DNA from: Inconstantimicrobium porci
GTDB lineage: Bacteria > Bacillota > Clostridia > Clostridiales > Clostridiaceae
Reading direction: 5' to 3'
Assembly: GCF_009696465.1 (NCBI RefSeq)
Contig: NZ_VULX01000002.1
Coordinates: 1 to 64,000 of the forward strand
Length of the DNA stretch: 64,000 nucleotides
Part shown: positions 1-64,000 of the stretch, one piece after another
How positions within the stretch are numbered: position 1 is the first letter of the stretch
Layout: each line of letters starts with the position of its first letter
Notes under the pieces: model-generated
The model's database searches: none
The model's input: the letters and a program-made list of their open reading frames with translations, nothing else
Told to the model about the DNA's origin: nothing
Position numbers and translations under genes: made by a program

Positions 1-114
1 GAACTTAAGTTAGAATTAAGAAGTTATGTATTATGGTATAACAATAAACGCATTCATAGTTCTTTAAACTATATGACTCCAGTTGAGTATAGACTTGCAA
101 ATATGACCGAATAA
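1..114 (+). mobile_element. 3' end of an IS3-family (IS150-like OrfB) transposase, cut by the window edge
   Basis: The first 37 codons read in frame 1 to a TAA at 112-114. The residues include YNNKRIHSSLNYMTPVEYR, the conserved C-terminal tail of IS3-family OrfB integrases (rve superfamily, 'YN..R.HSSL.Y.TP.E'). The catalytic DDE part lies outside the window, so intactness cannot be judged. The element ends close to the ribosome site of the next gene: a TTGACA hexamer lies at 133-138, between the transposase stop and that site. No terminal repeat can be confirmed from one end. Confidence 0.85.
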
Positions 115-159
115 AAAATGTATTAAAGAGTGTTGACAATCCACAGGAGGAATATTATC

Positions 160-705
160 ATGACAGTAGGTGAAAATATTCGGCGTATTCGTCAAGAGCG
201 CGGCCTTACATTGAAACAACTAGGTGACATGGTAGGAGTAAGTGAAGCATATATACGTGCCTATGAAACCGGGCGTAGGAACCCTAAGATAAAATCGTTA
301 GAAGCGATAGCACAGGCTCTTGCAGTCAATGTAGAAGTATTAACTAATTCTGAATTTGACGGTATAAAAGCCATGCATAGACTCTTTCAAGTATTCCGTC
401 AATATTACGGACAACTATTTGAATATCAGGATAAAGATGGAAATGATATGGTCGGAATCAGTTTTGGAACACTTGCTTTGATGAATTCATGGTTAGACCG
501 CTATAATCAATATATGCAGGAAGTCGAAGAATGTAATAAGATAAAAGATGTTAAGAAACGTAGAGAAGCTCTGCTAAAATCCGAAGCAGATTTTAATCTC
601 TGGATGGATATTTATCCAGAGTCAGAGCCTTTCCCAATGAATTTGCAGATACAAAAAACACATGATGAGTTTATGGATAAGATTGGATTGGAGCCGAAAG
701 AATAA
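160..705 (+). CDS. XRE-family (HTH_3) transcriptional regulator
   Basis: A 181-residue protein. The N-terminal part (residues 4-60) is a Cro/CI helix-turn-helix with the typical sequence GLTLKQLGDMVGVSEAYIR followed by YETGRRNPK. The rest (about 65-181) is a helical domain I do not recognise, probably for oligomerisation or ligand sensing. I chose the ATG at 160 because AGGAGG lies at 145-150; a longer frame from GTG at 130 would place that ribosome site inside the gene. It sits between an IS3-type transposase end and a PD-(D/E)XK nuclease gene on the same strand, so it may control that nuclease. This is inference from position only. Confidence 0.85.
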   Translation: MTVGENIRRIRQERGLTLKQLGDMVGVSEAYIRAYETGRRNPKIKSLEAIAQALAVNVEVLTNSEFDGIKAMHRLFQVFRQYYGQLFEYQDKDGNDMVGISFGTLALMNSWLDRYNQYMQEVEECNKIKDVKKRREALLKSEADFNLWMDIYPESEPFPMNLQIQKTHDEFMDKIGLEPKE

Positions 706-743
706 TTTTTTAATCACTTTCGAAGACTATGGAGGTAATTGCT

Positions 744-1742
744 ATGCTATATAAACTTTTAAACAATAAATCAGACTATTCCAAAGTTAACCGGGTTACT
801 CTTGCAGATATTGGTTGGAAAGAACTTGACTTACAAAATCTTCTATCAAAACACATACAAGATTTTATCTATTCAAACGAATTATTAACAATATTTAATG
901 AACGTCCTCGTCAAGAAGAACCTGATATTCTTGCTCTAGATAGAAATGGTGATTTGTATATTTTAGAACTTAAAAGATGGAGTTCAAATCAAGAAAACTT
1001 ACTTCAAGTATTACGTTATGGACAACTATATGGAAATAGTAATTATGAAGAGCTTAATGAACTATATCAAAAATTTTGTTCATCTCATACTGATTTATAT
1101 GAAACTCATAAAAACTATTTTGAATTAAATGATTCTTCTGCATTATCAAAATCTGATTTCAATAGACAGCAACATTTCTTAATTATTACTAATGGTTTAG
1201 ATCAAAAAACTGTAGAAGCCATAAGCTATTGGAAAAAGAACGGTCTTAACATTGATGCTATTATTTATTGGGTTTTTGAAATAAATGGTGAATATTTCAT
1301 AGAATTTAATATGTATTCACCTATAGAAGGTTATCTAGAATATGAAGGATATAATTATGTGCTAAATACAAATTATTCTAATAATAAACAACACACTGAT
1401 GATATGCTTAGGGAACATAAAGCTGCAGCATATTACCCTGGTTGGCGTGAAAAAATATCAAGATTTCAGAAAGGTGATACTATATTTTTATATAAAAGTG
1501 GTTTCGGAATAGTTGCATACGGAACCGCTAACGGAAAGCTTGAAATGAAAGATTGTGACGGTTATGCAGATTATGAATATTTTATGCACCTTGATAACTT
1601 TCATATCCTATCTAAACCAATGAGCGCCGCTGAAATGAAAAAAATTACACAACAGGGATTTCCTTTCAGAACTACATTGTTTAATTTAAGTGAAGAATGT
1701 AAAGATAAAATACTTAAAGAAATCCACAAAAATTATCTCTAA
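744..1742 (+). CDS. PD-(D/E)XK (NucS/DUF91-like) nuclease with a probable C-terminal EVE/PUA-like domain
   Basis: A 332-residue protein. Residues about 30-100 resemble the endonuclease NucS/DUF91 fold: an invariant-looking Asp61 in EEPDILALD, then E75-x-K77 in LYILELKRW, which gives the D...E-x-K signature. The middle (about 140-195) continues the nuclease-like fold. Residues about 220-315 look like an EVE/YTH/PUA-type domain: a YYPGW segment, then FQKGDTIFLYKSG and a GIVAYGTA strand. In known proteins such domains bind modified bases, and their fusion to nucleases makes modification-dependent restriction enzymes. The start at ATG 744 follows GGAGG at 731-735. The neighbours are an XRE regulator and an IS3-type transposase end, as in an accessory or defence patch. 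The nuclease call is fairly secure; the EVE assignment is by pattern only. Confidence 0.7.
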   Translation: MLYKLLNNKSDYSKVNRVTLADIGWKELDLQNLLSKHIQDFIYSNELLTIFNERPRQEEPDILALDRNGDLYILELKRWSSNQENLLQVLRYGQLYGNSNYEELNELYQKFCSSHTDLYETHKNYFELNDSSALSKSDFNRQQHFLIITNGLDQKTVEAISYWKKNGLNIDAIIYWVFEINGEYFIEFNMYSPIEGYLEYEGYNYVLNTNYSNNKQHTDDMLREHKAAAYYPGWREKISRFQKGDTIFLYKSGFGIVAYGTANGKLEMKDCDGYADYEYFMHLDNFHILSKPMSAAEMKKITQQGFPFRTTLFNLSEECKDKILKEIHKNYL

Positions 1743-1787
1743 ACATAATAATTAATTTTTGTACCAAAATCGTACCCAACGCTATCT

Positions 1788-1833
1788 AAAAAATCCCTGC
1801 AAAGCCCATAAATACAAGCTTTGTAGGGATTTA
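1788..1833 (-). terminator. Intrinsic terminator of guaA
   Basis: An inverted repeat AAATCCCT(G/A)CAAAG ... CTTTG(T/C)AGGGATTT with a run of T on the minus strand starts a few bases after the guaA stop codon. Confidence 0.85.
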
Positions 1834-1838
1834 CCTTT

Positions 1839-3380
1839 TTATTCAAACTCAATAGTAGCTGGTGGCTTTCCTGTTAGGTCATACAGTACTCTGTTGACAC
1901 CTTTTACTTCATTTACAATTCTTCTTGTTACTGTTCCTAATACTTCCCATGGAAGTTCTGCTGATTCAGCTGTCATGAAATCACTAGTGTTTACTGCTCT
2001 TAGAGCTATTGCGTAATCATAAGTTCTTCCGTCTCCCATAACTCCTACTGAACGCATGTTAGTAAGTGCCGCAAAGTATTGTCCGATGTTTTTGTCTACT
2101 CCTGCTTTTGCTATTTCTTCTCTATAAATAGCATCTGCTTCCTGAACTATCTTTACTTTTTCAGCTGTAACTTCACCAATTATACGAATTCCAAGACCTG
2201 GTCCTGGGAAAGGCTGTCTGTATACAAGCTTTTCAGGTATTCCAAGTTCAAGTCCAGCTTTTCTTACTTCATCTTTGAAAAGAAGTCTTAATGGTTCGAT
2301 TATTTCCTTAAAGTCAACATAATCAGGAAGTCCTCCAACATTATGATGTGACTTTATTACTGCTGATTTTCCAAGTCCACTTTCAATAACATCAGGGTAA
2401 ATTGTTCCCTGAACAAGGAAATCTACCTTTCCTATCTTTTTAGCTTCTTCTTCAAATACTCTGATGAATTCTTCACCGATAATCTTTCTCTTCTTTTCAG
2501 GATCTTCAACGCCTTTAAGTTTTTCGTAGAATCTATCCTGAGCATTTACTCTGATAAAATTAAGGTCATATGGGCCGTTTGGTCCAAATACTTCTTCAAC
2601 TTCATCTCCTTCATCTTTACGAAGAAGACCATGATCAACAAACACACATGTAAGCTGCTTGCCAATTGCCTTTGATAAAAGAACTGCAGCAACTGATGAA
2701 TCTACTCCACCTGATAAAGCACAAAGAGCTCTGCCATTACCTACTTTTTCACGGATTTCCTTTATTGTCTTTTCAACAAAAGAATCCATCTTCCAGTCTC
2801 CAGCACACTTACAAATATCCATAACAAAGTTTCTTATCATCTTTATTCCTTCAACTGTATGCATTACTTCAGGATGGAACTGAACTGCATATAAATTCTT
2901 CTCACTGCATTCCATAGCTGCAACTGGGCACACTGGTGTTTTTGCTGTTACTACAAATCCTTGTGGAGCTTTTTCTATGTAATCTGTATGACTCATCCAG
3001 CATATTGTTTTTTCTGATACACCATTAAATAGCTTTGAGTCTGTCTTTACCTCTACTTCTGTCTTACCATATTCACTTACAGGAGCAGTTTTAACACTTC
3101 CTCCAAGCATATAAGACATCATTTGAGAACCATAACATATACCAAGCACTGGTATTCCCATGTTGAATAATTCTTTATTGCATAATGGTGAATCTTCACC
3201 ATATACACTGTTAGGTCCACCTGTAAAAATTATTCCCTTTGGATTCATTTCTTTTATTTTTTCTAAACTTAATGTATATGGATGTACTTCACAATATACA
3301 TGACATTCTCTTACTCTTCTTGCTATAAGCTGGTTGTACTGACCGCCGAAATCTAAAACTAAAACTAATTCTTTTTTCAT
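1839..3380 (-). CDS. guaA: GMP synthase (glutamine-hydrolysing)
   Basis: Converts XMP to GMP with ATP and glutamine, in the cytoplasm. The 513-residue length is normal. The N-terminal class I glutamine amidotransferase domain has the nucleophile loop GICYG and the QFHPE histidine-glutamate motif. The ATP-pyrophosphatase domain has the P-loop SGGVDSS, and the C-terminal dimerisation domain ends in PPATIEFE, as usual. I start at ATG 3380 because GGAGG lies about eight bases upstream; a TTG twelve bases further out would overlap it. guaB lies upstream on the same strand, but a hairpin between the two suggests that guaA has its own transcript or depends on read-through. No purine riboswitch is visible directly in front of guaA. 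Confidence 0.97.
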
Positions 3381-3429
3381 TTTATCCTCCAAGAACTATA
3401 TTTTCAAATCATTAAGTATCCTTAACTTA

Positions 3430-3476
3430 AAAATTCTAAAATGGTTAATTCCATTAAATTATACCATTTTAGAATT
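3430..3476 (-). terminator. Hairpin terminator between guaB and guaA
   Basis: AATTCTAAAATGGT and ACCATTTTAGAATT form a perfect 14-bp stem. On the minus strand the stem is followed by TTTTT. It lies just beyond the guaB stop and is likely its terminator. Confidence 0.75.
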
Positions 3477-3494
3477 AGTATTCATAAGGGTAAA

Positions 3495-4994
<1,500 letters not shown>

Positions 4995-5048
4995 CTATTT
5001 TTAATCTTTCAAATTTAATTTTATAGTCTAATTAAATATGTATAACAG

Positions 5049-5087
5049 AAAAAGCATATTAACTCTTTAAGTAAGTTAATATGCTTT
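5049..5087 (-). terminator. Attenuator terminator of the guaB leader
   Basis: On the minus strand, AAAGCATATTAACT pairs with AGTTAATATGCTTT and is followed by a T-run. It lies between the aptamer at 5137-5201 and guaB. A second palindrome around 5093-5120 (ATAAATATGAAT / ATTCATATTTAT) sits between aptamer and terminator and could take part in the switch. Confidence 0.85.
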
Positions 5088-5136
5088 AACATAAATATGA
5101 ATAATGTAATTCATATTTATACAATATACTAATCTC

Positions 5137-5201
5137 ACTTATAGATGGAAATTAATGGTTTCCAGTAGAAACGCCCTGCCTTATTCAGAGCTTATATAAG
5201 T
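5137..5201 (-). promoter_or_regulatory. Purine riboswitch aptamer (guanine type) controlling guaB
   Basis: On the minus strand a P1 stem ACTTATA/TATAAGT closes a three-way junction. P2 carries loop AATAAGG, J2/3 reads TTTCTAC, and P3 carries loop CCATTAA. The base corresponding to position 74 in J3/1 (TCTAT) is C, which pairs with guanine; adenine aptamers have U there. Both loops deviate from the common ATATGG and CCGTAA forms, but the GG and CC that make the loop-loop pairs remain. The downstream hairpin at 5049-5087 makes this a transcriptional OFF switch. Bases 5202-5401 hold only AT-rich sequence, presumably including the promoter. Confidence 0.85.
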
Positions 5202-5401
5202 AACTTTTTCTTGATTTTTATTCATTATAATGCAATAGATATAACATGTCAACAATTTGTAAACGTAAACCGAAAATTAATTTATGATATTTTTTCCTTC
5301 ATTTTTAAATTACAAATGCATTTTTTTATTCATTTTGCCTTTTGCACATAAAAAAGTACCTATAAAATACATTATAGATTCCTTCATTACAGCTATTTAT
5401 A

Positions 5402-6132
5402 TTAATATAAATCTGGAAGAGATTCATCACTAATCTTTACTGTTGCAGGGAATTTATTTGAATTAACTTCTAATATGCTTGTACATGCACTTCCCTTCTC
5501 AGTAATGTTATCAGTTAACTTTATATTATATAAAATATAAACTGTATCTCCTGATGACAATCCTGCTCTAATACTAGTTGAATCTATATTAGTAAACTCC
5601 ACTACTTTTCAAGTTGTTTTGTTGATTTATTCACCTTATAAATAACAGGTTTACTGATAATTTTTCCGTTTACAACACTTATCTTAGGTTCAATTGCGCC
5701 TGTATAAGTAAAACTTGCTGCCATTGCCACTCTTGATCCTCTTGGAAAAGATAAATTATTGCTTATATCTATTACCTGATTTCCTTTATATACACCATGT
5801 ATAATATTGAAAGCATTAATAAATACAGGCGTTTTTATAGCTTCCTTTTCATACTCTCCACTTATTTTATTCTCCTCCAGAATATATTGCACTGTTGAAA
5901 GAAGCTTTTTGTTATTTACTATATCACCATCATCAACGCAGTCATCAGGAGTAGGAACTTCAATACATTTGTTTATACTAAGCTTATTTTTAAAGTACAT
6001 TCCTTGCACGATTTTGATATTGCTGCTTCCAATATCAAAGGCCACAACTTTTTTTCTAGTCTCTATTTTTGTAGAATTATTAAGCTTTTTTAGTTTTTTC
6101 AAAAAGCTTAAGTTCAGATCCTTAATATCCAT
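5402..6132 (-). pseudogene. Relic joining the N-terminus of PilM to part of another, possibly pilin-like protein; frameshifted
   Basis: The first ~90 codons give a PilM/FtsA-like actin-fold start (VVAFDIGSSNIKIVQG, the phosphate-1 motif, then VPTPDDCVDDGDIVNNKKL). After about ILEENKI the similarity to PilM stops. PilM is normally about 350 residues, so about 250 are missing. The next stretch (FPRGSRVAMAASFTYTGAI ...) looks like the globular part of a minor pseudopilin or other pilus protein. The frame stops at TAG 5602-5604, but a +1 shift at AAAAGTAGTGG continues the protein (VVEFTNIDSTSIRAGL ... to SLPDLY) down to 5402. I read it as two pilus genes fused by deletion and then frameshifted. 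It is unlikely to be functional. Confidence 0.65.
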
Positions 6133-6220
6133 CTACATCCAGCTTTTCTTATTAGCTTTGTCCTCCATTGCCCTGATCCTTTCCATATTTCCATAAGTTA
6201 CTTCCCCATTATATAGACTA

Positions 6221-6251
6221 AAGTGTAAAGTCTAAAGAGACTTTACACTTT
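6221..6251 (-). terminator. Hairpin after the second pilin gene (weak terminator or processing site)
   Basis: AAGTGTAAAGTCT and AGACTTTACACTT pair over 13 bases. On the minus strand only a short T-run follows. It sits just after the pilin at 6265-6687 and before the pilM relic, where such stems often set a high pilin level. Confidence 0.55.
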
Positions 6252-6264
6252 ATAATCTTGTTAT

Positions 6265-6687
6265 TTACTTCTTCTCGAAATCTTTTCCTTGCTTTGGATA
6301 AACTTCATTATCATTCCCATTTGCTGGTTTATCACCTGCATAAATTGTTATATTTCCACTGTTATCAAGATATACCTTAAAGTCAGCATTCTCTATTTTA
6401 GATTTTGTTCCGCCTGCATCTAGGCTGCTTGTAACATTGTATCCACCAACAGAGCTTAATCCATATGGTGTCTCTGCTGCTGGGAGTGTTACCTTTTCAT
6501 TAGCTATTGCCTGTGCTACAACAGAGTGGATATTTTTAGCATTTGCTATATCAGTTGTTACATTCGCATTATGTCTTATTGTTGCAAACTTTGGTATAGC
6601 AATGGCTGCAAGTATTGCTATAATAGCAATTACAATGATTAACTCTATAAGAGTAAATCCTTTCTTCTTTTTATTCACTTTAAACAT
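6265..6687 (-). CDS. Type IV pilin (second copy)
   Basis: A 140-residue prepilin. It has a short basic leader, then the class III signal K-K-G/F-T-L-I-E with cleavage expected after the glycine and Glu at mature position 5. The hydrophobic helix runs LIIVIAIIAILAAIAIPKF. The globular part (about 40-140) has the Gram-positive pilin pattern ending in VYPKQGKDFEKK. The first 60 residues are almost identical to the upstream pilin at 6712-7110, but the globular domains diverge, so this is a tandem duplication with diversification. The frame is intact while the pilus motor genes next to it are broken. An intact peptidase (8816-9568) could still process it. Confidence 0.93.
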   Translation of the reverse strand: MFKVNKKKKGFTLIELIIVIAIIAILAAIAIPKFATIRHNANVTTDIANAKNIHSVVAQAIANEKVTLPAAETPYGLSSVGGYNVTSSLDAGGTKSKIENADFKVYLDNSGNITIYAGDKPANGNDNEVYPKQGKDFEKK

Positions 6688-6711
6688 ATTTATCGCCCTT
6701 TAATTATACAA

Positions 6712-7110
6712 TTAATTTTTTTGATAATTTTCACCCTGTGTTGGATATACAATATCCTTATCATCATCAGTACCACCATATACTTTTATATCGCCATCAG
6801 TAACTACAACTCTAAATGCATTACCAGATACTTTTGATTTTACTTGATCAGCATCTATACTATTTTTAATTGCATCATCAGCAGATGTTAACGATGTTGT
6901 AGCACTTATTTTTTCATTTGCTATACCTTGTGCTACTATTGAGTGAATATTTTTAGCATTCGCTATATCTGTTGTGATATTAGCATTTTTTCTTATTGTT
7001 GCGAACTTTGGAATTGCTATAGCTGCTAATATGGCTATGATTGCAATTACGATGATTAACTCGATAAGAGTAAATCCTTTCTTCTTTTTGTTTACGACTT
7101 TTTTACCCAT
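6712..7110 (-). CDS. Type IV pilin (first copy)
   Basis: A 132-residue prepilin with leader MGKKVVNKKKKG, then FTLIELIIVIAIIAIL and the conserved AIPKFATIRKNAN. The globular half ends in IVYPTQGENYQKN. A strong ribosome site (GGAGGGGATAGT) precedes the ATG at 7110. It shares its N-terminal half with the next gene downstream, 24 bases away. The frame is intact. Its context is a type IV pilus locus whose assembly ATPase and platform protein are damaged, so the pilin may now be unused or assembled by machinery encoded elsewhere. Confidence 0.93.
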   Translation of the reverse strand: MGKKVVNKKKKGFTLIELIIVIAIIAILAAIAIPKFATIRKNANITTDIANAKNIHSIVAQGIANEKISATTSLTSADDAIKNSIDADQVKSKVSGNAFRVVVTDGDIKVYGGTDDDKDIVYPTQGENYQKN

Positions 7111-7137
7111 ACTATCCCCTCCAAAAATATAAATAAT

Positions 7138-7842
7138 TTAGATTTGAGTATAACTGTCGTACATCGGAAGCATTATAGAAATTATTATGAATCCTATTAC
7201 AAATCCCATTACAACTATTAAAAGTGGTTCCATTAAAGCGAAAGTCGCCTGCAGCTGTGTTTCTACTTCTTCATCATAAAAGTCAGCTGTTTTGTTTAAG
7301 ATATCGTCAAGAGATCCTGATTCTTCTCCTATCTTTGCCATAGAAGAAAGCATAGCTGGAAAAATCTCAGCTTCCTTTATTGATGAATTCAGCGTCTTAC
7401 CTACTATAACTTTTTCCCTTACACCTTCAATTGCTGTCTACGCAATCCTATTTCCTAGTGATGACGAAACTATTGGAAGTGCCTGAGCTAAAGTTATACC
7501 GCTTGATAATAAAGTTGATAAAGTTCTTGTAAATCGTGATACAATTATTTTCTGATTAAGCTTCTTTAATATAGGCAGTTTGAGCTTAAGGCTGCTTGTA
7601 AAAACTCTCCCCCGCTCTGTTTTAGTGAAATATTTTATTGCAATACCAATTCCTGCTATTGCAATTGCGATCATTATAAAGTGATTTCTAAAAGCGTTGC
7701 TCATTCCAATAAGGAACCTAGTTGACCAAGGAAGAGCTGTACCGCTTTCTTCAAAGATGCCTGTAAAAGTAGGCAATACAAATGTCATTATTACTATTCT
7801 TTTGCCATCATTGCTGATGGCTTTATACTTGAATTTACTCAT
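7138..7842 (-). pseudogene. pilC: pilC-like inner-membrane platform protein, internally deleted and with a nonsense codon
   Basis: PilC/GspF proteins are about 400 residues; here about 234 remain. The start MSKFKYKAISNDGKRI is a normal PilC N-terminus. It runs directly into VIMTFVLPTFTGIFEESG, the region around the first transmembrane helix, so roughly 150 residues are missing in frame. Translation then stops at a TAG at 7438-7440, just after IVSSSLGNRIA. The same frame continues with TAIEGVREKVIVGKTL and the well-conserved tail IGEESGSLDDIL ... LLIVVMGFVIGFIIISIMLPMYD. One nonsense mutation and one deletion therefore break an otherwise recognisable gene. The ATG at 7842 has the ribosome site GGGGGAA. 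It follows pilB by 15 bases. Confidence 0.9.
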
Positions 7843-7857
7843 AGCTTATTCCCCCTT

Positions 7858-8719
7858 CTAAATTTCTTTTAAAATCGTTATAGTTGCAAGTTTATTCATA
7901 GTTGTCACGCCATCAAGTACAAGCTTCTTACATTCGTCTCCTAAAGAACTCATACCATTTTGCACTGCTATATCTCGTATTTCATCCATAGTCTTATGTG
8001 AAGTTATAGCTTCTTTAAGCTTTCTTGTAACTTCCATCACCTCATATACGCCAGTTCTTCCTGAGTATCCTGTATTATTACAGTATCCACAGCCTTTGCC
8101 TTTGTATAAAGTTAATGGCTTGTCCTCATCAACGCCTAAAACTTGTTTCTCATAGGAAGTAGCTTCATATGCTTGTCTGCATTTAGGGCATATCTTTCTT
8201 ACAAGTCTCTGTGCTATAATTCCTGCTATTGATGTTGATACAAGATACGGCTGAATACCCATATCTACAAGTCTAACTATAGATGAAGGTGCATCATTTG
8301 TATGCAGTGTACTGAAAACAAGATGTTCTTTACCTACTTTATAATTTTTCTTATCAAGTATTCTGATAACTACCTTTTCGCCAAAAACTACAGGCAGAAT
8401 AGAAACTCTCATATCTACCTCATTATCACCAACTCTTGTAATTATTCTTCCATCCTGAGGATTAATAAACTTTTTAATTACTGATGCTTTTGAAATAAAA
8501 GGTACTATTTCAAATCCCGTTGATATCGCAACGTCATCTATAGCATAAATATTTAAAGGATCAGCCATTGCAAGCTTTATACTATTATTTTCAAAAGCAA
8601 AAGGTACAACTTCATATTTATCACAAAGATTCTGAGGTACAAGACCTATTACTTTTCTATCGAATTTTATACTATTAAGATCTACTTCTTCAATTCCAGT
8701 CTTTTTTAGCTCTAGCCAT
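7858..8719 (-). pseudogene. pilB: pilB-like type IV pilus extension ATPase, without Walker motifs
   Basis: PilB is normally about 560 residues; here about 285 are left. From ATG 8719 (ribosome site GGGAGAG) the reading MARAKK hits a stop three codons later. Shifted by one base it continues as [20 protein letters not shown], so there is a deletion with frameshift near 8700. From [14 protein letters not shown] the frame is open, but [13 protein letters not shown] jumps to [18 protein letters not shown]. Then [14 protein letters not shown] jumps to [17 protein letters not shown]. The second jump removes the Walker A P-loop, the Asp box and Walker B. The zinc-binding tetracysteine (CPKC ... CGYC) and the C-terminus are kept. 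It cannot be an active ATPase. Confidence 0.92.
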
Positions 8720-8815
8720 AAAACTCTCCCTTCAAAATATTGACGATTTTCCTAAATTATTCTACTTTATATTATACTTGGTTATTATGTGTTTTCAACC
8801 ATTTTGTTATTATTT

Positions 8816-9568
8816 TTATACAAAAAAAGACATGTACCACGAAATTACTTCTGCTCCAAATAGGAGTGATATTATAGTCCCAATTGCCAGGCTTGGACCA
8901 AATGCCATTTCATCTTTACAGCCTTTTTTTCTTCTTACAACTAATATAACTGCCGCAGTTCCTCCAATAACAAATGCAAGGAATAATCCTACTGCCAGAA
9001 GCTTTAAACCAAGAAACAAGCCACATATTAAAGCAATTTCTATATCGCCTTCGCCCATTCCTTTTGTTACCACAACTATTACTAAGATAATTAAAAAACC
9101 TACAGCTGCACCAATAACATAAGTCATTATTTTTTCTTTAAAAACTGCTGCTTCTATTACTGTAAAAACTACTCCTGCAGCCATTGCAGTTAAAGTAGTA
9201 GATTTGTAAACATACTTTGTCTTTCCATCTATCATGCCAATAACAATTAACAGAGATACAAAAATAGCATACTTAAGTAAATTCATTGTAAAACCAAATT
9301 TATAATATAAAGCTACATATAGAACAGCGTTGAGTATTTCAATTAACGGATACTGAATAGAAATCTTCTGATGACAGTATCTGCATCTTCCTCTTAAGAA
9401 TAAATAACTTAAAACAGGAACAAGATCTAATACTCCAAGCCTATGATTACAACTGCTGCAATGAGAAGGCGGAAATGCTATAGACTGTTCTGCAGGTATT
9501 CTGTAAATACATACATTTAAAAAGCTTCCTATTACTAATCCTATAATTAATACAAATAAATAATCCAT
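8816..9568 (-). CDS. pilD: Prepilin leader peptidase / N-methyltransferase
   Basis: An A24-family aspartyl protease in the membrane, cleaving prepilin leaders after glycine and methylating the new N-terminus. It is 250 residues, the full family length. It has GSFLNVCIYRIP near the N-terminus and two CxxC pairs in the cytoplasmic zinc loop (CSSC and CRYC). About seven membrane helices follow, with two catalytic aspartates in GMIDGKTK and in GEGDIE. It heads the decayed pilus locus (pilB, pilC, two pilins, pilM relic downstream on the same strand), about 96 bases before pilB. Being intact, it may still serve the pilins here or other type IV pilin-like substrates. Confidence 0.93.
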   Translation of the reverse strand: MDYLFVLIIGLVIGSFLNVCIYRIPAEQSIAFPPSHCSSCNHRLGVLDLVPVLSYLFLRGRCRYCHQKISIQYPLIEILNAVLYVALYYKFGFTMNLLKYAIFVSLLIVIGMIDGKTKYVYKSTTLTAMAAGVVFTVIEAAVFKEKIMTYVIGAAVGFLIILVIVVVTKGMGEGDIEIALICGLFLGLKLLAVGLFLAFVIGGTAAVILVVRRKKGCKDEMAFGPSLAIGTIISLLFGAEVISWYMSFFV

Positions 9569-9695
9569 TTTTTTCTCCTTATTTTCTATTAATAAATTAT
9601 TTCTACTTTTTTCTTATACTCCTTTATCATTCATTACTTATAGAATAATATGGAAAATAAAACTGTTCAAGAAAAAATATTTAGCTAAACAAAAA

Positions 9696-9744
9696 AAACA
9701 GACTGCATGATAGTCAAATTAATTACTATCAAAGCAATCTGTTT
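9696..9744 (-). terminator. Terminator of the groESL operon
   Basis: A long imperfect stem (AAACAGA.TGC..GATAGT with its complement) closed by AATTAATT is followed by eight T on the minus strand. It lies about 60 bases after the groEL stop. Confidence 0.85.
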
Positions 9745-9804
9745 AAAATTTCATAAAAATAATCTTTTCAATTAATTAATGATCTTTATTCACTAACTGT
9801 TGTA

Positions 9805-11433
<1,629 letters not shown>

Positions 11434-11458
11434 TTACCTCCTATTTTTGTAGTAAATC

Positions 11459-11794
<336 letters not shown>

Positions 11795-11821
11795 TTAGCA
11801 CTCATTATTATTGAGTGCTAA
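11795..11821 (-). promoter_or_regulatory. CIRCE operator (HrcA binding site) of groESL
   Basis: A perfect TTAGCACTC-N9-GAGTGCTAA inverted repeat upstream of groES, the exact consensus for the HrcA heat-shock repressor. hrcA itself is not in this window. The remaining bases up to 12064 are AT-rich and hold only promoters. Confidence 0.97.
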
Positions 11822-12064
11822 TACAATTATTATGATAGTTAATGCTATCAGATTTTTCAAATATATTTATTCCCATCAAACAACCATATGAGTCAATATT
11901 ATCTTATAAAATCTTATTATCTTTGTTATACTATTTTTTTCTGCTGTTTTCTTTATATTTCATATTTCATTACAAAAATACAATTTTTAAAACAATTTCA
12001 TTACTGAATATATGAAGTTTTTTATGGCTATACTCTAGAATGGATGCTTATAGGAGGTGTTAAT

Positions 12065-12763
12065 TTGAAGGTATTTTCACAAAAACATTATGCAATCATA
12101 CTTTATAATTTTATTCTTTCTATACTAATATCTATTTCATCTATATTTATATTTACTTACCTCTTTTTAAAAAGTAAATTTATTTATGGCATTTATCTTA
12201 CTAAAGTAGATTTTTCAAATTGTATATCTCTATCTAAAAATAAAATATACGAAAACTACTGTATTCTCTGTGATTTTATTTCATCACCATTTAAGAATAA
12301 ATTAGTCCTTCCAGACTTCAACATCTCTTATAATTCAATGATTCATTTTTATGATGTCAAAAAAATCTTAACTACATTATTATTAATAACTTTGTTAACA
12401 TTATGCATTATTATCATTCAGTTTATAATCAAATCACTTGCAAAAGCGAAATTCTCTCTCCACTTTCTTATGTATGTTCCTATTGAGCTTATTTTATTCT
12501 GCTCTACTTTAGTTTTATCATTTTACATAAACTTTGATAAATGCTTTTTACTTTTTCATAAGCTGCTCTTTAACAATGATTACTGGCTATTTGACCCTAA
12601 AATAGACCCTATAATAAATATACTGCCAGAAGATTTTTTCCTCATGGCAGCATCCATCATATTATCATCTTTAATTATTGAAAGTATCTTTATCATATTC
12701 ATCAGGAAACATATCCTAAAGACTCATAGCATTCACATTATCAGGTTCTTCTTCCTTAGCTAA
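12065..12763 (+). CDS. DUF1461 / TIGR01906 family integral membrane protein
   Basis: About 232 residues with four to five membrane helices (near residues 10-35, 100-125, 133-155 and 190-215). The extracytoplasmic motif LLFNNDYWLFDPKIDPIINI followed by LPEDFF is the hallmark of the DUF1461/TIGR01906 family, whose role is unknown. TTG at 12065 is chosen because TAGGAGGT at 12051-12058 is correctly spaced; an ATG at 12044 lies before that site. The last 48 bases overlap the convergent O-antigen-ligase-like gene. The final residues after KHILK look non-homologous, so the ancestral stop was probably lost. Confidence 0.75.
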   Translation: MKVFSQKHYAIILYNFILSILISISSIFIFTYLFLKSKFIYGIYLTKVDFSNCISLSKNKIYENYCILCDFISSPFKNKLVLPDFNISYNSMIHFYDVKKILTTLLLITLLTLCIIIIQFIIKSLAKAKFSLHFLMYVPIELILFCSTLVLSFYINFDKCFLLFHKLLFNNDYWLFDPKIDPIINILPEDFFLMAASIILSSLIIESIFIIFIRKHILKTHSIHIIRFFFLS

Positions 12764-14053
12764 CCTATACTGCTGTACAATAGCACCAAGCATGATCCAA
12801 TAAATTGATGCGCAGGCTACCATGCTAATATTAACAAAACTCTGCATTAGATATGTGATAAAGAATAAGAACATAATTTTATATTTGTCATCATTATGCT
12901 TCTTCATTGCTCTAATAAGCTCTTTAAGAATAACTACAATTAATACAATGTAGCATATTAGTGATACAATTCCTCCACATGCCCATAACTCAATAAATTC
13001 ATTATGTGCTTTATCAATTATTTCATTGTACTTTTTTATAAATATCCTATGTTCCTCAAACTCATCCCTGTTAATCCTATATTGAAGAGAGTCAAGTCCA
13101 GCCCCCATGAATGGATGTTTCTCAATTGATTTCATTGTTATTATCCATATAGCTACTCTATTTGTACCTAAAGATCCAACACCTTTTTCGTCGACTTGTG
13201 ATATTTCTTGTCCAATACTACGAAATCTAGATGAAAGCTTTCCATTACTTGTTTGATTAAGCATAGTAAAAACTATCCCTAATGAAAAAATCACAATACC
13301 TGTTCTTATCCACAATTCTTTTCTCTTAATAACAAAAGATAATCCTACAACGCACATTATAGCAAACGCTATCCAGCATCCCCTTGTTGTTGTACATAAA
13401 AGCGCCCCAAAGAGAATTAGTGAGCAGACATAATATATCTTTTCTCCTTTAAATATATAAAGTGGTACTGATAAACTCAAAAAAATCAATATATACGTTG
13501 AAGCAAAATTTTTATTTCCTATAAGCGCAATTGAGCCAAAAGAAATTATTTTTTTACTTAGTATACTTAAGAATATATCGAAGCCATAAAACTGCAGAAT
13601 ACAGTAAATTCCCATTATACATGAAACTATAAGCACTGCTTTAATCATTTTTTTAGTTATTTTAAGATACTTAGCTGACATTAGAAATGAAAGGAAATAA
13701 ATACCAAGTATAATAAGTCCTTCACCCCTGTCCTGCTTTCCTATTATTGCTGTATCTATATCTATAGAAAATATTGTTGTGAACACAAGACTTGCGAAAT
13801 AACATAGTACAATTATTTTTTCCTTGTACATTTTCATCATTTCATTCTTAGTCAGTACTGCTGCAAATAATAGTATAGTTCCTGCTATATACATAAAAAG
13901 CAGCTTTGCTCCAAGATATGGACTGTAATAATTTCTTGTCACAATAAAAGGCATTACCAATACTATACTGTATAAAATCACATTAATAATTTTACATGGA
14001 GATATCTCTCTTGTTGTCATATACTCCACAAACTTCTTAAAACCCAAACCCAT
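12716..14053 (-). CDS. O-antigen ligase / polymerase (Wzy/WaaL-like) family membrane protein
   Basis: A 445-residue polytopic membrane protein with 11-12 hydrophobic segments. It carries the Wzy_C (PF04932) pattern: GNKNFAST in the middle, CTTTRGCWIAFAI, and the large outer loop with GAGLDSLQYRINRDEF then DKAHNEFIELWACGG. The family transfers or polymerises lipid-linked sugar chains. In Gram-positive cells, members act on teichoic-type or capsular polymers, but the substrate cannot be told here. It stands alone, not in a sugar cluster. It ends in TAG and overlaps the convergent DUF1461 gene by 48 bases. Confidence 0.85.
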   Translation of the reverse strand: MGLGFKKFVEYMTTREISPCKIINVILYSIVLVMPFIVTRNYYSPYLGAKLLFMYIAGTILLFAAVLTKNEMMKMYKEKIIVLCYFASLVFTTIFSIDIDTAIIGKQDRGEGLIILGIYFLSFLMSAKYLKITKKMIKAVLIVSCIMGIYCILQFYGFDIFLSILSKKIISFGSIALIGNKNFASTYILIFLSLSVPLYIFKGEKIYYVCSLILFGALLCTTTRGCWIAFAIMCVVGLSFVIKRKELWIRTGIVIFSLGIVFTMLNQTSNGKLSSRFRSIGQEISQVDEKGVGSLGTNRVAIWIITMKSIEKHPFMGAGLDSLQYRINRDEFEEHRIFIKKYNEIIDKAHNEFIELWACGGIVSLICYIVLIVVILKELIRAMKKHNDDKYKIMFLFFITYLMQSFVNISMVACASIYWIMLGAIVQQYRLAKEEEPDNVNAMSL

Positions 14054-14181
14054 AATTTACTCCTGTTTTTACATTATCTAGTTAATTATATCGTAATATC
14101 TTTCTACTATTGTATTTATTTTATAATTTTTAATATAATTATATTAGAGTGATTATTTTATAATTATAGGAGTGATTTAAT

Positions 14182-14469
14182 TTGTTAGAACATGATTATA
14201 TTTGCGATCTTTGTGGAAGGAAAGTACCTACTATAACAAAACATCATCTTATTCCAAAGGAGCACGGCGGCAGGGATCTAAGCACAGCTAAGCTATGTAT
14301 TCCATGCCACAAACAAATTCATGCTCTTTATACAAATAAATATCTCTCAACGAGACTCTACACAATTGATCTTTTGAAAGATGATGAAAAAATCAAAAAA
14401 TATTTAAATTTTATACGCAAGCATCCAGGTGATACAATGATAACTATCAAAAAATCAAAAAGGAGATAA
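14182..14469 (+). CDS. Small HNH-type zinc-finger nuclease-like protein
   Basis: A 95-residue protein with C8-x2-C11, H21-H22, then C39-x2-C42-H43 and H47, the metal-ligand arrangement of small HNH proteins of the YisB type. TTG at 14182 is used with AGGAG eleven bases upstream. It lies alone, convergent to the glycosylase gene (2-base gap). Whether it cuts DNA is unknown; many single-domain HNH proteins of this size are chromosomal and uncharacterised. There is no sign of an intron or phage around it. Confidence 0.8.
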   Translation: MLEHDYICDLCGRKVPTITKHHLIPKEHGGRDLSTAKLCIPCHKQIHALYTNKYLSTRLYTIDLLKDDEKIKKYLNFIRKHPGDTMITIKKSKRR

Positions 14470-14471
14470 TA

Positions 14472-15371
14472 TTATATCTTTATATGATTTTCTCTTGCAT
14501 AATAAAATAAATACTGCTGGGCGAATCCTGATAACCTGCCAAACTTCTCTCGTGCTGCCATTCTTATCTTAGGCAGGGATACATCAGGCATACCATAGAA
14601 ATGTCCCATTGCCCTCTTTACCCATACATCAACTGGGAAGGCTGAATATTTCTCCATTGAAAATAGGATAACACAGTCAGAAACTTTTGCACCAACTCCA
14701 GCAAACTTCTGCATCTCTGTATGACAATCGTCATCACTTAATGATTTGATTCTGTTTAAATCATATTCCTCAAAGCCTTCTATGCCTAAAGAGCACTTAT
14801 ATAGTTTCTGCACAGTGTCAAAAATGTACTTACTTCTGAATGACGCTCCAGTACTTCTTATTTCATCCTCTGTTGCATCCTTAAGTGATTCTAAAGTAGG
14901 AAATGTATAATATGTATTTCCGTTATATTCTACTGGCTTCCCCCACATCTCGCTTATCTTTTTAATAGTTTTTGATATAACGGGAATACTGTTTCTTGCT
15001 GATATTATAAATGAGATAAGTATTTCAAAAGGATCCTGGTTTAAAATTCTAATACCATATCCATAATCAACTGATTTCTTTAGTATTTCATCCTGAGCAA
15101 GCTCTTCCTTTATCTTAGAATAATCTCTTTCCAGGTCAAAATACTTTATCCATATATTTTTAAAATCTTCTTCATTCGTATTATGTATTATAATATCTTC
15201 ATCCTTTTCTTCAAGTTCAATTACCTTTCCAAAAGCAACTCCTATATATCCACGATCACTCTTTTCCCATCTGAAACACTGTCCACATTCAAATACCTGC
15301 TTTATATTAAAGTTCTTAACACCTTTAAGTGTAACTTTTTCATTCTCATAAACTGCATCTTTAAAATCCAT
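14472..15371 (-). CDS. ogg: 8-oxoguanine DNA glycosylase / AP lyase (OGG1-type)
   Basis: Removes 8-oxoguanine from DNA and nicks the abasic site. It is 299 residues. An OGG_N domain at about 15-120 contains FECGQCFRWEKSD. An HhH-GPD domain at about 120-290 has the hairpin FAGVGAKVSDC, whose lysine matches the catalytic lysine of human OGG1 (GVGTKVADC), and SAFPVDVWVKR with the catalytic aspartate. This single-chain OGG1-like form is common in clostridia. The ribosome site AGGAGG precedes the ATG. Confidence 0.92.
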   Translation of the reverse strand: MDFKDAVYENEKVTLKGVKNFNIKQVFECGQCFRWEKSDRGYIGVAFGKVIELEEKDEDIIIHNTNEEDFKNIWIKYFDLERDYSKIKEELAQDEILKKSVDYGYGIRILNQDPFEILISFIISARNSIPVISKTIKKISEMWGKPVEYNGNTYYTFPTLESLKDATEDEIRSTGASFRSKYIFDTVQKLYKCSLGIEGFEEYDLNRIKSLSDDDCHTEMQKFAGVGAKVSDCVILFSMEKYSAFPVDVWVKRAMGHFYGMPDVSLPKIRMAAREKFGRLSGFAQQYLFYYARENHIKI

Positions 15372-15497
15372 AATTAGTCCTCCTATTAATGCATATTTAA
15401 TGATGAAATCAGCAAGTTGATTTCTTTATTTTTTACGGAGGCAAATCCTCCAAACAACCTATATTAATTCTTTTTATCAATAATCACTATTATCTAG

Positions 15498-15519
15498 TTA
15501 TTATTATTATTATTATTAT
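15498..15519. repeat. TTA trinucleotide microsatellite
   Basis: About seven tandem TTA units in the AT-rich gap 15372-15619, which also carries a GGAGG-rich palindrome near 15430-15460 similar to the dispersed repeats described under findings. No gene is seen in this gap. Confidence 0.8.
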
Positions 15520-15619
15520 ACTCTTATTAAATATATTTTTCACCTATTAACTTATGGTTTCTTTTTATTTTAAATGTTATTCATCTTTCTTAAGTTTAAA
15601 TGTGAAATGCAATTCACAT

Positions 15620-16087
15620 TTATAATTTGCATATCATTGATCTCATGTATTCATTAAAGCCATTCTTCTCATATAATCCTAATGCTTTTGTATTATTTGA
15701 AAGAACTTTTAGTGACATATATTTATACCCATCTTCTTTTACTTTTTTCTTTGCTTCTTCCATTAATGTTCTTCCTATATGTAACTTCCTATATTCTTCT
15801 TTGATAATCAGCGCCTCAAGATGAGCATTAGTTTTATTCTTTTCTTCATCAAGTATTATTGCAATTCCTAGTATCTCATTGTTCTTTTCAGCTACCAGAA
15901 CAAATCCAAACTTCCCATTTAGTACTTCTTTAAACAGCTCTTCCTATTCTTTAGAACATCCAAGTTCATTACATTTTAATATGCCCGGAAGCATATCATT
16001 CATCTCTTTATCAAGCTCATTAAAAAAGCTGATTACAGTATTATAATCTCTTGTATCACCTAATCTTATCTCAATATTATTGTTCAT
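15620..16087 (-). pseudogene. GNAT acetyltransferase interrupted by one amber codon
   Basis: From ATG 16087 the frame reads IEIRLGDTRDYNTVISFFNE ... CNELGCSKE, then a TAG at 15944-15946. It continues in the same frame as EELFKEVLNGKFGFVLVAEK, with the acetyl-CoA site EEYRKLHIGRTLMEEA (Q/R-x-x-G-x-G/A-like) and the tail NTKALGLYEKNGFNEYM. Total length would be 155 codons, typical for GNAT proteins. A single stop is the only visible damage. Its ATG overlaps the TAA of the upstream gene (TAATG), so the pair was translationally coupled. Confidence 0.85.
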
Positions 16088-16539
16088 TATTTATATCCCT
16101 CCTTTTTAATAGGTCTTCCTATATGTTTATTCATTCTCCACTGAGGTGCAGGACCATCGTCCCCCCAATATTCATCAACTTCAATAATTTTATCATTCTT
16201 AATATTAATCTTTGTTTCTGAATATATTTGAATATCATGTTCTACAACAACTGCACATGATATATTAGTTGGATTCTTACTTATAGACTCACTATCAACC
16301 TCATAAATGTAACCTACCTTGTTATTATATAAATCCTTAAGTTCATCCTTATAATACTCAGTAAATACAGGCAATCCAGTTTCCTTATCAAATCCATAAG
16401 TATACCAATCAGTCTTTACTGTATAGAACAATGCAACTACCTCATTTGTTGTTAAATACACATACTTCTTCTTGTGATTAGACAAAAATGGTTTCAATAC
16501 TTTAAGCCCACTAGCAGGACTTCCATGATAATATTTCAT
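16087..16539 (-). CDS. Conserved hypothetical with a YYHGSP start, possibly ADP-ribosyltransferase-like
   Basis: About 150 residues from ATG 16539 (ribosome site GGGAG). The start MKYYHGSPASGLKVLKPF followed by YVYLTTNEVVALFYTVK resembles a family of small clostridial proteins. The H-G near the N-terminus and the Y-L-T/S segment recall the first motifs of the ART fold (as in Tpt1/DarT-type enzymes). No function is established, and I cannot identify the catalytic glutamate with confidence. The start further upstream at about 16626 lacks a ribosome site and is unlikely. It is coupled through TAATG to the broken GNAT gene, so the two may once have formed a toxin-antitoxin-like or modification pair (inference). 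Confidence 0.6.
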   Translation of the reverse strand: MKYYHGSPASGLKVLKPFLSNHKKKYVYLTTNEVVALFYTVKTDWYTYGFDKETGLPVFTEYYKDELKDLYNNKVGYIYEVDSESISKNPTNISCAVVVEHDIQIYSETKINIKNDKIIEVDEYWGDDGPAPQWRMNKHIGRPIKKEGYK

Positions 16540-16624
16540 ACTAATCATCTCCCTTAGTATTAAATTAAAAATTACAGTTTTGCCACAGCAAAACTTAACA
16601 TTGATTATTTTAATTTGAAATGAC

Positions 16625-16659
16625 AAAAAATCCTGCTCCCAAAAGAGTCAGGATTTTTT
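16625..16659 (-). terminator. Terminator downstream of hbd
   Basis: AAAAAATCCTG and CAGGATTTTTT form a stem around a CTCCC...GAG loop, with T on both sides. It lies about 110 bases after the hbd stop. Confidence 0.75.
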
Positions 16660-16771
16660 ATCGATTTTGCCAAGCGAAGTCGCGACAAAATAACCTTCAT
16701 TTGGCATTGCCAAAATAATAAGTTTCAATACCAGTATTCATTTAAATTATAATCTGAACTTAAATAAGTAA

Positions 16772-17620
16772 TTACTTAGCGTAGTTGTGGAATCCTCTTC
16801 CAGACTTTCTTCCAAGCCATCCAGCTCTTACATACTTTCTTAATAAAGTACAAGCTCTGTACTTGCTATCTCCAGTTTCATTGTATAGAACATCCATGAT
16901 AGCAAGACATACATCTAGTCCGATTAAATCTCCTAATTCTAGAGGTCCCATTGGGTGGTTTGCACCAAGTTTCATAGCTGTATCTATATCTTCAGCTGTT
17001 GCTACACCTTCCTGAAGAATGAATGCTGCTTCATTGATCATTGGGATAAGTATTCTGTTAACAACAAATCCTGGAGCTTCTTTAACTTCTACTGGAGTCT
17101 TTCCAATAGCTTCAGCTAATGCTTTTACTGTTGCAAAAGTTTCATCTGAAGTAGCTGCTCCTCTGATAACTTCAACAAGCTTCATTACTGGAGCTGGGTT
17201 GAAGAAATGCATTCCTATAACTTTATCAGGTCTGCCAGTTGCAACTGCAACTTCAGTTATTGATAAAGAAGATGTGTTTGAAGCTAAAACAGTTTCTGGT
17301 TTACAGATCTTATCTAGTTCTGCAAATATGCTTTGTTTTATCTTCATATTTTCAACTGCTGCTTCAACTACTAAGTCACAGTCAGCTGCTAAGTTCATAT
17401 CAGTTGTTCCTGATATTTTTGAAAGGATGGCATCTTTATCTTCTTCAGTCATCTTTCCTCTAGCAACTCTCTTTTCAAGTCCTTTTCTAATGTTTCCTAG
17501 TCCTCTGTCAACAAATTCATCTTTAATATCTCTAACGATAACTTCATATCCTTTTTGTGCAAAAGCCTGAGCAATACCAGAACCCATAGTTCCAGCACCT
17601 AAAACAAATATCTTTTCCAT
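16772..17620 (-). CDS. hbd: 3-hydroxybutyryl-CoA dehydrogenase
   Basis: Reduces acetoacetyl-CoA to 3-hydroxybutyryl-CoA in butyrate formation. It is 282 residues. The N-terminal Rossmann fold has [11 protein letters not shown], followed by the catalytic-site [16 protein letters not shown] with the active histidine, then [11 protein letters not shown] and the C-terminal dimer domain ending in [12 protein letters not shown] 17620 is used because GGAGGATATTAAT precedes it. It is the last member of the butyryl-CoA pathway here, but nearly 400 bases filled with repeat DNA separate it from etfA. Confidence 0.97.
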
Positions 17621-17718
17621 ATTAATATCCTCCAATTTTATATATAACCTGTCTCACAATATATTCTTAATTATCTCGATAAACTGAAATTCATCATATT
17701 AATGTAGAATGTATATTG

Positions 17719-17992
17719 TATAATGTATAATTCAGGACGAAATTAACCGCTCTAAGCTGGTTAATTTCATAATTTTAATGGAGGACACCTCCAAACCTCT
17801 GTAATTATTCAATTACAAAAGTTTTAAAGAGGAATTTGTCCTCTGTTTAAGCAGGCATTCCAAATCTTTGATTTGGCATGTTCGCTTACGTCTTGACCAA
17901 GCAGGCATTCCAAATCTTTGATTTGGCATGTTCGCTTATGCCTTGGCTAGAACTGCGCTTCAGCGAAGTTCAATCCAAAATTATACATTATA
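17719..17992. repeat. MITE-like modular palindromic repeat between etfA and hbd
   Basis: The element starts with TATAATGTATAATT (17719-17732) and ends with the exact reverse complement AATTATACATTATA (17979-17992). Inside lie a hairpin GAAATTAACC...GGTTAATTTC, a TGGAGGACACCTCCA palindrome, and the tandem 50-bp units described separately. No open frame is seen. The rest of 17636-18018 is AT-rich. Confidence 0.75.
17849..17948. repeat. Two tandem 50-bp units inside the repeat element
   Basis: Two copies starting with AAGCAGGCATTCCAAATC follow each other with period 50 and about four mismatches. Each contains a partial palindrome (CATTCCAAATC/GATTTGGCATG). Related hairpins occur at 27113-27152 and 62088-62127. 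Confidence 0.85.
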
Positions 17993-18018
17993 AATTCTAA
18001 ATTATACATTGCAGCAAA

Positions 18019-19026
18019 TTATTCAGCTTCTTTAAGTTCCTTAACCTGAGCTATAAATTCAGGAAGTACTTTATTTAAATCTCCAACTATAGCATAATCA
18101 GCTACTGACATTATTGGGGCAGATTCATCTTTATTGATTGCTATTATAACATCAGAATCCTGCATACCTGCAACGTGCTGTATAGCTCCTGATATACCAC
18201 ATGCAATGTAAATATTAGGTCTTACAGTCTTACCAGTTTGTCCAACCTGTAATGATTTATCTATCCAACCAGCTTCGATAGCTGCTCTTGATCCAGCAAC
18301 TGCTCCACCTAATTCATCAGCTAATTCCTGTAATTTAGCAAAGTTTTCAGCAGAACCTACTCCTCTACCACCAGATACAATAACCTTAGCTTCACTTATA
18401 TCAACTATATCCTTAACTTCCTTGAATACTTCAACAACTTCAGTTCTGATATCTGAAGCTTCTAATTTAACTTCAACATTTTCTACTTTGTAATCAGCAT
18501 TTTCAGTTTCAACCTTAGCAAAAACTCCTGGTCTAACTGTAGCCATCTGAGGTCTGTGAGCTTCGCATGCGATAGTAGCCATTAAGTTACCACCAAATGC
18601 TGGTCTAGTTGCAAGTAATGTACCTGATTCAGCTTCAACATCAAGTGCAGTACAGTCTGCAGTTAATCCAGTCTGTAATCTAGCTGAAACTCTAGGTCCT
18701 AAATCTCTTCCGATGAAAGATGCTCCGATGAATAATATTCCTGGTTTTCTTTCATGAACAAGATCACATATTACTTTTGTATATCCATCAGTTGTGTAAT
18801 TCTTAAGTAGTGGATTATCAGCAACTAATACTTCATCAGCACCATGTTTTCCTAAAACATCTGCTATATTTCCTACGTTTTCTCCTAATAATAGAGCTGT
18901 TAATTTAACTCCTAATTTATCTGCTAATTTTCTTCCTTCACCAAGTAATTCTAAAGCAACCTTCTGAAGTTCTCCATTTCTCTGCTCAGCGAATACCCAT
19001 ATGCCCTTGTAATCTGCTATATTCAT
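18019..19026 (-). CDS. etfA: Electron transfer flavoprotein, alpha subunit
   Basis: 335 residues, with EtfB binding FAD and passing electrons in the Bcd-EtfAB complex, which couples crotonyl-CoA reduction to ferredoxin reduction in clostridia. The N-terminal domain is followed by the FAD-binding C-terminal domain with IVSGGRGVGSAENF, then SRAAIEAGWIDKSLQVGQTGKTV and IACGISGAIQHVAGMQDSD. It is 19 bases downstream of etfB in the crt-bcd-etfB-etfA order. Confidence 0.97.
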   Translation of the reverse strand: MNIADYKGIWVFAEQRNGELQKVALELLGEGRKLADKLGVKLTALLLGENVGNIADVLGKHGADEVLVADNPLLKNYTTDGYTKVICDLVHERKPGILFIGASFIGRDLGPRVSARLQTGLTADCTALDVEAESGTLLATRPAFGGNLMATIACEAHRPQMATVRPGVFAKVETENADYKVENVEVKLEASDIRTEVVEVFKEVKDIVDISEAKVIVSGGRGVGSAENFAKLQELADELGGAVAGSRAAIEAGWIDKSLQVGQTGKTVRPNIYIACGISGAIQHVAGMQDSDVIIAINKDESAPIMSVADYAIVGDLNKVLPEFIAQVKELKEAE

Positions 19027-19045
19027 TACATTTACCTCCTCAATA

Positions 19046-19825
19046 TTAGATGTAGTGCTTTTCCTGTAATTTTGATAATACGTATTCTACAGCTTCTTTA
19101 GCTGGCTTATTAACTAATTCGCCTGCTCCTTTAGCTTCCTTTGTAACTGACTTCTTAACCTTTGTAGGTGATCCTTTAAGTCCAAGTTCTGATAAGTCAA
19201 TATCAAGATCATTTTCAGACCAAACAGTTACTTCCTTGTCAGCTGTATCAAATATATTTACAACGTTCATATATCTTGGATTGTTTAATTCCTTAATTGC
19301 AGTTAATAATACTGGTGCTTTAACCTTTATTATTTCATGTCCATCTTCAAGAGCTCTGTTAACTAAAAGATATTCTCCATCTTTCTTAACATCCTGAACA
19401 TAAGTAACCTGAGGAATTCCTAAATGTTCTGCTATTTCTGGTCCAACCTGAGCTGTATCTCCATCAATAGCTTGTCTTCCTGCGAAGATTACATCATAGT
19501 CTAACTTCTTTATAGCTGCTGCTATAGTTTTTGAAGTAGCAAGAGTATCAGCTCCACCGAATGCTCTACTGCTTAGAAGTATTGCTTCATCAGCTCCCAT
19601 ACATAAAGCTTCTCTTAATGCTGCTTTTGCCTGTGGAGGTCCCATACTTACTACTGTAACTTTAGCGCCTTCATTTTCCTTAAGAACTAGAGCTGCTTCT
19701 AGAGCATTCTTGTCTTCAGGGTTTATTATTGATGGAACACCATCTCTTATAAGAGTTCCAGTAACTGGATTAATCTTTACCACTGTTGTATCTGGTACTT
19801 GTTTTAAACAAACTACTATATTCAT
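19046..19825 (-). CDS. etfB: Electron transfer flavoprotein, beta subunit
   Basis: 259 residues. It has the adenosine-binding fold with CLKQVPDTTVVKINPVTG at the N-terminus, then INPEDKNALEAAL and the signature VNRALEDGHEIIKVKAPVLL. In clostridial Bcd-EtfAB the beta subunit carries the bifurcating FAD. It lies between bcd (16 bases upstream) and etfA, in one operon. Confidence 0.97.
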   Translation of the reverse strand: MNIVVCLKQVPDTTVVKINPVTGTLIRDGVPSIINPEDKNALEAALVLKENEGAKVTVVSMGPPQAKAALREALCMGADEAILLSSRAFGGADTLATSKTIAAAIKKLDYDVIFAGRQAIDGDTAQVGPEIAEHLGIPQVTYVQDVKKDGEYLLVNRALEDGHEIIKVKAPVLLTAIKELNNPRYMNVVNIFDTADKEVTVWSENDLDIDLSELGLKGSPTKVKKSVTKEAKGAGELVNKPAKEAVEYVLSKLQEKHYI

Positions 19826-19841
19826 CTTAATGCCTCCTAAA

Positions 19842-20981
19842 CTATCTTAATAAGCTGCCTGCGATAACCATCTTTTGAACTTCTGAAGTTCCTTCGTAAA
19901 TTTCAGTTATCTTAGCATCTCTCATCATTCTTTCAACTGGATATTCCTTAGTGTATCCATATCCACCGAATAACTGAACACACTTAGTTGTAACGCTCAT
20001 TGCTGTGTTAGCTGCAAATAATTTTGCTTTTGCTGCTGCAACTGTGTAATTCTTTCCATCCTGCTTTAAGCAAGCTGCCTGGTATACAAGGTTCTTAGCA
20101 GCTTCAATTTCTGTAGCCATTTCAGCAACCATCCACTGTAATCCCTGGAACTTAGCAAGAGATCTTCCGAATTGCTTTCTTTCTTTAATGTAGTTTACAG
20201 CTTCTTCTAAAGCTCCTTCAGCTATTCCTAGAGCCTGAGCTGCGATACCGATTCTACCACCATCAAGAGTCTTCATAGCAATCTTGAATCCTTTTCCTTC
20301 TTGTCCAATTAAATTTTCTTTCGGAACTATGCAATCCTGCATTATAAGTTCAGTAGTTGATGAACCTCTGATACCCATCTTGTTTTCTACTTTACCAATT
20401 GAGAATCCAGGGAAATCTTTTTCAACTATAAATGCTGAAATTCCGTGATTTCCTTTTGATTTATCAGTCATAGCAAATATACAGAAAACATCTGCAACTC
20501 CACCATTAGTTATGAATATTTTTGAACCATTTAAAACATAGTGATCTCCTTCAAGAACTGCAGTAGTCTGCTGACCTGAAGCATCTGTACCAGCGCCTGG
20601 TTCAGTTAATCCAAAAGCACCAAGTTTTTCACCTTTAGCTAATGGAACTAAGTACTTAGCTTTTTGTTCTGGTGTACCATTTTCATTAATTAATGAAGCA
20701 CATAAAGATGTGTGAGCTGAAAGAATAACTCCTGTAGTTGCACAAACCTTTGATAATTCTTCAACAGCTATAATGTATGATAATACATCTCCACCAGCTC
20801 CACCATTTTCTTTAGAGAAAGGAATTCCCATCATTCCTAAGGCTCCCATTTTTTTTACGTTTTCCATAGGGAACTTTTCAGTTTCGTCTACTTCAGCAGC
20901 GATAGGCTTAACTTCATTTACTGCAAATTCTCTTACCATTTGTTTAACTAATTGTTGTTCTGTTGTCAATTCAAAGTTCAT
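19842..20981 (-). CDS. bcd: Butyryl-CoA dehydrogenase
   Basis: Short-chain acyl-CoA dehydrogenase reducing crotonyl-CoA to butyryl-CoA. It is 379 residues. FAD and substrate motifs are [16 protein letters not shown] and [14 protein letters not shown]. The [20 protein letters not shown] segment is followed by [17 protein letters not shown], whose glutamate in YEGT is the catalytic base. It works with EtfAB encoded just downstream. GGAGG precedes the ATG. Confidence 0.97.
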
Positions 20982-21009
20982 TTAATTTACCTCCTCAATC
21001 CCTCAAACA

Positions 21010-21792
21010 TTATTTATTCTGGAAGTTCTTAGCTCTCTTTTCCATGAAAGCTGTCATACCTTCTTTTTGATCTTCTGTTGCAAAGCACTTGCCGAAATCT
21101 TCTGATTCAATAGCAACTGCTTTATCTATATCAACCTGTATGCCTCTATTGATTGCATCTTTGCACATCCTTACTGCAATTGGTGCATTAGAAGCAATTT
21201 TAGCTGCCATAGCCTTTGCCTCTTCCATTAAATTTTCTAATGGAACAACTTTATTTACTAATCCTACTCTTAAAGCTTCATCAGCTCTTATAAGATCACA
21301 AGTATAAATCATTTCTTTTGCCTTGCCGAGTCCTACGATTCTTGCAAGTCTTTGAGTTCCACCAAATCCTGGTGTTATTCCTAATCCAGCTTCTGGTTGT
21401 CCAAATTTAGCTTTTTCAGAAGCTATTCTTATATCACAAGCCATTGCAAGCTCACATCCGCCACCTAAAGCAAAGCCTGATACAGCTGCTATAACTGGCT
21501 TATTAAGAGTTTCAATTCTTCTGAATACCTTATTTCCTAATATTCCAAATTCTTGTCCTTGTTTTTCATTTAAATCTTTCATTTCTGATATATCTGCACC
21601 AGCTACAAATGCTTTTTCACCTGCACCTCTTATAATTACTGCATATATATCGTTATCATTTTCAAGTACATCTAAGACAGCATCAATGTCTTTTAATGTT
21701 TCTGAATTAAGAGCATTTAATGCTTTTGGTCTGTTAATTGTAACAACAGCTATGTTTCCTTCTTTTTCTAAAAGAACATTTTTTAATTTCAC
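21010..21792 (-). CDS. crt: 3-hydroxybutyryl-CoA dehydratase (crotonase)
   Basis: Dehydrates 3-hydroxybutyryl-CoA to crotonyl-CoA. It is 260 residues of the enoyl-CoA hydratase fold. The oxyanion-hole segments are AFVAGADISEM and ALGGGCELAMACD, and a catalytic glutamate lies in GQPEAGLGITPGFGGTQRL. It is the first gene of the operon and has a Rex-type operator about 100 bases upstream. No thiolase gene is in the window, so acetoacetyl-CoA supply is encoded elsewhere. Confidence 0.97.
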   Translation of the reverse strand: MKLKNVLLEKEGNIAVVTINRPKALNALNSETLKDIDAVLDVLENDNDIYAVIIRGAGEKAFVAGADISEMKDLNEKQGQEFGILGNKVFRRIETLNKPVIAAVSGFALGGGCELAMACDIRIASEKAKFGQPEAGLGITPGFGGTQRLARIVGLGKAKEMIYTCDLIRADEALRVGLVNKVVPLENLMEEAKAMAAKIASNAPIAVRMCKDAINRGIQVDIDKAVAIESEDFGKCFATEDQKEGMTAFMEKRAKNFQNK

Positions 21793-21892
21793 TAGATTGG
21801 CCTCCTTAGACTATTTTTTATAATAATTAGAGCTTTTTCGGCTCAAAATGGTAACAACAATTATCACTCTTGTTAATATTACAACGATAACA

Positions 21893-21910
21893 TTGTTAAT
21901 AATATAACAA
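21893..21910. promoter_or_regulatory. Rex operator upstream of crt
   Basis: TTGTTAATAATATAACAA matches the Rex consensus TTGTTAA-N4-TTAACAA with one mismatch. A weaker half-match (TTGTTAATATTACAA) lies at 21870-21884. Rex, encoded just upstream, should repress the butyryl-CoA operon when NADH is low. Confidence 0.85.
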
Positions 21911-21919
21911 ATTTGATTA

Positions 21920-21953
21920 AAAAAAAGTACTTGAAGTTTCTACTTCAAGTACT
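21920..21953 (-). terminator. Terminator of rex
   Basis: A perfect 12-bp stem AGTACTTGAAGT/ACTTCAAGTACT with a T-run on the minus strand, between rex and the crt promoter region. Confidence 0.9.
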
Positions 21954-22032
21954 ATTATAGTACCATAAATACCCTATTGCAATAAAAATTAACATTATGC
22001 GAGGGTGTTTTAAAAATGTTTACAATACCATT

Positions 22033-22668
22033 CTATTGATGCTTTTGATTCGCAAGGTAAACAAGTGTCAAAAGGCTCTCACTAAGATGTACATTTTCTA
22101 CTACTACATCATCCGGTGTTGTAAGATCTATAGGAGCAAAATTCCATATCGCTTTTATGCCGCATGCAGTAAGTTCATCACATACTGTCTGAGCATTTCT
22201 GCTTGGTACACATATTATCCCGATATCAACACAATTATTCTTTACGTATTCAGGAAATTCATCAATATCTCTGATTTCAATATCTCTGATCTTCATTCCA
22301 ATAAGCTTTGGATTTGCATCAAAGATTCCTACTGCTTCTACTCCAAGATCCCTAAAGTTGCTATAGTTTGCAAGCGCCTGGCCTATATTTCCTGCACCGA
22401 CAATTATACTCTTATATTTTTTATGAATTCCTAAGATATTACTAATCTGAGCATGTAGCTCTCTTACATTATATCCATATCCCTGCTGTCCAAAATCTCC
22501 AAAGCAGTTTAAATCCTGACGTATCTGCGAAGCTGTAAAGCCAATCTTTTCGCCAAGTTCTTTAGAGGATATTCTATCAACATCATTTTTAAGCAGGTCA
22601 GAAAGATATCTATAATACTTTGGCAGTCTTTTGATAACGGCCATTGAAATATTCTTTTTCTTCTCCAT
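22033..22668 (-). CDS. rex: Redox-sensing transcriptional repressor Rex
   Basis: A dimeric repressor that senses the NADH/NAD+ ratio. It is 211 residues: an N-terminal winged helix (about 1-80, with ISSKELGEKIGFTASQIRQDL and CFGDFGQQGYGYN) and a Rossmann domain (about 80-200, VGAGNIGQALANY). It is transcribed separately from crt (own terminator) but lies directly upstream of the operator it should bind. The arrangement matches many butyrate-forming clostridia. Confidence 0.97.
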   Translation of the reverse strand: MEKKKNISMAVIKRLPKYYRYLSDLLKNDVDRISSKELGEKIGFTASQIRQDLNCFGDFGQQGYGYNVRELHAQISNILGIHKKYKSIIVGAGNIGQALANYSNFRDLGVEAVGIFDANPKLIGMKIRDIEIRDIDEFPEYVKNNCVDIGIICVPSRNAQTVCDELTACGIKAIWNFAPIDLTTPDDVVVENVHLSESLLTLVYLANQKHQ

Positions 22669-22813
22669 CTCTTACCTCTCTCCTACTTTTATTATTAATA
22701 AAAGTGACAATACTATAATAATTATATCACTTTTATTTTTATATTTCTTTCTTTAAAGAATTATTTAAATTTTCGCTCAATTCAACAAGTTTATGATTCT
22801 AAATACATTCTTC

Positions 22814-23389
22814 TTATTTAATAATATGTTCTAAGAGTATTTTAATTCCTATTATTATAAGTATTACTCCACCCAAAATCTCTGCTTTATTCTTTATTAT
22901 CTCCCCTATTTTCTTTCCTATAACAACAGCAGCAACAGAAAATAAAAAAGTAGTTATACCAATAGTAACTGCCGAACTTATGATATTAACACTTAGGAAG
23001 GCAAAGCTCACTCCTACTGCCAGTGCATCTATAGAAGTCGCTATGGCAAGCATAACAAATTTCTTATGATTAAGATAATCCGCAGGCATTTCTTCCTTAT
23101 CATCATCTCCGCTTAATGCTTCCCTAATCATATTAACTCCTATTACAGCCAGCAGTACAAATGCAATCCAATGATCTACGCTTTCAATATATTTTGTAAA
23201 CTTAACGCCAAGAAGATATCCAATAACCGGCATAAGAGCCTGGAACCCTCCAAAGTATACCCCTGACATTAAAGCTGCTTTTTTTTGCTTATCTTTATCA
23301 ACATCTAACCCAATTGTCAGTGATACTGCAAAAGCATCCATAGATAAACCTACAGCTGTAAGTAATATGGTTATAAAATTCACATACAT
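22814..23389 (-). CDS. mntP: Manganese efflux pump MntP
   Basis: Exports Mn2+. It is 191 residues and six membrane helices, made of two inverted halves with a SMDAFAVSLTIGLD motif in the first and IATSIDALAVGVSFA in the second; the aspartates in both are needed in the family. Its leader holds a yybP-ykoY aptamer and a terminator, so expression should rise when Mn2+ is high. This context makes the substrate assignment firm. Confidence 0.95.
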   Translation of the reverse strand: MYVNFITILLTAVGLSMDAFAVSLTIGLDVDKDKQKKAALMSGVYFGGFQALMPVIGYLLGVKFTKYIESVDHWIAFVLLAVIGVNMIREALSGDDDKEEMPADYLNHKKFVMLAIATSIDALAVGVSFAFLSVNIISSAVTIGITTFLFSVAAVVIGKKIGEIIKNKAEILGGVILIIIGIKILLEHIIK

Positions 23390-23477
23390 TCACTCCTCAA
23401 ATATAATTTTTAATATTTTTTTAACAATGATGATAACATTATAGTTTTCCACATTAACCTCTATAATATTTCCTGCT

Positions 23478-23535
23478 AAAAAAATTGTGAGGCTTATGTA
23501 TAGAGTTATTCCTCTATACATAAGTCTCACAATTT
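23478..23535 (-). terminator. Expression-platform terminator of the mntP riboswitch
   Basis: A very long stem (about 22 bp: TTGTGAG.CTTATGTATAGAG with its complement) is followed by seven T on the minus strand, between aptamer and mntP. Its 5' arm overlaps the aptamer's closing strand, as expected for an ON switch. Confidence 0.88.
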
Positions 23536-23622
23536 AATACAAAGCCAGATACATAAACGTATCAATATGTTGACTATGCAACAAATCAAATGTTTTCATG
23601 ATCTGCATGCTACTCCCTCATG
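23522..23622 (-). promoter_or_regulatory. yybP-ykoY manganese riboswitch of mntP
   Basis: On the minus strand the leader reads AGGGAGTAGC, the conserved L1 segment. Later AGTCAACAT is followed by a GATAC/GTATC stem and TGGCTTTGT, which aligns with the L3 part of the yybP-ykoY consensus (GTC.TCAAT ... CGGCTTTGT). It stands directly before the mntP terminator. The family binds Mn2+. Its first-helix region is less conserved here. Confidence 0.85.
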
Positions 23623-23694
23623 TTAAAACACCATTTTTATGATACATTTGTATTTTATTTTGATATTTTAGTCAATATACTTAATTTAAATCTA

Positions 23695-23808
23695 TTACTT
23701 AATATTATTACCATTTTCACTCATGTGCTCTTTCAAAGTTCCCTGTATTAACTGATACGGATCTATCTGCTCGATACTTATTATAACCTTACTCTTTTTA
23801 TAGTACAT
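23695..23808 (-). CDS. Small ORF (37 aa), unknown
   Basis: ATG 23808 with ribosome site GAAGGTGAT. The protein starts MYYKKSKVIISIEQIDPYQ and ends SENGNNIK. It is hydrophilic and has no membrane segment. It lies 10 bases downstream of the 91-residue membrane protein gene and may be co-transcribed. I do not recognise a family. Only its ribosome site and spacing support it. Confidence 0.5.
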   Translation of the reverse strand: MYYKKSKVIISIEQIDPYQLIQGTLKEHMSENGNNIK

Positions 23809-23818
23809 CACCTTCAAA

Positions 23819-24094
23819 TTAAAACCTTTTTTCTCTTTGAAAAAATATCATTGATATAATACTCGCAGTTTTACTTCTATTTTCCCTCACTGAATCCAAT
23901 AACTTTTTTAAACCAGCTGTTAATACACATAGAAATATCAACCCCATGCACATTCCAAATATACCTCTTACAAATACTCTATATAACCCCTGTATTCCAT
24001 ACATGTCAAAAAAGTATTCGGCAATTCCGATAGCTACAGCTATTACAAAAATAACATTTAGTTTTATATTGCTTGTCCATTTTCTTTTCTCCAC
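23819..24094 (-). CDS. Small membrane protein (91 aa), unknown
   Basis: GTG start with an AAGGGG ribosome site. It has a basic N-terminus, then two hydrophobic helices (about 12-30 and 42-64) and a basic C-terminal tail (VRENRSKTASIISMIFFQREKRF). No family is recognised. It lies downstream of the cadA/cadC genes on the same strand, but an inverted repeat at 24155-24192 separates it from cadA, so it is probably not in that operon. Confidence 0.6.
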   Translation of the reverse strand: MEKRKWTSNIKLNVIFVIAVAIGIAEYFFDMYGIQGLYRVFVRGIFGMCMGLIFLCVLTAGLKKLLDSVRENRSKTASIISMIFFQREKRF

Positions 24095-24201
24095 AAAAAA
24101 CTATCCCCTTAATTTTACTAATACAATTAATTATACCAACAAATTTACATAAAAAATAGAGAGGCTACAATATATCATTGCAATCTCTCTAGTAATAATT
24201 T

Positions 24202-26379
24202 CTATAGCTTTTTGATTTTTAAAATTCTCATGGCATTAAGGACTGCTATAAGAGCAACTCCTACATCTGCAAACACTGCTTCCCACATGTTGCCTAAACC
24301 CGCTGCTACAAGCACAAGTATTACAACTTTTACTCCTAGTGAGAATATTATATTCTGCCATACAATTCTGTTTGTTTTTCTGGCAATCTTAATTGCATCA
24401 GCTATTTTTGAAGGTTCGTCATTCATGATGATTACATCTGCTGCTTCGATTGCAGCATCTGATCCGATACCTCCCATGGCAATTCCAACATCTGCTCTTG
24501 CAAGTACTGGTGCATCATTTATTCCGTCACCAACAAATAATATATTTGCTTTTTCATCTTTACCTCTAAATAATTCTTCAATCTTATTAACCTTATCACC
24601 CGGAAGAAGCTCGCTGTATACTTTATCAACACCAACTTTTTCTGCTACTACATCAGCTACCTTTCTGCTATCTCCAGTAAGCATTACAGTTCTCTTAACT
24701 CCAAGTGCTTTAAGGCTCTTCATAGCTTTTGCAGAATCTTCCTTGATTTCATCTGAAATTATTATATGTCCGGCATATTCTCCATCAACCGCTACATATA
24801 CGACAGTTCCTATAGATTCCGTTTCACCAGACACTATATTAAATCTCTTCATAAGCTTGATGTTACCAGCTAATATATGCTTGCCATCATAAACTATCTT
24901 AATACCATGTCCTGATATTTCTTCATAATCACGAACTTTGTCCTTATCAACATCCTTACCGTATTCGTTAATGATTGATAATCCGATTGGGTGGTTTGAG
25001 TAACTTTCTGCATAAGCAGCGTATTCTAAAAGCTGATCATTTGATAAATCACTTTCTGACTTAACTTCTGTAACTTTGAAAACTCCTTTAGTTAAAGTAC
25101 CAGTCTTATCAAATACAACTGAATCAACATTCTTCAGTGCCTCAAGATAATTACCTCCCTTAACTAATATACCATTCTTTGAAGCTGCTCCAATTCCACC
25201 AAAGAATCCTAGAGGAATTGAAATTACAAGTGCACATGGACAAGATACAACAAGGAATGATAACGCTCTGTATATCCACTGATCAAAAGTTGCTCCACTG
25301 ATTACTAAAGGAGGTACTACTGCTAAAAGTGCTGCAGTAATAACAACTGCTGGAGTATAGTATCTGGCAAACTTTGTGATAAACTTTTCTGTCTCAGCTT
25401 TCTTATTTCCTGCATTCTGTACAAGATCAAGTATCTTTGATACTGTTGATTCTCCAAATTCCTTGTTAACCTTAATTCTTAAGACACCATTTTTACTGAT
25501 ACATCCTGAAAGCACACTTTCATTAACATCAACTTCTCTTGGAAGAGATTCTCCTGTAAGTGCTGATGTATCAAGAACTCCGCTTCCTGAAACAAGAACT
25601 CCATCTAGTGGAATCTTTTCTCCTGGCTTAACTACTATTTCTTCGCCAATTGCAACTTCGGAAGGAGATACTCTTACTTCTTTACCGTCTCTGATTACAT
25701 TTGCAAAATCAGGTCTTATATCCATAAGACTCTTAATTGATCTTCTTGAATTATTAACTGCTTTATCCTGGAACATTTCACCTACCTGATAGAAAATCAT
25801 AACAGCTACAGCTTCAGGGTATTCCTTAATTGCAAAAGCACCGATTGTTGCAACAACCATTAAAAAATTCTCATCAAATATTTGTCCTTTAGTTATATTC
25901 TTTAAAGCTTTAAGCACAACTTCTCCACCAACAAGAATATATGCTATTACAAAAACAATAAGTTTTGCAGTTTCATTATTTATAAAAGCAAGTCCAGTAA
26001 CATAAGCAGCAGCTCCTGCTATAAGCATGATAAGTTTCTTTTTGCTGTCTTCCTCTTCGTCTTCAGCACCATGATCATGACCATGATGATGCTCACCTGT
26101 GCAGCTGCATCCACCATTACACTTATCTGTATTCTTATTTTTCTGATTTCCATTTTGTTCGCTTACAATAACATCGGGCTCAAGTGTATTTACTATTTTA
26201 GTAGCTTCATTTATAGCCTCGTCTCTGTTTTCTTTATTCTCTATTTTCATGATTAAAGTCTGCGTAGAAAAATTCAAAACTGCTTCTTTTACTACTTCTA
26301 ATTTTCCTACTTTATCTTCTATCTTTGCCGCACAACCAGCACAATCAAGACCTTTAAGATTTAACTTTATCTCCTCCAT
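24202..26379 (-). CDS. cadA: Cadmium/zinc-exporting P1B-type ATPase
   Basis: Pumps Zn2+/Cd2+ (and Pb2+) out of the cell. It is 725 residues. The N-terminal heavy-metal-associated domain has GLDCAGCAAKIE (the CxxC ligand pair). A Cys/His-rich linker follows at about 90-115 (CNGGCSC, then HHHGHDHG) and probably binds metal. The membrane core has the CPC motif in VVSCPCALVISIPLG, typical of the Zn/Cd/Pb subclass. The phosphorylation site is DKTGTLTKG, and the hinge is GDGINDAPVLARADVGIAMG. The ArsR/SmtB-type repressor gene is 49 bases upstream on the same strand. Confidence 0.96.
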   Translation of the reverse strand: MEEIKLNLKGLDCAGCAAKIEDKVGKLEVVKEAVLNFSTQTLIMKIENKENRDEAINEATKIVNTLEPDVIVSEQNGNQKNKNTDKCNGGCSCTGEHHHGHDHGAEDEEEDSKKKLIMLIAGAAAYVTGLAFINNETAKLIVFVIAYILVGGEVVLKALKNITKGQIFDENFLMVVATIGAFAIKEYPEAVAVMIFYQVGEMFQDKAVNNSRRSIKSLMDIRPDFANVIRDGKEVRVSPSEVAIGEEIVVKPGEKIPLDGVLVSGSGVLDTSALTGESLPREVDVNESVLSGCISKNGVLRIKVNKEFGESTVSKILDLVQNAGNKKAETEKFITKFARYYTPAVVITAALLAVVPPLVISGATFDQWIYRALSFLVVSCPCALVISIPLGFFGGIGAASKNGILVKGGNYLEALKNVDSVVFDKTGTLTKGVFKVTEVKSESDLSNDQLLEYAAYAESYSNHPIGLSIINEYGKDVDKDKVRDYEEISGHGIKIVYDGKHILAGNIKLMKRFNIVSGETESIGTVVYVAVDGEYAGHIIISDEIKEDSAKAMKSLKALGVKRTVMLTGDSRKVADVVAEKVGVDKVYSELLPGDKVNKIEELFRGKDEKANILFVGDGINDAPVLARADVGIAMGGIGSDAAIEAADVIIMNDEPSKIADAIKIARKTNRIVWQNIIFSLGVKVVILVLVAAGLGNMWEAVFADVGVALIAVLNAMRILKIKKL

Positions 26380-26428
26380 AGCTGCACCCCGCTTTATCCA
26401 AATTTCAGTTTATTTTTTATTATATTGT

Positions 26429-26794
26429 TTACTCCCTTATATGGTTAAGTCCATCATTGAATATATGAATAACATGCTCATCACTAAGTGAATAGTAAAT
26501 TGTCTTGCCATCTCTTCTTGCCTTAACAAGACTTGCATTCTTAAGCACTCTCAGCTGATGTGATACAGCAGACTGTGTCATATTTAAAAGTTCAGCTATA
26601 TCACAGACACACATTTCACTTTCAAAAAGTGCACAAAGAATTCTAACTCTTGTACTATCACCAAAAACCTTGAATAATTCTGCTAAATCATAAAGAGTTT
26701 CCTCATCAGGTATACATTTTTTAACTTTATCTATTATTTCTTTATGAGTACATTCTTCAGAACATCTTTCAACTCCATTATTATCTCTTTCCAT
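26429..26794 (-). CDS. cadC: Metal-responsive ArsR/SmtB-family repressor (CadC-like)
   Basis: About 121 residues with a winged helix. The helix carrying SEMCVCDIAELL has the alpha-3 C-x-C metal site, followed by MTQSAVSHQLRVLKNASLV. The Cys-rich N-terminus (ERCSEECTHKE) adds ligands as in CadC. ATG 26794 is preferred because GGGAGGAAATGCTT precedes it. It probably represses itself and cadA through the palindrome at 26868-26887 until Cd/Zn/Pb binds. Confidence 0.92.
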   Translation of the reverse strand: MERDNNGVERCSEECTHKEIIDKVKKCIPDEETLYDLAELFKVFGDSTRVRILCALFESEMCVCDIAELLNMTQSAVSHQLRVLKNASLVKARRDGKTIYYSLSDEHVIHIFNDGLNHIRE

Positions 26795-26867
26795 TAAGCA
26801 TTTCCTCCCCACCAATTATATTTAAAAACTAATTTAAATTTAGTATAACCATCTTTTTAGTTTTAAC

Positions 26868-26887
26868 ATATGAACAAGTATTCATAT
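26868..26887. promoter_or_regulatory. ArsR/SmtB-type operator of the cadCA operon
   Basis: ATATGAACAAGTATTCATAT is the imperfect 12-2-12-class palindrome (ATATGAACA..TnTTCATAT) bound by SmtB/CzrA/CadC repressors. It lies about 75 bases upstream of the repressor start. Confidence 0.85.
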
Positions 26888-26984
26888 GTTCACTTATTAT
26901 TATACTCAAAGATAAAGAAAATGCAACAAATTTAACATATATTTATTATATATTTTTTCTCATACGATACAATCAAATTTAAAT

Positions 26985-27200
26985 TAACGCATAATGCATA
27001 GTACAGGATGAAATTGGCTATGCTAATTTCTAAGCTTTAATGGCGGCAAATCCTCCAAACCTTCTAAATAATTCATCTTATAAGAGTTCTAAAAAGGTAT
27101 CTTTCTATTATTTAAGCGAACATACCATATCAAAGATTTGGTATGTTCGCTTATGCTTTGCTTATTCTCTGCTCTCTTCGTTCTAATCTCTTATCTAGTA
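26985..27200. repeat. MITE-like palindromic repeat (copy B)
   Basis: It begins with CATAATGCATAGTACAGG and a GAAATTGGC/GCTAATTTC hairpin, then a GGCGGCAAATCCTCCAAACC segment, and ends with the hairpin AAGCGAACATACC/GGTATGTTCGCTT at 27113-27152. The same order of modules occurs in the element at 17719-17992. No gene is seen in 26888-27298. Confidence 0.65.
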
Positions 27201-27298
27201 CTTAGTGTTTACATAAATATAAAGATTAAATCAAAATAAAAAATAACTGCTAGAAAGCACATCTCTACTCCCTAACAGTCATATAATGTTCATTATAT

Positions 27299-27520
27299 TT
27301 ATTTTTCTTTATCTTTATCATTTTCTTTCTGTTCACAGCACTTCTTGCAGTAGTCACATGTTCCGCATTCATCAAAGTTTTCATTATCTTTTATTGATTT
27401 GATTTCATCATCAATCTTGTCATGCTCAATAGATCCTTTAGAAGAAACTGACATAAGCACTGCGATAATTGTAACTAGTATAACGATTAATAATACTACT
27501 GATACTAATGTAAATATCAT
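27299..27520 (-). CDS. Small membrane protein with a Cys-rich tail (73 aa)
   Basis: One N-terminal membrane helix (about residues 2-24) and a charged cytoplasmic-looking tail with a cluster C-x2-C-x2-C-x2-CC (DECGTCDYCKKCCEQ), which could bind zinc, iron or a cluster. The second ATG (27520) fits the ribosome site AGGAG better than the one at 27526. I do not recognise the family. Its stop codon overlaps nothing, and it lies next to the CLC gene (73 bases) on the same strand. Confidence 0.65.
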   Translation of the reverse strand: MIFTLVSVVLLIVILVTIIAVLMSVSSKGSIEHDKIDDEIKSIKDNENFDECGTCDYCKKCCEQKENDKDKEK

Positions 27521-27593
27521 AAGCATTTCTCCTGATTAATATTTACTATATAGTATATTCGATAACTAAATAAGCGTTAATAAATTATATTCC

Positions 27594-28892
27594 TTATTTA
27601 GCATTCCTATTTACATATTCAGCTCTTAACTTTGAATAAACTATTTTCTGAGTACCATAAAGGCTATAATAACCTGAAAGCATATAACTTACACCACAGG
27701 CTAGCGCAAATAACACAAGCCCTTGTGAACCAAACAATTCTATACTCAAAACAATAGATGTAATAAGAGAGTTTGTCACACCACAGAACAGTGCTGCTAC
27801 TCCTATAGCTGCACCAAAGCCTGGGTCAAGTCCTAATATTCCGGCTGCTGTACAGCCAAAAGTTGCACCAATGAAGAATGTAGGCACAATTTCCCCACCT
27901 TTATAACCAAAGCTTATTGTCAGTGTTGTGAAAATTATCTTTAACAGGAATGCATACGAAACAGCCTGTCCATTAATTGCTTTTGCAATTACCTCTACAC
28001 CTGCACCATTATAATCTCTTGAACCACATAAAAATGTAAGTGCAACAACAAGCATTCCGCCAATTATGACCTTAATATAATTGTTCTTAACATGGTCTGC
28101 TAAAAATTTATTTGTCTTATGAAGGCTTTCGCAGAACAAGATACTAATTACAGCACATAATACTCCAAGAATTATTACTTTTACAGCTACAGCGCCATCT
28201 AATGCTGGTATGGATTCAATAGTATATCTTACCGGCTTCACCGCAAAGAGCAGTGAAATCTTATAAGCAGTAAGTGCTGCCACTATGCATGGAATAAAAC
28301 TTGAATAATATATAATACCTATGCTTACTACTTCCATAGAGAAAAATGTTGCAGTAAGAGGAGTTCCAAACAATGCAGAAAACACAGCACTCATACCACA
28401 CATAGTGACAATGTGCATATCTTTTTTGTTTAGTCTAAAAAGATTTCCTATCTGTGTTCCTATACTTCCCCCAAGCTGAAGAGCTGCTCCTTCTCTTCCT
28501 GCTGAACCTCCAAAAAGATGAGTAATAACAGTACTTATAAATATTAAGGGCGCCATTGCAAAAGGAACCTTTTCCTCTGTCCTTACAGAACTTATAACAA
28601 GATTTGTTCCAGGGTCATTGCTCATATTGCATATTTTATATAACTTTGCGATAACCAGTCCCCCAACAGGCAAAAATAGAATTATAAAATCATTACGTAC
28701 ACGTACTTTTGTCACATACTCAACACTTATATGAAAAAGTGTTCCTACAATTCCGCCAATGAGTCCTGTTACTCCTGCCACAACTATCCACTTCAAAAAA
28801 GTGAAAATATACTTTTTAATTGAACTTATCTTTTTTGATGCTAAATACTTTAGAGAATTTTCATCTTCAATATCTAATTCAAACCGCTCCAT
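27594..28892 (-). CDS. CLC-family anion/proton antiporter, probably fluoride-specific (CLC-F)
   Basis: 432 residues with the duplicated CLC fold (about 10 hydrophobic segments visible). Selectivity-filter segments are NDPGTNLVISS and GSAGREGAALQLGGSIG, the latter with the gating glutamate. FKGGEIVP-like sequence appears as YKGGEIVPTFFIGATFG. Chloride-type CLCs have GSGIP and GREGPTVQ. The GTNLV and GREGAALQ forms here fit the fluoride/proton CLC-F group better (family knowledge; not proven). No fluoride riboswitch is visible in the 36-base gap upstream. It follows the O-acetylation genes on the same strand. Confidence 0.85.
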   Translation of the reverse strand: MERFELDIEDENSLKYLASKKISSIKKYIFTFLKWIVVAGVTGLIGGIVGTLFHISVEYVTKVRVRNDFIILFLPVGGLVIAKLYKICNMSNDPGTNLVISSVRTEEKVPFAMAPLIFISTVITHLFGGSAGREGAALQLGGSIGTQIGNLFRLNKKDMHIVTMCGMSAVFSALFGTPLTATFFSMEVVSIGIIYYSSFIPCIVAALTAYKISLLFAVKPVRYTIESIPALDGAVAVKVIILGVLCAVISILFCESLHKTNKFLADHVKNNYIKVIIGGMLVVALTFLCGSRDYNGAGVEVIAKAINGQAVSYAFLLKIIFTTLTISFGYKGGEIVPTFFIGATFGCTAAGILGLDPGFGAAIGVAALFCGVTNSLITSIVLSIELFGSQGLVLFALACGVSYMLSGYYSLYGTQKIVYSKLRAEYVNRNAK

Positions 28893-28928
28893 AATCTACA
28901 CTCACTCCAAATCCATTTCCTGCTACGT

Positions 28929-30074
28929 TTAATTTTCTAAATTAAGAATTGAATTATCATCATTAAATGTTGATGCATTATATAAAAATAAAATATCTGT
29001 AATGCCATCTGATTTGATTAATGACTGTATGTCATCCATATAATATCTTAAGTCAATCACATCTATACTACTATAATGCGAAGTTAGAAAAGGAATAAAA
29101 CTGTTAGCATATGAATCCTTAATAACAAGCAGCTTCTTACCGCTTTCACTTAATGTCTTGATATTTATAAGTGAATGATTTCCACCTGTAAATACTTCAT
29201 ATTTATTCTTCTGATTAAGTGCATCACTCTTATACATAGTTGCTGTCTTTTTCTTTTCATCATTATATGTCACAACTACCTTATCATTCTTCTTAGGTAT
29301 GTATAACTTTATTGAATCAGGCACAGCTTTTCCACATAGCGCCTTTGAATAAAGAGTTCCATAAAAATCATCAGTTACTGTCTTGATTTCAAAGTCTTTT
29401 TCATCCTCTGCTTTAAGGGCAGCCTTGCTGCAGTAATCACAATATGCCAAATATGCACCCTTAGTAGTCCAGTGATGATCTGTCTTATAATAAATATACT
29501 TGTTTTTATTTTTCTTCATTGATTCTCTGATATCAATAAACTTAATATTTTTGCTAAGACCAGTTTTTATCTTATTTATATATGCTGATTCATCACCAGC
29601 ATCAGCATACTTCGGAAGCTTGTCTTTATATATTTCAGTTGAAGTTGGCGCAACTAGACAATACATATTAATACTCTTATTGTTTTCCTTAAATGCATTT
29701 ATAGCCTTAAGTTTATCTTTTAAGTCATTCTCACCTGATTCAGTAAATTTCTCAATATAATAATTATCATTACCTACGAAAACACCATTGCTTTCTTTCC
29801 TGCCACATAACATATCAAGCTCTGATTTAGCTGATACAAAAAAGTTTCTAAGCGGAAACTGATCAGAAATATAGCTGTTATAACCATCTGCAAAATTTCT
29901 ATTTTCAATATTTTTTAGTGAAAATTCAGGCTTCTGTGCAAGCTCTCTGTTTTCTACTTCAGAAGATGATGCATCTTTTTTCAAAACAAAGATACACAAC
30001 ATGCTGCAGATAAAAGCAAGGAAGAATATAGTGGTAAGCCTTGCAAACATTTTTTTATACTCATTATCATTCAT
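28929..30074 (-). CDS. DHHW-family (AlgJ/AlgX-like) extracytoplasmic protein
   Basis: 381 residues with an N-terminal membrane anchor (about 13-31). The motif YYKTDHHWTTKGAYLAY at about 193-210 defines the DHHW family, an SGNH-like domain related to AlgJ/AlgX. Later the segment KLLVIKDSYANSFIPFL carries a further catalytic-type motif (DSY). Partners in this family act with MBOAT proteins to move acetyl groups onto exopolysaccharide outside the membrane. The MBOAT gene is 21 bases upstream on the same strand. Confidence 0.9.
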   Translation of the reverse strand: MNDNEYKKMFARLTTIFFLAFICSMLCIFVLKKDASSSEVENRELAQKPEFSLKNIENRNFADGYNSYISDQFPLRNFFVSAKSELDMLCGRKESNGVFVGNDNYYIEKFTESGENDLKDKLKAINAFKENNKSINMYCLVAPTSTEIYKDKLPKYADAGDESAYINKIKTGLSKNIKFIDIRESMKKNKNKYIYYKTDHHWTTKGAYLAYCDYCSKAALKAEDEKDFEIKTVTDDFYGTLYSKALCGKAVPDSIKLYIPKKNDKVVVTYNDEKKKTATMYKSDALNQKNKYEVFTGGNHSLINIKTLSESGKKLLVIKDSYANSFIPFLTSHYSSIDVIDLRYYMDDIQSLIKSDGITDILFLYNASTFNDDNSILNLEN

Positions 30075-30095
30075 TATTCTTTCTGCTCCTTATCG

Positions 30096-31508
30096 TTAAA
30101 ATTTAAAATATAAAAACGGACTATAACTTTCATAAACAAGGAATGCAGTTGAGATAACAAAAATCGCCATTGAAATAACTACTGATACTATAATTCCAGG
30201 TGTCTTCTTCTTTTCTGTAATATACATTATAATCCTTTTTACAAGAGGTGTTGCACATATTATTGAAATAAATAAAATCAATAAATTACTGCTAATAAGA
30301 TATTTTGCCATATTATCAATCATTAAATTGTTTCCTGCACCAAACATTATTCCTATATATGAAAAAGCTTTATTAATGCTTTCACTGTCAAAGAATACCC
30401 ATCCGACAGTCACGATTATCATTGAATAAATAATCCCGAATATCTTAGGAATCTTTTTTAGATATTTAAGCAGAAATAACTTTTCAATTATGATTATTAC
30501 TCCGTAATAAAGTCCCCAGAATACAAATGTCCAGTTTGATCCATGCCATAATCCTGTTGCAAACCACACAACACAAAGATTAAAAATCTGTCTTGATTTA
30601 CCTCTTCTATTTCCTCCAAGCGGAATGTATATGTAGTCTTTAAACCATGATCCCAGAGAAATATGCCACCTTCTCCAGAATTCAGTTATGCTCCTTGATA
30701 TATAGGGGAAATCAAAGTTCTCCTTAAACTCAAATCCCATCATCTGTCCAAGACCTATAGCCATATCTGAATACCCGCTGAAATCAAAATAAATCTGCAG
30801 AGTAAATGAGATTATACCAATCCACGATGAAATAACAGATATGCTGCCATACTGCATTGACTTAACATTATTCCATATAAGACTTAAGTTATTAGCAAGT
30901 ATGACCTTTTTGCCAAGTCCAAATAAAAATCTCTGAATACCATACGCAAACTTTTCTATAGTCTCATTCCTATTAATAATCTGATTTTTTAAGTCTGTAA
31001 ACCTGCCAATAGGTCCTGCTGTAAGCTGATAAAACATAGATACATATGTGCCGAAATTAATAAAGTTTCTTTCTGCTTCAACTTTGTTCAGATATACATC
31101 AGCCATATATGAAACAAGCTTAAATGTATAAAAAGATATGCCAAGAGGCAGCGGCAGAGCTTTTACCCTTAAAGATGTGCCACACAAAGCATTTATATTA
31201 TTAATCAAAAATCCGTAGTACTTGAAGAAAAACAGTACACTTATATTTATAACCAGGACAGTAACAAATATAAATCTACTCTTATCCTTATCCGCTCTGG
31301 TCTTCTCAACAATAATTGCTCCAAAATAATCAACTATTACTGAAATGAGCAGTAAAGCTATATAGTAAGGTTCTCCCCATGCATAAAATAATATGCTGGC
31401 TATAAACACAACTAAATTCCTGAATCTCTTAGGTGTAATATAATAAATCAACAATGTCATTGGTAAAAATATGTATATAAATATTAAGCTGCTAAATACC
31501 AAAATCAA
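30096..31508 (-). CDS. MBOAT-family O-acyltransferase (AlgI/DltB-like)
   Basis: A 470-residue membrane protein with about 11 helices. Family motifs are FWRRWHISLGSWFKDYIYIPLGGNR (seen in full) and the invariant histidine in ATGLWHGSNWTF. AlgI/DltB-type proteins take an acyl group from the cytoplasm and pass it to an outer acceptor. With the DHHW gene downstream and DUF4358/SGNH genes upstream, it probably acetylates a secreted or wall polymer. The polymer is not identifiable from this window. Confidence 0.93.
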   Translation of the reverse strand: MILVFSSLIFIYIFLPMTLLIYYITPKRFRNLVVFIASILFYAWGEPYYIALLLISVIVDYFGAIIVEKTRADKDKSRFIFVTVLVINISVLFFFKYYGFLINNINALCGTSLRVKALPLPLGISFYTFKLVSYMADVYLNKVEAERNFINFGTYVSMFYQLTAGPIGRFTDLKNQIINRNETIEKFAYGIQRFLFGLGKKVILANNLSLIWNNVKSMQYGSISVISSWIGIISFTLQIYFDFSGYSDMAIGLGQMMGFEFKENFDFPYISRSITEFWRRWHISLGSWFKDYIYIPLGGNRRGKSRQIFNLCVVWFATGLWHGSNWTFVFWGLYYGVIIIIEKLFLLKYLKKIPKIFGIIYSMIIVTVGWVFFDSESINKAFSYIGIMFGAGNNLMIDNMAKYLISSNLLILFISIICATPLVKRIIMYITEKKKTPGIIVSVVISMAIFVISTAFLVYESYSPFLYFKF

Positions 31509-31659
31509 TCACTCCACACTACTTTTTTAATTAGTCCCACATTTCTCTGTTAAGACAATAAGTCATTTTGATAAGTAAAAATTTAAAATTTAAATTCTAC
31601 ATTAATTCTCAAGTTATCCAATTTACAAAGAATCTACTCTAAGAATTGAAAAAACTAAA

Positions 31660-32163
31660 TTAAGCGAAACAATCATCTACTGTTTTTTCTATTTTGCTGC
31701 TGTCTTTTGAAATAATAAGAATAAGGTATTCTCCTTCTTCTTTCAGCACACATTTTTTAATTATTTCATATTCTTTTGGTCTGTACTGCATAAAACTTTT
31801 TTCCTGCTTATCAATTCTTGACTGCACTTTCTCTTTTATAACTTTTAAATCATCCTGAGATTTTGTCTTAAGAACAAGGATTTCATCTGCATCCATATTG
31901 CTTTTAGGTGCATACAGCAGAAACTTTTCAGCTTCGTCTTTGTTTATGCCGTATAGTCTTCTTAAAGTTCTGCTGTCACCCTTAGTCATCCTGCTGATAT
32001 ATGGTGTTTTCTTTAAATTTCTATTAATATCAGTTACTGACGCATCTTTCACCTTAATCACGTTGTACATCATGGTAAACACATTAAGGACAATTACTAT
32101 AAGCAATAAATATAATAATGAATATGCTATCTTTTTATAATTAATTTTTTCTTCTCTGATCAT
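31660..32163 (-). CDS. DUF4358-type extracytoplasmic protein
   Basis: 167 residues with one N-terminal membrane helix (about 12-31). The rest is an outside domain with the pattern KSNMDADEILVLKTKSQDD, then VQSRIDKQEKSFMQYRPKEYE and YLILIISKDSSKIEKTV, which fits DUF4358 as found next to MBOAT genes in clostridia. Function unknown. It lies between the SGNH gene (18 bases upstream) and the MBOAT gene (about 150 bases downstream). Confidence 0.75.
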   Translation of the reverse strand: MIREEKINYKKIAYSLLYLLLIVIVLNVFTMMYNVIKVKDASVTDINRNLKKTPYISRMTKGDSRTLRRLYGINKDEAEKFLLYAPKSNMDADEILVLKTKSQDDLKVIKEKVQSRIDKQEKSFMQYRPKEYEIIKKCVLKEEGEYLILIISKDSSKIEKTVDDCFA

Positions 32164-32181
32164 ATATTCAGCCAGCCTTTG

Positions 32182-32985
32182 CTACTTTTTGTTGTTTTCC
32201 ATCTCATCATGAATATAATTAAGCATGACTTTGTAAAAGTCGTATTTAAAATGTATTCCATCTGGTTCATGCATTGAATCTTTACCCATGGTCAGCTTGT
32301 TTATATCAATATAATTAACGCCTTCATTCTTTGCCACCTCAACAGCAGCACTTCTGTATTGATCCAAATTCTTATTATTAACTGCTTTATCAGTAGCAAC
32401 TGCTTTACTATCGATAACTGATAATGGAGAAAGAATATAAATCTGTGTCTTAGGAATATTTTTCTTTACTTCCTTTACTACTTCATAATATTTTTTCTTA
32501 AACTCATCACATGTTTTAAACAGCTGTACATCATTCATTCCATAAAGCAGGAATACCTTCTGAGGCTTTATGCCATATAATTCATTAAGAGACTTTTCTA
32601 ACTGTATTAAAGTTTGTCCTTTTTTAGCAAGGACATTTATATCATTAAGATACTTATATTCCTTAATTGACTCTGTTATGGAATCACCCATAAAAACTGA
32701 GTTTGAATAATAACTTTTAAAGTCTATATTACTATTCTTTGCTGCTGAAACTGCTTTCTTATCAGCTTCATCATACTGCTTTAATGCATCCTTCTTACTG
32801 TCAATTTCCTGTTCAATTGAAGCAACATCCTTATTTTCAAGACTTGCTAAGTATACCTGTCCCTTTTTATCGCTTTCATCTTTATAAGATACTGCTGAGT
32901 TTTTATTATATAAACCGACTGCCATAACAGCTAAAAGTGCTATTATAGACACTCCTGAAATAAACATTCGTACAATTTTTTTCAC
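32182..32985 (-). CDS. Membrane-anchored SGNH/GDSL hydrolase
   Basis: 267 residues with one N-terminal anchor helix (about 7-25). The GDSL block is VFMGDSITES (nucleophile Ser), then YGMNDVQLF with the oxyanion Asn, and DGIHFKYDFY with the Asp-x-x-His pair. Such proteins act as O-acetyltransferases or esterases on cell-surface glycans. It heads the SGNH-DUF4358-MBOAT-DHHW set, which suggests that it completes an acetyl-transfer system. Confidence 0.9.
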   Translation of the reverse strand: MKKIVRMFISGVSIIALLAVMAVGLYNKNSAVSYKDESDKKGQVYLASLENKDVASIEQEIDSKKDALKQYDEADKKAVSAAKNSNIDFKSYYSNSVFMGDSITESIKEYKYLNDINVLAKKGQTLIQLEKSLNELYGIKPQKVFLLYGMNDVQLFKTCDEFKKKYYEVVKEVKKNIPKTQIYILSPLSVIDSKAVATDKAVNNKNLDQYRSAAVEVAKNEGVNYIDINKLTMGKDSMHEPDGIHFKYDFYKVMLNYIHDEMENNKK

Positions 32986-33196
32986 TTTGTATCCCTCAAT
33001 TCACAACTTACTCAAAAAAACACACTATCTATTATATTACAATTTGTATATCTTTTGCTAGAAAAGTAATAGTTTTTGTAGAAAAAAACTGCTTATTGTC
33101 TTATTTAGTTATTCTAAAAAATATTTTCTATTATTGAAAAAGAGCGATAATTTGATTAAACTTTATTTTATAAGGAAATTTGAAAGGACGAGCTCT

Positions 33197-33466
33197 ATGT
33201 GTTATGTATATATTTTAAGATGTTCAGATAAGACTTTATATACAGGCTGGACAAATGATTTGAAAAAAAGAATTGCAACTCATAATAAAGGCAGAGGTGC
33301 TAAATACACAAAATGCAGGCTGCCGGTGGAACTTATCTACTTTGAAGAATGCACAGACAAATCGGCAGCGCTAAAAAGAGAATATGCGATTAAACAGCTT
33401 TCACGAGCTGAAAAGTTTGACTTAATTAATAATTCATCATGCTTTCTATCTCATTCCTTCTCTTAA
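33197..33466 (+). CDS. GIY-YIG superfamily protein (UPF0213/YhbQ-like)
   Basis: 89 residues: CYVYILRCSDKTLYTGWTND holds the GIY-YIG pair (YVYIL and YTGWT), followed by the conserved arginine in KKRIATHNKG, then the KYTKCRLPVELIYFE segment with the family's glutamate. This is the small single-domain form (YhbQ/YazA). ATG 33197 is preferred, with ribosome site GAAAGG. The function of this group is not settled. Its 3' end overlaps the minus-strand relic by 41 bases. Confidence 0.88.
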   Translation: MCYVYILRCSDKTLYTGWTNDLKKRIATHNKGRGAKYTKCRLPVELIYFEECTDKSAALKREYAIKQLSRAEKFDLINNSSCFLSHSFS

Positions 33467-33707
33467 TCAGCTCCTCCTGCTTTCTTCTCATTTTAAAAGT
33501 TATATTTTTATAACTACTTTCCGAAATGCGGTTATTGATTTTATCCTCATATAATGTTAAAAACTTCTTCTCAAATGTGCATAAAACATTATTAACTGTT
33601 AACAATTCCCTTTTGTAGTCTCTACCGAAATTATCATTTTCTGCTTTCCTGTAATATTTAACTTTATCTATGGTACTATTGACTGGTTCACAAAAATAAT
33701 TTTCCAT
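33426..33707 (-). pseudogene. Probable relic of the coiled-coil end of a large serine recombinase, or a small helical protein
   Basis: 93 residues from ATG 33707, which has a good GAGGAGG ribosome site. The C-terminal half (FLTLYEDKINNRISESSYKN, then RRKQEELIKRRNEIESM) matches the LYxDxxxGxISxxxY coiled-coil pattern found after the zinc ribbon of large serine recombinases. No resolvase or zinc domain is present. A 23-codon frame upstream (about 33723-33791) may be another piece. It could be a free-standing protein; I rate relic slightly more likely. Confidence 0.45.
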
Positions 33708-33866
33708 AGCTTTAATTTTCCTCCTCATTGCTACTACGATTTTTGTAATAAGTCTTTCTATCAATTTTTATTTGATTTACCATGCAAAGTATCATTCAAA
33801 GCATCTTCCTGTTGCAATTTTGATTAATTTCTACCATATAAATTATTCTTTTATTTAAATTTATTA

Positions 33867-34574
33867 TTAAAACTCCATTCTTATGCCATTAACCTTCAAC
33901 CATTGTTTTCTAATTTTATAATCAGGCATTATATTTTCAACGCTGTTCCAAAATTCTTTAGAATGATTTTTATATTCAAAATGACACATTTCATGAACAA
34001 CAATGTAGTCAACAGCGTTTATATCAGCCATAACACATCTCCAGTTAAAAAGTATCCTGTTATCATAAGTGCAACTTGCCCATCTACTCTTCTGCTCTTT
34101 AACTTTTATTTCTTTTGGACTATCTCTAAAATATTTTTGATATAAAGCAATTCTCTCTGTAACAACATTAATACACTGTACCTTATACCATTTTTTTAAT
34201 TCCTCCTTTATCTTTTCTTTATCATAGATATCAACAGTAATTATTATTTTGTCTTCAGTCTTAGTTATATTCGTCTTTTTATATAATTCATTAATTATGA
34301 TTTCAAGAGGATACTCTTTTCCTAAAAACATAAGACTGGAGCCATTTTCAAGTGTTCTTTCAACCTTTGCCTTCTGCATCTCTTTAATTTCCTGCTGCTT
34401 TATCATAATCCATTCAGATTTAGACTGTATGAACTTAATTACGTCATCATTTTTCATTCTTAATGGACATCTGACGATTATACCTCCATCGTATTTCATT
34501 GTTATCGAGATACTCTTTCTTCTGCTACGTATAAGCTCAAATTCCACTTTCATTTTATTATATTCAACTTTCAA
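33867..34574 (-). CDS. YgjP-like (DUF45) zinc metalloprotease-fold protein
   Basis: 235 residues. The N-terminal half has strands with RRKSISITMKYDGGIIVRCP and the PLRM turn. The C-terminal half has RWASCTYDNRILFNWRCVMA then the metal motif VHEMCHFEYKNHSKEFW (H-E-x-x-H with a downstream His/Glu), which is diagnostic for the YgjP/SprT-like family. Its substrate is unknown; homologues often occur near restriction systems but also alone, as here. The TTG start at 34574 has GGTGAT upstream. Confidence 0.85.
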   Translation of the reverse strand: MKVEYNKMKVEFELIRSRRKSISITMKYDGGIIVRCPLRMKNDDVIKFIQSKSEWIMIKQQEIKEMQKAKVERTLENGSSLMFLGKEYPLEIIINELYKKTNITKTEDKIIITVDIYDKEKIKEELKKWYKVQCINVVTERIALYQKYFRDSPKEIKVKEQKSRWASCTYDNRILFNWRCVMADINAVDYIVVHEMCHFEYKNHSKEFWNSVENIMPDYKIRKQWLKVNGIRMEF

Positions 34575-34729
34575 AGTTTATCACCATTTTTTCTTTCATA
34601 ATTTCATTTAATTATATTTTATACTACAGATTCCAATATACAACAAAAAAAAAATAATGTTATATTTAATATATATTTATAGGACCATTGCGCACTTAGT
34701 CATCTTGATAAATAGCAGTTGGAAAGTCA

Positions 34730-34860
34730 ATTTATAATTTATATTGTATAATGTATAATTTAGGTTGAAATTCATGAGCACGGCTTCATGAATTTCTATT
34801 CTATAATAATAGAGGATACCTCAAACCTCTGATTAAATAATCTACAGAGTTTTAAAGGAT
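34730..34860. repeat. MITE-like palindromic repeat (copy C)
   Basis: It begins TATAATGTATAATTTAGG, then GAAATTCATGA...TCATGAATTTC hairpin, then AGAGGATACCTCAAACCTCTG. This is the same order as in the element at 17719-17992. Nothing else is seen in 34575-34902. Confidence 0.65.
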
Positions 34861-34902
34861 GATATATGTGCATAATTCTAACAAAAAAGAGGAGATGATA
34901 TT

Positions 34903-36471
34903 TTGAATAAAGCCTATACTACAGATTACATAAAAAGAGATTTTGGAGAGCCTCACAATAAAAAAATAAACTTTAAATATACTAGGCAATACTTTGACCT
35001 TCTGGAAGAAGACGAATACACAATCGATGATCAGACATGGTCTGACCTTAATATGGACCAAGCCTTTGTTAAACTTGACCATACTTATAGTTCACCTGGT
35101 CAATCAAAACTTTATGCAATGCTTAGAAATCCACTATTTAGTCAGCAGAAACTTGATGAAAGAAGTAGCATGATTGAATTTTTAACAAGAAGTGCTGATA
35201 CACGATCAAAAATGCAGTATATATTCTATACTCTTGGGCTAAATAGAAAAAACACATTTTTAGATATGGTTACTGGTGACATTAATAAAAATAAGGCCAA
35301 ATACTGGATATACACTATCCTTGGAAAGATTGTACCACTAATAATAATCATTCTAGCTTTCATCCAGAAAAAGCCGGAATACATGCTTGTACTAATGGCC
35401 TCAATATACATTAACATCTTCATTAACACTAGAGAAAAGAAAAATATAAAAAGTAACGGTATGATTTATCTTAGAAAGCTGCTTACAGCTGGTAAGAAAC
35501 TTTCTTCTTTTAAAAATGAAGAGTTAAAAGGATATACAACAAGAATCAAAGAGCTTAACTCAAGCTTGAGAGCAATGGATATAAGTACAAAGGCAATGAC
35601 ATTAAGTACAATGGCTGCCGGTCTTTTTGAAATATTCTCCTTAGTATTCCTTATAGATGAAGCTGCTTACTACAAAGTTGGCGAAGAACTAGATAAAAAA
35701 TTTGATGACATTATGGAACTTTATGCACTTATCGGTGAGCTTGATGCTTTAGCTGGAATGGCGTCATATAAAAAACATGTTGAAACATTATGCTCAAAAC
35801 CAACATTTACAGATAAAATATGCTTTAACATTGAAGAAGGTGTTCAGCCACTTCTGCCAAATGGAGTTCCAAACTCAATTCATATGAAGAAGAGAGGCAT
35901 AGTATTAACAGGAACAAATATGTCAGGTAAATCAACATTCCTTAGAATGCTTGGTTCAAACATACTTCTTGCTCAGACTTTTAACTTTGTACTAGCTAAA
36001 AAATATGAAGCATGCTTCTTCAACCTGGTTTCTTCAATCAGTCCTGACGACAGTCTTTCTTCAGGAAAAAGCTACTACATGGCTGAAGCAGAAGGAATAC
36101 TTAGAATCATCAAAGCACTTGATAAAGAAGTTCCTGTATTCTGTGCTATCGATGAAATATTCAGAGGAACAAACCCTATAGAAAGAATATCTGCATCTGC
36201 TGAAATACTTTCATACATTAACAAAAAGAAGTGTATTTCAATAGTTGCAACTCATGATAGAGAACTTACAGAAATACTAAAAGCAAACTATGAGTTCCAC
36301 TACTTCAGTGAAACTGTAAACTCAAAGAAAGGCTTAAACTTCGACTATAAGTTAAAAGACGGAATATCATCAACTAAAAATGCAATCAAACTTCTTGATT
36401 ACATAGGATATCCTAAAGAAATAACTGAAAAAGCATATGAACGTGCTGATAAAATAGAAGGATTTATCTAA
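34903..36471 (+). CDS. Membrane-anchored MutS-like ATPase (MutS domain V family)
   Basis: 522 residues. The C-terminal part is a MutS ATPase: Walker A GTNMSGKST at about 337-345, then the signature SISPDDSLSSGKSYYMAEA, and Walker B VFCAIDEIFRGTNPIER with VATHDREL. The N-terminal mismatch-recognition and connector domains are absent. Instead there are two hydrophobic segments at about 135-170 (KIVPLIIIILAFI and MLVLMASIYINIFI), so it is likely anchored in the membrane. It is therefore not a mismatch-repair MutS; its role is unknown. TTG 34903 with GAGGAGA upstream. The GNAT gene follows closely. Confidence 0.85.
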   Translation: MNKAYTTDYIKRDFGEPHNKKINFKYTRQYFDLLEEDEYTIDDQTWSDLNMDQAFVKLDHTYSSPGQSKLYAMLRNPLFSQQKLDERSSMIEFLTRSADTRSKMQYIFYTLGLNRKNTFLDMVTGDINKNKAKYWIYTILGKIVPLIIIILAFIQKKPEYMLVLMASIYINIFINTREKKNIKSNGMIYLRKLLTAGKKLSSFKNEELKGYTTRIKELNSSLRAMDISTKAMTLSTMAAGLFEIFSLVFLIDEAAYYKVGEELDKKFDDIMELYALIGELDALAGMASYKKHVETLCSKPTFTDKICFNIEEGVQPLLPNGVPNSIHMKKRGIVLTGTNMSGKSTFLRMLGSNILLAQTFNFVLAKKYEACFFNLVSSISPDDSLSSGKSYYMAEAEGILRIIKALDKEVPVFCAIDEIFRGTNPIERISASAEILSYINKKKCISIVATHDRELTEILKANYEFHYFSETVNSKKGLNFDYKLKDGISSTKNAIKLLDYIGYPKEITEKAYERADKIEGFI

Positions 36472-36530
36472 AAATGATTATTGTTCCTAGTGGTATAATA
36501 TACCTGTATACATACTTGGGGGCGAAAAAT

Positions 36531-37403
36531 ATGTTTAAAATAATTGATAAAAACGATATAGACTCTGCTTTAAATTTTTCCTGGAAGCTTTATCAGTCTC
36601 CAGAGACTACAAGCTATCCTATCAATATGACTAGAAAGCAGATGACTGAGAATTTTAATAAAAGTTTAGTTCAGGATGATGATGTGCTTCTTGGATATTA
36701 CGACGGCAATAATCTTACTGCAGTTTTCCATTATTACTTTATAGAAAAAGAGAATTACTTACAGACAACTGGCGTTTTCATTGAAGAAAATTATAATACA
36801 GTTATGAACGCATTTATTGATAAATTAAAAAATGAGTATCCTGGCTACAAAGTTGTATTAGGTTTTCCTAAGGAAAATAAAAATGCAAATGAGTACTGCT
36901 TAAAAAATCATTATAATTGTAAAGAATCAGCTACAGTTATGAAGCTCCGTCCATCTGAGTTTAAACCGTCAAAAAACAACAACTGTATTACAAAGGTAAC
37001 TGAAGAAAACTTTGAGGAATATGCACCTTTTCATGATAATTTTTTTGCAGGCTTCTTCTGGACAAGCAGTAAACTAAAAGACGTATTTAATAATGAACAA
37101 AATCACTGGTATATGTTTTACTATAAGATTAACGAAAAAATTGAAGGCTGTTCATTTATTAGAAGGTATGAAAAAGATAATTCTTTAGAAATATACGGAC
37201 TTGATTTTTCTCCAGAATATGAAACAAAAGAAAATGTAACAGCACTTCTATCTTATACATTGAAATACTGCTTTGAACATATAAACGGCATAACAGAAGC
37301 ATCTGACTTCATTGATGATGACAACACTATTGAAATTGCAGCATCAGAAGAATTAGGTTTTAGGCCCACTAATTCTTATCGCAGCTACGAAATGATACTA
37401 TAA
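36531..37403 (+). CDS. GNAT-family N-acetyltransferase, two-domain
   Basis: 290 residues. Both halves look like weak GNAT folds: the first (about 1-145) includes FHYYFIEKENYLQTTGVFI, and the second includes YGLDFSPEYETKENVTALLSYTLKYC, where the acetyl-CoA site is expected. The ATG at 36531 has the ribosome site GGGGGCG and follows a TATAATAT box at 36495-36502. An earlier start near 36474 would overlap the previous gene. Substrate unknown. Likely part of a small unit with the MutS-like gene. Confidence 0.75.
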   Translation: MFKIIDKNDIDSALNFSWKLYQSPETTSYPINMTRKQMTENFNKSLVQDDDVLLGYYDGNNLTAVFHYYFIEKENYLQTTGVFIEENYNTVMNAFIDKLKNEYPGYKVVLGFPKENKNANEYCLKNHYNCKESATVMKLRPSEFKPSKNNNCITKVTEENFEEYAPFHDNFFAGFFWTSSKLKDVFNNEQNHWYMFYYKINEKIEGCSFIRRYEKDNSLEIYGLDFSPEYETKENVTALLSYTLKYCFEHINGITEASDFIDDDNTIEIAASEELGFRPTNSYRSYEMIL

Positions 37404-37501
37404 TAAAGAGAATTTTTACGTATAATTTTTGTTGATTTTTTTACAATATTCGTTTAAAATCTTCTTGTACGAATAATTAAATATTTAATTATAATAACAT
37501 T

Positions 37502-37571
37502 CGCTTATATAATTCTAGTAATATGGTCTAGATGTTTCTACGAGCTACCGTAAAAAGCTTAACTATGAGTA
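37502..37571 (+). promoter_or_regulatory. Guanine-type purine riboswitch in front of a flavoprotein gene
   Basis: P1 pairs CTTATA with TATGAG. P2 loop reads TAATATGG, J2/3 reads GTTTCTAC, P3 loop reads ACCGTAAA, and J3/1 reads AACTATG with C at the specificity position, so guanine is the expected ligand. All core elements are canonical. The aptamer ends seven bases before GGAGG (37578-37582) and 18 bases before the ATG, and no T-run terminator follows, so control is probably at translation initiation. Confidence 0.9.
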
Positions 37572-37589
37572 CATTTTGGAGGTTTTATT

Positions 37590-38993
37590 ATGAAATATGA
37601 TGTAATAATAGTAGGAGCAGGTCCAGCAGGAATTTTCACAGCTTTAGAAGCAAAATCTAAAAATCCGAACAAAAACATTCTTCTTATCGAAGAAGGCAGA
37701 AGAATTGATAAAAGATCTTGTCCTAAAGCTAAGACTAACAAATGCGTATCATGCAAACCTTACTGTAACATTACTTCAGGATTTTCTGGAGCAGGCGCAT
37801 TTTCTGATGGAAAGTTATCATTAAGCCATGAAGTTGGTGGAGACCTTCCCGAATTAGTTGGAATAAAGGTAATTCAAGATTACATAGACTATACTGACAA
37901 AATATACTTAAGCTTTGGTGCTGACACAAAAGTTGAAGGCGTTGGACAAAATGAAGCAGTTAAAGAAATTAGAAAAAAAGCCATTCAAGCTGACTTAAAG
38001 CTTGTTGACTGTCCTATAAGACATTTAGGAACAGAAATGGCTCATCAGATATATTTAAAAATACAAAACAAACTTTTAGAACTTGGTGTTGAAATTAAAT
38101 TCAATACTGTTGTAAAAGATCTTGTAATTGAAAATTCAGAAATCAAAGGTGTTATTATCGCTGATACTATGAATCAGACACAAGAAGACACTGTTTACGG
38201 AGATATGACAGTAGTTGCAACAGGAAGAAAAGGTGCTGACTGGTTAAGTGATATGTGCGTAAAACACGATATAGATCACAAAGCTGGTACTGTAGATATT
38301 GGTGTCCGTGTGGAAGTAAGAAATGAAATTATGGAAAGTGTTAATAACGTATTATATGAATCAAAACTTATTGGCTACCCTGCTCCATTTAGGGACAAGG
38401 TCAGAACTTTCTGCCAGAATCCAGGTGGATTTGTAAGCCAGGAAAACTACGATAATGATTTAGCAATTGTTAATGGTCACTCATATAAAAACAAGAAATC
38501 AAACAACACTAACCTTGCTATATTAAGTTCACACAACTTCTCTTCTCCTTTTAATGAACCTATTAAATATGGAAAAAGAGTTGCTGAACTTGTAAATATG
38601 CTTGGAGGAGGAAAAATACTTGTTCAAAGATATGGTGATATCCTTGATGGTAAGAGAACTTGGCCAAAGGAACTTCATCAGTCAAATGTTGAATACACTC
38701 TTCCAGATGCAGAAGCTGGAGATTTAACTTCAGCAATTCCTTATAGAACTATGACAAATATATTAAACTTCATAGAAGCTATGAACACTGTAGTTCCTGG
38801 TTTTGCAAGCAGAGAAACTTTGCTTTATGGTCCAGAAATCAAGTTCTACAGCAACAAAGTTAATATCAATAAGGATTTCCAGACAAACATCAAAGGACTA
38901 TACTGCTTAGGCGATTCAAGCGGTTGGACAAGAGGTCTGATGATGGCTTCAGCTATGGGTGTTATGATGGGTAGAAATATCGCTCAAAATTAA
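37590..38993 (+). CDS. FAD-dependent oxidoreductase of the COG2509 type
   Basis: 467 residues. The N-terminus is a dinucleotide fold, IIVGAGPAGIFTALEAKSK. It is followed by a cysteine cluster Cys44, Cys52, Cys55 and Cys59 in RSCPKAKTNKCVSCKPYC and by SGFSGAGAFSDGKLSL. The second half has VATGRKGADWLSDM and the C-terminal flavin site GLYCLGDSSGWTRGLMMAS. This fits the COG2509 'FAD-dependent dehydrogenase' group of unknown substrate. The cysteines could hold a metal or act in redox. The gene is directly behind a guanine riboswitch, so it may act in purine chemistry (inference). A terminator follows it. Confidence 0.85.
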   Translation: MKYDVIIVGAGPAGIFTALEAKSKNPNKNILLIEEGRRIDKRSCPKAKTNKCVSCKPYCNITSGFSGAGAFSDGKLSLSHEVGGDLPELVGIKVIQDYIDYTDKIYLSFGADTKVEGVGQNEAVKEIRKKAIQADLKLVDCPIRHLGTEMAHQIYLKIQNKLLELGVEIKFNTVVKDLVIENSEIKGVIIADTMNQTQEDTVYGDMTVVATGRKGADWLSDMCVKHDIDHKAGTVDIGVRVEVRNEIMESVNNVLYESKLIGYPAPFRDKVRTFCQNPGGFVSQENYDNDLAIVNGHSYKNKKSNNTNLAILSSHNFSSPFNEPIKYGKRVAELVNMLGGGKILVQRYGDILDGKRTWPKELHQSNVEYTLPDAEAGDLTSAIPYRTMTNILNFIEAMNTVVPGFASRETLLYGPEIKFYSNKVNINKDFQTNIKGLYCLGDSSGWTRGLMMASAMGVMMGRNIAQN

Positions 38994-39022
38994 TTAGATT
39001 ATTTAGAATTTATAATGAGAAG

Positions 39023-39058
39023 AAAAGCCATGAGACACGCTCATGGCTTTTTTATTTT
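39023..39058 (+). terminator. Terminator of the flavoprotein gene
   Basis: AAAAGCCATGAG and CTCATGGCTTTT form a 12-bp stem with loop ACACG, followed by a T-rich tail. Confidence 0.92.
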
Positions 39059-39183
39059 TCTTTTTTCGACATTGTTAAGTATTTATTCTATATCGTCGAT
39101 ATATTTATAAAATACTTTTAAATTTTATTAAAATGTATCAAAAAAACAGTTGATTAACTTATTATTACGAAAAGGAGATACTT

Positions 39184-40394
39184 ATGTCAAAGAAGAATAT
39201 GTTAAAAAATCAAAACCTAATGACATAGTATTTAATAATCTTGATTTAAAAGGCTTAACTTTAGACAAACTTTATATTAATACAACAGTAACTAATAATT
39301 CAATTACTATTCCAAGCGAAGTAATTGAAAATTTAAACTTAAGTACAGGTACTAACTATCTTGCGACTCATTTTTCAAACGGATATGTTCTTTCAGGCGT
39401 ACTTGGAATTAATATAGTTGATAACAGTGTTGACGACACTCCTATTCCAGACACAAAGCCAGAAGACAAACCTTCTGAGGATAATAAACCTGATAACGAC
39501 AGCAAACCTGATGAAGATGCTCCAATTATCAAGTATCCGGGAATGAATTATCAAAATCCTAAATATGATTTAAATAATCCAAATGAAATTACTATAACTG
39601 ACGTTAATTTCAATGGAACTACACTAAAAAGTATAATAATAAACAGTAGAATATTAGATTCAAATTATTTTTCAACAACAGATACTTCAATAATTATACC
39701 ATCTTCTACATTACAAGCATTACATCTTGTTGAAGGAAATTACCAAGTTACATACATCTTTTCAAATGGTGTAAGTATGGCTGCTTATTCAGATATTACT
39801 GCTTTTAGATCAAAAAATACAATTATTAAAGAACCAATAAAGGTAAGTATTGACGAAAACAAAAATGAAGATATAGAAATTCCAAACTTAATTCCTGAAG
39901 GAAAAAAAGTTGCTTCAATTACAATTAACAATGTGGTTTTAAATGTAATCTATCGAAATGAACAGTTCGCAAGAATTGCTCTTTTAAACATTAGTCCAGT
40001 TGTTTATATTGATGGTTCAAAACTAATTATTCCTACTGATACAATAAAATATATAAATAGTACTTCAGACAGCTATAACATAAATATAAACTTAAATGAT
40101 AATTCTACAATATCTCAGCAGTTTGTTTTATCTGCTAAACCTGTTGATAATGATAATAATATAGCTGACAACAATAATAGCAGCAACGATAATAGTACAG
40201 CTGGCGTTAACAACTCAAGCTCTAGTGATAATGCATCAGACAATAACAGTATCAGTAATGAAGATACTACTAATAGTAACATTATCAAACCTATAGCTTC
40301 ATCAACTGAAAAAGAAAAAATAACAAAATACAAAAAGAGGAGTCAACCTCCTCTTTTCTTTATATTTTCTGCAATTATAAATTACTCTACATAA
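39184..40394 (+). pseudogene. Protein of three X2-like beta domains and an Asn/Ser-rich tail, probably with two poly-A frameshifts
   Basis: The best ribosome site (AAAGGAGA) serves ATG 39184, but that frame stops after 13 codons. The long frame (39150-40394) is reached from it if the A6 run at about 39205-39210 had one more A: the N-terminus would read MSKKNMLKKSKPNDIVF. The long frame carries three related segments (about 85 residues each) with S-I-T-I-P-S/S-x-L ... L.L..G.Y....FSNG, as in carbohydrate-binding X2/Ig-like modules. A PED/PDN linker lies between the first and second. The tail is Asn/Ser-rich. The long frame runs through the terminator at 40333-40357, so a second slip in the A-run near 40313-40320 probably removed a stop. 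It has no signal peptide in the visible frame. Could be a surface protein. Confidence 0.55.
40333..40357. terminator. Bidirectional terminator between the repeat-domain gene and manC
   Basis: AAAAGAGGAG and CTCCTCTTTT form a stem with runs of A before and T after, serving both convergent genes. Confidence 0.85.
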
Positions 40395-41454
40395 AATCTC
40401 TGTACTGTTCCTCTTCATTTAATGTATTTAGAAGATGTTTTATTTCCTGGTCTCTATACTTGTCCATAACAAGTATTACATCTCCTGCATCCACAATTAC
40501 TAAATCTTTAAGACCAAATCCTATGATAAGATTTTTCTTTCCAAATACTGCGCAGTTCTCACTATCCTGCAAAAACACATTATCTGACCTCACATTATTA
40601 TTGTCTTGTTTTAAGAATCTGCTGAGAGCAGTAAAGCTTCCTATATCATCCCATATAAAATCACATTTAACAACATAAGCCTTTCTTGTCTTCTGCATCA
40701 CTCCAAAATCAATTGAGATGCCTTCTATAAGCTTATACTGTTCTTTGATTACTTCCTCTTCATCATCTTCTCCAACGTGCTTATATATCTCTGTAAGGTT
40801 CTTATAAAGCTGTGGCAGATACTTCTCTATCTCTCTCAATATAACGTCTGCCCTAAAAATAAACATTCCGCTGTTCCAAAGATAATTTCCAGTAATAATG
40901 AAATCTTTAGCAACTTCTATATTAGGTTTTTCAGTAAACCTTGATACCCTGTACGTATCTACATTAGACTGAATCTTGTCTCCCATCTGTATATATCCAT
41001 ATCCTGTTTCCGGTCTTGTAGGCTTTATTCCTATAGTTACTATACCTCTTCTTCTCTCTGCAATCTCTACGCCATTTTTAATTGTCTCGATAAAACTCTG
41101 CTGCCCTTCTATAAAATGATCTGATGGAAGCACTATAAGCATTGCATCCTTATCTTTCTTTAAAAGTTTCACTGCAGATAATCCAATACAGGTTGCTGTT
41201 TCTTTATTTTCCGGCTCAGTAAAAACATTATTTCCATTCAAGTCACTTAGTTCCGCTTTTACTTTCTCCTTATACATCTCATTTGTCACTACAAAAATAT
41301 TTTCTTTATCTATAATAGGTGCTACCCTTTCAACCGTATTTACAAGAAAACTCTTATTGTTAACCACCTTTAAAAACTGCTTTGGTGTATGAGTTCTTGA
41401 CAGAGGATATAATCTTGATCCCTTTCCACCAGCTAAGATCAGTGCATAAAGCAA
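40387..41454 (-). CDS. manC: Mannose-1-phosphate guanylyltransferase
   Basis: Makes GDP-mannose from GTP and mannose-1-phosphate. It is 355 residues, only the nucleotidyltransferase domain without a fused isomerase. N-terminal motif GGKGSRLYPLSRTHTPKQF is diagnostic. Then LPSDHFIEG and FTEKPNIEVAKDFI with YLWNSGMFIFR are the sugar-nucleotide site. The mannose-6-phosphate isomerase is encoded separately at 48467-49405. Together they supply GDP-mannose for surface glycans. Confidence 0.95.
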   Translation of the reverse strand: MLYALILAGGKGSRLYPLSRTHTPKQFLKVVNNKSFLVNTVERVAPIIDKENIFVVTNEMYKEKVKAELSDLNGNNVFTEPENKETATCIGLSAVKLLKKDKDAMLIVLPSDHFIEGQQSFIETIKNGVEIAERRRGIVTIGIKPTRPETGYGYIQMGDKIQSNVDTYRVSRFTEKPNIEVAKDFIITGNYLWNSGMFIFRADVILREIEKYLPQLYKNLTEIYKHVGEDDEEEVIKEQYKLIEGISIDFGVMQKTRKAYVVKCDFIWDDIGSFTALSRFLKQDNNNVRSDNVFLQDSENCAVFGKKNLIIGFGLKDLVIVDAGDVILVMDKYRDQEIKHLLNTLNEEEQYRDFM

Positions 41455-41780
41455 AATTATTCACTCCTGCATATTACTATGGTTCATAATATGAATCTGT
41501 GGCGGAAGATGTGAATAAGTTACTATACATTCATCAAACTAAAGCCAATAAATTCATTTTTTCTAACACCTTCTATTGTTCTTTAGTGAGTCCTTCAATT
41601 TACCACCTATGGACTTACACTTAATTTCAAAAACAAATACAACACCTTTTTTAAAAAATAATTATTTATACATAAAAGGAGGATTTTGTTAATTAATGAG
41701 GAATTTTTAAAGTATAGGGTGATTATAATTAATAGAACTAAAAATATGTTACAAGATTCAATTTGCAAAGGGGAGATATT

Positions 41781-41822
41781 ATGAAAAAAATAAAAAAGAT
41801 GCTTGCTTTAACTTTAGTATAA
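41781..41822 (+). pseudogene. Truncated leader: 13 codons of a secreted-protein signal peptide
   Basis: AAAGGGGAGATATT precedes an ATG; the peptide is MKKIKKMLALTLV and then TAA. It looks like the first half of a signal peptide whose gene was lost just before the ABC transporter. It could instead be a real leader peptide. The rest of 41455-41863 is AT-rich with no other gene. Confidence 0.4.
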
Positions 41823-41863
41823 TGACTAATCACCTTATATTTTATTCTATTGGGGGAATTAAT

Positions 41864-42580
41864 ATGGACATATTGAAAATTTCTAATTTATCTAAAATAA
41901 TAAGCAATAAATTAATATTAGATGATATCAGTTTTTCTGTGCATGAAGGTGAAATATTTGGTTTTCTTGGTCCCAACGGAGCAGGAAAGACAACTACAAT
42001 TAAAATAATTACAGGACTTATGAAACCAAGTTCAGGAGAAATCCTAATTAATAATACAAATATAGAAAAAGAACCATTGAAGGCAATAAGCAATATTGGG
42101 GCTATAATAGAAAATCCTTCTCTTTACAAATATTTAACTGGTTTAGAAAACTTAAAACTTGTTGCAAAACTAAGACATGTAAATATTAATGAAAGAGATT
42201 ATGTAATCGATGAAATAATACCTGCTGAAGCATTAAATGAAAAGGTAAGTAAATATTCATTAGGAATGAAAGAGAGACTATCTATAGGCTGTGCACTTAT
42301 AGGAAACCCTAAAATTTTAATACTGGATGAGCCCACTAATGGACTTGATCCTGAAGGAATAATACACCTTAGAAAGATACTAAAGAAATTAGTTCAGGAA
42401 AAGAATATGACAATATTTATATCATCACATCAGCTTAATGAAATACAAAATATTTGTAGCAGGATTGCATTCATCAAAAAAGGAAAAATTCAATCAGTAG
42501 AATGTATGGATGAGATACTTAAATCAGGAATGAATTTAGAAGACAAATATATGAGTATTATGGGAGGTGAATTGTTATGA
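41864..42580 (+). CDS. ABC transporter ATPase (bacitracin/lantibiotic-export type)
   Basis: 238 residues from ATG 41864, with the ribosome site GGGGGAA. Walker A GPNGAGKTT, Q-loop region IGAIIENPSLYKY, signature YSLGMKERLSI (a normal LSGG is replaced by SLGM), Walker B ILILDEPTNGLDP and the H-loop SSHQLNE are all present. The form fits BcrA-type ATPases with the ENP motif. The permease gene overlaps its last codons. The substrate is unknown; peptides such as bacitracin are typical for the group. Confidence 0.92.
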   Translation: MDILKISNLSKIISNKLILDDISFSVHEGEIFGFLGPNGAGKTTTIKIITGLMKPSSGEILINNTNIEKEPLKAISNIGAIIENPSLYKYLTGLENLKLVAKLRHVNINERDYVIDEIIPAEALNEKVSKYSLGMKERLSIGCALIGNPKILILDEPTNGLDPEGIIHLRKILKKLVQEKNMTIFISSHQLNEIQNICSRIAFIKKGKIQSVECMDEILKSGMNLEDKYMSIMGGELL

Positions 42581-43770
42581 TGGATATATTTAAAATTGAA
42601 TTCAAAAAAATGTTCAAACAGAAAAAAACATATATTGTGTGGTTTTTTATGGTGACAATGTTATTAACCAGTATTCATATGAATTCTCTTGACATAGATC
42701 ATTTTAATTCTTTAAATTATGATGATCCACGACTACTAGATCAAAGCATAGATATTCTTAAAAAACAGAATGATATATTAAATAATAACTTATTAAATAC
42801 TTCTGCAAAAGACTCCTTAAAAAAGACTTTATCATCACTAAAAAAATCTATTGATAACTTAAAAGTCATACAAAATAGTAAATCAAGTTATATGGATAAG
42901 CTAAAAGCTAAAATTGCAATCATGGAAAGTGAGAAAAATGGTTCACAAGAAGGAACTATGAGTGGTAGTCCAGTATATCAATATGATAAAGAGTTACGAT
43001 ATTTAAGATATTTATATGATAATAAAATACCTGAATACTCATATCCTGTTTATAATTCATATAATTCTATTTTAAATTTTTTAATACACTCATCATCAGC
43101 AATTATAATTATTATTCTTATAGTTATATTATCAAGTGATATTATTTCTAGAGAAATTGATGAATCAACAATAAAATTATTACTTATACAGCCAGTTTCA
43201 AGACTAAAAGTATTAATTGGAAAGTACTTCGCATTAATAGTTTCCATATTAATTTTGATATTCTCATCATTTGCAGCACTATTTATAATAGAAGGTATCA
43301 AAGATGGTATTGGGAATCCTTCATATCCTATACTTATAAATGTTAAATATTCATCAAGTCCAGTCAAGGATAGTCTGTTTAGTCAGTTTGACGGTAATAG
43401 TGGGTATTTTATAAATTATATTACAATGTTATTCATACTCGTTTTATTCTTTGCACTTGTATGTATTACAGCCGCATCAATTAGTTTTATGATATCATCA
43501 TTTATAAATAAGTCTGTATTATCTATCAGCGTAAACATAATAATAACCTTTGGTCTTTCATATCTTGTAAATAATACCAATATACTGAATAGTATAAAAC
43601 AGTACATTTATATATCATATGCAAGCTCAACAGAAGTGTTTACAGGTAAAATAGTATCTACTTTACAAAACGAAAATATAAATATTTTTACTGGTATCAT
43701 AGTTATGATTATGACTATATTAATTTCGTTATTCATTTCATGTAAAGCATTTGTGAAAAAAGAGATATAA
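42577..43770 (+). CDS. ABC-2 type permease partner of the ATPase
   Basis: 397 residues. One helix lies at the N-terminus (about 15-32). A long outside loop (about 35-165) includes a Lys-rich coiled-coil. Five more helices follow, with SREIDESTIKLLLIQPVSR, a typical ABC-2 permease motif between helices. The gene overlaps the ATPase stop by 4 bases, so it is co-translated. The large extracellular loop is unusual for a BcrB protein and is like ABC-2 family 4 or 3 permeases. Likely exports or flips a hydrophobic peptide or lipid. Confidence 0.85.
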   Translation: MMDIFKIEFKKMFKQKKTYIVWFFMVTMLLTSIHMNSLDIDHFNSLNYDDPRLLDQSIDILKKQNDILNNNLLNTSAKDSLKKTLSSLKKSIDNLKVIQNSKSSYMDKLKAKIAIMESEKNGSQEGTMSGSPVYQYDKELRYLRYLYDNKIPEYSYPVYNSYNSILNFLIHSSSAIIIIILIVILSSDIISREIDESTIKLLLIQPVSRLKVLIGKYFALIVSILILIFSSFAALFIIEGIKDGIGNPSYPILINVKYSSSPVKDSLFSQFDGNSGYFINYITMLFILVLFFALVCITAASISFMISSFINKSVLSISVNIIITFGLSYLVNNTNILNSIKQYIYISYASSTEVFTGKIVSTLQNENINIFTGIIVMIMTILISLFISCKAFVKKEI

Positions 43771-43794
43771 AAAAGTAGCAGGTCTTTTCCTGCT

Positions 43795-43920
43795 GCTATA
43801 TAAGGACGAAATTGCATTCTACCATTCTTTTACACAAACGTGTAAACCCTTTATTTATAACACTTTATATCATTAAAAAATTGTGTTTTTGAATGCAATT
43901 TCCTTTACATTAAAAAAGAA
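43795..43920. repeat. Palindromic repeat region (partial copy) after the ABC genes
   Basis: AGGACGAAATTGCATTC at 43803-43819 pairs with GAATGCAATTTCCTT at 43891-43905. It has the GAAATT...AATTTC core of the dispersed repeats but not the TATAATGTATAATT ends. An AGCAGG/CCTGCT hairpin at 43775-43796 precedes it. Confidence 0.5.
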
Positions 43921-43953
43921 CTAGTACATAATGTACTAGCTCTCAGCAAAAAA

Positions 43954-44589
43954 TTAATCAATCTCAAATTGAACATCATCTTGAATTGTGAGGAATGCTC
44001 CAGATTTATTAAATCCATCGTTTATTCTGGTTTCCATAGCCGTCTTTACAGGATACTGCATCCATGTCTGCTGATGGGTATAATTCATAAACGAGTCTAT
44101 AACAGCATAGTCCTTATTATTTTTCCTAACAGAATAGCATAAATACCCTCTCTGTTTCACCACATCATTAGGCATGGAGAATGTGGCAAAAACAACAGGC
44201 ATTTCTATTTTTTGTTGTAATGCTTTAATTCCACAACAAAAACATACTAGAAATACAGAACTAAGTATCAAATTCATAATATTAATCACAGACATGATTG
44301 GTGATGAGGTTATTATGCTTTGTATAATAGTTGTACTAAGTATTATATTTAATATAAGATATATGGCACGAATTACTGTTATGACGTAACAACTTTGAAA
44401 CCATTTGTTTTCATATTTTAAAATGCGAAACCCTAACAAACACAATATCATTCCTACTACGGAAATAATATCTCCCAAAAACGAAATATTTAACGAAATC
44501 AAACTCAATGCTATTCCAATTACAGCACGATTTATTGACCTTTCATATGGCATACCAATTTCTATTGATTCACAACCATCTTTATTCAT
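43954..44589 (-). CDS. Hypothetical membrane protein (211 aa)
   Basis: Four hydrophobic helices at about residues 22-40, 43-56, 66-87 and 93-119. After them lies a soluble domain ending GFNKSGAFLTIQDDVQFEID. The domain contains YLCYSVRKNNKDYAVIDSFMNYTHQQTWMQYPVK. I do not recognise a family. GGAGGTGATAAT precedes the ATG. It stands alone between the ABC genes and a small ORF on the same strand. Confidence 0.75.
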   Translation of the reverse strand: MNKDGCESIEIGMPYERSINRAVIGIALSLISLNISFLGDIISVVGMILCLLGFRILKYENKWFQSCYVITVIRAIYLILNIILSTTIIQSIITSSPIMSVINIMNLILSSVFLVCFCCGIKALQQKIEMPVVFATFSMPNDVVKQRGYLCYSVRKNNKDYAVIDSFMNYTHQQTWMQYPVKTAMETRINDGFNKSGAFLTIQDDVQFEID

Positions 44590-44662
44590 ATTATCACCTC
44601 CACATTATTTACATTTTTATCTATATTTTATCATATATGCATTTATACAGAACTACAATTCA

Positions 44663-44692
44663 CAAAAAAGACTCGTTTTCACAAAACGAATC
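44663..44692 (-). terminator. Terminator after the small ORF at 44708
   Basis: GATTCGTTTT-GTG-AAAACGAGTC, read on the minus strand, is followed by TTTTTT. It lies 15 bases beyond the stop codon of the small ORF, which supports that ORF being transcribed. Confidence 0.85.
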
Positions 44693-44707
44693 TCAAAACA
44701 AGTTAGC

Positions 44708-44836
44708 TTACTTTTTCCTCTTACCGTTCTCATCAAAGTTTTTCTTCAAAGCACTCTCCACAAAAAATACAATCATAATTAACAACATTATCTGAATTAT
44801 CACTATAATTAGCCCAACGCAGCCAACATAATTCAC
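44708..44836 (-). CDS. Small single-helix membrane protein (42 aa)
   Basis: GTG start at 44836. The protein starts MNYVGC, then one hydrophobic helix (about 7-27: GLIIVIIQIMLLIMIVFFV), then a basic tail ESALKKNFDENGKRKK. Own terminator follows. The start region is weak (GGAAAAGG). No family recognised. Confidence 0.5.
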   Translation of the reverse strand: MNYVGCVGLIIVIIQIMLLIMIVFFVESALKKNFDENGKRKK

Positions 44837-45114
44837 ACCTTTTCCAAAACCCTATCATAACTTACCCCTTCTTATTTCAAACTCAATTTATCATATTCAT
44901 TTATTGCACGATAAATTAACAACCAGCAAATCACCAATTACTAGTATATTTTACATTGTATTGCATGTATATAGCGCTTTTCACCTCTCATCTTCTTTAT
45001 TTATCATTTTTTCCGTTTTTTATTTTAATTATCATATTTTTTCGTATATCCATTATATTCTATTTAAGTTCTACGATAACTAAATATATATGTTATTGAA
45101 AGGTGTGAGATTTT

Positions 45115-46575
45115 ATGAACGAAAAACAATTTAAAGCAACTAACAGAATAGTTTTCCTTATGTATATGATTCAAAATATATATTTATTTCTTTCTTTTAT
45201 TGCTCAAATTCTCGTTAGTTCAATTAATTCAAGATTAATTATTGAATTATTATTAGCGGTTATACCATTAATATCAACAATAATTATCTACTTAAAATAT
45301 AAAAGTGCAGAAAAATTTATATCTATTTTATTACCAATACAAATCATTGCGTTTATAGGTATAATGATATTTAATCCTATACTATACACTTGCCTTTATT
45401 CTTTTCCATTAATAATAACTCCAGTATTATATTTGGATAAGAAAAAAACTATAAGAACAGCGATTTGTATATTCGCAGCCAATATTATCCATTGTGTTAT
45501 TTACCTATTAAAAATTAGCAATGCAACCATTCAAACAGAAATATTTCTTATATTAATAATATATCTAATGACTTCATTTGGATGTATAAAAGTATCAAGT
45601 TTACTGTCTAAATTTCAAAATGAAAAAATAGCACTCATTACAAAAAAGGCTGATGAACAATCTGCTTCGGCTGCTAAAATAGCTAAAATAGCTGAAGATT
45701 TACTCGATACCTTCAACAAAGCTGAAAAGGTATCTAATGAACTTGCAGATATTGTTGATGTAACCCACAATTCTATGGTTAATATAGCAAACAGTGTTGA
45801 TGATACAGCAAGGACTATAGAACATCAGAGTAATATGACTATGGATATAAAAAACAACATTGAAGATACTGTACACGAAGCAACTAATATGGTGAAAACT
45901 TCGACAAACGCTAACGAACTTGTTAATATAAGTTTAAAGACTTTTGATGTATTCAAAGAACAAGCTAACAAAGTTGAAAATGCAAATAAACTTTCATCTG
46001 CATCAATTGATAATCTTACAAAGAGTATTTCTGAAGTACAAACCATAACAAAAAGTATTTCTGAGATATCAGACAACACTAATCTTCTTGCACTTAATGC
46101 ATCAATAGAAGCTGCAAGAGCTGGAGAAGCAGGAAAAGGATTTGCAGTAGTTGCTGATCAGATAAGACAATTATCTGAAGAAACAAATAATGCTGTAAAC
46201 AAAATTGCAGATATTATTTCTGAATTAGTTAATGATATTAATGATGTTACTACAAATGTTGAAAATTCTACAGAATCAATTAAAAAACAAAATGCTATAT
46301 TCAAGGAAGTTGACTCTAACTTTGAAGAGATTATCTCTGCAATAAAAGAATTGCATACATCCATAGGACATATTAATAATAAAATCCATGATGTTAATGA
46401 TTCAAACTCTTCGATACTGGACCATATTTCCAACTTGTCCGCAACTAGTGAAGAAGTTGCAGCAGCATCACAGGAAAGTTTAAAAGTAAGCGAAAAAACT
46501 GTCTCAATATTCAATGAATTTAAGGAATCATTAAATGTAATATTTGATTTAGCTAATCAATTAAAGCAAGATTAA
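45115..46575 (+). CDS. Methyl-accepting chemotaxis protein with a six-helix membrane domain
   Basis: 486 residues. The N-terminal ~170 residues are six membrane helices with almost no extracellular domain. The rest is a cytoplasmic coiled coil with the MCP signal tip [39 protein letters not shown] (seen at about 320-360), which contacts CheA and CheW. There is no clear HAMP. Such helix-bundle sensors may sense lipids or energy state. Residues near the tip show Glu/Gln methylation-site patterns. The ribosome site is AAAGGTGTGAG. The gene stands alone with its own terminator. Confidence 0.93.
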
Positions 46576-46578
46576 TTT

Positions 46579-46628
46579 AAAAAAGATGAAATTAAACGCA
46601 AAATTGCTTAATAATTTCATCTTTTTTT
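46579..46628 (+). terminator. Terminator of the chemoreceptor gene
   Basis: AAAAGATGAAATTA and TAATTTCATCTTTT form a long stem and a T-run follows. It also serves the convergent gene at 46639. Confidence 0.9.
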
Positions 46629-46638
46629 AATATAAAAA

Positions 46639-47283
46639 CTATTTTCGTAAATATAAAAGACTAATTACAGCTATAAAATGAAATGCACTTCCTAAAAGCA
46701 CAAAAAGATGCCATATAGCATGATTATACTTTATCTTATCATTAGTGAAGAAGTATGTTCCTGCTGTATAGGCGATACCTCCTGCAATTAAAGATATAAG
46801 TCCCCATACTTGCATTCTCTCATAAAGTGTCTTGATTGCAATTATGATTATCCAACCCATAGCTATATACAATGCTGTAGATAAGTTCTTATACTTTCCA
46901 GTGTTGAAGCACTTAAGTATTATTCCTATAACAGCGCATCCCCATACTATTCCAAATATAGTCCACCCTATTGGTCCTCTTAGCACTGTAAGGCAGAATG
47001 GAGTGTATGTGCCTGCTATCAATATGAATATAGACATATGATCAAATTTTCTAAACAATCTCTTTACCTTTGCATTAGGAATACTGTGATAAAGTGTAGA
47101 TTCAAGATATAGTATTATCTGAGTTGCACCATAAATCGAAAAGCTCACTATATACCATGCATCTCCTCTTAGTTCTGCCATTATTATTGCTATAACTAGT
47201 GCTACTATGGCACATGCTGAACCAAATCCATGCGTTATAGCATTAGCTATATCCTCTTGTTTAGTATAAAAATTATCGTCCAT
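46639..47283 (-). CDS. Hemolysin III / PAQR-family membrane protein (TrhA-like)
   Basis: 214 residues with seven membrane helices. It has the PAQR motifs: EDIANAITHGFGSACA at the N-terminus, with AYHSIPN-like TLYHSIPNAKVKRLFRKFDHMSIF in the middle and HAIWHLFVLLGSAFHFIAV at the C-terminus, giving the three conserved histidine/aspartate groups of a zinc site. Family members affect membrane fluidity in Bacillus and E. coli; haemolysis has been shown only for one homologue. The gene is convergent with the chemoreceptor gene. Confidence 0.93.
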   Translation of the reverse strand: MDDNFYTKQEDIANAITHGFGSACAIVALVIAIIMAELRGDAWYIVSFSIYGATQIILYLESTLYHSIPNAKVKRLFRKFDHMSIFILIAGTYTPFCLTVLRGPIGWTIFGIVWGCAVIGIILKCFNTGKYKNLSTALYIAMGWIIIIAIKTLYERMQVWGLISLIAGGIAYTAGTYFFTNDKIKYNHAIWHLFVLLGSAFHFIAVISLLYLRK

Positions 47284-47492
47284 TATCTCACCTGCTTCTA
47301 ATTTATTTAAACCAATTATACCATTGTTATTATTTAAACAAAAAAAATTTTCCTTGAAATATTCTAGTTTTCCTCATAATATGGTATTATAGTTTGGAAA
47401 TATATATTAAATATTTTTCAATTATCCGAAAAAGAATATAAACTTTAAATAACGTTTATAATAATATTATCTTATTAAAGGAGTGTTTACTT

Positions 47493-47819
47493 ATGAAATC
47501 TTTTCAATCTTTAATAGATGAAACTGCTATTGCAGAAGATTTAGAGGAATTAGAATCTGCTGCTGACTTATTTCAGTTTGGAATAGAAAAAGGATACTAT
47601 AACAAAAGACAGGCCGATAGATTTAACCTTACATACTGGAAAAGAAAGAACAAGTTCTTATCAGATGATATAGCATCTGAATTCCAGATGAGCAGACTAG
47701 ATTTAATGAGCATTGTCGCAAGTGCTCCAGTAGAAATCAAAGACAACAGAGAAGAGCTTATAAGCTACGTTAAAGGACGTATCAAAGCTTTAAAAGGAAA
47801 AATACACGGACTTAAATAA
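47493..47819 (+). CDS. Conserved hypothetical (108 aa), highly charged
   Basis: A helical soluble protein. It starts MKSFQSLIDETAIAEDLEEL; the middle KRQADRFNLTYWKRKNKF and the C-terminus VKGRIKALKGKIHGLK are very basic. It looks like a small DNA- or RNA-binding or cytosolic protein, but I cannot name a family. The ribosome site AAAGGAGTG is good. An intrinsic terminator at 47834-47864 follows. The region before it (47284-47492) is AT-rich promoter DNA. Confidence 0.7.
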   Translation: MKSFQSLIDETAIAEDLEELESAADLFQFGIEKGYYNKRQADRFNLTYWKRKNKFLSDDIASEFQMSRLDLMSIVASAPVEIKDNREELISYVKGRIKALKGKIHGLK

Positions 47820-47833
47820 ATTTCTTCAAATTA

Positions 47834-47864
47834 AAACTACCCGCATACCTGCAGGTAGTTTTTT
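47834..47864 (+). terminator. Terminator after the 108-aa gene
   Basis: AAAACTACC and GGTAGTTTT pair around CGCATACCTGCA, followed by a T-run. Confidence 0.85.
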
Positions 47865-47897
47865 GTATATATAATTTTATGTTTTGGGGGGATATAT

Positions 47898-48038
47898 ATG
47901 TATCAATATATACTATTTGATTTAGATGGGACATTAACTGACCCTGGAGTTGGCATTACGAACTCTGTGGGCTATGCTCTTAAAAAATTCAATATTAATG
48001 TAAAAAATAAAAAGGTAAAAACTCACGTTATTACGTGA
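47898..48038 (+). pseudogene. N-terminal relic of a HAD-family phosphatase (Gph/PpaX-like)
   Basis: The ribosome site GGGGGGATA and ATG 47898 are intact. The reading MYQYILFDLDGTLTDPGVGI is HAD motif I (DxDGT). It matches the start of phosphoglycolate-phosphatase-type proteins, normally about 215 residues. After 38 codons similarity ends and the frame stops at a TGA inside a terminator hairpin (48017-48043: AAAACTCACG/CGTGAGTTTT). The remainder of the enzyme is deleted. Confidence 0.85.
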
Positions 48039-48135
48039 GTTTTATCTATTTCTATTCGTTGTTCTCTATTACTATTCGTTAACTTCTATACTTTTGTTTA
48101 TGAAGTATATGTTAGTAATAAATTATTACTTTGTT

Positions 48136-48279
48136 CTATACTATTGGTACACATATTTCACAGTAGCCGCTATTGACCATACCTACTTTGTACCTCTCAA
48201 TTATAGGTCTTGTACCGTCCATATTACAGCCATGATTATTCATTTCTTTTTTAAAGGTATAATACCTAAGTTCTATAGC
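48136..48279 (-). pseudogene. Possible C-terminal relic of a GyrI/AraC-effector-binding-type protein
   Basis: Between stops, the frame reads ELRYYTFKKEMNNHGCNMDG then TRPIIERYKVGMVNSGYCEI and CVPIV. It resembles the last part of GyrI-like ligand domains (gp.ie.Y......s...eiciPv). No start, no ribosome site. The other frames around it have stops. It lies in the gap 48044-48394, which otherwise holds nothing. Confidence 0.35.
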
Positions 48280-48394
48280 TTAAAAAGACTATTCATTAGG
48301 TTCAGAAGACCATACATCAATTTTTTTATCAATACACCCTTTTTTTACATTTTAATTAAATAACATCACAAATTATCACTTTACGATTCAATCA

Positions 48395-48441
48395 AAAAAC
48401 TCGATAAACAAGAATTCATTTTAAATTCTAGTCTATCGAGT
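48395..48441 (-). terminator. Terminator of manA
   Basis: ACTCGATA.ACTAGAATT-type stem, with a run of TTTTTT on the minus strand, 26 bases past the manA stop. Confidence 0.88.
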
Positions 48442-48466
48442 AATTAGTCAAAATTTGGACTCTCAC

Positions 48467-49405
48467 TTATATTGTTGCTGCTAGTATTTCTAAGTTTCCA
48501 CTAAACTTCATTTTTCCATAGCCAGCTGGAACTATAAAGTTATCCCCTTTTTTAACTGTTTCACTTCCAATAGTTCCTTCTCCATTAACTACTGTGCATA
48601 AAACAAATGGGGCTTCTTCTGATATTTCGCAGTTTCCATGAATATCGTATTTATATGAGCTAAAATACTTGCTCTTTGTAAATATTAGTTTGTCATAAAC
48701 TTCATGTTTTTCTACTATTGGATTTACAGGTTCAGATTTCTGTGGAACTTCTATAACATCAATTGATCTGTCTATATGCAACTCTCTTTTCTGTCCTGTT
48801 TTACTGTCCACTCTGTCATAATCATATAATCTGTAAGTAGTATCTGATGATTGCTGTATTTCATATATAAGAGTGTTACTGCATATAGCATGAACAGTTC
48901 CTGACTTTATGAAGAAGAAATCACCCTTCTTTATAGGTCTGTAGTTTAATAACTTATCCCATTCCCCATTATGAATCATTTCTGATAATTCCTGCTTAGT
49001 CTGTGCATTGTGCCCAATCTCAAGTACAGTATCATCATTACAGTTTAATACATACCAAGCTTCAGTCTTACCAAATTCCTGATTAAGCACTTCATTAGCA
49101 TACTTATCATCTGGATGAACCTGAATTGAAAGATTGTCAGCTGCATCAAGAATCTTTGCAAGAAGCGGAAATTCCTTATCTTTTATATTTCCGAATAACT
49201 CTCTATGTTTATCGTATAATGAAGAAAGAGTTTCTCCTTTAAATTCGTCATTTATTATCTCACAGTCTCCTTCTTTGTGCGCTGAAATTGCCCAGCATTC
49301 ACCTGTCTTATCAGAAGGGATATCATAACCATATATATTTTTTAACGTTTTTCCTCCCCATATTTTTTCTTTAAAAATAGGCTTAATTCTTATAATATTG
49401 TTCAT
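48467..49405 (-). CDS. manA: Mannose-6-phosphate isomerase, class I
   Basis: Zinc enzyme converting fructose-6-phosphate and mannose-6-phosphate. It is 312 residues of the short cupin type found in Firmicutes. Zinc ligands and active-site segments are SIQVHPDDKYA and FGKTEAWYVLN, and FIKSGTVHAICSNTLIYEIQ. The C-terminal cupin is shortened. It provides mannose-6-phosphate for the GDP-mannose route with manC. It stands alone, with its own terminator and GGAGGAT ribosome site. Confidence 0.95.
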   Translation of the reverse strand: MNNIIRIKPIFKEKIWGGKTLKNIYGYDIPSDKTGECWAISAHKEGDCEIINDEFKGETLSSLYDKHRELFGNIKDKEFPLLAKILDAADNLSIQVHPDDKYANEVLNQEFGKTEAWYVLNCNDDTVLEIGHNAQTKQELSEMIHNGEWDKLLNYRPIKKGDFFFIKSGTVHAICSNTLIYEIQQSSDTTYRLYDYDRVDSKTGQKRELHIDRSIDVIEVPQKSEPVNPIVEKHEVYDKLIFTKSKYFSSYKYDIHGNCEISEEAPFVLCTVVNGEGTIGSETVKKGDNFIVPAGYGKMKFSGNLEILAATI

Positions 49406-49682
49406 TTTATCCTCCCATTTTTCCGAGAAAATCCAATATACCCCTTTTTATTGTATCATGTTTTATTCCCTTTGTTATATATATTGTTAATGTATATAAT
49501 AATAGTATACTATTTCTGAAGATAGTGTAAAGTTTTGTATGAAAAAATAAAGAAGAAATATTTCTTACTTATTTTAGAAATATGAACTTAATCTTTCATT
49601 TTATTTCTAAAATTGAATATAGCAAATAGGCCTTCGTTATCGGAGGCAAAAAATAGTAGTCAATATTTAGTTGAGTTACTTG

Positions 49683-50527
49683 TCAGGAAGCATCTGATTC
49701 TTGCATTTGAAAAATTGTCTGTTGACCTAAGCTAATGAGTATCTGCCATTTAGCAGGCCTGTTTTCGGCAAACTCTAACTCTTTAAGCTCATTTAATGGC
49801 TTCCAATAGTTATATGGATGAGGTCGTAAGAAGTTGTAATAAGCAGTCCAGAGAGAAAAACTGTAAAGGGCACCGTCATCACTGCTGTATCCGCAAGTAA
49901 CACGATAGGATGATTTGAAGGTTCTGTTTAGACGTTCTACAACTTGCTTTACCCACCTAAACTCCGTTGAAACAGGATCATCATTTGTTAATCCAATGAC
50001 TTGAGTTAAGTCGAAGATTTTATCTTCTTCTAATTCAAATTGCTGTTTTGCAAGTGGATATGCACTATAACCATCAGCAATGAACTTAAGAGTTTTGTTT
50101 GGGAAGTTTTTAATTAAATTAGCAAGATAGTATGAACACTTATTATTTGTGCATTTATGTACTTTAAAGTGTTTTCGTTCCTTACGTTCCGTAAGCGTCG
50201 AGCCACAGTATGGACATTTAAAAACTAAAGGCTTAGTAACAAAATTAGACTCTTGAAATGAAGTGCCACAGACTTTACATTGATACTGGCCTTTGCCACC
50301 ATTGTTATCATAGATGTATTCATGAGTTGCACCACATTTAGGACAGATAATTTTGTGTGAAATAGTTTTACCGTTACGTCTCTGAACGGGTTTGATAGTC
50401 TTATTGTATTTATACTTGTAATAAGCCAGTAAAAATATGTAATCAACTTGTTCAAATGCTTGATTATAGGCAGTTTATCTACTTTAAACTTTTGATATTT
50501 AGGACTGTTTGAATCATCAAATTGCAT
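49683..50527 (-). mobile_element. Decayed insertion-sequence transposase (zinc-ribbon plus DDE fold), frameshifted and internally deleted
   Basis: ATG 50527 reads MQFDDSNSPKYQKFKVDKLP and then shifts frame near 50420. The restored frame gives KYKYNKTIKPVQRRNGKTIS with zinc-finger pairs CPKCGATHEY, CKVCGTSF and CPYCGSTLTE. It runs to CSYYLANLIKNFPNKT, then jumps to LKFIADGYSAYPLAKQQF, the second half of a DDE domain (a catalytic D). The C-terminus is RWVKQVVERLNRTFKSSYR with the final glutamate, and ends at TGA 49683. About 150 residues with the first Asp are missing. I cannot name the IS family. The flanks 49406-49682 and 50528-50807 show no confirmed terminal repeats. Confidence 0.8.
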
Positions 50528-50807
50528 TTGCTTAAGTGGAATATGTTGAACAATAAATCCTATAAGTTGATAAATAATTTTAATTAGATATTGATTATAT
50601 ATTAGTAAATAAGTTATAATTGAATCCTCAATAACGACATCCTTTCGTGTTTATTTTTGTATTCTAGGAGATTCAATTGTAACATGAAATTAGGGGGTCG
50701 TTGTTTTTTATACAAAAAAACTTCCGAAACCTTGATATATAAATAAATTTTAAAGTAAAAAGTGTGAAGAAACTTTACACTAACTTTCTGAATTTGGGGA
50801 GGGATTT

Positions 50808-51833
50808 ATGAATACGATCTTACAAAAAGCTGTCGAGACTCACAACTTAGAAAAAGATGAAATCATATATTTATTATCTAATGATGAATTATCAGAAGAA
50901 CTGTATACAGCAGCTGACAAAGTTCGTGAAGAATATGTGGGTAATGAAGTTCATTTAAGGGGATTAATTGAATTTACAAACATATGCAGGGAAAACTGCT
51001 GTTATTGCGGCTTAAGACGTGATAACACTAACTTGAAACGATACAGACTTACAGAAGAACAGATAATTGACTTTGCACATAAAGCAGTTACATATGGATA
51101 TAAAACTATAGTTCTTCAAGGTGGCGAAGATATGTATTATACTATAGAAATTCTTGAAAGAATCGTTAAAGCGATAAAATCATTTGATGTAGCACTAACA
51201 TTAAGTATCGGAGAACGCCCTACTCAAGAGTATAAAAGGCTTAAAGAAGCTGGAGCTGATAGGTTCCTTATGAGAATTGAAACTACAGACAAAAAATTAT
51301 ACGAAGAAATGGATCCCGGTATGTCTCATGAAAACAGAAAGAGATGTCTTAACGACTTTAAAGTTCTTGGATATGAAGTAGGAAGCGGCTCTTTAGTAGG
51401 ACTTCCTGGACAAACAGTTGAAAGCCTTGCTGATGATATACTTTTCTTTAAAGAAATAGATGCTGATATGATTGGCATAGGACCATTCATTCCAAATGCA
51501 GACACACCATTAAGAGATGCTTCAAATAACAACTTTGATATGTCCTTAAGAGTAATGGCTATTACAAGATTACTCCTTCCTACTATTAATATTCCTGCTA
51601 CAACAGCCATGGAAAGCTTAAATTCAAACGGAAGAATAATTGCCCTTCAAAGCGGAGCAAATGTAGTCATGCCAAATGTTACAGAAGGTGAATACAGAAA
51701 ACTTTACGCACTGTATCCCGGAAAAATATGTACAGGAGATACACCAAGCCACTGCAGAGGATGCATCACTTCAAAAATATTAAGCATCGGCAGAACAATC
51801 TCAAACACAAAAGGATTTCATAAACGAAGATAA
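50808..51833 (+). CDS. hydE: [FeFe]-hydrogenase H-cluster maturation radical SAM protein HydE
   Basis: 341 residues. The radical-SAM cluster motif is CRENCCYCGLR (C-x3-C-x2-C), in FTNICRENCCYCGLRRDN. The biotin-synthase/HydE pattern follows: GYKTIVLQGGEDMYYTIEIL and FLMRIETTDKKLYEEMDPG. The C-terminal barrel end has MPNVTEGEYRKLYALYPGK and HCRGCITSK with two cysteines. It helps build the diiron site of [FeFe]-hydrogenase. hydF, hydG and hydA are not in the window. The ribosome site GGGGAGGG lies 8 bases upstream. Confidence 0.95.
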   Translation: MNTILQKAVETHNLEKDEIIYLLSNDELSEELYTAADKVREEYVGNEVHLRGLIEFTNICRENCCYCGLRRDNTNLKRYRLTEEQIIDFAHKAVTYGYKTIVLQGGEDMYYTIEILERIVKAIKSFDVALTLSIGERPTQEYKRLKEAGADRFLMRIETTDKKLYEEMDPGMSHENRKRCLNDFKVLGYEVGSGSLVGLPGQTVESLADDILFFKEIDADMIGIGPFIPNADTPLRDASNNNFDMSLRVMAITRLLLPTINIPATTAMESLNSNGRIIALQSGANVVMPNVTEGEYRKLYALYPGKICTGDTPSHCRGCITSKILSIGRTISNTKGFHKRR

Positions 51834-51851
51834 TATCTGGGGAGATTATAT

Positions 51852-52429
51852 ATGAAAAACAAATTAATTTACCAAAGATCTGAATTTGACTGTGGTACAA
51901 CTTCCATGATTAATGCTATATCCTACCTCTTTGACAGAGAGGAAATCAAACCTGAAATTATTAAAGCAATTTATAATTATACTTTAGACGAATACGATCA
52001 AAATGGTAATGCTTATCATGTGGAACATCAATGGAAATAATGAGATACCTAGCAAACTGGCTAAACGGATATGCATCCTCTACAAATTATCCAATAAATG
52101 CTCAATGTATTTATGGCAAAAAGATTAGTCCTACACCTAATTCATTACTTTACAAATGGATTAATGATGGTGGTGTTGCGGTCGCAAGAATGCATTTTGG
52201 TTCATATGGCCATTATGTTACTATAACAAAAATAGATAATGAATATGTCTATTTATTTGATCCATATGCTCAAGAAGAAAAAGAAGATTGGGAAGATGGA
52301 ATATCTGTAATAAAAGATAGACCTTATCAGTTTAATCGTAAAGTCAAAATAGAAAATCAAGATCAAAGAGACTATTATTCTTTTGGTGATGCTGATTTTT
52401 GTAATATTATTTTACTAAAAAAACTATAA
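51852..52429 (+). pseudogene. C39-like (BtrH/papain-like) cysteine peptidase, frameshifted once
   Basis: The frame from ATG 51864-region start at 51852 reads KNKLIYQRSEFDCGTTSMIN, with the catalytic-type cysteine in DCGTTS. It stops at a TAA near 52038. A one-base shift near 52018-52022 connects HV to GTSMEIMRYLANWLNGYASS in the other frame. That frame continues with GGVAVARMHFGSYGHYVTITK, the histidine region, and YLFDPYAQ, the Asp. The whole, about 190 residues, fits the C39-like family. It lies 18 bases behind hydE, so it would be co-transcribed. A single indel is the only damage. Confidence 0.8.
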
Positions 52430-52514
52430 ATAAAAATAAAGCTTTTCATTAATAATTGGGGCTATACAAGAACATTATTGGTAAATATAGCTTAAGAAAA
52501 GCAGAAAAGTAAAT

Positions 52515-52645
52515 CTAACCCCAGGTGAAATTACGTTCAGCAATTTCACAGGAGGCTTGGAGGATCTATCCTCCATTATGTTCAAGGAATTCATGAGTTC
52601 AGCGCCATGAATTGACGCCTCCATTTGGCATCTGGCACTTGGCAT
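52515..52645. repeat. MITE-like palindromic repeat (copy D)
   Basis: It includes GTGAAATTACGTT...AATTTCAC, then GGAGGCTTGGAGGATCTATCC with CCTCC palindromes and TTCATGAGTTCAGCGCCATGAA. These are the same kinds of modules as at 17719-17992. It lies in the 52430-53119 gap. Confidence 0.55.
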
Positions 52646-52646
52646 T

Positions 52647-52682
52647 AAAAAAGGAAGTCCAGCGATGCGGACTTCCTTTTTT
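52647..52682. terminator. Bidirectional terminator
   Basis: AAAAAAGGAAGTCC and GGACTTCCTTTTTT form a perfect stem. On the minus strand it directly follows the small ORF at 52690, whose stop is 8 bases away. Confidence 0.9.
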
Positions 52683-52689
52683 ATATATG

Positions 52690-52815
52690 TTATTTTCTTA
52701 CTCTAACTCTCTTTAATTGCAAAGAACTCATCTTCTTATACAATTTATAAAAATATCCTGTTATAATTGATAGACCTAATAAGAATCCTCCAAGTAATAT
52801 GTTCTGTGATTGCAT
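52690..52815 (-). CDS. Small membrane protein (41 aa)
   Basis: ATG 52815 with the ribosome site GGAGTGTG. The protein MQSQNILLGGFLLGLSIITG has one membrane helix and a strongly basic C-terminus (LQLKRVRVRK). Own terminator follows directly. This layout suggests a real small protein. No family recognised. Confidence 0.55.
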   Translation of the reverse strand: MQSQNILLGGFLLGLSIITGYFYKLYKKMSSLQLKRVRVRK

Positions 52816-52931
52816 ATCTATCACACTCCTAACCTATAACCTTTCTTTAATTATAGCACGTTTACAAAACGAAACAATGGATATATTGTTACTATTCTTT
52901 TAACAATATAGTCATTATGGTAATAATAATT

Positions 52932-53100
52932 TATAATGTATAACTTATAATCTTAATTTATCGCTATTCAAAAAGGATGTCCATTTAGATATCCTTTTAC
53001 GTTATGCTAATTTCAACACTATTTTAAAACATAGCCTTAAAATCAAGAAATTAGCTAGCATATTAATGCTAGCTAATTTCATCTCTAATTATACATTATA
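52932..53100. repeat. MITE-like palindromic repeat (copy E) with inverted ends
   Basis: It starts with TATAATGTATAACT (52932-52945) and ends with AATTATACATTATA (53087-53100), near-perfect inverted ends. Inside lie GAAATTAGCTAGCATATTAA and its complement as a long hairpin, and an AAGGATGTCC/GGATATCCTT palindrome. Confidence 0.7.
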
Positions 53101-53119
53101 CAGTATAAATTATACATTT

Positions 53120-53956
53120 CTAAACGATGACTATGTTTCTACATCCATTCTTTTCGCATATGTCTTTTAAAGAACCAATATATTCATTAGTTGGTGTTTT
53201 GATGCCATCCATGATGTTTCTTACACCCATTGGTCTGTATTTTATAATCTTGTATCTTACATCAGGATTTATTTCTGCAATTACTCTGCTGACATTGTCT
53301 ACAGTTTCTTCATTATTAAGCATTCCTGGAACTATAACTGTTCTCACTTCATACATCTTATCCTTTTCTAGCAGGAATCTAAGATTGCTTAAAACGGTGC
53401 TGTTATCCTTAGCAATGTACTTTGCATGCATATCACTGCTCCATGCCTTTACATCAAGCATAACTTTATCAGTTACGCTTAGAAGCTCTGGCATTTCACT
53501 GAAGAGATTTGATCCGTTTGAATCTACAAAACATGTAAGTCCTTTTGCTTTTGCTTTTTTAAAAAGCTCGATTAAGAAATCTTCTGCTAAAGTACATTCA
53601 CCGCCTGATGTTGTGATTCCTTCAATAAATGGTGCATACTTTTCTACTTCATCCATAACTTCATCTACTGACATCATTGTTGTCTTTGGGCTGCTGCAAT
53701 GAGTACATGTCTTGATACATGTATCACAATTAACACACTTATTCTTGTCCCAGACAACTTTAGCATCTATAATCGAAATTGCATTAACTGGGCATGCTTT
53801 CACACATGCTCCGCAGTTAATACAAAGATTAATAGTTTCTGGATTATGGCAGTAAGCACAGTTAAAATTACAGTGCTGAAGAAATATGCCTGTCCTATTT
53901 CCTGGCCCATCAACAGAACTAAATGGAATTATCTTATTTACTAATACTTTCTGCAT
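53120..53956 (-). CDS. yjjW: Glycyl-radical-enzyme activating protein (YjjW-like, radical SAM)
   Basis: 278 residues. Radical-SAM motif CNFNCAYCHNPE (C-x3-C-x2-C), then two inserted 4Fe-4S clusters (CINCGACVKACP and CVNCDTCIKTC) as in the longer activases. SAM-binding GITTSGGECTL follows. The YjjI gene is directly upstream with one base between, so this enzyme puts the glycyl radical on YjjI (established pairing in this family). Confidence 0.93.
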   Translation of the reverse strand: MQKVLVNKIIPFSSVDGPGNRTGIFLQHCNFNCAYCHNPETINLCINCGACVKACPVNAISIIDAKVVWDKNKCVNCDTCIKTCTHCSSPKTTMMSVDEVMDEVEKYAPFIEGITTSGGECTLAEDFLIELFKKAKAKGLTCFVDSNGSNLFSEMPELLSVTDKVMLDVKAWSSDMHAKYIAKDNSTVLSNLRFLLEKDKMYEVRTVIVPGMLNNEETVDNVSRVIAEINPDVRYKIIKYRPMGVRNIMDGIKTPTNEYIGSLKDICEKNGCRNIVIV

Positions 53957-53957
53957 A

Positions 53958-55439
53958 CTATCTTACTTTTCTTTCAAGAACTTTTGCATTCTTTACAGCT
54001 CCAAGACCTAAAACAACAGTATCCTGAGTAACATTTTCACCTCTATCAAGCTTTTCCATGTCGCTCTTCTTAACAAGATATCCAGTAATTCTTATAACAT
54101 TACTGTCTGAAGAATATAATGAGAAGTATCTCATGTCGACTTTAAATGCACCCTTGATTATATCTAGTATATATTCAGGGTTATTCTTTGAATTCTTTTC
54201 GAATGGGAAAATATCACCTATTCCTGATGGGAAAAACTTATGGAATAATCCACAATTTCTTAAGTGATCCCAAAGTTCTGGTTCTTCACCTATTGGAATT
54301 CTGCATGCAGGACTTGTACCCCTATCACTATCGATACCAACCTGAGCATGCATTAAAAACTTTTTATCAGCACAATACTTATTTCTGTGCTGCTTCACTC
54401 TCTTGTCCATAGCATCTATTATCTTGACACCTAATTCATCAGCCTTATTAGAATGTCCAAATCTCTCATTAAGCTCTGTAGCATTAAGAAGATGGTTTAC
54501 ACATTCTGCAAGACCAAACATACCAAACATTGCAGTAAAGTTTTCTCTTGATATAAGCCCTTCTTTTACTAAGAATGAACTTTCAAAGAATCCACTTTCT
54601 TCTACTATATATCTTACTCTTTCATCCTCAAATCCAAGCATAGCATCAATTGCATAAGGTAGCTGTACATTAAAAAAATCATCAATTGATTCCGATTTCT
54701 GCGCTATCTTATACATATTTAATCTTGAAAGAGTATAACTTCCTCCACCGATTCTTAAACCGTTATAGCAGCTTGCTATTGCATAGTCACCATTAAAATC
54801 ATCTCTAAACATCTCATCATTTGCAAAGCTTGGCTTAGCAGTAACTAGTGCAGTCTGCACACAGTCCTTTGCAAAATCATCACTTGTCTTTTCTTTACTG
54901 TATTTAAGTGTTATGTTAGGAATTGCATCCTGAAGCTCTCTTTCAGCCTTTAAAATAAGTCTACCAGCTTTAGTATCAACTGGTCCTATATCCGCATGAC
55001 AGAATGAATCTGAAATAGTTCTATCTATCTGCTTTAAGAATAACTTGATTGCTTTATACGCCTCCTCTTCGTCTTTTACGAAAGGCTCTAAAAGCGTATC
55101 AATATTTCCTATGTAAACAGGGAATGTTGTAATTGATGGAACGTGTCTGTAGATGATAAGCAGGTTATTTACTGCTTCCCAAATATCTTGAGGTGGAGTC
55201 AATCTTAAAAACTCGCTTCCATTTTTCATGAACTTCTCGTAATTAGGAACTATATATCTTGGTCTATAAGGTGCATTTCCTTCACCAAGATCACATATTA
55301 CTCCTTCTTCTCTTAATTCTTGAGCTTCTTTGCTGATATTAAGCACATGTAATGAGTTTTCAGCTTCCTTTGCTAAAGAAATAAGTTTCTGCTCATAAGT
55401 AAGCGTTCTGTCTTTAATAATTGTTTCTGCATTATTCAT
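53958..55439 (-). CDS. yjjI: YjjI-family glycyl radical enzyme
   Basis: 493 residues. The C-terminus has VIRITGYLVKKSDMEKLDRG, the glycyl-radical loop with its Gly in R-I-T-G-Y. The active-site region has FHKFFPSGIGDIF and IASCYNGLRIGGG, where a cysteine would be the thiyl. The length and the pairing with the YjjW-like activase match the YjjI family, whose substrate is unknown. ATG 55439 is chosen for the GGAG 11 bases upstream; GTG at 55448 is less likely. The leader (55440-55905) is AT-rich and carries a DnaA-box cluster. Confidence 0.92.
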   Translation of the reverse strand: MNNAETIIKDRTLTYEQKLISLAKEAENSLHVLNISKEAQELREEGVICDLGEGNAPYRPRYIVPNYEKFMKNGSEFLRLTPPQDIWEAVNNLLIIYRHVPSITTFPVYIGNIDTLLEPFVKDEEEAYKAIKLFLKQIDRTISDSFCHADIGPVDTKAGRLILKAERELQDAIPNITLKYSKEKTSDDFAKDCVQTALVTAKPSFANDEMFRDDFNGDYAIASCYNGLRIGGGSYTLSRLNMYKIAQKSESIDDFFNVQLPYAIDAMLGFEDERVRYIVEESGFFESSFLVKEGLISRENFTAMFGMFGLAECVNHLLNATELNERFGHSNKADELGVKIIDAMDKRVKQHRNKYCADKKFLMHAQVGIDSDRGTSPACRIPIGEEPELWDHLRNCGLFHKFFPSGIGDIFPFEKNSKNNPEYILDIIKGAFKVDMRYFSLYSSDSNVIRITGYLVKKSDMEKLDRGENVTQDTVVLGLGAVKNAKVLERKVR

Positions 55440-55745
55440 TTTTATCACTCCATAATCATATTTTAACTACTCGAATTGTTGTAGTTCTTTAACACGGTAC
55501 ATGGATTGTAGACATGCTGTTAATTACATTTTATATTAATTTTTTCCTCTAGTAAATATCGTTTTTATTATTATCCTCATAATCCACAACTAAAAAATTA
55601 TATCTACAAAATATTATCCTAATAATTATAATTTATCACCACAATTTCATATTTCTTTTAATTTTATAGTTATTACAGTATTATATTTTTCATAATATTG
55701 GAAATAAACGCTTGTTAACAGTGTAATTAACAGGTTTCCCACCAC

Positions 55746-55778
55746 TTATCCACAGGCACTTGTGAATAATGTTGATAA
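55746..55778. promoter_or_regulatory. Cluster of three DnaA-box nonamers
   Basis: TTATCCACA at 55746-55754 is the exact consensus. TGTGAATAA (55761-55769) is the complement of TTATTCACA, and TGTTGATAA (55770-55778) the complement of TTATCAACA. Three boxes fall within 33 bases of a 466-base AT-rich gap. An inverted repeat TGTTAACAG...TTAACAGG lies at 55714-55733. Nothing else is seen in 55440-55905. Confidence 0.6.
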
Positions 55779-55905
55779 CTTCCATTATTTTGTATTACAT
55801 GTCCATTTTTATAAAAGCATGTTTGTATTCATTTATTCATTTATTTATTTATATCTATATGTTATGATTTAGATGTAAAATGATTATACGAAAGCGAGGC
55901 TTTAT

Positions 55906-56823
55906 ATGATTACTGCAATTATCATAATATTATGTGCACTAATTGCAAGTTTTTTCTTAACAAGCAATCATCTTTTGCAACTGCTTATCAAAAGAAGACT
56001 TCATGATGAAAAATCATCTATAAAATCTTATTCTGATAGACAAATAATAAATATTGATTATCTTAAATCTTTAGGGAGAGAAGATATCACAATAAAGTCA
56101 AAAGATAATCTAAACCTTCATGGATTTTTAATAATGAACAAAGAAAAAAGTGATAAGTTTATTATACTTGTTCACGGAATATCCATAGGTTATGTAGGCT
56201 CATTAAAATATGTTGAAACATTCTACAAAAGAGGATTCAATATTCTTGTTATTGACCAGAGAAGACATGGAAAAAGTGAAGGAAAATATTCCACATATGG
56301 TTACTATGAAAAACATGACGTAGATTGCTGGGTAAATTATATTATCGAAAGGTTTGGTAATAATATCTATTTAGGACTTCATGGTGAATCAATGGGTGCA
56401 GGAACAGTTCTTCAATACACTTCAATAAATAAGTATGTGAAATTCATAATAGCAGACTGCGGATACAGTGATATGGTAAAACTTTTAAATTATCAAATAA
56501 AACATGATTATGCTAAATGCCTTCAGCCATATCTGCTTATTGTTGCAAAACTTTCAAGAATTCGTGCTATTAATTTTGCAAAGTTTGACTTTAAGCATGT
56601 ATCACCAATTAAAGTAGTACATTCTACAGACCTGCCTATATTATTTATCCATGGAAAGGAAGACTATTTTGTTCCTTGGACTATGAGTGTTGAGATGTAT
56701 AACAATAAAAATTCTGGATATAAGCAGCTTCTGCTTGTTGATGGCGCTTCTCATGCAAACTCAATAGAAGTTAATAAAAAAGCTTATGAAAACGCAATAG
56801 ATAAATTTTTATCTTCAATTTAA
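55906..56823 (+). CDS. Membrane-anchored alpha/beta hydrolase
   Basis: 305 residues. An N-terminal helix (about 1-20) anchors the protein. The hydrolase fold has ILVHGISIGYVGS (oxyanion hole HG), then DQRRHGKSEG and LHGESMGAGT (nucleophile elbow G-E-S-M-G). The acid is in ILFIHGKEDYFVPW and the histidine in DGASHANS. It resembles the YqkD/CocE-like 'alpha/beta hydrolase' group. Substrate unknown. The next gene starts 15 bases on, so it probably shares an operon with the two deacetylases. Confidence 0.88.
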   Translation: MITAIIIILCALIASFFLTSNHLLQLLIKRRLHDEKSSIKSYSDRQIINIDYLKSLGREDITIKSKDNLNLHGFLIMNKEKSDKFIILVHGISIGYVGSLKYVETFYKRGFNILVIDQRRHGKSEGKYSTYGYYEKHDVDCWVNYIIERFGNNIYLGLHGESMGAGTVLQYTSINKYVKFIIADCGYSDMVKLLNYQIKHDYAKCLQPYLLIVAKLSRIRAINFAKFDFKHVSPIKVVHSTDLPILFIHGKEDYFVPWTMSVEMYNNKNSGYKQLLLVDGASHANSIEVNKKAYENAIDKFLSSI

Positions 56824-56838
56824 TAGGATGGTGAAAAT

Positions 56839-57681
56839 ATGAGATACAGAAAACAAATATCCTGCCTTATAGTGTTACTTGGCATACTTATCACATCTAC
56901 TGCATATGTGGTAAATGTCGGCAGAATTGATTCAAAAAACAATAAAAATACTGCTTCTCAAAATAGCAATACTAATTCTTCTTCCAAGAAGACTTCATCA
57001 AAAACTGATAATAAGACAACAGCTGATATATCAATTCCTGTACTGGAATATCAGGCTATAAATTCTCATAACGTATCACCTAACAGCTTTAGAAGTCAGA
57101 TGTATTATTTAAAAAATATAAATTATAACCCAATAACTATTGATGATTTATATAATTACCTTGTAAACAGCAAAAAGCTGCCTGAAAAGCCAGTTCTTAT
57201 TACCATAGATAACGGATTCTCAAGCACCGCTCGTGATGCATACTCAATATTAAAGGAATTTGGATTTAAGGCTACAGTTTTTATTTCTACAGACTTTATT
57301 GATCATAGTGATTATTTAACATCTGCTATGATAAAAGATATGATAAACAATAATATTTCTATTCAGTCAAATGGACCAAACAGAAATTCATTTACATCGT
57401 TAAAAGGCGATGCCCTAAAGAATGCGCTGTCTGCATCTAAAAGCAGGCTTGAAGCTGTAACAGGGAAAAACACAGATTACCTTGCTTACCCTATAGGATT
57501 CAATGCTGATTCATCTTTAGACATTATCAAACAGTCAGGCTTTAAGATGGCTTTCAATACTTCTGGAGCAATGGCAGATAAAAGCGATAATCTATTGAGC
57601 ATTGATAGAATTCCAATAACAAACAGTGATAATTTTGACAGTTTTAAAGAAAAACTATCTTCACCCAAAAATAAACAATAA
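56839..57681 (+). CDS. Polysaccharide deacetylase-fold protein without metal ligands (likely pseudoenzyme)
   Basis: 280 residues with an N-terminal anchor and a Ser/Asn/Thr-rich linker (about 33-65). The fold matches its neighbour at 57703, segment by segment. The usual TFDDGY is ITIDNGF (metal Asp to Asn). The usual H-x3-H motif is SNGPNRNS (both His changed). The YHDV start block is YQAI (His to Gln). AYPIGFN is kept. Zinc binding and the deacetylase reaction are therefore very unlikely. The frame is intact and well conserved, which argues for a structural or regulatory role. Ribosome site AGGATGG. Confidence 0.85.
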   Translation: MRYRKQISCLIVLLGILITSTAYVVNVGRIDSKNNKNTASQNSNTNSSSKKTSSKTDNKTTADISIPVLEYQAINSHNVSPNSFRSQMYYLKNINYNPITIDDLYNYLVNSKKLPEKPVLITIDNGFSSTARDAYSILKEFGFKATVFISTDFIDHSDYLTSAMIKDMINNNISIQSNGPNRNSFTSLKGDALKNALSASKSRLEAVTGKNTDYLAYPIGFNADSSLDIIKQSGFKMAFNTSGAMADKSDNLLSIDRIPITNSDNFDSFKEKLSSPKNKQ

Positions 57682-57702
57682 AACAAAAATGGAGTTGATA
57701 TT

Positions 57703-58641
57703 TTGAAATTTAACAAGAAAAACTCAGGAAATATAATCTTATTTTCTTTATTAATAATTTTAGCAGCAGTACTCGTAATCGGTATAAAGAAAGATTCTGC
57801 TGAAGGACTTGATAATAAGGATACTTCTACACAGTTATCATCAGTGACTAATAATAAAAACACAACAAATACTGATTCAAATAAAACTGAAAAGAAAAAT
57901 GCTGCTGAGAAGAATAATACAAAGAAAACTGATAGATTTGAAGGTCTTACCTTAACTAATGGCGACATAACTGTGCCTGTATTATGTTATCATGATGTAA
58001 ATCCTAAACAAACAAATGATATGCTTATGGATCCAGTAAAATTTAAGGAACAGATGCAGTATCTTAAGGACAATAAATACACTACACTAACTATGGATGA
58101 ACTTTATGGTTTCCTTAAAGAAGACAAAAAAATACCAGAAAAATCTGTAGTTATAACATTTGATGACGGCTACATAGGGAACTACACTTATGCAATGCCT
58201 ATACTTAAGGAACTTGATCTTCATGCTACAATGTTTATGATTTCAGGAATGCTTAACAATGAACTATATGTTAACGAAAAGCAGCTTAAAGAAATGTCTG
58301 ACAGCGATGCATTTGAAATTCAGAGCCATACAGCAATGCATGAACATCTGGCAACACTTACTGAAGAAAAACAGCTTGAGACAATGAAGACTGCAAAAGA
58401 AAAGCTTGAATCAATAATTGGAAAACCTATTGAATATATAGCTTATCCTTATGGTGAATCAAACAAAAACACAAGAACAGCAGCAAAAAATGCAGGATAC
58501 AAATTAGGCTTTTCACTTGATGGTGCCATGGCAGATAAGAAAGATAACAACTACAATATAGATAGATTATATGTAAGCAACAACTATACTATGGACCAGT
58601 TCATCAAGAAGCTAACAACAGCACCAAGAGACCCTCAATAA
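57703..58641 (+). CDS. Polysaccharide deacetylase (carbohydrate esterase 4)
   Basis: 312 residues, membrane-anchored by an N-terminal helix with a Lys/Thr/Asn-rich linker. NodB domain with VPVLCYHDVNP, the catalytic TFDDGYIGNY, the metal pair SHTAMHEH (H-x3-H), and AYPYGESN. These are all ligands of an active CE4 enzyme that removes N-acetyl groups from peptidoglycan or a similar polymer. TTG 57703 follows GGAGTTGATAT. The previous gene is an inactive-looking paralogue, 21 bases upstream. Confidence 0.94.
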   Translation: MKFNKKNSGNIILFSLLIILAAVLVIGIKKDSAEGLDNKDTSTQLSSVTNNKNTTNTDSNKTEKKNAAEKNNTKKTDRFEGLTLTNGDITVPVLCYHDVNPKQTNDMLMDPVKFKEQMQYLKDNKYTTLTMDELYGFLKEDKKIPEKSVVITFDDGYIGNYTYAMPILKELDLHATMFMISGMLNNELYVNEKQLKEMSDSDAFEIQSHTAMHEHLATLTEEKQLETMKTAKEKLESIIGKPIEYIAYPYGESNKNTRTAAKNAGYKLGFSLDGAMADKKDNNYNIDRLYVSNNYTMDQFIKKLTTAPRDPQ

Positions 58642-58784
58642 TGTATAATTTAAAATGTATAATGTATAATTTCGGATTGAACTTCCAATCGGGAATTCAA
58701 AAATTACATAAAACAAAAATCCGTGCATCCGCACGGATTTTATCATTTAATTTTAAATTTTAAATCTTAAAATCTAAATTCATT
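58642..58784. repeat. Repeat copy F with a terminator hairpin
   Basis: Two TATAATGTATAATT-like words (58642-58672), then the hairpin AAAATCCGTGC/GCACGGATTTT at 58717-58741, which ends both convergent genes, then AAATTTTAAATC words. The inverted end is missing. Confidence 0.6.
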
Positions 58785-59540
58785 TTATTCAGCTTCTTTT
58801 TTAGAACTCTTTATAAGATTATTTATCTCTTTCAGTTCCTGTGGAGTAAGATCACGCCACTGGCCTATCTTAAGTTTGCCTAGTTTAACATTCATTATTC
58901 TTACTCTTTCAAGCTTTGTTACAGTATATCCAAAGTACTCGCACATTCTTCTTATCTGTCTGTTTAACCCCTGTGTAAGTATTATTCTGAAAGTTCTTTT
59001 GTTTTCCTGAGTTACTCTACACTTCTTTGTCACAGTACCAAGTATAGGCACCCCATTTGACATTCCTTTGATAAATTCAGGATTTATATTCTTATTAACA
59101 GTAACTATATATTCCTTTTCGTGATTATTGCCTGCTCTTAAAATCTTGTTGACTATATCACCATCGTTAGTAAGAAATATAAGCCCCTGTGAATCCTTAT
59201 CAAGTCTGCCTATTGGAAATATTCTCTGCTTATGCTTTACAAAATCAACAATATTTCCTTTGACCTTGCTTTCAGTTGTACATGTTATTCCAACAGGTTT
59301 ATTCAGCGCAATATATACAGGTTTCTGATGATTTCTGATTACTTTTCCGCACACTTCCACAACATCACCACTGCTTACTTTTAAGCCTGTAACAGCAGTT
59401 TCTCCATTAACTTTAACTTTACCACTTTCTATAAGCTTATCTGCTTCTCTTCTTGAAGTAAATCCAGACTCACTTATATATTTGTTTAATCTTACTTCAC
59501 TGCTCTTTTCTTCATGTGTTATTGCAAATTGTTTTATCAT
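58785..59540 (-). CDS. rluF: 23S rRNA pseudouridine synthase, RluF-like
   Basis: 251 residues of the RsuA/RluB/RluE/RluF family. The S4 domain (about 17-75) has [21 protein letters not shown]. The catalytic aspartate is in [29 protein letters not shown] and the C-terminal [10 protein letters not shown] fit RluF (target U2604 in E. coli numbering), though RluB-like cannot be excluded. It lies alone, convergent with the deacetylase gene. Confidence 0.9.
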
Positions 59541-59562
59541 TAAGATTTTCCTTTCATATATA

Positions 59563-60573
59563 CTATTTCATAAGACCGCCGTTATTAATTCTTATCTTTA
59601 CATTGGTTTTATTTTCAGTATTCTTATCTTTCACAGTCTGTTCCATAAGTCTAAAATCAATATTTTTAAGCCTATCACCACTAACAATTATGCCTATCTC
59701 AGAATTTTCGGGAACCATTTTATTATTTATTATTTCTGTAGTAAGCTCATTTAAAACATAATCTATATCCTGATACTGATAAGTCATACCAGATATAACT
59801 CTCTTGCCCTTAGTAGTTTTGGAAGCAATATCTATTACTTTAGAATATCTATTAACTTCAAGCTTGAATGTAGATGTTCCCGAAATTAATATTGTAGTTT
59901 TAGGCTTATTATATACATAATATACACTGGAAAATGCAATAACCAAAATCAATACAAGTGCTACAATCTGTCTTGAATAATACATTATCCCTTTCTTTTC
60001 ACGTCCTGTAACTTCATAACCTATACTTGATGACTGATGCTTTACCCTTACTATTTCACCACTATGAGTGATAACTATTGCATATCTGCTGTTCTTCTTC
60101 AAAACAAGTCCAGTTATCTTATCATTCTTTTCATGTTCTACAACTACAATATCAGTAGACTCTTCTCTTCCATCCACTATAGCCAGATAGTTCTGTATAC
60201 ACTTATACTTATTATTATGTATAAGCAGGATATAAAGCATAAGATAATCCTTATATTTTTCAATAAATTTCTTAGATTCACCAGTTCTTTTTGCGAACTT
60301 TATATATGGAATTTCTCTTCTTCTTGTTACAATATCAATAAGTTCTTCATCTTCAGCCACATAACAAGCTATATTAAGCAGTACGTTTCTCGCAGAATAC
60401 TCAGGTATATTATTATACAGTTTTTTGATATCAAGATTATATAGCCTTAACTGCTTATTCAAAAATGATATTGCTTCCTTTTTCTTATCTACATCATTTT
60501 TATTTTCAACAAGCTTTATTGTTTTTTTATTTGTAAACTTCAACTTATTTCTATCAAATATTTCTTCATTCAT
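59563..60573 (-). CDS. Fusion of a SigI-like sigma region 4 with an RsgI-type membrane anti-sigma domain
   Basis: 336 residues from ATG 60573 (GAGG upstream); an earlier start would overlap the sortase gene. Residues about 32-130 match the C-terminal domain of SigI ([21 protein letters not shown]-x4-[28 protein letters not shown]). Residues about 150-190 look like the RsgI N-terminal domain ([20 protein letters not shown]). A membrane helix is at about 202-221. The outer part has [20 protein letters not shown], the RsgI core, but lacks the usual D-V-N-P-S cleavage motif just before it. There is no sigma region 2. The sortase gene lies 13 bases upstream. Confidence 0.75.
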
Positions 60574-60586
60574 AAATTTATCCTCT

Positions 60587-61177
60587 TTACTTTTGTAATT
60601 TTCCTGTAACGATAATTCTGTTCTTTGCTCCAAATGTACATGTTACCATTGTAATTGTAGCATCATCTGTTTTATTCAAAACTTCACTATGTTCAGGAGA
60701 AACAATAAAGTTTTTTTCAACTATATAAGTATAATCGCCATCCTTAGTTGATACAATCACCTTATCTCCTTTAACAAGCTTGTCAAGATCCGCAAAATAG
60801 TCAGCATAGACAAGATTTCTATGTCCTGCTACTGCAAAATTACCCTTCTCTCCTGGTTGTGCCGTATTTTCAAAATGTCCAGCAGCATATCTTAAAACAT
60901 AATCAGATGTACCTTCTGCGACACCTACCTCTACATTTATCTTTGGTATTTTTAATAATGCAATAGGTTTTGGTCCCTCATACTTCTCTGTATTTCCTGC
61001 TTTGCTGTCTTTAGCTTTATTTTTATCTGAAGACTCGTGAATTATATTATAAAATTCAGTTTTCATTTTATCCTGATCTTTAGATGATTCATATTTTGAA
61101 TACACAATATAACCAATTAGACTTATTCCTGTTACAATTAAAAGTATAGCTATAATATTAATAATTTTATCTTTCAT
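60587..61177 (-). CDS. srtD: Class D sortase
   Basis: 196 residues. An N-terminal anchor helix (about 6-26) and an extracellular sortase domain. The histidine is in FAVAGHRNLVYADYF, the cysteine in TMVTCTFGAK, and the arginine in NRIIVTGK. This is the class D arrangement. It cleaves LPxTx-type signals and attaches the protein to the wall or another pilin. No substrate gene with an LPxTG-like signal is visible nearby. It is followed 13 bases later by the sigma/anti-sigma fusion gene. Confidence 0.93.
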   Translation of the reverse strand: MKDKIINIIAILLIVTGISLIGYIVYSKYESSKDQDKMKTEFYNIIHESSDKNKAKDSKAGNTEKYEGPKPIALLKIPKINVEVGVAEGTSDYVLRYAAGHFENTAQPGEKGNFAVAGHRNLVYADYFADLDKLVKGDKVIVSTKDGDYTYIVEKNFIVSPEHSEVLNKTDDATITMVTCTFGAKNRIIVTGKLQK

Positions 61178-61329
61178 ATCTCCTCCACTTTGAAAAGTAC
61201 TCTAAATTAATTTTACATCATACATATTTTTATGTGAACTAATTTTTCAAATTAACTCCCTTTTTTTGTCATAAATATAAAATTTATGATATAATGATAT
61301 AAAGAAGTTTATTTTAAGGAGTGTTCTTT

Positions 61330-61503
61330 ATGCAGGATAAGATTATTTATGTTAATTTTAAATCAAAAGTAGCTACCAGCAGAAACAGTGTAGTAAACAA
61401 TTTTTTTAAATCAATCTTTAGCAAAATATACAACCTTTTTAAAATAAATCATTATTATCCTGATTCAAAAGTCATCTATTTAAAGCAAGACAGGATTATT
61501 TAG
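61330..61503 (+). CDS. Small basic protein (57 aa), unknown
   Basis: ATG 61330, with AAGGAG at 61317-61322. The protein is basic and has no obvious helix: it starts MQDKIIYVNFKSKVATSRNS and ends SKVIYLKQDRII. No family recognised. It stands alone between the divergent sortase gene and ispF. Confidence 0.5.
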   Translation: MQDKIIYVNFKSKVATSRNSVVNNFFKSIFSKIYNLFKINHYYPDSKVIYLKQDRII

Positions 61504-61593
61504 CCTCTATTGGTAACGTTAACATTTTATTGTTTGGTTATAATTTTTATATATGATACAATAGCTATATAAAATTGTTAACGAGGTGACAAT

Positions 61594-62067
61594 ATGAGAA
61601 TTGGTTTAGGATATGATGTTCACAAACTAGTAGAAAACAGAGATTTAATTTTAGGCGGTGTAAAAATTCCGCACCAAAAAGGATTATTAGGTCATTCTGA
61701 TGCAGATGTTCTTCTTCACGCTATTATGGATGCTATCCTTGGTGCTTTAGCTTTGGGTGATATTGGAAAACACTTTCCTGATACTGATGACAGATATAAG
61801 GGAATTTCCAGCCTAAAGCTTCTTAAGGAAGTTAATAGTCTCATAAAAACAAAAGGCTATAATGTTTCTAACTTAGATTCAATAATAATAGCCCAGAAAC
61901 CAAAGATGGCTCCATATATATCTGAAATGAGAAAAAATATAGCTGAAGCTTTAGATATCTCTATAAATGATGTAAGTGTAAAAGCCACCACTGAAGAAGG
62001 CCTTGGTTTTACAGGCACTTGTGAAGGTATTTCTTCTCAAGCAATATGTATGCTTGAAAAATTATAA
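61594..62067 (+). CDS. ispF: 2-C-methyl-D-erythritol 2,4-cyclodiphosphate synthase
   Basis: Fifth step of the MEP isoprenoid pathway. 157 residues, the normal length. Motifs are [30 protein letters not shown] (zinc ligands D and H), then [10 protein letters not shown]. The end [19 protein letters not shown] is typical. GAGGTGACAAT precedes the ATG. It is a single gene; ispD is not adjacent, which is common in clostridia. Confidence 0.98.
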
Positions 62068-62087
62068 ATTTATTAAAAACAACACAT

Positions 62088-62127
62088 AAGCAGGCATTCC
62101 AAATCAAAGATTTAGAACGCCTGCTTA
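62088..62127. repeat. Palindromic repeat copy after ispF
   Basis: TAAGCAGGCATTCCAAATC and GATTTAGAACGCCTGCTTA form a hairpin, the same type as the 50-bp units at 17849-17948. With a T-rich tail it may end ispF transcription. Confidence 0.7.
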
Positions 62128-62156
62128 ATTAATAATTTATTTTTTCTTTAACGTAG

Positions 62157-62190
62157 AAAGGATCTATGCAATACTTGCATAGATCCTTTT
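62157..62190 (-). terminator. Terminator of the tRNA cluster
   Basis: AAAAGGATCTATGCA and TGCATAGATCCTTT pair, on the minus strand, about 7 bases past the tRNA-Lys 3' end. Confidence 0.8.
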
Positions 62191-62196
62191 AAAATT

Positions 62197-62272
62197 TGGT
62201 GGGTCATCGGAGACTCGAACTCCGGACACCCTGATTAAGAGTCAGGTGCTCTACCAACTGAGCTAATAACCC
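62197..62272 (-). tRNA. tRNA-Lys (anticodon CTT)
   Basis: On the minus strand the 76-nt cloverleaf has acceptor GGGTTAT/ATGACCC, a T-arm with GGAGTTCGAGTCTCC and the loop CTCTTAA, so the anticodon is CTT. CCA is encoded. Confidence 0.96.
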
Positions 62273-62275
62273 ATG

Positions 62276-62349
62276 TGGAGCGGGTGGCGGGAATCGAACC
62301 CGCATAACTAGCTTGGAAGGCTAGGGCTCTACCACTGAGCTACACCCGC
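62276..62349 (-). tRNA. tRNA-Gly (anticodon TCC)
   Basis: 74 nt, anticodon loop CTTCCAA between CTAGC/GCTAG, T-arm GCGGGTTCGATTCCCGC, acceptor GCGGGTG/CACCCGC. CCA is encoded. Confidence 0.96.
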
Positions 62350-62420
62350 AGGTAAAATGTGTATTTTAACCCACAGTTGTTGTTTCATCAAAATTTGTTT
62401 AATAAAATTATTTTATTAAA

Positions 62421-62496
62421 TGGCTGGGGTAGCAGGATTCGAACCTGCGGAATGCTGGAGTCAGAGTCCAGTGCCTTACCGCTTGGCGATACCCCA
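62421..62496 (-). tRNA. tRNA-Gln (anticodon CTG)
   Basis: 76 nt, acceptor TGGGGTA/TACCCCA, anticodon loop CTCTGAC between CTGGA/TCCAG, so CTG. CCA encoded. The CTG form is less common in clostridia than TTG. Confidence 0.95.
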
Positions 62497-62637
62497 TCAC
62501 TAAGTGTCACAACGAAACTTATTATATCATAGTTTTTAAAAATTGCAAACACTTTTTTTAAAAACTTTTCAATAACTTGTCTTATTTTTTAATTATCCAA
62601 AGCTCAACGGCTGTAATTCAAAAACTTGACATAAAAA

Positions 62638-62714
<77 letters not shown>

Positions 62715-62807
62715 ACAACACACGTAATAAGGACTGCTCCTTACCACGTGTATTATTATAATCATCATTTTTTAATTTGTCAAACATTTTATAAAGTTTG
62801 TTCTTCA

Positions 62808-63479
62808 CTAAACCATTTCTACTAAATCTACTGATAAAACTTTCTTAAGCTTGTCAGCTTTATCAGGATCATTAGCTGCATTTTCACATATATCCTGTAG
62901 TTCGTCTTGGCTTATTCCTATCATTTCTTCCATTGTATCTGAAGAAACCATGCTCTGTGTGTAATTTATGAAATCAAGAAGTTCTGATGGTGTAACAAGT
63001 ATCTTTATATATATAAATTCATTACTGTCACCAATCCATGTTTTATTAAATTCTCTACAAAAATGTTTTAAAGCTCTTGGAAGTTTTTCAATAGGCATGT
63101 CCCAAAGTTTTTTCATTTCATCAATATCTCTTTTTATATTTTTTAGTTCTTCTCTATATTCGGATTTTTTTCTAGACATCTCTTTTACGATTTGCTTAAC
63201 TTCTTTAAAATGAGTTTTTGAAATATTGCCTTCTCTTCCATCAAACCATTTTTGATATGCAACAGGCAGAAAACAATACTGAATATATCCTAGAAGCATC
63301 TTTAAATTAGGTATAGGTGCCCAAACATTTTCCAATCCAGATTCTTTATTAAAAACAATAGTATGAATATATACTGTTTTTTCTGTAATAGGTTCTTCTA
63401 AAAAAATTTTTCCTTTATAAGTTTTATTTTTTTCTATTATCTTACTCCAATAGTCTGCTGAATTATATTTTGAAATCAT
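62808..63479 (-). CDS. Hypothetical protein (223 aa) with a charged coiled coil
   Basis: Soluble; residues about 100-140 (KEVKQIVKEMSRKKSEYREE) are highly charged and coiled-coil-like. The end is acidic and helical (DELQDICENAANDPDKADKL). No catalytic motif is recognisable. AGGGTGTGAT precedes the ATG. It lies directly upstream of the tRNA cluster on the same strand, but no functional link is evident. Confidence 0.75.
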   Translation of the reverse strand: MISKYNSADYWSKIIEKNKTYKGKIFLEEPITEKTVYIHTIVFNKESGLENVWAPIPNLKMLLGYIQYCFLPVAYQKWFDGREGNISKTHFKEVKQIVKEMSRKKSEYREELKNIKRDIDEMKKLWDMPIEKLPRALKHFCREFNKTWIGDSNEFIYIKILVTPSELLDFINYTQSMVSSDTMEEMIGISQDELQDICENAANDPDKADKLKKVLSVDLVEMV

Positions 63480-63584
63480 CTTATCACACCCTAACTTAAT
63501 TCATATAAATTATTTACTATCTATACTTATATAATACCATCTGAACGTTTACATTTCAATGTAAAATAACACTTCTAAAACTAT

Positions 63585-63618
63585 AAAATGATCAGCAGTA
63601 CTGGCTGCTGATCATTTT
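63585..63618. terminator. Terminator upstream of 62808, after the ABC permease fragment
   Basis: AAAATGATCAGCAG and CTGCTGATCATTTT form a perfect 14-bp stem with loop TACTGG, just past the stop of the permease fragment. Confidence 0.85.
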
Positions 63619-63629
63619 ATAAATATATC

Positions 63630-63962
63630 TTAATATAAGTCTATTAATGCTTTTTTAATACTTAGTTTTTCCATAATCTTAAACAATATAAATGCAACTA
63701 TAACATATATAACGCCTATGCTTATTTCTCTTAAAATATATGCCATAACATTAATGTTACCTGCCATTATAATCTTAGAAGCCTTTAAAACATTCGTAAG
63801 TGGCAATACTCTAGAAAATACTTGAAGCATAACAGGAAGCTTTTCTATTGGAAAATCCACGCCAGAAAGACACATTAGAATCATAGAAGAAACATTCAAT
63901 AATAAATATATATGTTTTTGGCTCCAAAAAACCATAAAGACCTTTAAATGAATAAAGAGCAT
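63630..63962 (-). pseudogene. C-terminal part of an ABC-2 type permease, probably 5'-truncated
   Basis: 110 residues with three to four hydrophobic segments. The stretch LNVSSMILMCLSGVDFPIEKLPVMLQVFSRVLPLTN is the typical conserved end of ABC-2 permeases (seen here as the FSGV.FP...LP..L Q segment). ABC-2 permeases are 250-400 residues, so the N-terminal half is absent. In-frame stops lie just upstream (TAG near 63966), and no ribosome site precedes the ATG at 63962. The window ends 38 bases later, so the rest may lie outside in another frame. Confidence 0.6.
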
Positions 63963-64000
63963 TTCTATATAGCCTTCTAACTACGTTCACTTAGCTCACC

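Follow-up and report, generated by a model that had tools for sequence, protein, structure and literature searches.

EVE-PD(D/E)XK fusions, in which the reader may stand at either end of the protein, have been described as putative type IV, i.e., modification-dependent, enzymes (Bell, Wolf and Koonin 2020, PMC7641849). The main text of that study mentions neither NucS nor DUF91. The EVE-HNH modification-dependent endonuclease VcaM4I (6yex) was shown to flip 5mC and 5hmC and to restrict T4gt. PDC-S11 is a single-gene phage-defense candidate in PADLOC. In the literature that we searched, we found neither phage tests of PDC-S11 nor experiments on EVE-PD(D/E)XK fusions.

The window, by which we mean the whole stretch of DNA that we analyzed, is the first 64 kb of a 237-kb contig whose start falls within an IS3-type element. 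Near this end lies a gene whose product combines a predicted NucS-like nuclease half with a predicted EVE/YTH-like reader half (Table 1). Our preferred explanation, which we hold with moderate confidence, is that it is accessory DNA at the integration hotspot at the 3' end of guaA and on its own encodes a restriction nuclease of the modification-dependent (type IV-like) kind. The direct basis for this explanation consists of the gene itself, the conserved nuclease motif, the fold of the reader, the modularity of the two parts and a patchy, island-like distribution. The protein is a divergent example of an already predicted kind, that of the EVE-PD(D/E)XK fusions and PDC-S11. As in the fusions described in PMC7641849, the same two parts are joined in one polypeptide; however, the reader here is a divergent one that does not reach the Pfam cut-off for EVE, and the nuclease appears to be of the NucS_C/PDC-S11 type. 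VcaM4I is also a reader-nuclease fusion, and it is the best Foldseek match of our C-terminal domain. However, VcaM4I has an HNH nuclease and an N-terminal reader, whereas the present protein has a predicted PD-(D/E)XK nuclease and a C-terminal reader. The pocket residues of VcaM4I are P24, W82 and Y130, and the likeness to the domain studied here is at the level of the fold.

Table 1. Coordinates of the features discussed. Positions are those of the window; where a label such as L005 precedes them, they are those of the sequence so labeled.
Feature	Position	Strand	Basis
IS3-type transposase gene, C-terminal end	1..114	+	sequence; contig begins inside
XRE-family HTH regulator gene	160..705	+	Pfam HTH_3, E 6e-16
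332-aa nuclease-EVE/YTH fusion gene	744..1742, including stop	+	ORF, GGAGG at 731-735, full-length relatives
Predicted PD-(D/E)XK nuclease domain, NucS-C / PDC-S11 type	744..1328, residues 1-195	+	PADLOC, hhalign, invariant residues
D61 codon, putative catalytic Asp of motif II	924..926	+	invariant in 19 homologues; aligns with D160 of 2vld
E75-L-K77 codons, E-x-K motif III	966..974 (E75, 966-968; K77, 972-974)	+	invariant in 19 homologues; aligns with E174/K176 of 2vld
Q88-xxx-Y92 motif codons	1005..1019	+	invariant in 19 homologues
Predicted divergent EVE/YTH-like (PUA-superfamily) domain	1341..1739, residues 200-332	+	13-member alignment, Pfam, hhalign, AF2 and PDB fold matches
guaA (GMP synthase)	1839..3392	-	ORF; 3' end faces nuclease gene
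Ribbon-helix-helix + reader proteins	L005:4716-5396, L006:4734-5414, L066:1992-2597, L067:4602-5393, L068:4737-5387		
Stand-alone reader copies, 132-141 aa	L061:5008-5406, L062:4986-5411, L063:107-511		
14-bp guaA 3'-end repeats TTGAGTGGGAATAG	L085:154-167 and 13412-13425		

The open reading frame lies exactly where a sequence-only reading of this DNA had located it. There is an alternative in-frame ATG at 729, but given the position of the GGAGG the start is likely the one in Table 1. The same reading had pointed to D61 and E75-x-K77 of a nuclease; both are at the positions claimed for them and are invariant in 19 homologues. In the alignment of these homologues, which reaches down to 16-21% identity, the sole invariant residues are E27, D61, E75, K77, Q88 and Y92, i.e., the PD-(D/E)XK signature together with a Q-xxx-Y motif, and invariance at such low identity argues that the motif does not arise by chance. 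In an alignment that is weak when taken alone, D61, E75, K77, Q88 and Y92 pair with D160, E174, K176, Q187 and Y191 of Pyrococcus abyssi NucS (2vld).

Profile comparisons point to the same nuclease family. Five PDC-S11 models of PADLOC match the N-terminal 195-266 residues, with E 7e-22 at best. However, the match of the window's protein stops short of the ends of the models, and PDC-S11-matching relatives bear other C-termini, which are RAMA-like in two cases; when the C-terminus of one full-length PDC-S11 member (L016) was compared with the reader domain, hhalign gave 5.5%. Pfam NucS_C matches the protein weakly (13.6 bits, where the cut-off is 24 bits), and it matches 17 of the 19 homologues at E 0.1 or better, the best at 4e-11. 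Using hhalign, the close family was matched to NucS_C-positive relatives at 98.4% (E 5e-15). In the full-length AlphaFold model the nuclease half is predicted poorly, with residues 35-101 below pLDDT 50. From profiles and conserved residues, then, we assign this half to the PD-(D/E)XK nucleases of the NucS_C/PDC-S11 type, with a fold predicted from sequence. When the phylum was searched, 22 further genomes proved to encode relatives of this N-terminal half. NucS/EndoMS has a homologous catalytic domain and the same D-E-x-K-Q-Y signature, but the present protein has no NucS N-terminal domain, an extra reader and an accessory distribution.

The C-terminal half contains YYPGW (230-234), FQKGDTIFLYKSG (241-253) and GIVAYGTA (255-262), all three of which had been noticed earlier and likened by eye to EVE/YTH domains. 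This call is upheld by sub-threshold Pfam matches, profile-profile comparison and fold searches. Pfam EVE (PF01878) is found in 7 of 13 reader members at E 1 or better, always below threshold (3.5e-4 at best); the domain in the window scores 13.1 bits and its best-scoring relative 21.0, short of the gathering cut-off of 23. We collected and aligned EVE domains from relatives of the source genome, and hhalign matched the reader profile to them at 84%, or at 90% (E 1.5e-6) with a broader alignment, whereas the nuclease half, used as a negative control in the same comparison, gave 0.4%. A PDB sequence search with the reader profile yielded no significant match, with the EVE-type 2p5d appearing at E 0.34 only.

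Structure models, which drew on five close sequences, were more informative in this half. The best-predicted part of the full-length model falls within residues 200-303, and these residues match 2p5d, 2hd9, VcaM4I, YTH domains and the EVE protein 2eve. An AF2 model of the reader domain alone reached pLDDT 72.8 and pTM 0.66. With this model, Foldseek ranked VcaM4I first (E 6.6e-4, TM 0.60), and the remainder of the first 50 matches were YTH, EVE-like and ASCH chains throughout. These top matches exclude the C-terminus as another nuclease subdomain. On re-alignment with VIA-align, 173 chains scored Z 8 or more. The highest scores were those of YTH domains (YTHDC2, YTHDF2 and the YTH-McrB of Thermococcus gammatolerans), up to Z 11.7 with an rmsd of 3.2 over 124 residues, and the EVE-type 2p5d reached Z 10.6, so that the structure scores place YTH and EVE about level. 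However, the identity to YTH domains is 5-9%, no clear tryptophan cage is seen here, and Pfam points to EVE. The same ambiguity between EVE and YTH is shown by prokaryotic readers elsewhere (Bell et al. 2020, PMC7641849). We therefore describe residues 200-332, as judged from profiles and models, as an EVE/YTH-like domain of the PUA superfamily and not as a strict Pfam EVE domain. A side observation from these searches is that DrmA of DISARM (7s9v/7s9w chain A, residues 13-117) matches the model at Z 5.8, so that the N-terminal part of DrmA may contain a PUA-like domain.

Across the 13 readers, the invariant residues are N208-T209-N210, M221, L249-Y250, G255-I256, A258, G260 and G264. In all three architectures in which the reader occurs (see below), conservation is highest in the N208-T209-N210 segment, which closes the first strand, and in the GIxAxG core. 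Such a pattern would suit a putative ligand pocket better than a purely structural role. In VcaM4I, Q10-T11 touch the flipped base, and by sequence order the N-T pair of our reader would take their position.

The reader is not confined to nucleases. With the C-terminal 133 residues as query, tblastn matched 147 plasmids at an identity of about 40%; most of these plasmids come from Klebsiella and E. coli. In these plasmid copies the reader follows a short N-terminal part that many records annotate as ribbon-helix-helix, and one of the plasmids has 2,762 bp and three genes only. Ribbon-helix-helix proteins with the reader are also encoded on chromosomes in the source family (L081-L084), where the RHH_1-like N-termini have RHH_1 E-values of 7e-4 to 2e-3, just under the cut-off. 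The third architecture is the reader on its own, which also occurs in the source family; one stand-alone copy (L061) has phage-like surroundings, as judged by eye from its neighbors. A literature search for an EVE domain combined with ribbon-helix-helix found nothing. A phage origin of the reader domain was rejected, because even at a threshold of E 10 none of 50,697 phage records matched it. Using the L005 and L016 proteins as queries likewise gave no match, and the 19 distant homologues make too diverse an alignment for a scan of viral contigs.

As a tentative and rather doubtful proposal, the reader may represent a new mobile subfamily of modified-base readers (xN[TS]N ... AA ... W ... GDxVFLY..xGIxAxG), joined to different effectors by mobile elements and hosts alike. 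These effectors would be a NucS-like nuclease restricting modified DNA; ribbon-helix-helix proteins of conjugative and tiny mobilizable plasmids, perhaps sensing the methylation of DNA or of an incoming rival; and stand-alone copies in prophage-like regions, perhaps shielding or competing for the same mark.

The complete nuclease-reader architecture is rare and patchy. A search for homologues with the same order of parts found full-length relatives at 69-77% identity (L002, L003, L004, L031 and L064). Within the genome collection, three MAGs have the architecture; it also occurs in one viral contig (in which an integrase adjoins the gene), in one further genome of the family (72%) and, at about 30% identity, in two Caballeronia plasmids. 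Expressed as frequencies, these are 2 of 206 family genomes and 1 of 398 genomes of the phylum sample. The surroundings of the relatives vary. L064 has type I specificity, restriction and modification genes as neighbors (the last identified by reading the sequence), L004 an AbiEii gene and an HNH protein gene, L031 a tyrosine integrase and a subtilase, and L007 a TIR protein, while in L002 and L003 the nuclease gene stands alone among ordinary genes.

In the window, guaA is located downstream of the nuclease gene and convergent with it, and is followed by the gene for IMP dehydrogenase. Genomic islands are known to integrate preferentially at the 3' end of guaA, and GAGTGGGA is the reported core of such islands (PMC7775301). 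Another genome of the same genus (L085) has a 13.3-kb island behind guaA between 14-bp direct repeats, TTGAGTGGGAATAG, which include GAGTGGGA; this island encodes a C5-cytosine DNA methylase together with other, unassigned genes and is probably a defense island. The corresponding site of a third genome contains the N-terminus of an integrase. Given the known hotspot, this island and this integrase, the nuclease gene sits in a variable, island-prone site. The window's guaA ends in GAGTTTGAATAA. No second copy of the guaA att repeat was found beside the nuclease gene, as the contig begins within the IS and its end cuts off the far side of any island. The IS3-type end itself has six identical copies genome-wide, the other five being on contigs C2, C13 (twice), C40 and C47. 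The two C13 copies encode a 124-aa transposase that is apparently internally deleted; since their ends are still identical, they may be mobilized, perhaps with the help of a full copy. Further along the window (5402-9568, reverse strand) is a cluster resembling type IV pilus or type II secretion genes, with pilin-like genes, pieces of an assembly ATPase and of a membrane protein, and a prepilin peptidase; several of its ORFs look interrupted.

Returning to the restriction nuclease that we favor, the parts and their conservation would fit VcaM4I-like, modification-dependent restriction with a different nuclease, and the gene shows the accessory, patchy distribution of type IV enzymes (2 of 206 family genomes, guaA hotspot). 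We infer DNA as the substrate, its cutting, base flipping, the kind of base and protection against phage by the following scheme. The EVE/YTH-like domain would flip a modified base (of the 5mC/5hmC type, or 6mA) out of the DNA and hold it in a pocket. Capture of the base would position or de-repress the N-terminal NucS-like PD-(D/E)XK domain, and D61, E75 and K77 with a divalent metal would cut the DNA nearby. Incoming DNA with modified bases would thus be cut, while host DNA without the mark would be spared. Because the host DNA would lack the mark, such an enzyme would not need a methyltransferase. No cognate methyltransferase gene was seen beside the nuclease gene in the window, L002, L003, L004 or L031, and the methyltransferase near the nuclease in L064 belongs to the neighboring type I system, which has its own genes.

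It is important to consider other explanations for the same gene. The same architecture might act on RNA, e.g., modified tRNA or phage transcripts, as an EVE/YTH-guided ribonuclease that causes abortive infection or serves as a toxin. We regard this as unlikely. Many EVE/YTH proteins read RNA, and both types of domain often bind it; however, the nuclease is assigned to the NucS_C/restriction-endonuclease lineage, whose characterized members act on DNA. In favor of an RNA target, EVE domains have been tied to PIN-GNAT toxin-antitoxin modules (Bell 2020, PMC7641849), and one relative is close to an AbiEii gene. However, no conserved antitoxin gene lies next to the nuclease in the relatives.

Just as improbable, in our estimation, is a defense or anti-plasmid nuclease that recognizes the structure of DNA (ends, branches or mismatches), with an EVE-like part that binds DNA or dimerizes and has no modified-base pocket. 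NucS relatives do cut branched or mismatched DNA, the sequence shows no obvious counterpart of the YTH tryptophan cage, and the quite different C-termini on other members of the nuclease family would also suit this explanation. The conservation of N208-T209-N210 and GIxAxG in all three architectures, however, seems to fit a ligand pocket better.

A two-gene unit, in which the nuclease is a toxin kept in check by the XRE protein as its regulator or antitoxin, appears less probable still. The sequence-only reading had noted an XRE regulator and an IS beside the nuclease and had brought both into a possible defense system. Both are present, and the XRE gene is on the same strand as the nuclease gene, 39 bp upstream, each with its own ribosome-binding site. 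However, partnership with the nuclease is not borne out: an XRE homologue is beside the nuclease in none of the close relatives L002, L003, L004, L031 and L064, and HTH regulators of this type are very common, each of the 39 genomes searched containing weak matches. The XRE gene is therefore probably a neighbor and not part of the nuclease unit.

Finally, a housekeeping NucS-type mismatch or repair nuclease, suggested by the NucS_C profile similarity, can be rejected with little hesitation, in view of an equivalog score of 17.6 bits against a cut-off of 216, a match to only positions 162-201 of the 250 in that model, the lack of a NucS N-terminal domain, the extra C-terminal reader, the patchy distribution and the hotspot location.

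If the modification-dependent restriction that we favor is correct, the gene would encode a compact one-gene enzyme of a class combining EVE/YTH with a NucS-type PD-(D/E)XK nuclease, for which the literature that we found holds predictions and no biochemistry. It would also provide a mechanism for part of PADLOC's PDC-S11 candidates. Beyond the nuclease, the reader is linked by sequence family to ribbon-helix-helix proteins on about 140 plasmids, most of them from Enterobacterales, and this link points to plasmids as possible readers of base modifications too.

Follow-up and report, generated by a model that had tools for sequence, protein, structure and literature searches.

A flavoprotein gene that probably belongs to the purine regulon of Clostridia is preceded by a guanine-class riboswitch superimposed on a predicted PurR-type operator, and its product would work near PurA, in the branch that leads from IMP to AMP. 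The gene lies in the window, the whole stretch of 64,000 nucleotides analyzed here. The assignment of the flavoprotein to purine metabolism is well supported by sequence comparison, because the aptamer recurs before homologous genes, a PurR-type operator is present, and purA, xpt or nucleoside-transporter genes occur as neighbors; the operator and the neighbor genes are two kinds of evidence independent of the aptamer. The first-pass annotation had predicted a role in purine or deazapurine chemistry, of which the purine part is borne out by these observations, while no evidence for a specific deazapurine role was found here. That annotation had noted neither the operator that overlaps P1 nor the predicted ON arrangement of relatives. 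A widespread protein family for which no described role was found would in this way be assigned to a pathway, with purA as its gene partner and with two sensors of purines.

The leader and the flavoprotein

In a search with the Rfam covariance models, the leader matches the Purine model (RF00167) at 37485-37585 on the forward strand, scoring 69.5 bits where the gathering cut-off is 37 (E-value 3.7e-10 over the 64-kb window) and covering model positions 1-102, its full length. A chance origin is rejected on this score and by the recurrence of the aptamer before homologs. As the first-pass annotation had stated, all parts of a guanine aptamer are present (Table 1), among them P1, P2, P3, J2/3 and the C74-type base, with the Shine-Dalgarno (SD) sequence 7 bases after P1, and the start that it had given, 37502, fits the aptamer core. 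The pocket carries the equivalents of C74, U51 and U47 (xpt numbering) that mark the guanine subclass, and the ligand is predicted to be guanine. The 3.2-Mb genome has four purine riboswitch sites. A second one within the window, at 5122-5219 on the reverse strand, precedes guaB (3495-4949) and guaA (1839-3392) and is of the ordinary kind, its terminator being distinct from the aptamer.

Table 1. Features of the leader and the flavoprotein gene (window coordinates)
Feature	Position	Strand	Basis
Promoter-like site TTGATT-17-TAAAAT	37432..37460	+	Hexamer scan; weak alone
Predicted PurBox 1 (central CGAA 37470-37473)	37465..37478	+	Box definition in PMC8789054
Predicted PurBox 2 (central TTCG 37500-37503), overlaps 5' strand of aptamer P1	37495..37508	+	
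Guanine-type purine riboswitch aptamer, P1-P2-P3 junction	37503..37570	+	Rfam match 37485-37585
P1	37503-37509/37564-37570	+	Read from sequence, alignment
P2	37514-37518/37528-37532	+	Read from sequence, alignment
J2/3 GUUUCUAC	37534-37541	+	U47 and U51 equivalents present
P3	37542-37546/37556-37560	+	Read from sequence, alignment
C74-equivalent C (guanine type)	37563	+	Sequence and alignment
Shine-Dalgarno GGAGG, exactly 7 nt after P1	37578-37582	+	
ATG start of flavoprotein gene	37590	+	
COG2509-like FAD-dependent oxidoreductase, Cys44/52/55/59, 467 aa	37590..38993	+	ORF, Pfam, Foldseek

The window aptamer shares with RF00167 riboswitches of the xpt and guaA type the three-way junction, J1/2, J2/3, the C74-type J3/1 and the loop GG and CC, at a score far above the cut-off. 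It differs from them in controlling an uncharacterized flavoprotein, in having Lachnospiraceae relatives with short P2 and P3 helices and a terminator of predicted ON type, and in having nine relatives of the Clostridiaceae lineage (L006, L007, L008, L010, L012, L013, L035, L040, and L041) in which the 3' strand of P3 or J3-1 carries 1-3 extra bases that are absent from the control aptamers. These bases may alter ligand preference. According to PMC9295807, xanthine-II and guanine-II riboswitches are descendants of guanine riboswitches, the former consistent with ON switches and defined by U51G together with insertions in J2-3 and J3-1. Extra bases near J3-1 are a likeness to these variants (PMC9295807), but the aptamers here keep U51 and have no J2-3 insertion, and by alignment the window aptamer itself is rejected as a xanthine-II or guanine-II variant on the same two grounds.

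The promoter-like site upstream belongs to a pattern found twice in the leader region against 1.6 expected from shuffles, and hexamers resembling it were seen by eye upstream of L006-L010, L013, L035, and L037. In Bacillus subtilis, PurBoxes are 14-bp boxes with a central CGAA or TTCG and a spacer of 16-17 bp, and PurR represses purine genes until relieved by PRPP (PMC8789054); such a geometry therefore leaves 26-27 nt between the CGAA and TTCG cores. In the window, CGAA (37470) and TTCG (37500) are separated by 26 nt near the promoter-like site, the spacing of B. subtilis, which makes the pair a predicted PurR operator. The likeness to the B. subtilis operator lies in these central motifs and their distance of 26-27 nt (PMC8789054), whereas box 2 of the window lineage overlaps the DNA of P1, the first helix of the aptamer, and box 2 of the more distant homologs described below is closely followed, in most cases, by a TTGAC-like element.

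A PurR homolog was found in the same genome, and PurR would bind the window boxes. The coding sequence of the homolog (L145, 1172-2010; G000:C34:121000-121796) is split between two overlapping frames that join at an (AT)n run, which may reflect misassembly, disruption of the gene or a slippage site. Across the 3.2-Mb genome, the strict pattern ACGAAY-N24/25-RTTCG gives four distinct sites, three of which precede purA, fhs and the window flavoprotein gene. The pattern is not enriched, its count (2 forward, 3 reverse) being below that of the reversed-pattern control (9 and 8); the position of these hits is telling, and their number is not.

The 467-aa protein, presumably of the COG2509 family, has an FAD-binding Rossmann motif and an FAD-depend_C domain; Pyr_redox_2, FAD-depend_C (PF21688) and GIDA all match above the Pfam cut-off, and no NCBIfam family is above cut-off among the 25 matches listed. 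A four-cysteine cluster, already noticed in the first-pass annotation, consists of C44, C52, C55, and C59 and is invariant in 38/38 aligned homologs. The predicted structure is confident (mean pLDDT 91.5). Among the matches listed, the nearest solved structure is the uncharacterized VP0956 (PDB id: 3nlc), which has the same fold (Foldseek TM 0.80 by query, E-value 2.3e-27, 24% identity) and is also matched by phmmer (E-value 1e-27), but which lacks the four-cysteine motif in the phmmer alignment. Among the papers listed by literature searches, none links the COG2509-like family with purines.

Recurrence of the aptamer, operator and neighbors among homologs

Homologs were grouped by their identity to the window protein as type A (~66-80%) and type B (~46-50%), some being intermediate, and their upstream regions were searched with a covariance model trained on 23 purine aptamer sequences. 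The aptamer lies directly upstream in 17/80 named type A loci (17/79 counting those with upstream sequence, since L108, which has none, is among the 80) and in 7 of 11 other same-family loci (L006-L016); the covariance model found it in none of the 18 type B loci. The first-pass annotation had staked its reading on conservation of the aptamer before orthologs, and this check came out in its favor, since the pairing does recur, although most type A orthologs are without it. Within this sample L009 and L037 come from one genome, and L155 resembles L059, as L157 resembles L090, with identical neighbor proteins, so that each pair may belong to one species. In a tree built from 93 proteins, aptamer presence needs 9 changes (shuffled mean 21.4), at least 5 of them forced by well-supported branches; thus, gain or loss has occurred repeatedly, and the aptamer is spread over several branches of the tree. 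Decayed remains of an aptamer were seen by eye upstream of L015, L054, and L088.

The operator is not confined to genes with the aptamer. In type B, the strict pair was found in 17/18 loci against 0.037 expected, mostly just upstream of a TTGAC-like element, and it also occurs in L014, L044, and L047, three upstream regions without an aptamer. With a relaxed box pattern, which was picked after the sequences had been inspected, a pair at exactly 26 nt is present in 12/22 type A upstream regions, any other spacing being found in at most 3. A first spacing scan with strict boxes across the 80 named loci gave no dominant spacing.

The neighbor genes point in the same direction. The purA gene immediately follows the flavoprotein gene, in the same orientation, in 17/18 type B loci, 6/28 class-wide loci and 1/76 type A loci (the 76 with enough sequence), and xpt takes this place in 4/76 type A and 1/28 class-wide loci; representatives of both genes were confirmed by NCBIfam. 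Neither was found beside the gene in the 12 own-family loci (L005-L016). Some loci have nucleoside-transporter-like neighbors, recognized by similarity and by eye, for which no NCBIfam transporter model is above cut-off among the matches listed. In one genome (G028), a second purine riboswitch precedes the operon after the gene, and this operon holds nucleoside-type ABC transporter genes. The neighbors of type A are otherwise variable, and other neighbor families (aroA/aroC-like, dnaB/rsmI-like, HlyD-type and more) were not noticed to recur as purA does. By eye, the COG2509 gene stands between aroA-like and aroC-like genes in L066, L079, and L094, and homologs stand between dnaB-like and rsmI-like genes, with no adjoining purA, in L170 and L178-L181.

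Direction of switching

For ten leaders of the Lachnospiraceae lineage, a simple score of base pairing was used to ask whether the 3' arm of the intrinsic terminator pairs better with the aptamer or with the sequence that follows it. The P3 region of the aptamer is the better partner in 9/10, narrowly so in L089 (18.0 vs. 17.6); L078 is the exception. The controls were 32 purine riboswitches from the own genome and its relatives (L142, which has the same Clostridium cadaveris aptamer as L009/L037, was excluded), and in none of the 31 with a T-run is P3 the better partner. Folds computed with and without a constraint that keeps the aptamer intact support this for most of the ten leaders, with free energies of about -27 to -40 vs. 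-7 to -15 kcal/mol in L055, L058, L060, L070, L072, and L076, whereas the gap is smaller for L078 and L089 and absent for L080; by the rule of this comparison, L056 has no T-run. A single control from the same genome as one of these leaders, a riboswitch before an NCS2-like permease gene, has its terminator separate from the aptamer.

The bound aptamer and the terminator exclude each other, since the terminator would need the aptamer to unfold before it could form. Guanine is therefore predicted to act as an ON signal for the gene in these relatives, several of which are gut bacteria. In the pbuE adenine riboswitch of B. subtilis, the terminator likewise competes with the aptamer helices, and the ligand keeps transcription going. 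The Lachnospiraceae terminators resemble pbuE in this competition, while the pocket here is of the C74 guanine type and that of pbuE has U74. The aptamer before the flavoprotein gene is the only RF00167 match in 9/10 of these genomes, several of which are draft or MAG assemblies. Guanine-class aptamers, whose usual use is as OFF switches, would thus act as ON switches in genomes in which often no other purine riboswitch was found.

No terminator was found in the window leader, and control there is probably translational. The first-pass annotation had proposed translational control, which stays plausible given the missing terminator and the SD 7 nt after P1. The computed accessibility of the SD in the window and in most Clostridiaceae does not differ from that of swapped-aptamer controls, and no clear anti-SD tied to P1 was found in the window. 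When a longer window leader is folded, the SD is paired at 0.54 in the free and 0.80 in the bound state, which is OFF-like and contradicts the swapped-aptamer comparison. The pairing partner in that fold is UCUUC (37460-37464), which is upstream of the transcription start implied by the promoter-like site; a pyrimidine-rich 5' stretch therefore fails as an SD blocker if transcription begins there.

It is quite possible, if somewhat less probable than the main explanation given at the outset, that the window riboswitch is an ordinary OFF switch that agrees with PurR, that the enzyme performs a step of synthesis or salvage needed when purines are scarce, and that the ON form is a change specific to Lachnospiraceae. 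Such feedback is in line with the repression of purine genes by PurR and its relief by PRPP (PMC8789054), with the four purine riboswitches of Clostridioides difficile, all of which are OFF switches (PMC11477304), with the OFF-like fold of the extended leader, and with the position of P1, which ends 7 nt ahead of the SD and could, when folded, obstruct the ribosome. On the other hand, the window has neither a terminator nor a clear anti-SD tied to P1, the SD-blocking UCUUC precedes the suggested transcription start, and the same-family L012 has an ON-type hairpin. This hairpin uses the 3' strands of P3 and P1, competes with the aptamer, is followed by a weak U-tract, and leans toward ON. For the window, translational control with guanine acting in the ON direction would be slightly more likely than OFF.

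Candidate roles of the flavoprotein

Repression by PurR and a guanine ON switch pull in opposite directions unless the enzyme serves interconversion. A step from the guanine or xanthine side to IMP is suggested because of the partnership with purA, the guanine signal, and the absence of a canonical GMP reductase here and in 54/58 relatives. Our best guess, put forward tentatively and with the odds against it, is a reductase that moves guanine or xanthine to the IMP side and so feeds PurA. PurR would bind the boxes at 37465-37508, guanine would bind the riboswitch, and the enzyme would carry out a redox step on the base or the nucleotide, the least certain part of the scheme, under conditions of ample guanine and a demand for adenine nucleotides, a job that GMP reductase does elsewhere. 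In full, and just as speculative, the protein would be a redox enzyme that has gone unrecognized in the purine interconversion of Clostridia. With its flavin and cysteine cluster it would be the counterpart of GMP reductase, take GMP, XMP, guanine or xanthine as its substrate and supply PurA with IMP. Expression would require both the release of PurR and guanine acting through an ON riboswitch (AND logic), the first helix of this riboswitch being encoded within the PurR operator. Against the main explanation as a whole stand the lack of the aptamer in most type A orthologs and the homologs in non-purine contexts (aroA/aroC-like at 3 loci, dnaB/rsmI-like at 5, by eye).

The likeness to GMP reductase GuaC (TIGR01306) is one of proposed role alone, the conversion of guanine nucleotides to IMP; the flavoprotein belongs to an FAD family and GuaC to the IMPDH/GMPR family. 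No IMPDH/GMPR-type match for the flavoprotein was found in Pfam or among the NCBIfam and Foldseek matches listed. It may work like a GMP reductase, and is not claimed to be one. Canonical GuaC is above cut-off in 4/58 relatives and not in the own genome; it is present in 2/12 genomes with type A (at least 57% identity) and in 2/46 without. Replacement of GuaC by the flavoprotein is not supported by co-occurrence, as there is no anticorrelation and GuaC neither replaces nor excludes the flavoprotein gene.

It is doubtful that the protein is instead an accessory factor, one that serves an iron-sulfur or thiol enzyme of purine synthesis as electron donor, protector or repair factor and does not itself act on a purine. 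The flavin-type fold, the invariant four-cysteine motif and the variable type A neighbors would suit such a factor, but direct guanine control of a single gene, by the only purine riboswitch in 9/10 genomes, fits an enzyme that uses guanine better. MnmG and TrmFO are folate-using flavoenzymes, and the GIDA match above cut-off and the PurR-type operator before fhs in the own genome would agree with action on a folate or formate-linked substrate of purine synthesis; this is the least probable of the alternatives, for it is purA, xpt and nucleoside-transporter-like genes, not folate genes, that occur as neighbors, and control by a guanine aptamer would be unexpected for such a substrate.

Two further observations were made in the course of this analysis. 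In an ORF of L147 (G000:C47:907-3944), the peptide FYINYEECK is repeated, by eye, at regular steps, which suggests a CRISPR-type repeat array, and four tRNA genes are clustered at 62200-62714 on the reverse strand of the window.

Follow-up and report, generated by a model that had tools for sequence, protein, structure and literature searches.

The analysed stretch of DNA from Inconstantimicrobium porci comprises 64,000 nucleotides (the window), and its range 59563-61177 spans two genes, one encoding a sortase and one encoding a fusion protein in which parts of a sigma factor SigI and of its anti-sigma factor RsgI are joined. The features of the locus are:

58785..59540, minus strand: RsuA/RluB-type pseudouridine synthase (PF00849 and S4 domains), the conserved downstream neighbour of the fusion
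59563..60573, minus strand: fusion gene, 336 aa, one uninterrupted ORF with ATG at 60573 and RBS AGAGGATAAATTT
60172..60516, minus strand: SigI C-terminal domain (SigIC), residues about 20-134, by NCBIfam SigI and, in sequence and fold, PDB 8i24/6ivu/8i23
60385..60405, minus strand: degenerate minor-groove loop, residues 57-63 PEYSARN (SigI6 counterpart PKHRDSRE)
60244..60276, minus strand: equivalent of the HTH recognition helix, residues 100-110, with fewer basic contacts
59998..60120, minus strand: RsgI_N domain, residues 152-192 (PF12791 E 3.4e-8; PDB 6ivs E 9e-5 by profile)
59908..59979, minus strand: predicted transmembrane helix, residues 199-222 (196-222 in the model), without AA tag
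59872..59877, minus strand: site of the lost N-P cleavage motif, residues 233-234, here T-S
59566..59904, minus strand: outer RsgI_M / RsgI periplasmic (SEAL-like) domain, residues 224-336 (PF23750 E 2.9e-7; fold match 8t9n)
60587..61177, minus strand: sortase gene (SrtD/SrtE-like; PF04203 E 1.7e-33; 4d70 E 2e-30), 13 bases upstream of the fusion
61210..61238, minus strand: putative promoter TTCACA-17-TAAAAT before the sortase, read by eye

Domain architecture and predicted structure

The fusion gene likely starts with the ATG at 60573, which follows the RBS AGAGGATAAATTT and lies 13 bases past the sortase stop codon; a longer ORF from a TTG at 60633 is the less likely choice, this TTG being located within the sortase gene. 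The encoded chain contains, in this order, SigIC, RsgI_N, one membrane helix and the RsgI outer domain. Ten SigI models of NCBIfam match residues 4-135 (lowest E 7e-12), each with its C-terminal half only: the matches start at position 83-132 in profiles of about 220-250 positions. By these matches region 2, which recognizes the -10 element, is absent from the window protein. Both RsgI_N (residues 153-190) and RsgI_M (236-330) of the window protein exceed the Pfam cut-offs, and among 78 members of the family these domains were found in 66 and 72, respectively. A profile of the fusion family matched the solved structures of SigI6, SigI1, RsgI1-N and RsgI outer domains; the PDB chains matched by SigIC are 8i24, 6ivu and 8i23. 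An AlphaFold model of the full protein reached a mean pLDDT of 93.5 and a pTM of 0.79. In this model SigIC resembles SigI1C in 6ivu (6ivu_B, Z 11.2, 115 residues, rmsd 3.2) and SigI1/SigI6 in the open complexes 8i23 and 8i24 (Z 10.5 and 9.5), and the outer part resembles B. subtilis RsgI (8t9n, Z 12.6, 105 residues, rmsd 3.0). For the cytoplasmic part alone (residues 1-195) a pTM of 0.89 was predicted despite a weak linker near residue 145 (pLDDT near 60), and the model therefore suggests that SigIC and RsgI_N of one molecule pack together, i.e., dock in cis.

An earlier note on this DNA had proposed a single chain of SigI and RsgI parts lacking region 2 and the N-P motif, and this is borne out by the profiles and the model, by the restriction of the SigI match to the C-terminal half and by T-S at the cleavage position. 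Its conclusion that the protein is not a sigma factor also holds: judged from the absence of region 2, the fusion cannot act as a sigma factor on its own. The N-terminal part had been labelled SigI region 4. Homology to SigI stands, so the possibility raised in the same note that this part is unrelated to SigI does not apply; the homologous domain is, however, SigIC, whose sequence is not homologous to sigma region 4 (PMC10575876), and the label has to be given up.

Distribution and evolution of the fusion

Of 207 Clostridiaceae genomes, 106 encode the fusion, as a rule in a single copy. In the genus Clostridium (g3) it occurs in 65 of 68 genomes, the three genomes without it being small and 59-90% complete; named carriers include Clostridium beijerinckii, C. 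uliginosum, C. puniceum, C. chromiireducens and C. neonatale. These 106 full-length homologues with intact frames rule out a strain-specific deletion or frameshift, which the earlier note had considered in the form of a deletion joining two genes in one strain, and likewise an origin by chance or in a single strain. The fusion is old, because the homologues share only 21-43% identity with the window protein. Among 391 genomes of the class Clostridia the Clostridiaceae-type fusion was not seen outside the family. A SigIC tree places the fusions in a single clade (support 96/82, recovered in 94% of the bootstrap trees), separate from 45 ordinary SigI proteins; the alignments hold 107 rows for the 106 genes, as one gene (genome G119) occurred in two loci. 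SigIC is under purifying selection with dN/dS values of 0.04-0.33 in 25 independent pairs, and dN/dS is well below 1 in every domain and every pair of fusion genes. SigIC has also acquired new constraints, F13 being invariant and N63, L66, N67, Y114 and Y123 near-invariant within it, and G155, G172, G185, N241, N330 and G333 are invariant outside of it.

Three other SigI-RsgI fusions were found in a family (f53) whose genomes encode many SigI proteins, when the 391 genomes of the class were searched. One is a SigIC-RsgI chain that keeps the N-P motif (locus L159, 1689-2984), and the others, of 536 aa (L160, 1548-3158) and 561 aa (L161, 1554-3239), combine a complete SigI with RsgI_N, a membrane helix and an outer part rich in proline and threonine; these two also lack the K-H-R contacts described below. 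Since the f53 fusions nest inside SigI in the SigIC tree, away from the Clostridiaceae clade, fusion of SigI with RsgI has arisen more than once, which suggests a recurrent evolutionary route.

Loss of DNA contacts and of release signals

In the SigI6 open complex K170, H171, R172 and S174 are conserved minor-groove contacts, the major-groove contacts include the conserved R215, and changes such as H171Y were shown to abolish SigI6 activity (PMC10575876). Ordinary SigI proteins of Clostridiaceae (n=44) have K at position 170 in 33/44, H or Q at 171 in 37/44, T or S at 174 in 40/44 and K or R at 215 in 44/44 sequences. In the fusions position 171 is mostly Y or E, position 174 is D, I, E or T, and position 215 is basic in 21%, while the column of R172 is deleted in all 107 fusion rows versus none of the 44 SigI proteins. 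Summed over 13 contact positions, ordinary SigI proteins carry 7.5 +/- 0.9 basic residues versus 3.2 +/- 1.1 in the fusions (Mann-Whitney p 1.5e-22, a value that serves only as a guide, as the sequences share ancestry and their independence is overstated). Basic residues in the rest of the domain do not differ (13.3 versus 13.9), and the hydrophobic core positions of SigIC are retained. By these comparisons the sigma-I DNA contacts are lost from SigIC throughout the fusion family; we infer that the fusion would not recognize promoters, and a shifted mode of DNA binding is possible.

RsgI cleaves itself in its outer domain and its release is then completed by RseP and ClpXP (PMC12203970). The N-P motif is found in 0/107 fusion rows compared with 40/44 RsgI proteins neighbouring SigI in ordinary pairs, and the commonest triplet at the old site is T-T-S (49 rows). 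Two adjacent alanines (AA) in the membrane helix, which served as an approximate marker of the ClpXP tag and in RsgI depend on a helix located by a rough hydropathy window, occur in 16/106 fusions versus 35/44 RsgI proteins, and they are absent from the window protein. Cleavage of the outer domain at N-P thus would not take place in the fusions, and another self-cleavage chemistry might operate at the common T-T-S / T-S site.

Genomic neighbourhood

The sortase and fusion genes are likely co-transcribed in the window. The earlier note had described a class D sortase in an operon with the fusion; the sortase itself and its position are confirmed, and its class is arguable, as it scores below both NCBIfam cut-offs (SrtD, 119 bits against a cut-off of 140; class E, 136 bits against 160). 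The nearest PDB entry is C. perfringens SrtD (4d70, E 2e-30), an enzyme originally assigned to class D subfamily 5/class E (PMC4498605). The commonest order at the locus is ispF (divergent, 83/106), fusion, RsuA/RluB-type pseudouridine synthase and polysaccharide deacetylase, the deacetylase lying near the fusion in 48/106 cases within the DNA stretches examined. In some lineages with another upstream neighbour a protein with a PdaC domain precedes the fusion. A survey of fusions beside sortases, as the earlier note had proposed, showed a sortase directly upstream in 35 of 106 loci, in several genera, and none there in the other 71. On the fusion tree, presence of the sortase requires five changes and the basal lineages lack it, for which reason it probably joined the fusion locus later and was then lost several times. 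Locus survey and tree rule out the sortase as an obligatory partner. The sortase and deacetylase neighbours give a hint toward the envelope; ispF and the pseudouridine synthase accompany the fusion more constantly than any envelope gene does and carry no such hint, and neighbours can be uninformative.

At 61333-61503 the window contains a small basic ORF (MQDKIIYVNF...), divergent from the sortase, and a similar start of the type K-x-IYVNF lies at the same place in loci L010, L024 and L076, so that the ORF possibly encodes a conserved unannotated small protein. Elsewhere in the window a type IV pilus cluster (5602-9568) includes two similar adjoining pilin-like genes (6265-6687 and 6712-7110).

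Relation to full-length SigI

Full-length SigI was found in 112 of the 207 Clostridiaceae genomes, 52 with and 60 without the fusion. In the remaining 54 carriers, among them the source genome and its sister species, no full SigI was detected by this survey, whose list extends down to E 5e-15 with the weakest full SigI at E 4.5e-23, so that a few very divergent SigI proteins could escape. In the source genome searches down to E 0.1 found no full SigI, hence none beside the fusion, and no second RsgI_N. A split sigma factor completed by an orphan SigI region 2 was considered and rejected, as the other SigI-type matches in this genome are frames of 217-259 aa; no orphan SigI-type region 2 was found there, and its short Sigma70_r2 ORFs resemble truncated ECF genes.

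Several further arrangements were seen during the survey. Short ECF-like region-2 ORFs of the source genome (L179, 1065-1322; L180, 900-1223) look frameshifted or truncated, and one of them precedes a zinc-finger anti-sigma-like ORF. At L098 (1974-4682) the fusion gene is preceded, at a distance of 87 bases, by an ordinary sigI-rsgI pair in the same orientation. In genus g23 a second short RsgI-like protein of about 195 aa is encoded near rsgI (L117, 3528-4115; L140, 985-1569).

Proposed function and alternative explanations

The reading to which we give most weight, with confidence and doubt about evenly balanced, is that the fusion is a domesticated, probably non-transcriptional sigma/anti-sigma pair which is docked in cis and works as an intact, envelope-linked membrane protein. 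A SigI/RsgI pair would have become one chain in an ancestor within the Clostridiaceae. SigIC, with region 2 and most sigma-I DNA contacts gone, is predicted to stay docked on RsgI_N of the same molecule. Because the outer domain would no longer cleave itself at N-P, the RsgI release route through self-cleavage, RseP and ClpXP is probably switched off. An intact single-pass envelope protein would remain in the membrane, its cytoplasmic SigIC-RsgI_N unit contacting another protein, and a role in the envelope appears plausible from its neighbours. That nearly all Clostridium genomes sampled retain the fusion under strong selection also points to a new task at the envelope. More tentatively, with doubt somewhat outweighing confidence, we propose that a whole sigma/anti-sigma pair was turned into a non-transcriptional membrane protein in which the pseudo-sigma is the built-in partner of its own anti-sigma domain, the unit being core to Clostridium cell-envelope biology.

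The best rival is a modulator of RNA polymerase, in which a signal undocks SigIC from RsgI_N and SigIC then binds the beta-flap tip without reading a promoter. It takes this place because the beta-flap surface of SigI1 overlaps its RsgI-binding surface (PMC10575876), so that a domain which still docks on RsgI_N may keep flap binding, and the preserved hydrophobic core of SigIC agrees with this. With the release features (N-P, AA tag) lost, however, nothing obvious would undock SigIC, and we consider this rival unlikely. The remaining explanations fit worse. That proteolysis frees the cytoplasmic part as a membrane-tethered transcription factor, SigIC binding DNA in a winged-helix-like manner alone or with a separate region-2 protein, has a precedent in IutY, a membrane-held sigma/anti-sigma chain freed by proteolysis (PMC8999054), and the HTH fold is predicted to be kept. 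It is nevertheless improbable, given DNA contact positions that are lost or relaxed throughout the family, the missing N-P and AA signals and the lack of an orphan SigI-type region 2 in the source genome.

A sensor or partner dedicated to the sortase, controlling the SrtD-like enzyme or assembling with it, would agree with the spacing of 13 bases in the window and with the adjoining sortases in several genera. The larger number of loci without a sortase, the basal lineages among them, is best explained by the later gain and several losses, and three further sortase-domain matches are present in the source genome; the suggestion of the earlier note that the sortase is the signal or the output is accordingly weak, and a dedicated partnership has a low probability. 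The decoy or sensor for another SigI that the same note had suggested is not supported. A genuine RsgI_N domain and the 52 carriers that also have SigI speak for a decoy or anti-sigma factor acting on a separate SigI, but the 54 carriers without detectable full SigI, the source genome included, indicate that the fusion is not mainly such a decoy, and by the predicted docking its RsgI_N would already be engaged with the SigIC of the same chain, which leaves this explanation a very low probability. Loss of known functional residues could also mark a decayed remnant or a strain artefact without function. This is refuted by intact frames in 106 genomes, dN/dS well under 1 and invariant residues, and its probability is close to nil.

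Under the preferred reading of a domesticated pair the fusion is a clear example of regulatory proteins put to a different use, and it raises the question which job a sigma domain has once promoter reading is lost. Nearly every Clostridium sampled keeps a protein that is labelled as anti-sigma factor and fits neither the sigma nor the anti-sigma role, and counts of RsgI_N genes are thus unsafe evidence of SigI signalling.

Comparison with known systems

The closest known systems are the SigI-RsgI pairs of B. subtilis and C. thermocellum, whose SigIC, RsgI_N, membrane helix and outer domain are homologous to those of the fusion by profile and fold. The fusion differs from them in being one chain instead of two, in lacking region 2, in the loss of DNA contacts, N-P motif and usually the AA tag, and in being kept in genomes without SigI. 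For the upstream sortase the nearest solved relative is C. perfringens SrtD (4d70), and the accessible part of its structure paper does not mention a SigI-RsgI fusion (PMC4498605). A search of the open literature returned no paper on the Clostridium fusion, which does not prove that none exists. Fused sigma/anti-sigma chains are already known from IutY and some ECF groups, and these keep a complete sigma factor (PMC7593790, PMC8999054). IutY of Pseudomonas putida likewise combines sigma (sigma-ECF) and anti-sigma parts in one membrane protein; its families are unrelated to SigI/RsgI, and its sigma factor is still functional and is released by Prc and RseP (PMC8999054), whereas the Clostridium fusion has no complete, releasable sigma factor. 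In ECF48, ECF52 and ECF53 (e.g., SCO4117) a membrane extension on the sigma chain acts as anti-sigma factor, but unlike the Clostridium fusion these proteins have complete sigma domains and a zinc-finger anti-sigma domain; the full SigI-RsgI chains of family f53 come closer to this plan than the Clostridium fusion does. If the Clostridium fusion is indeed non-transcriptional, it would represent a new kind of use of sigma and anti-sigma parts.
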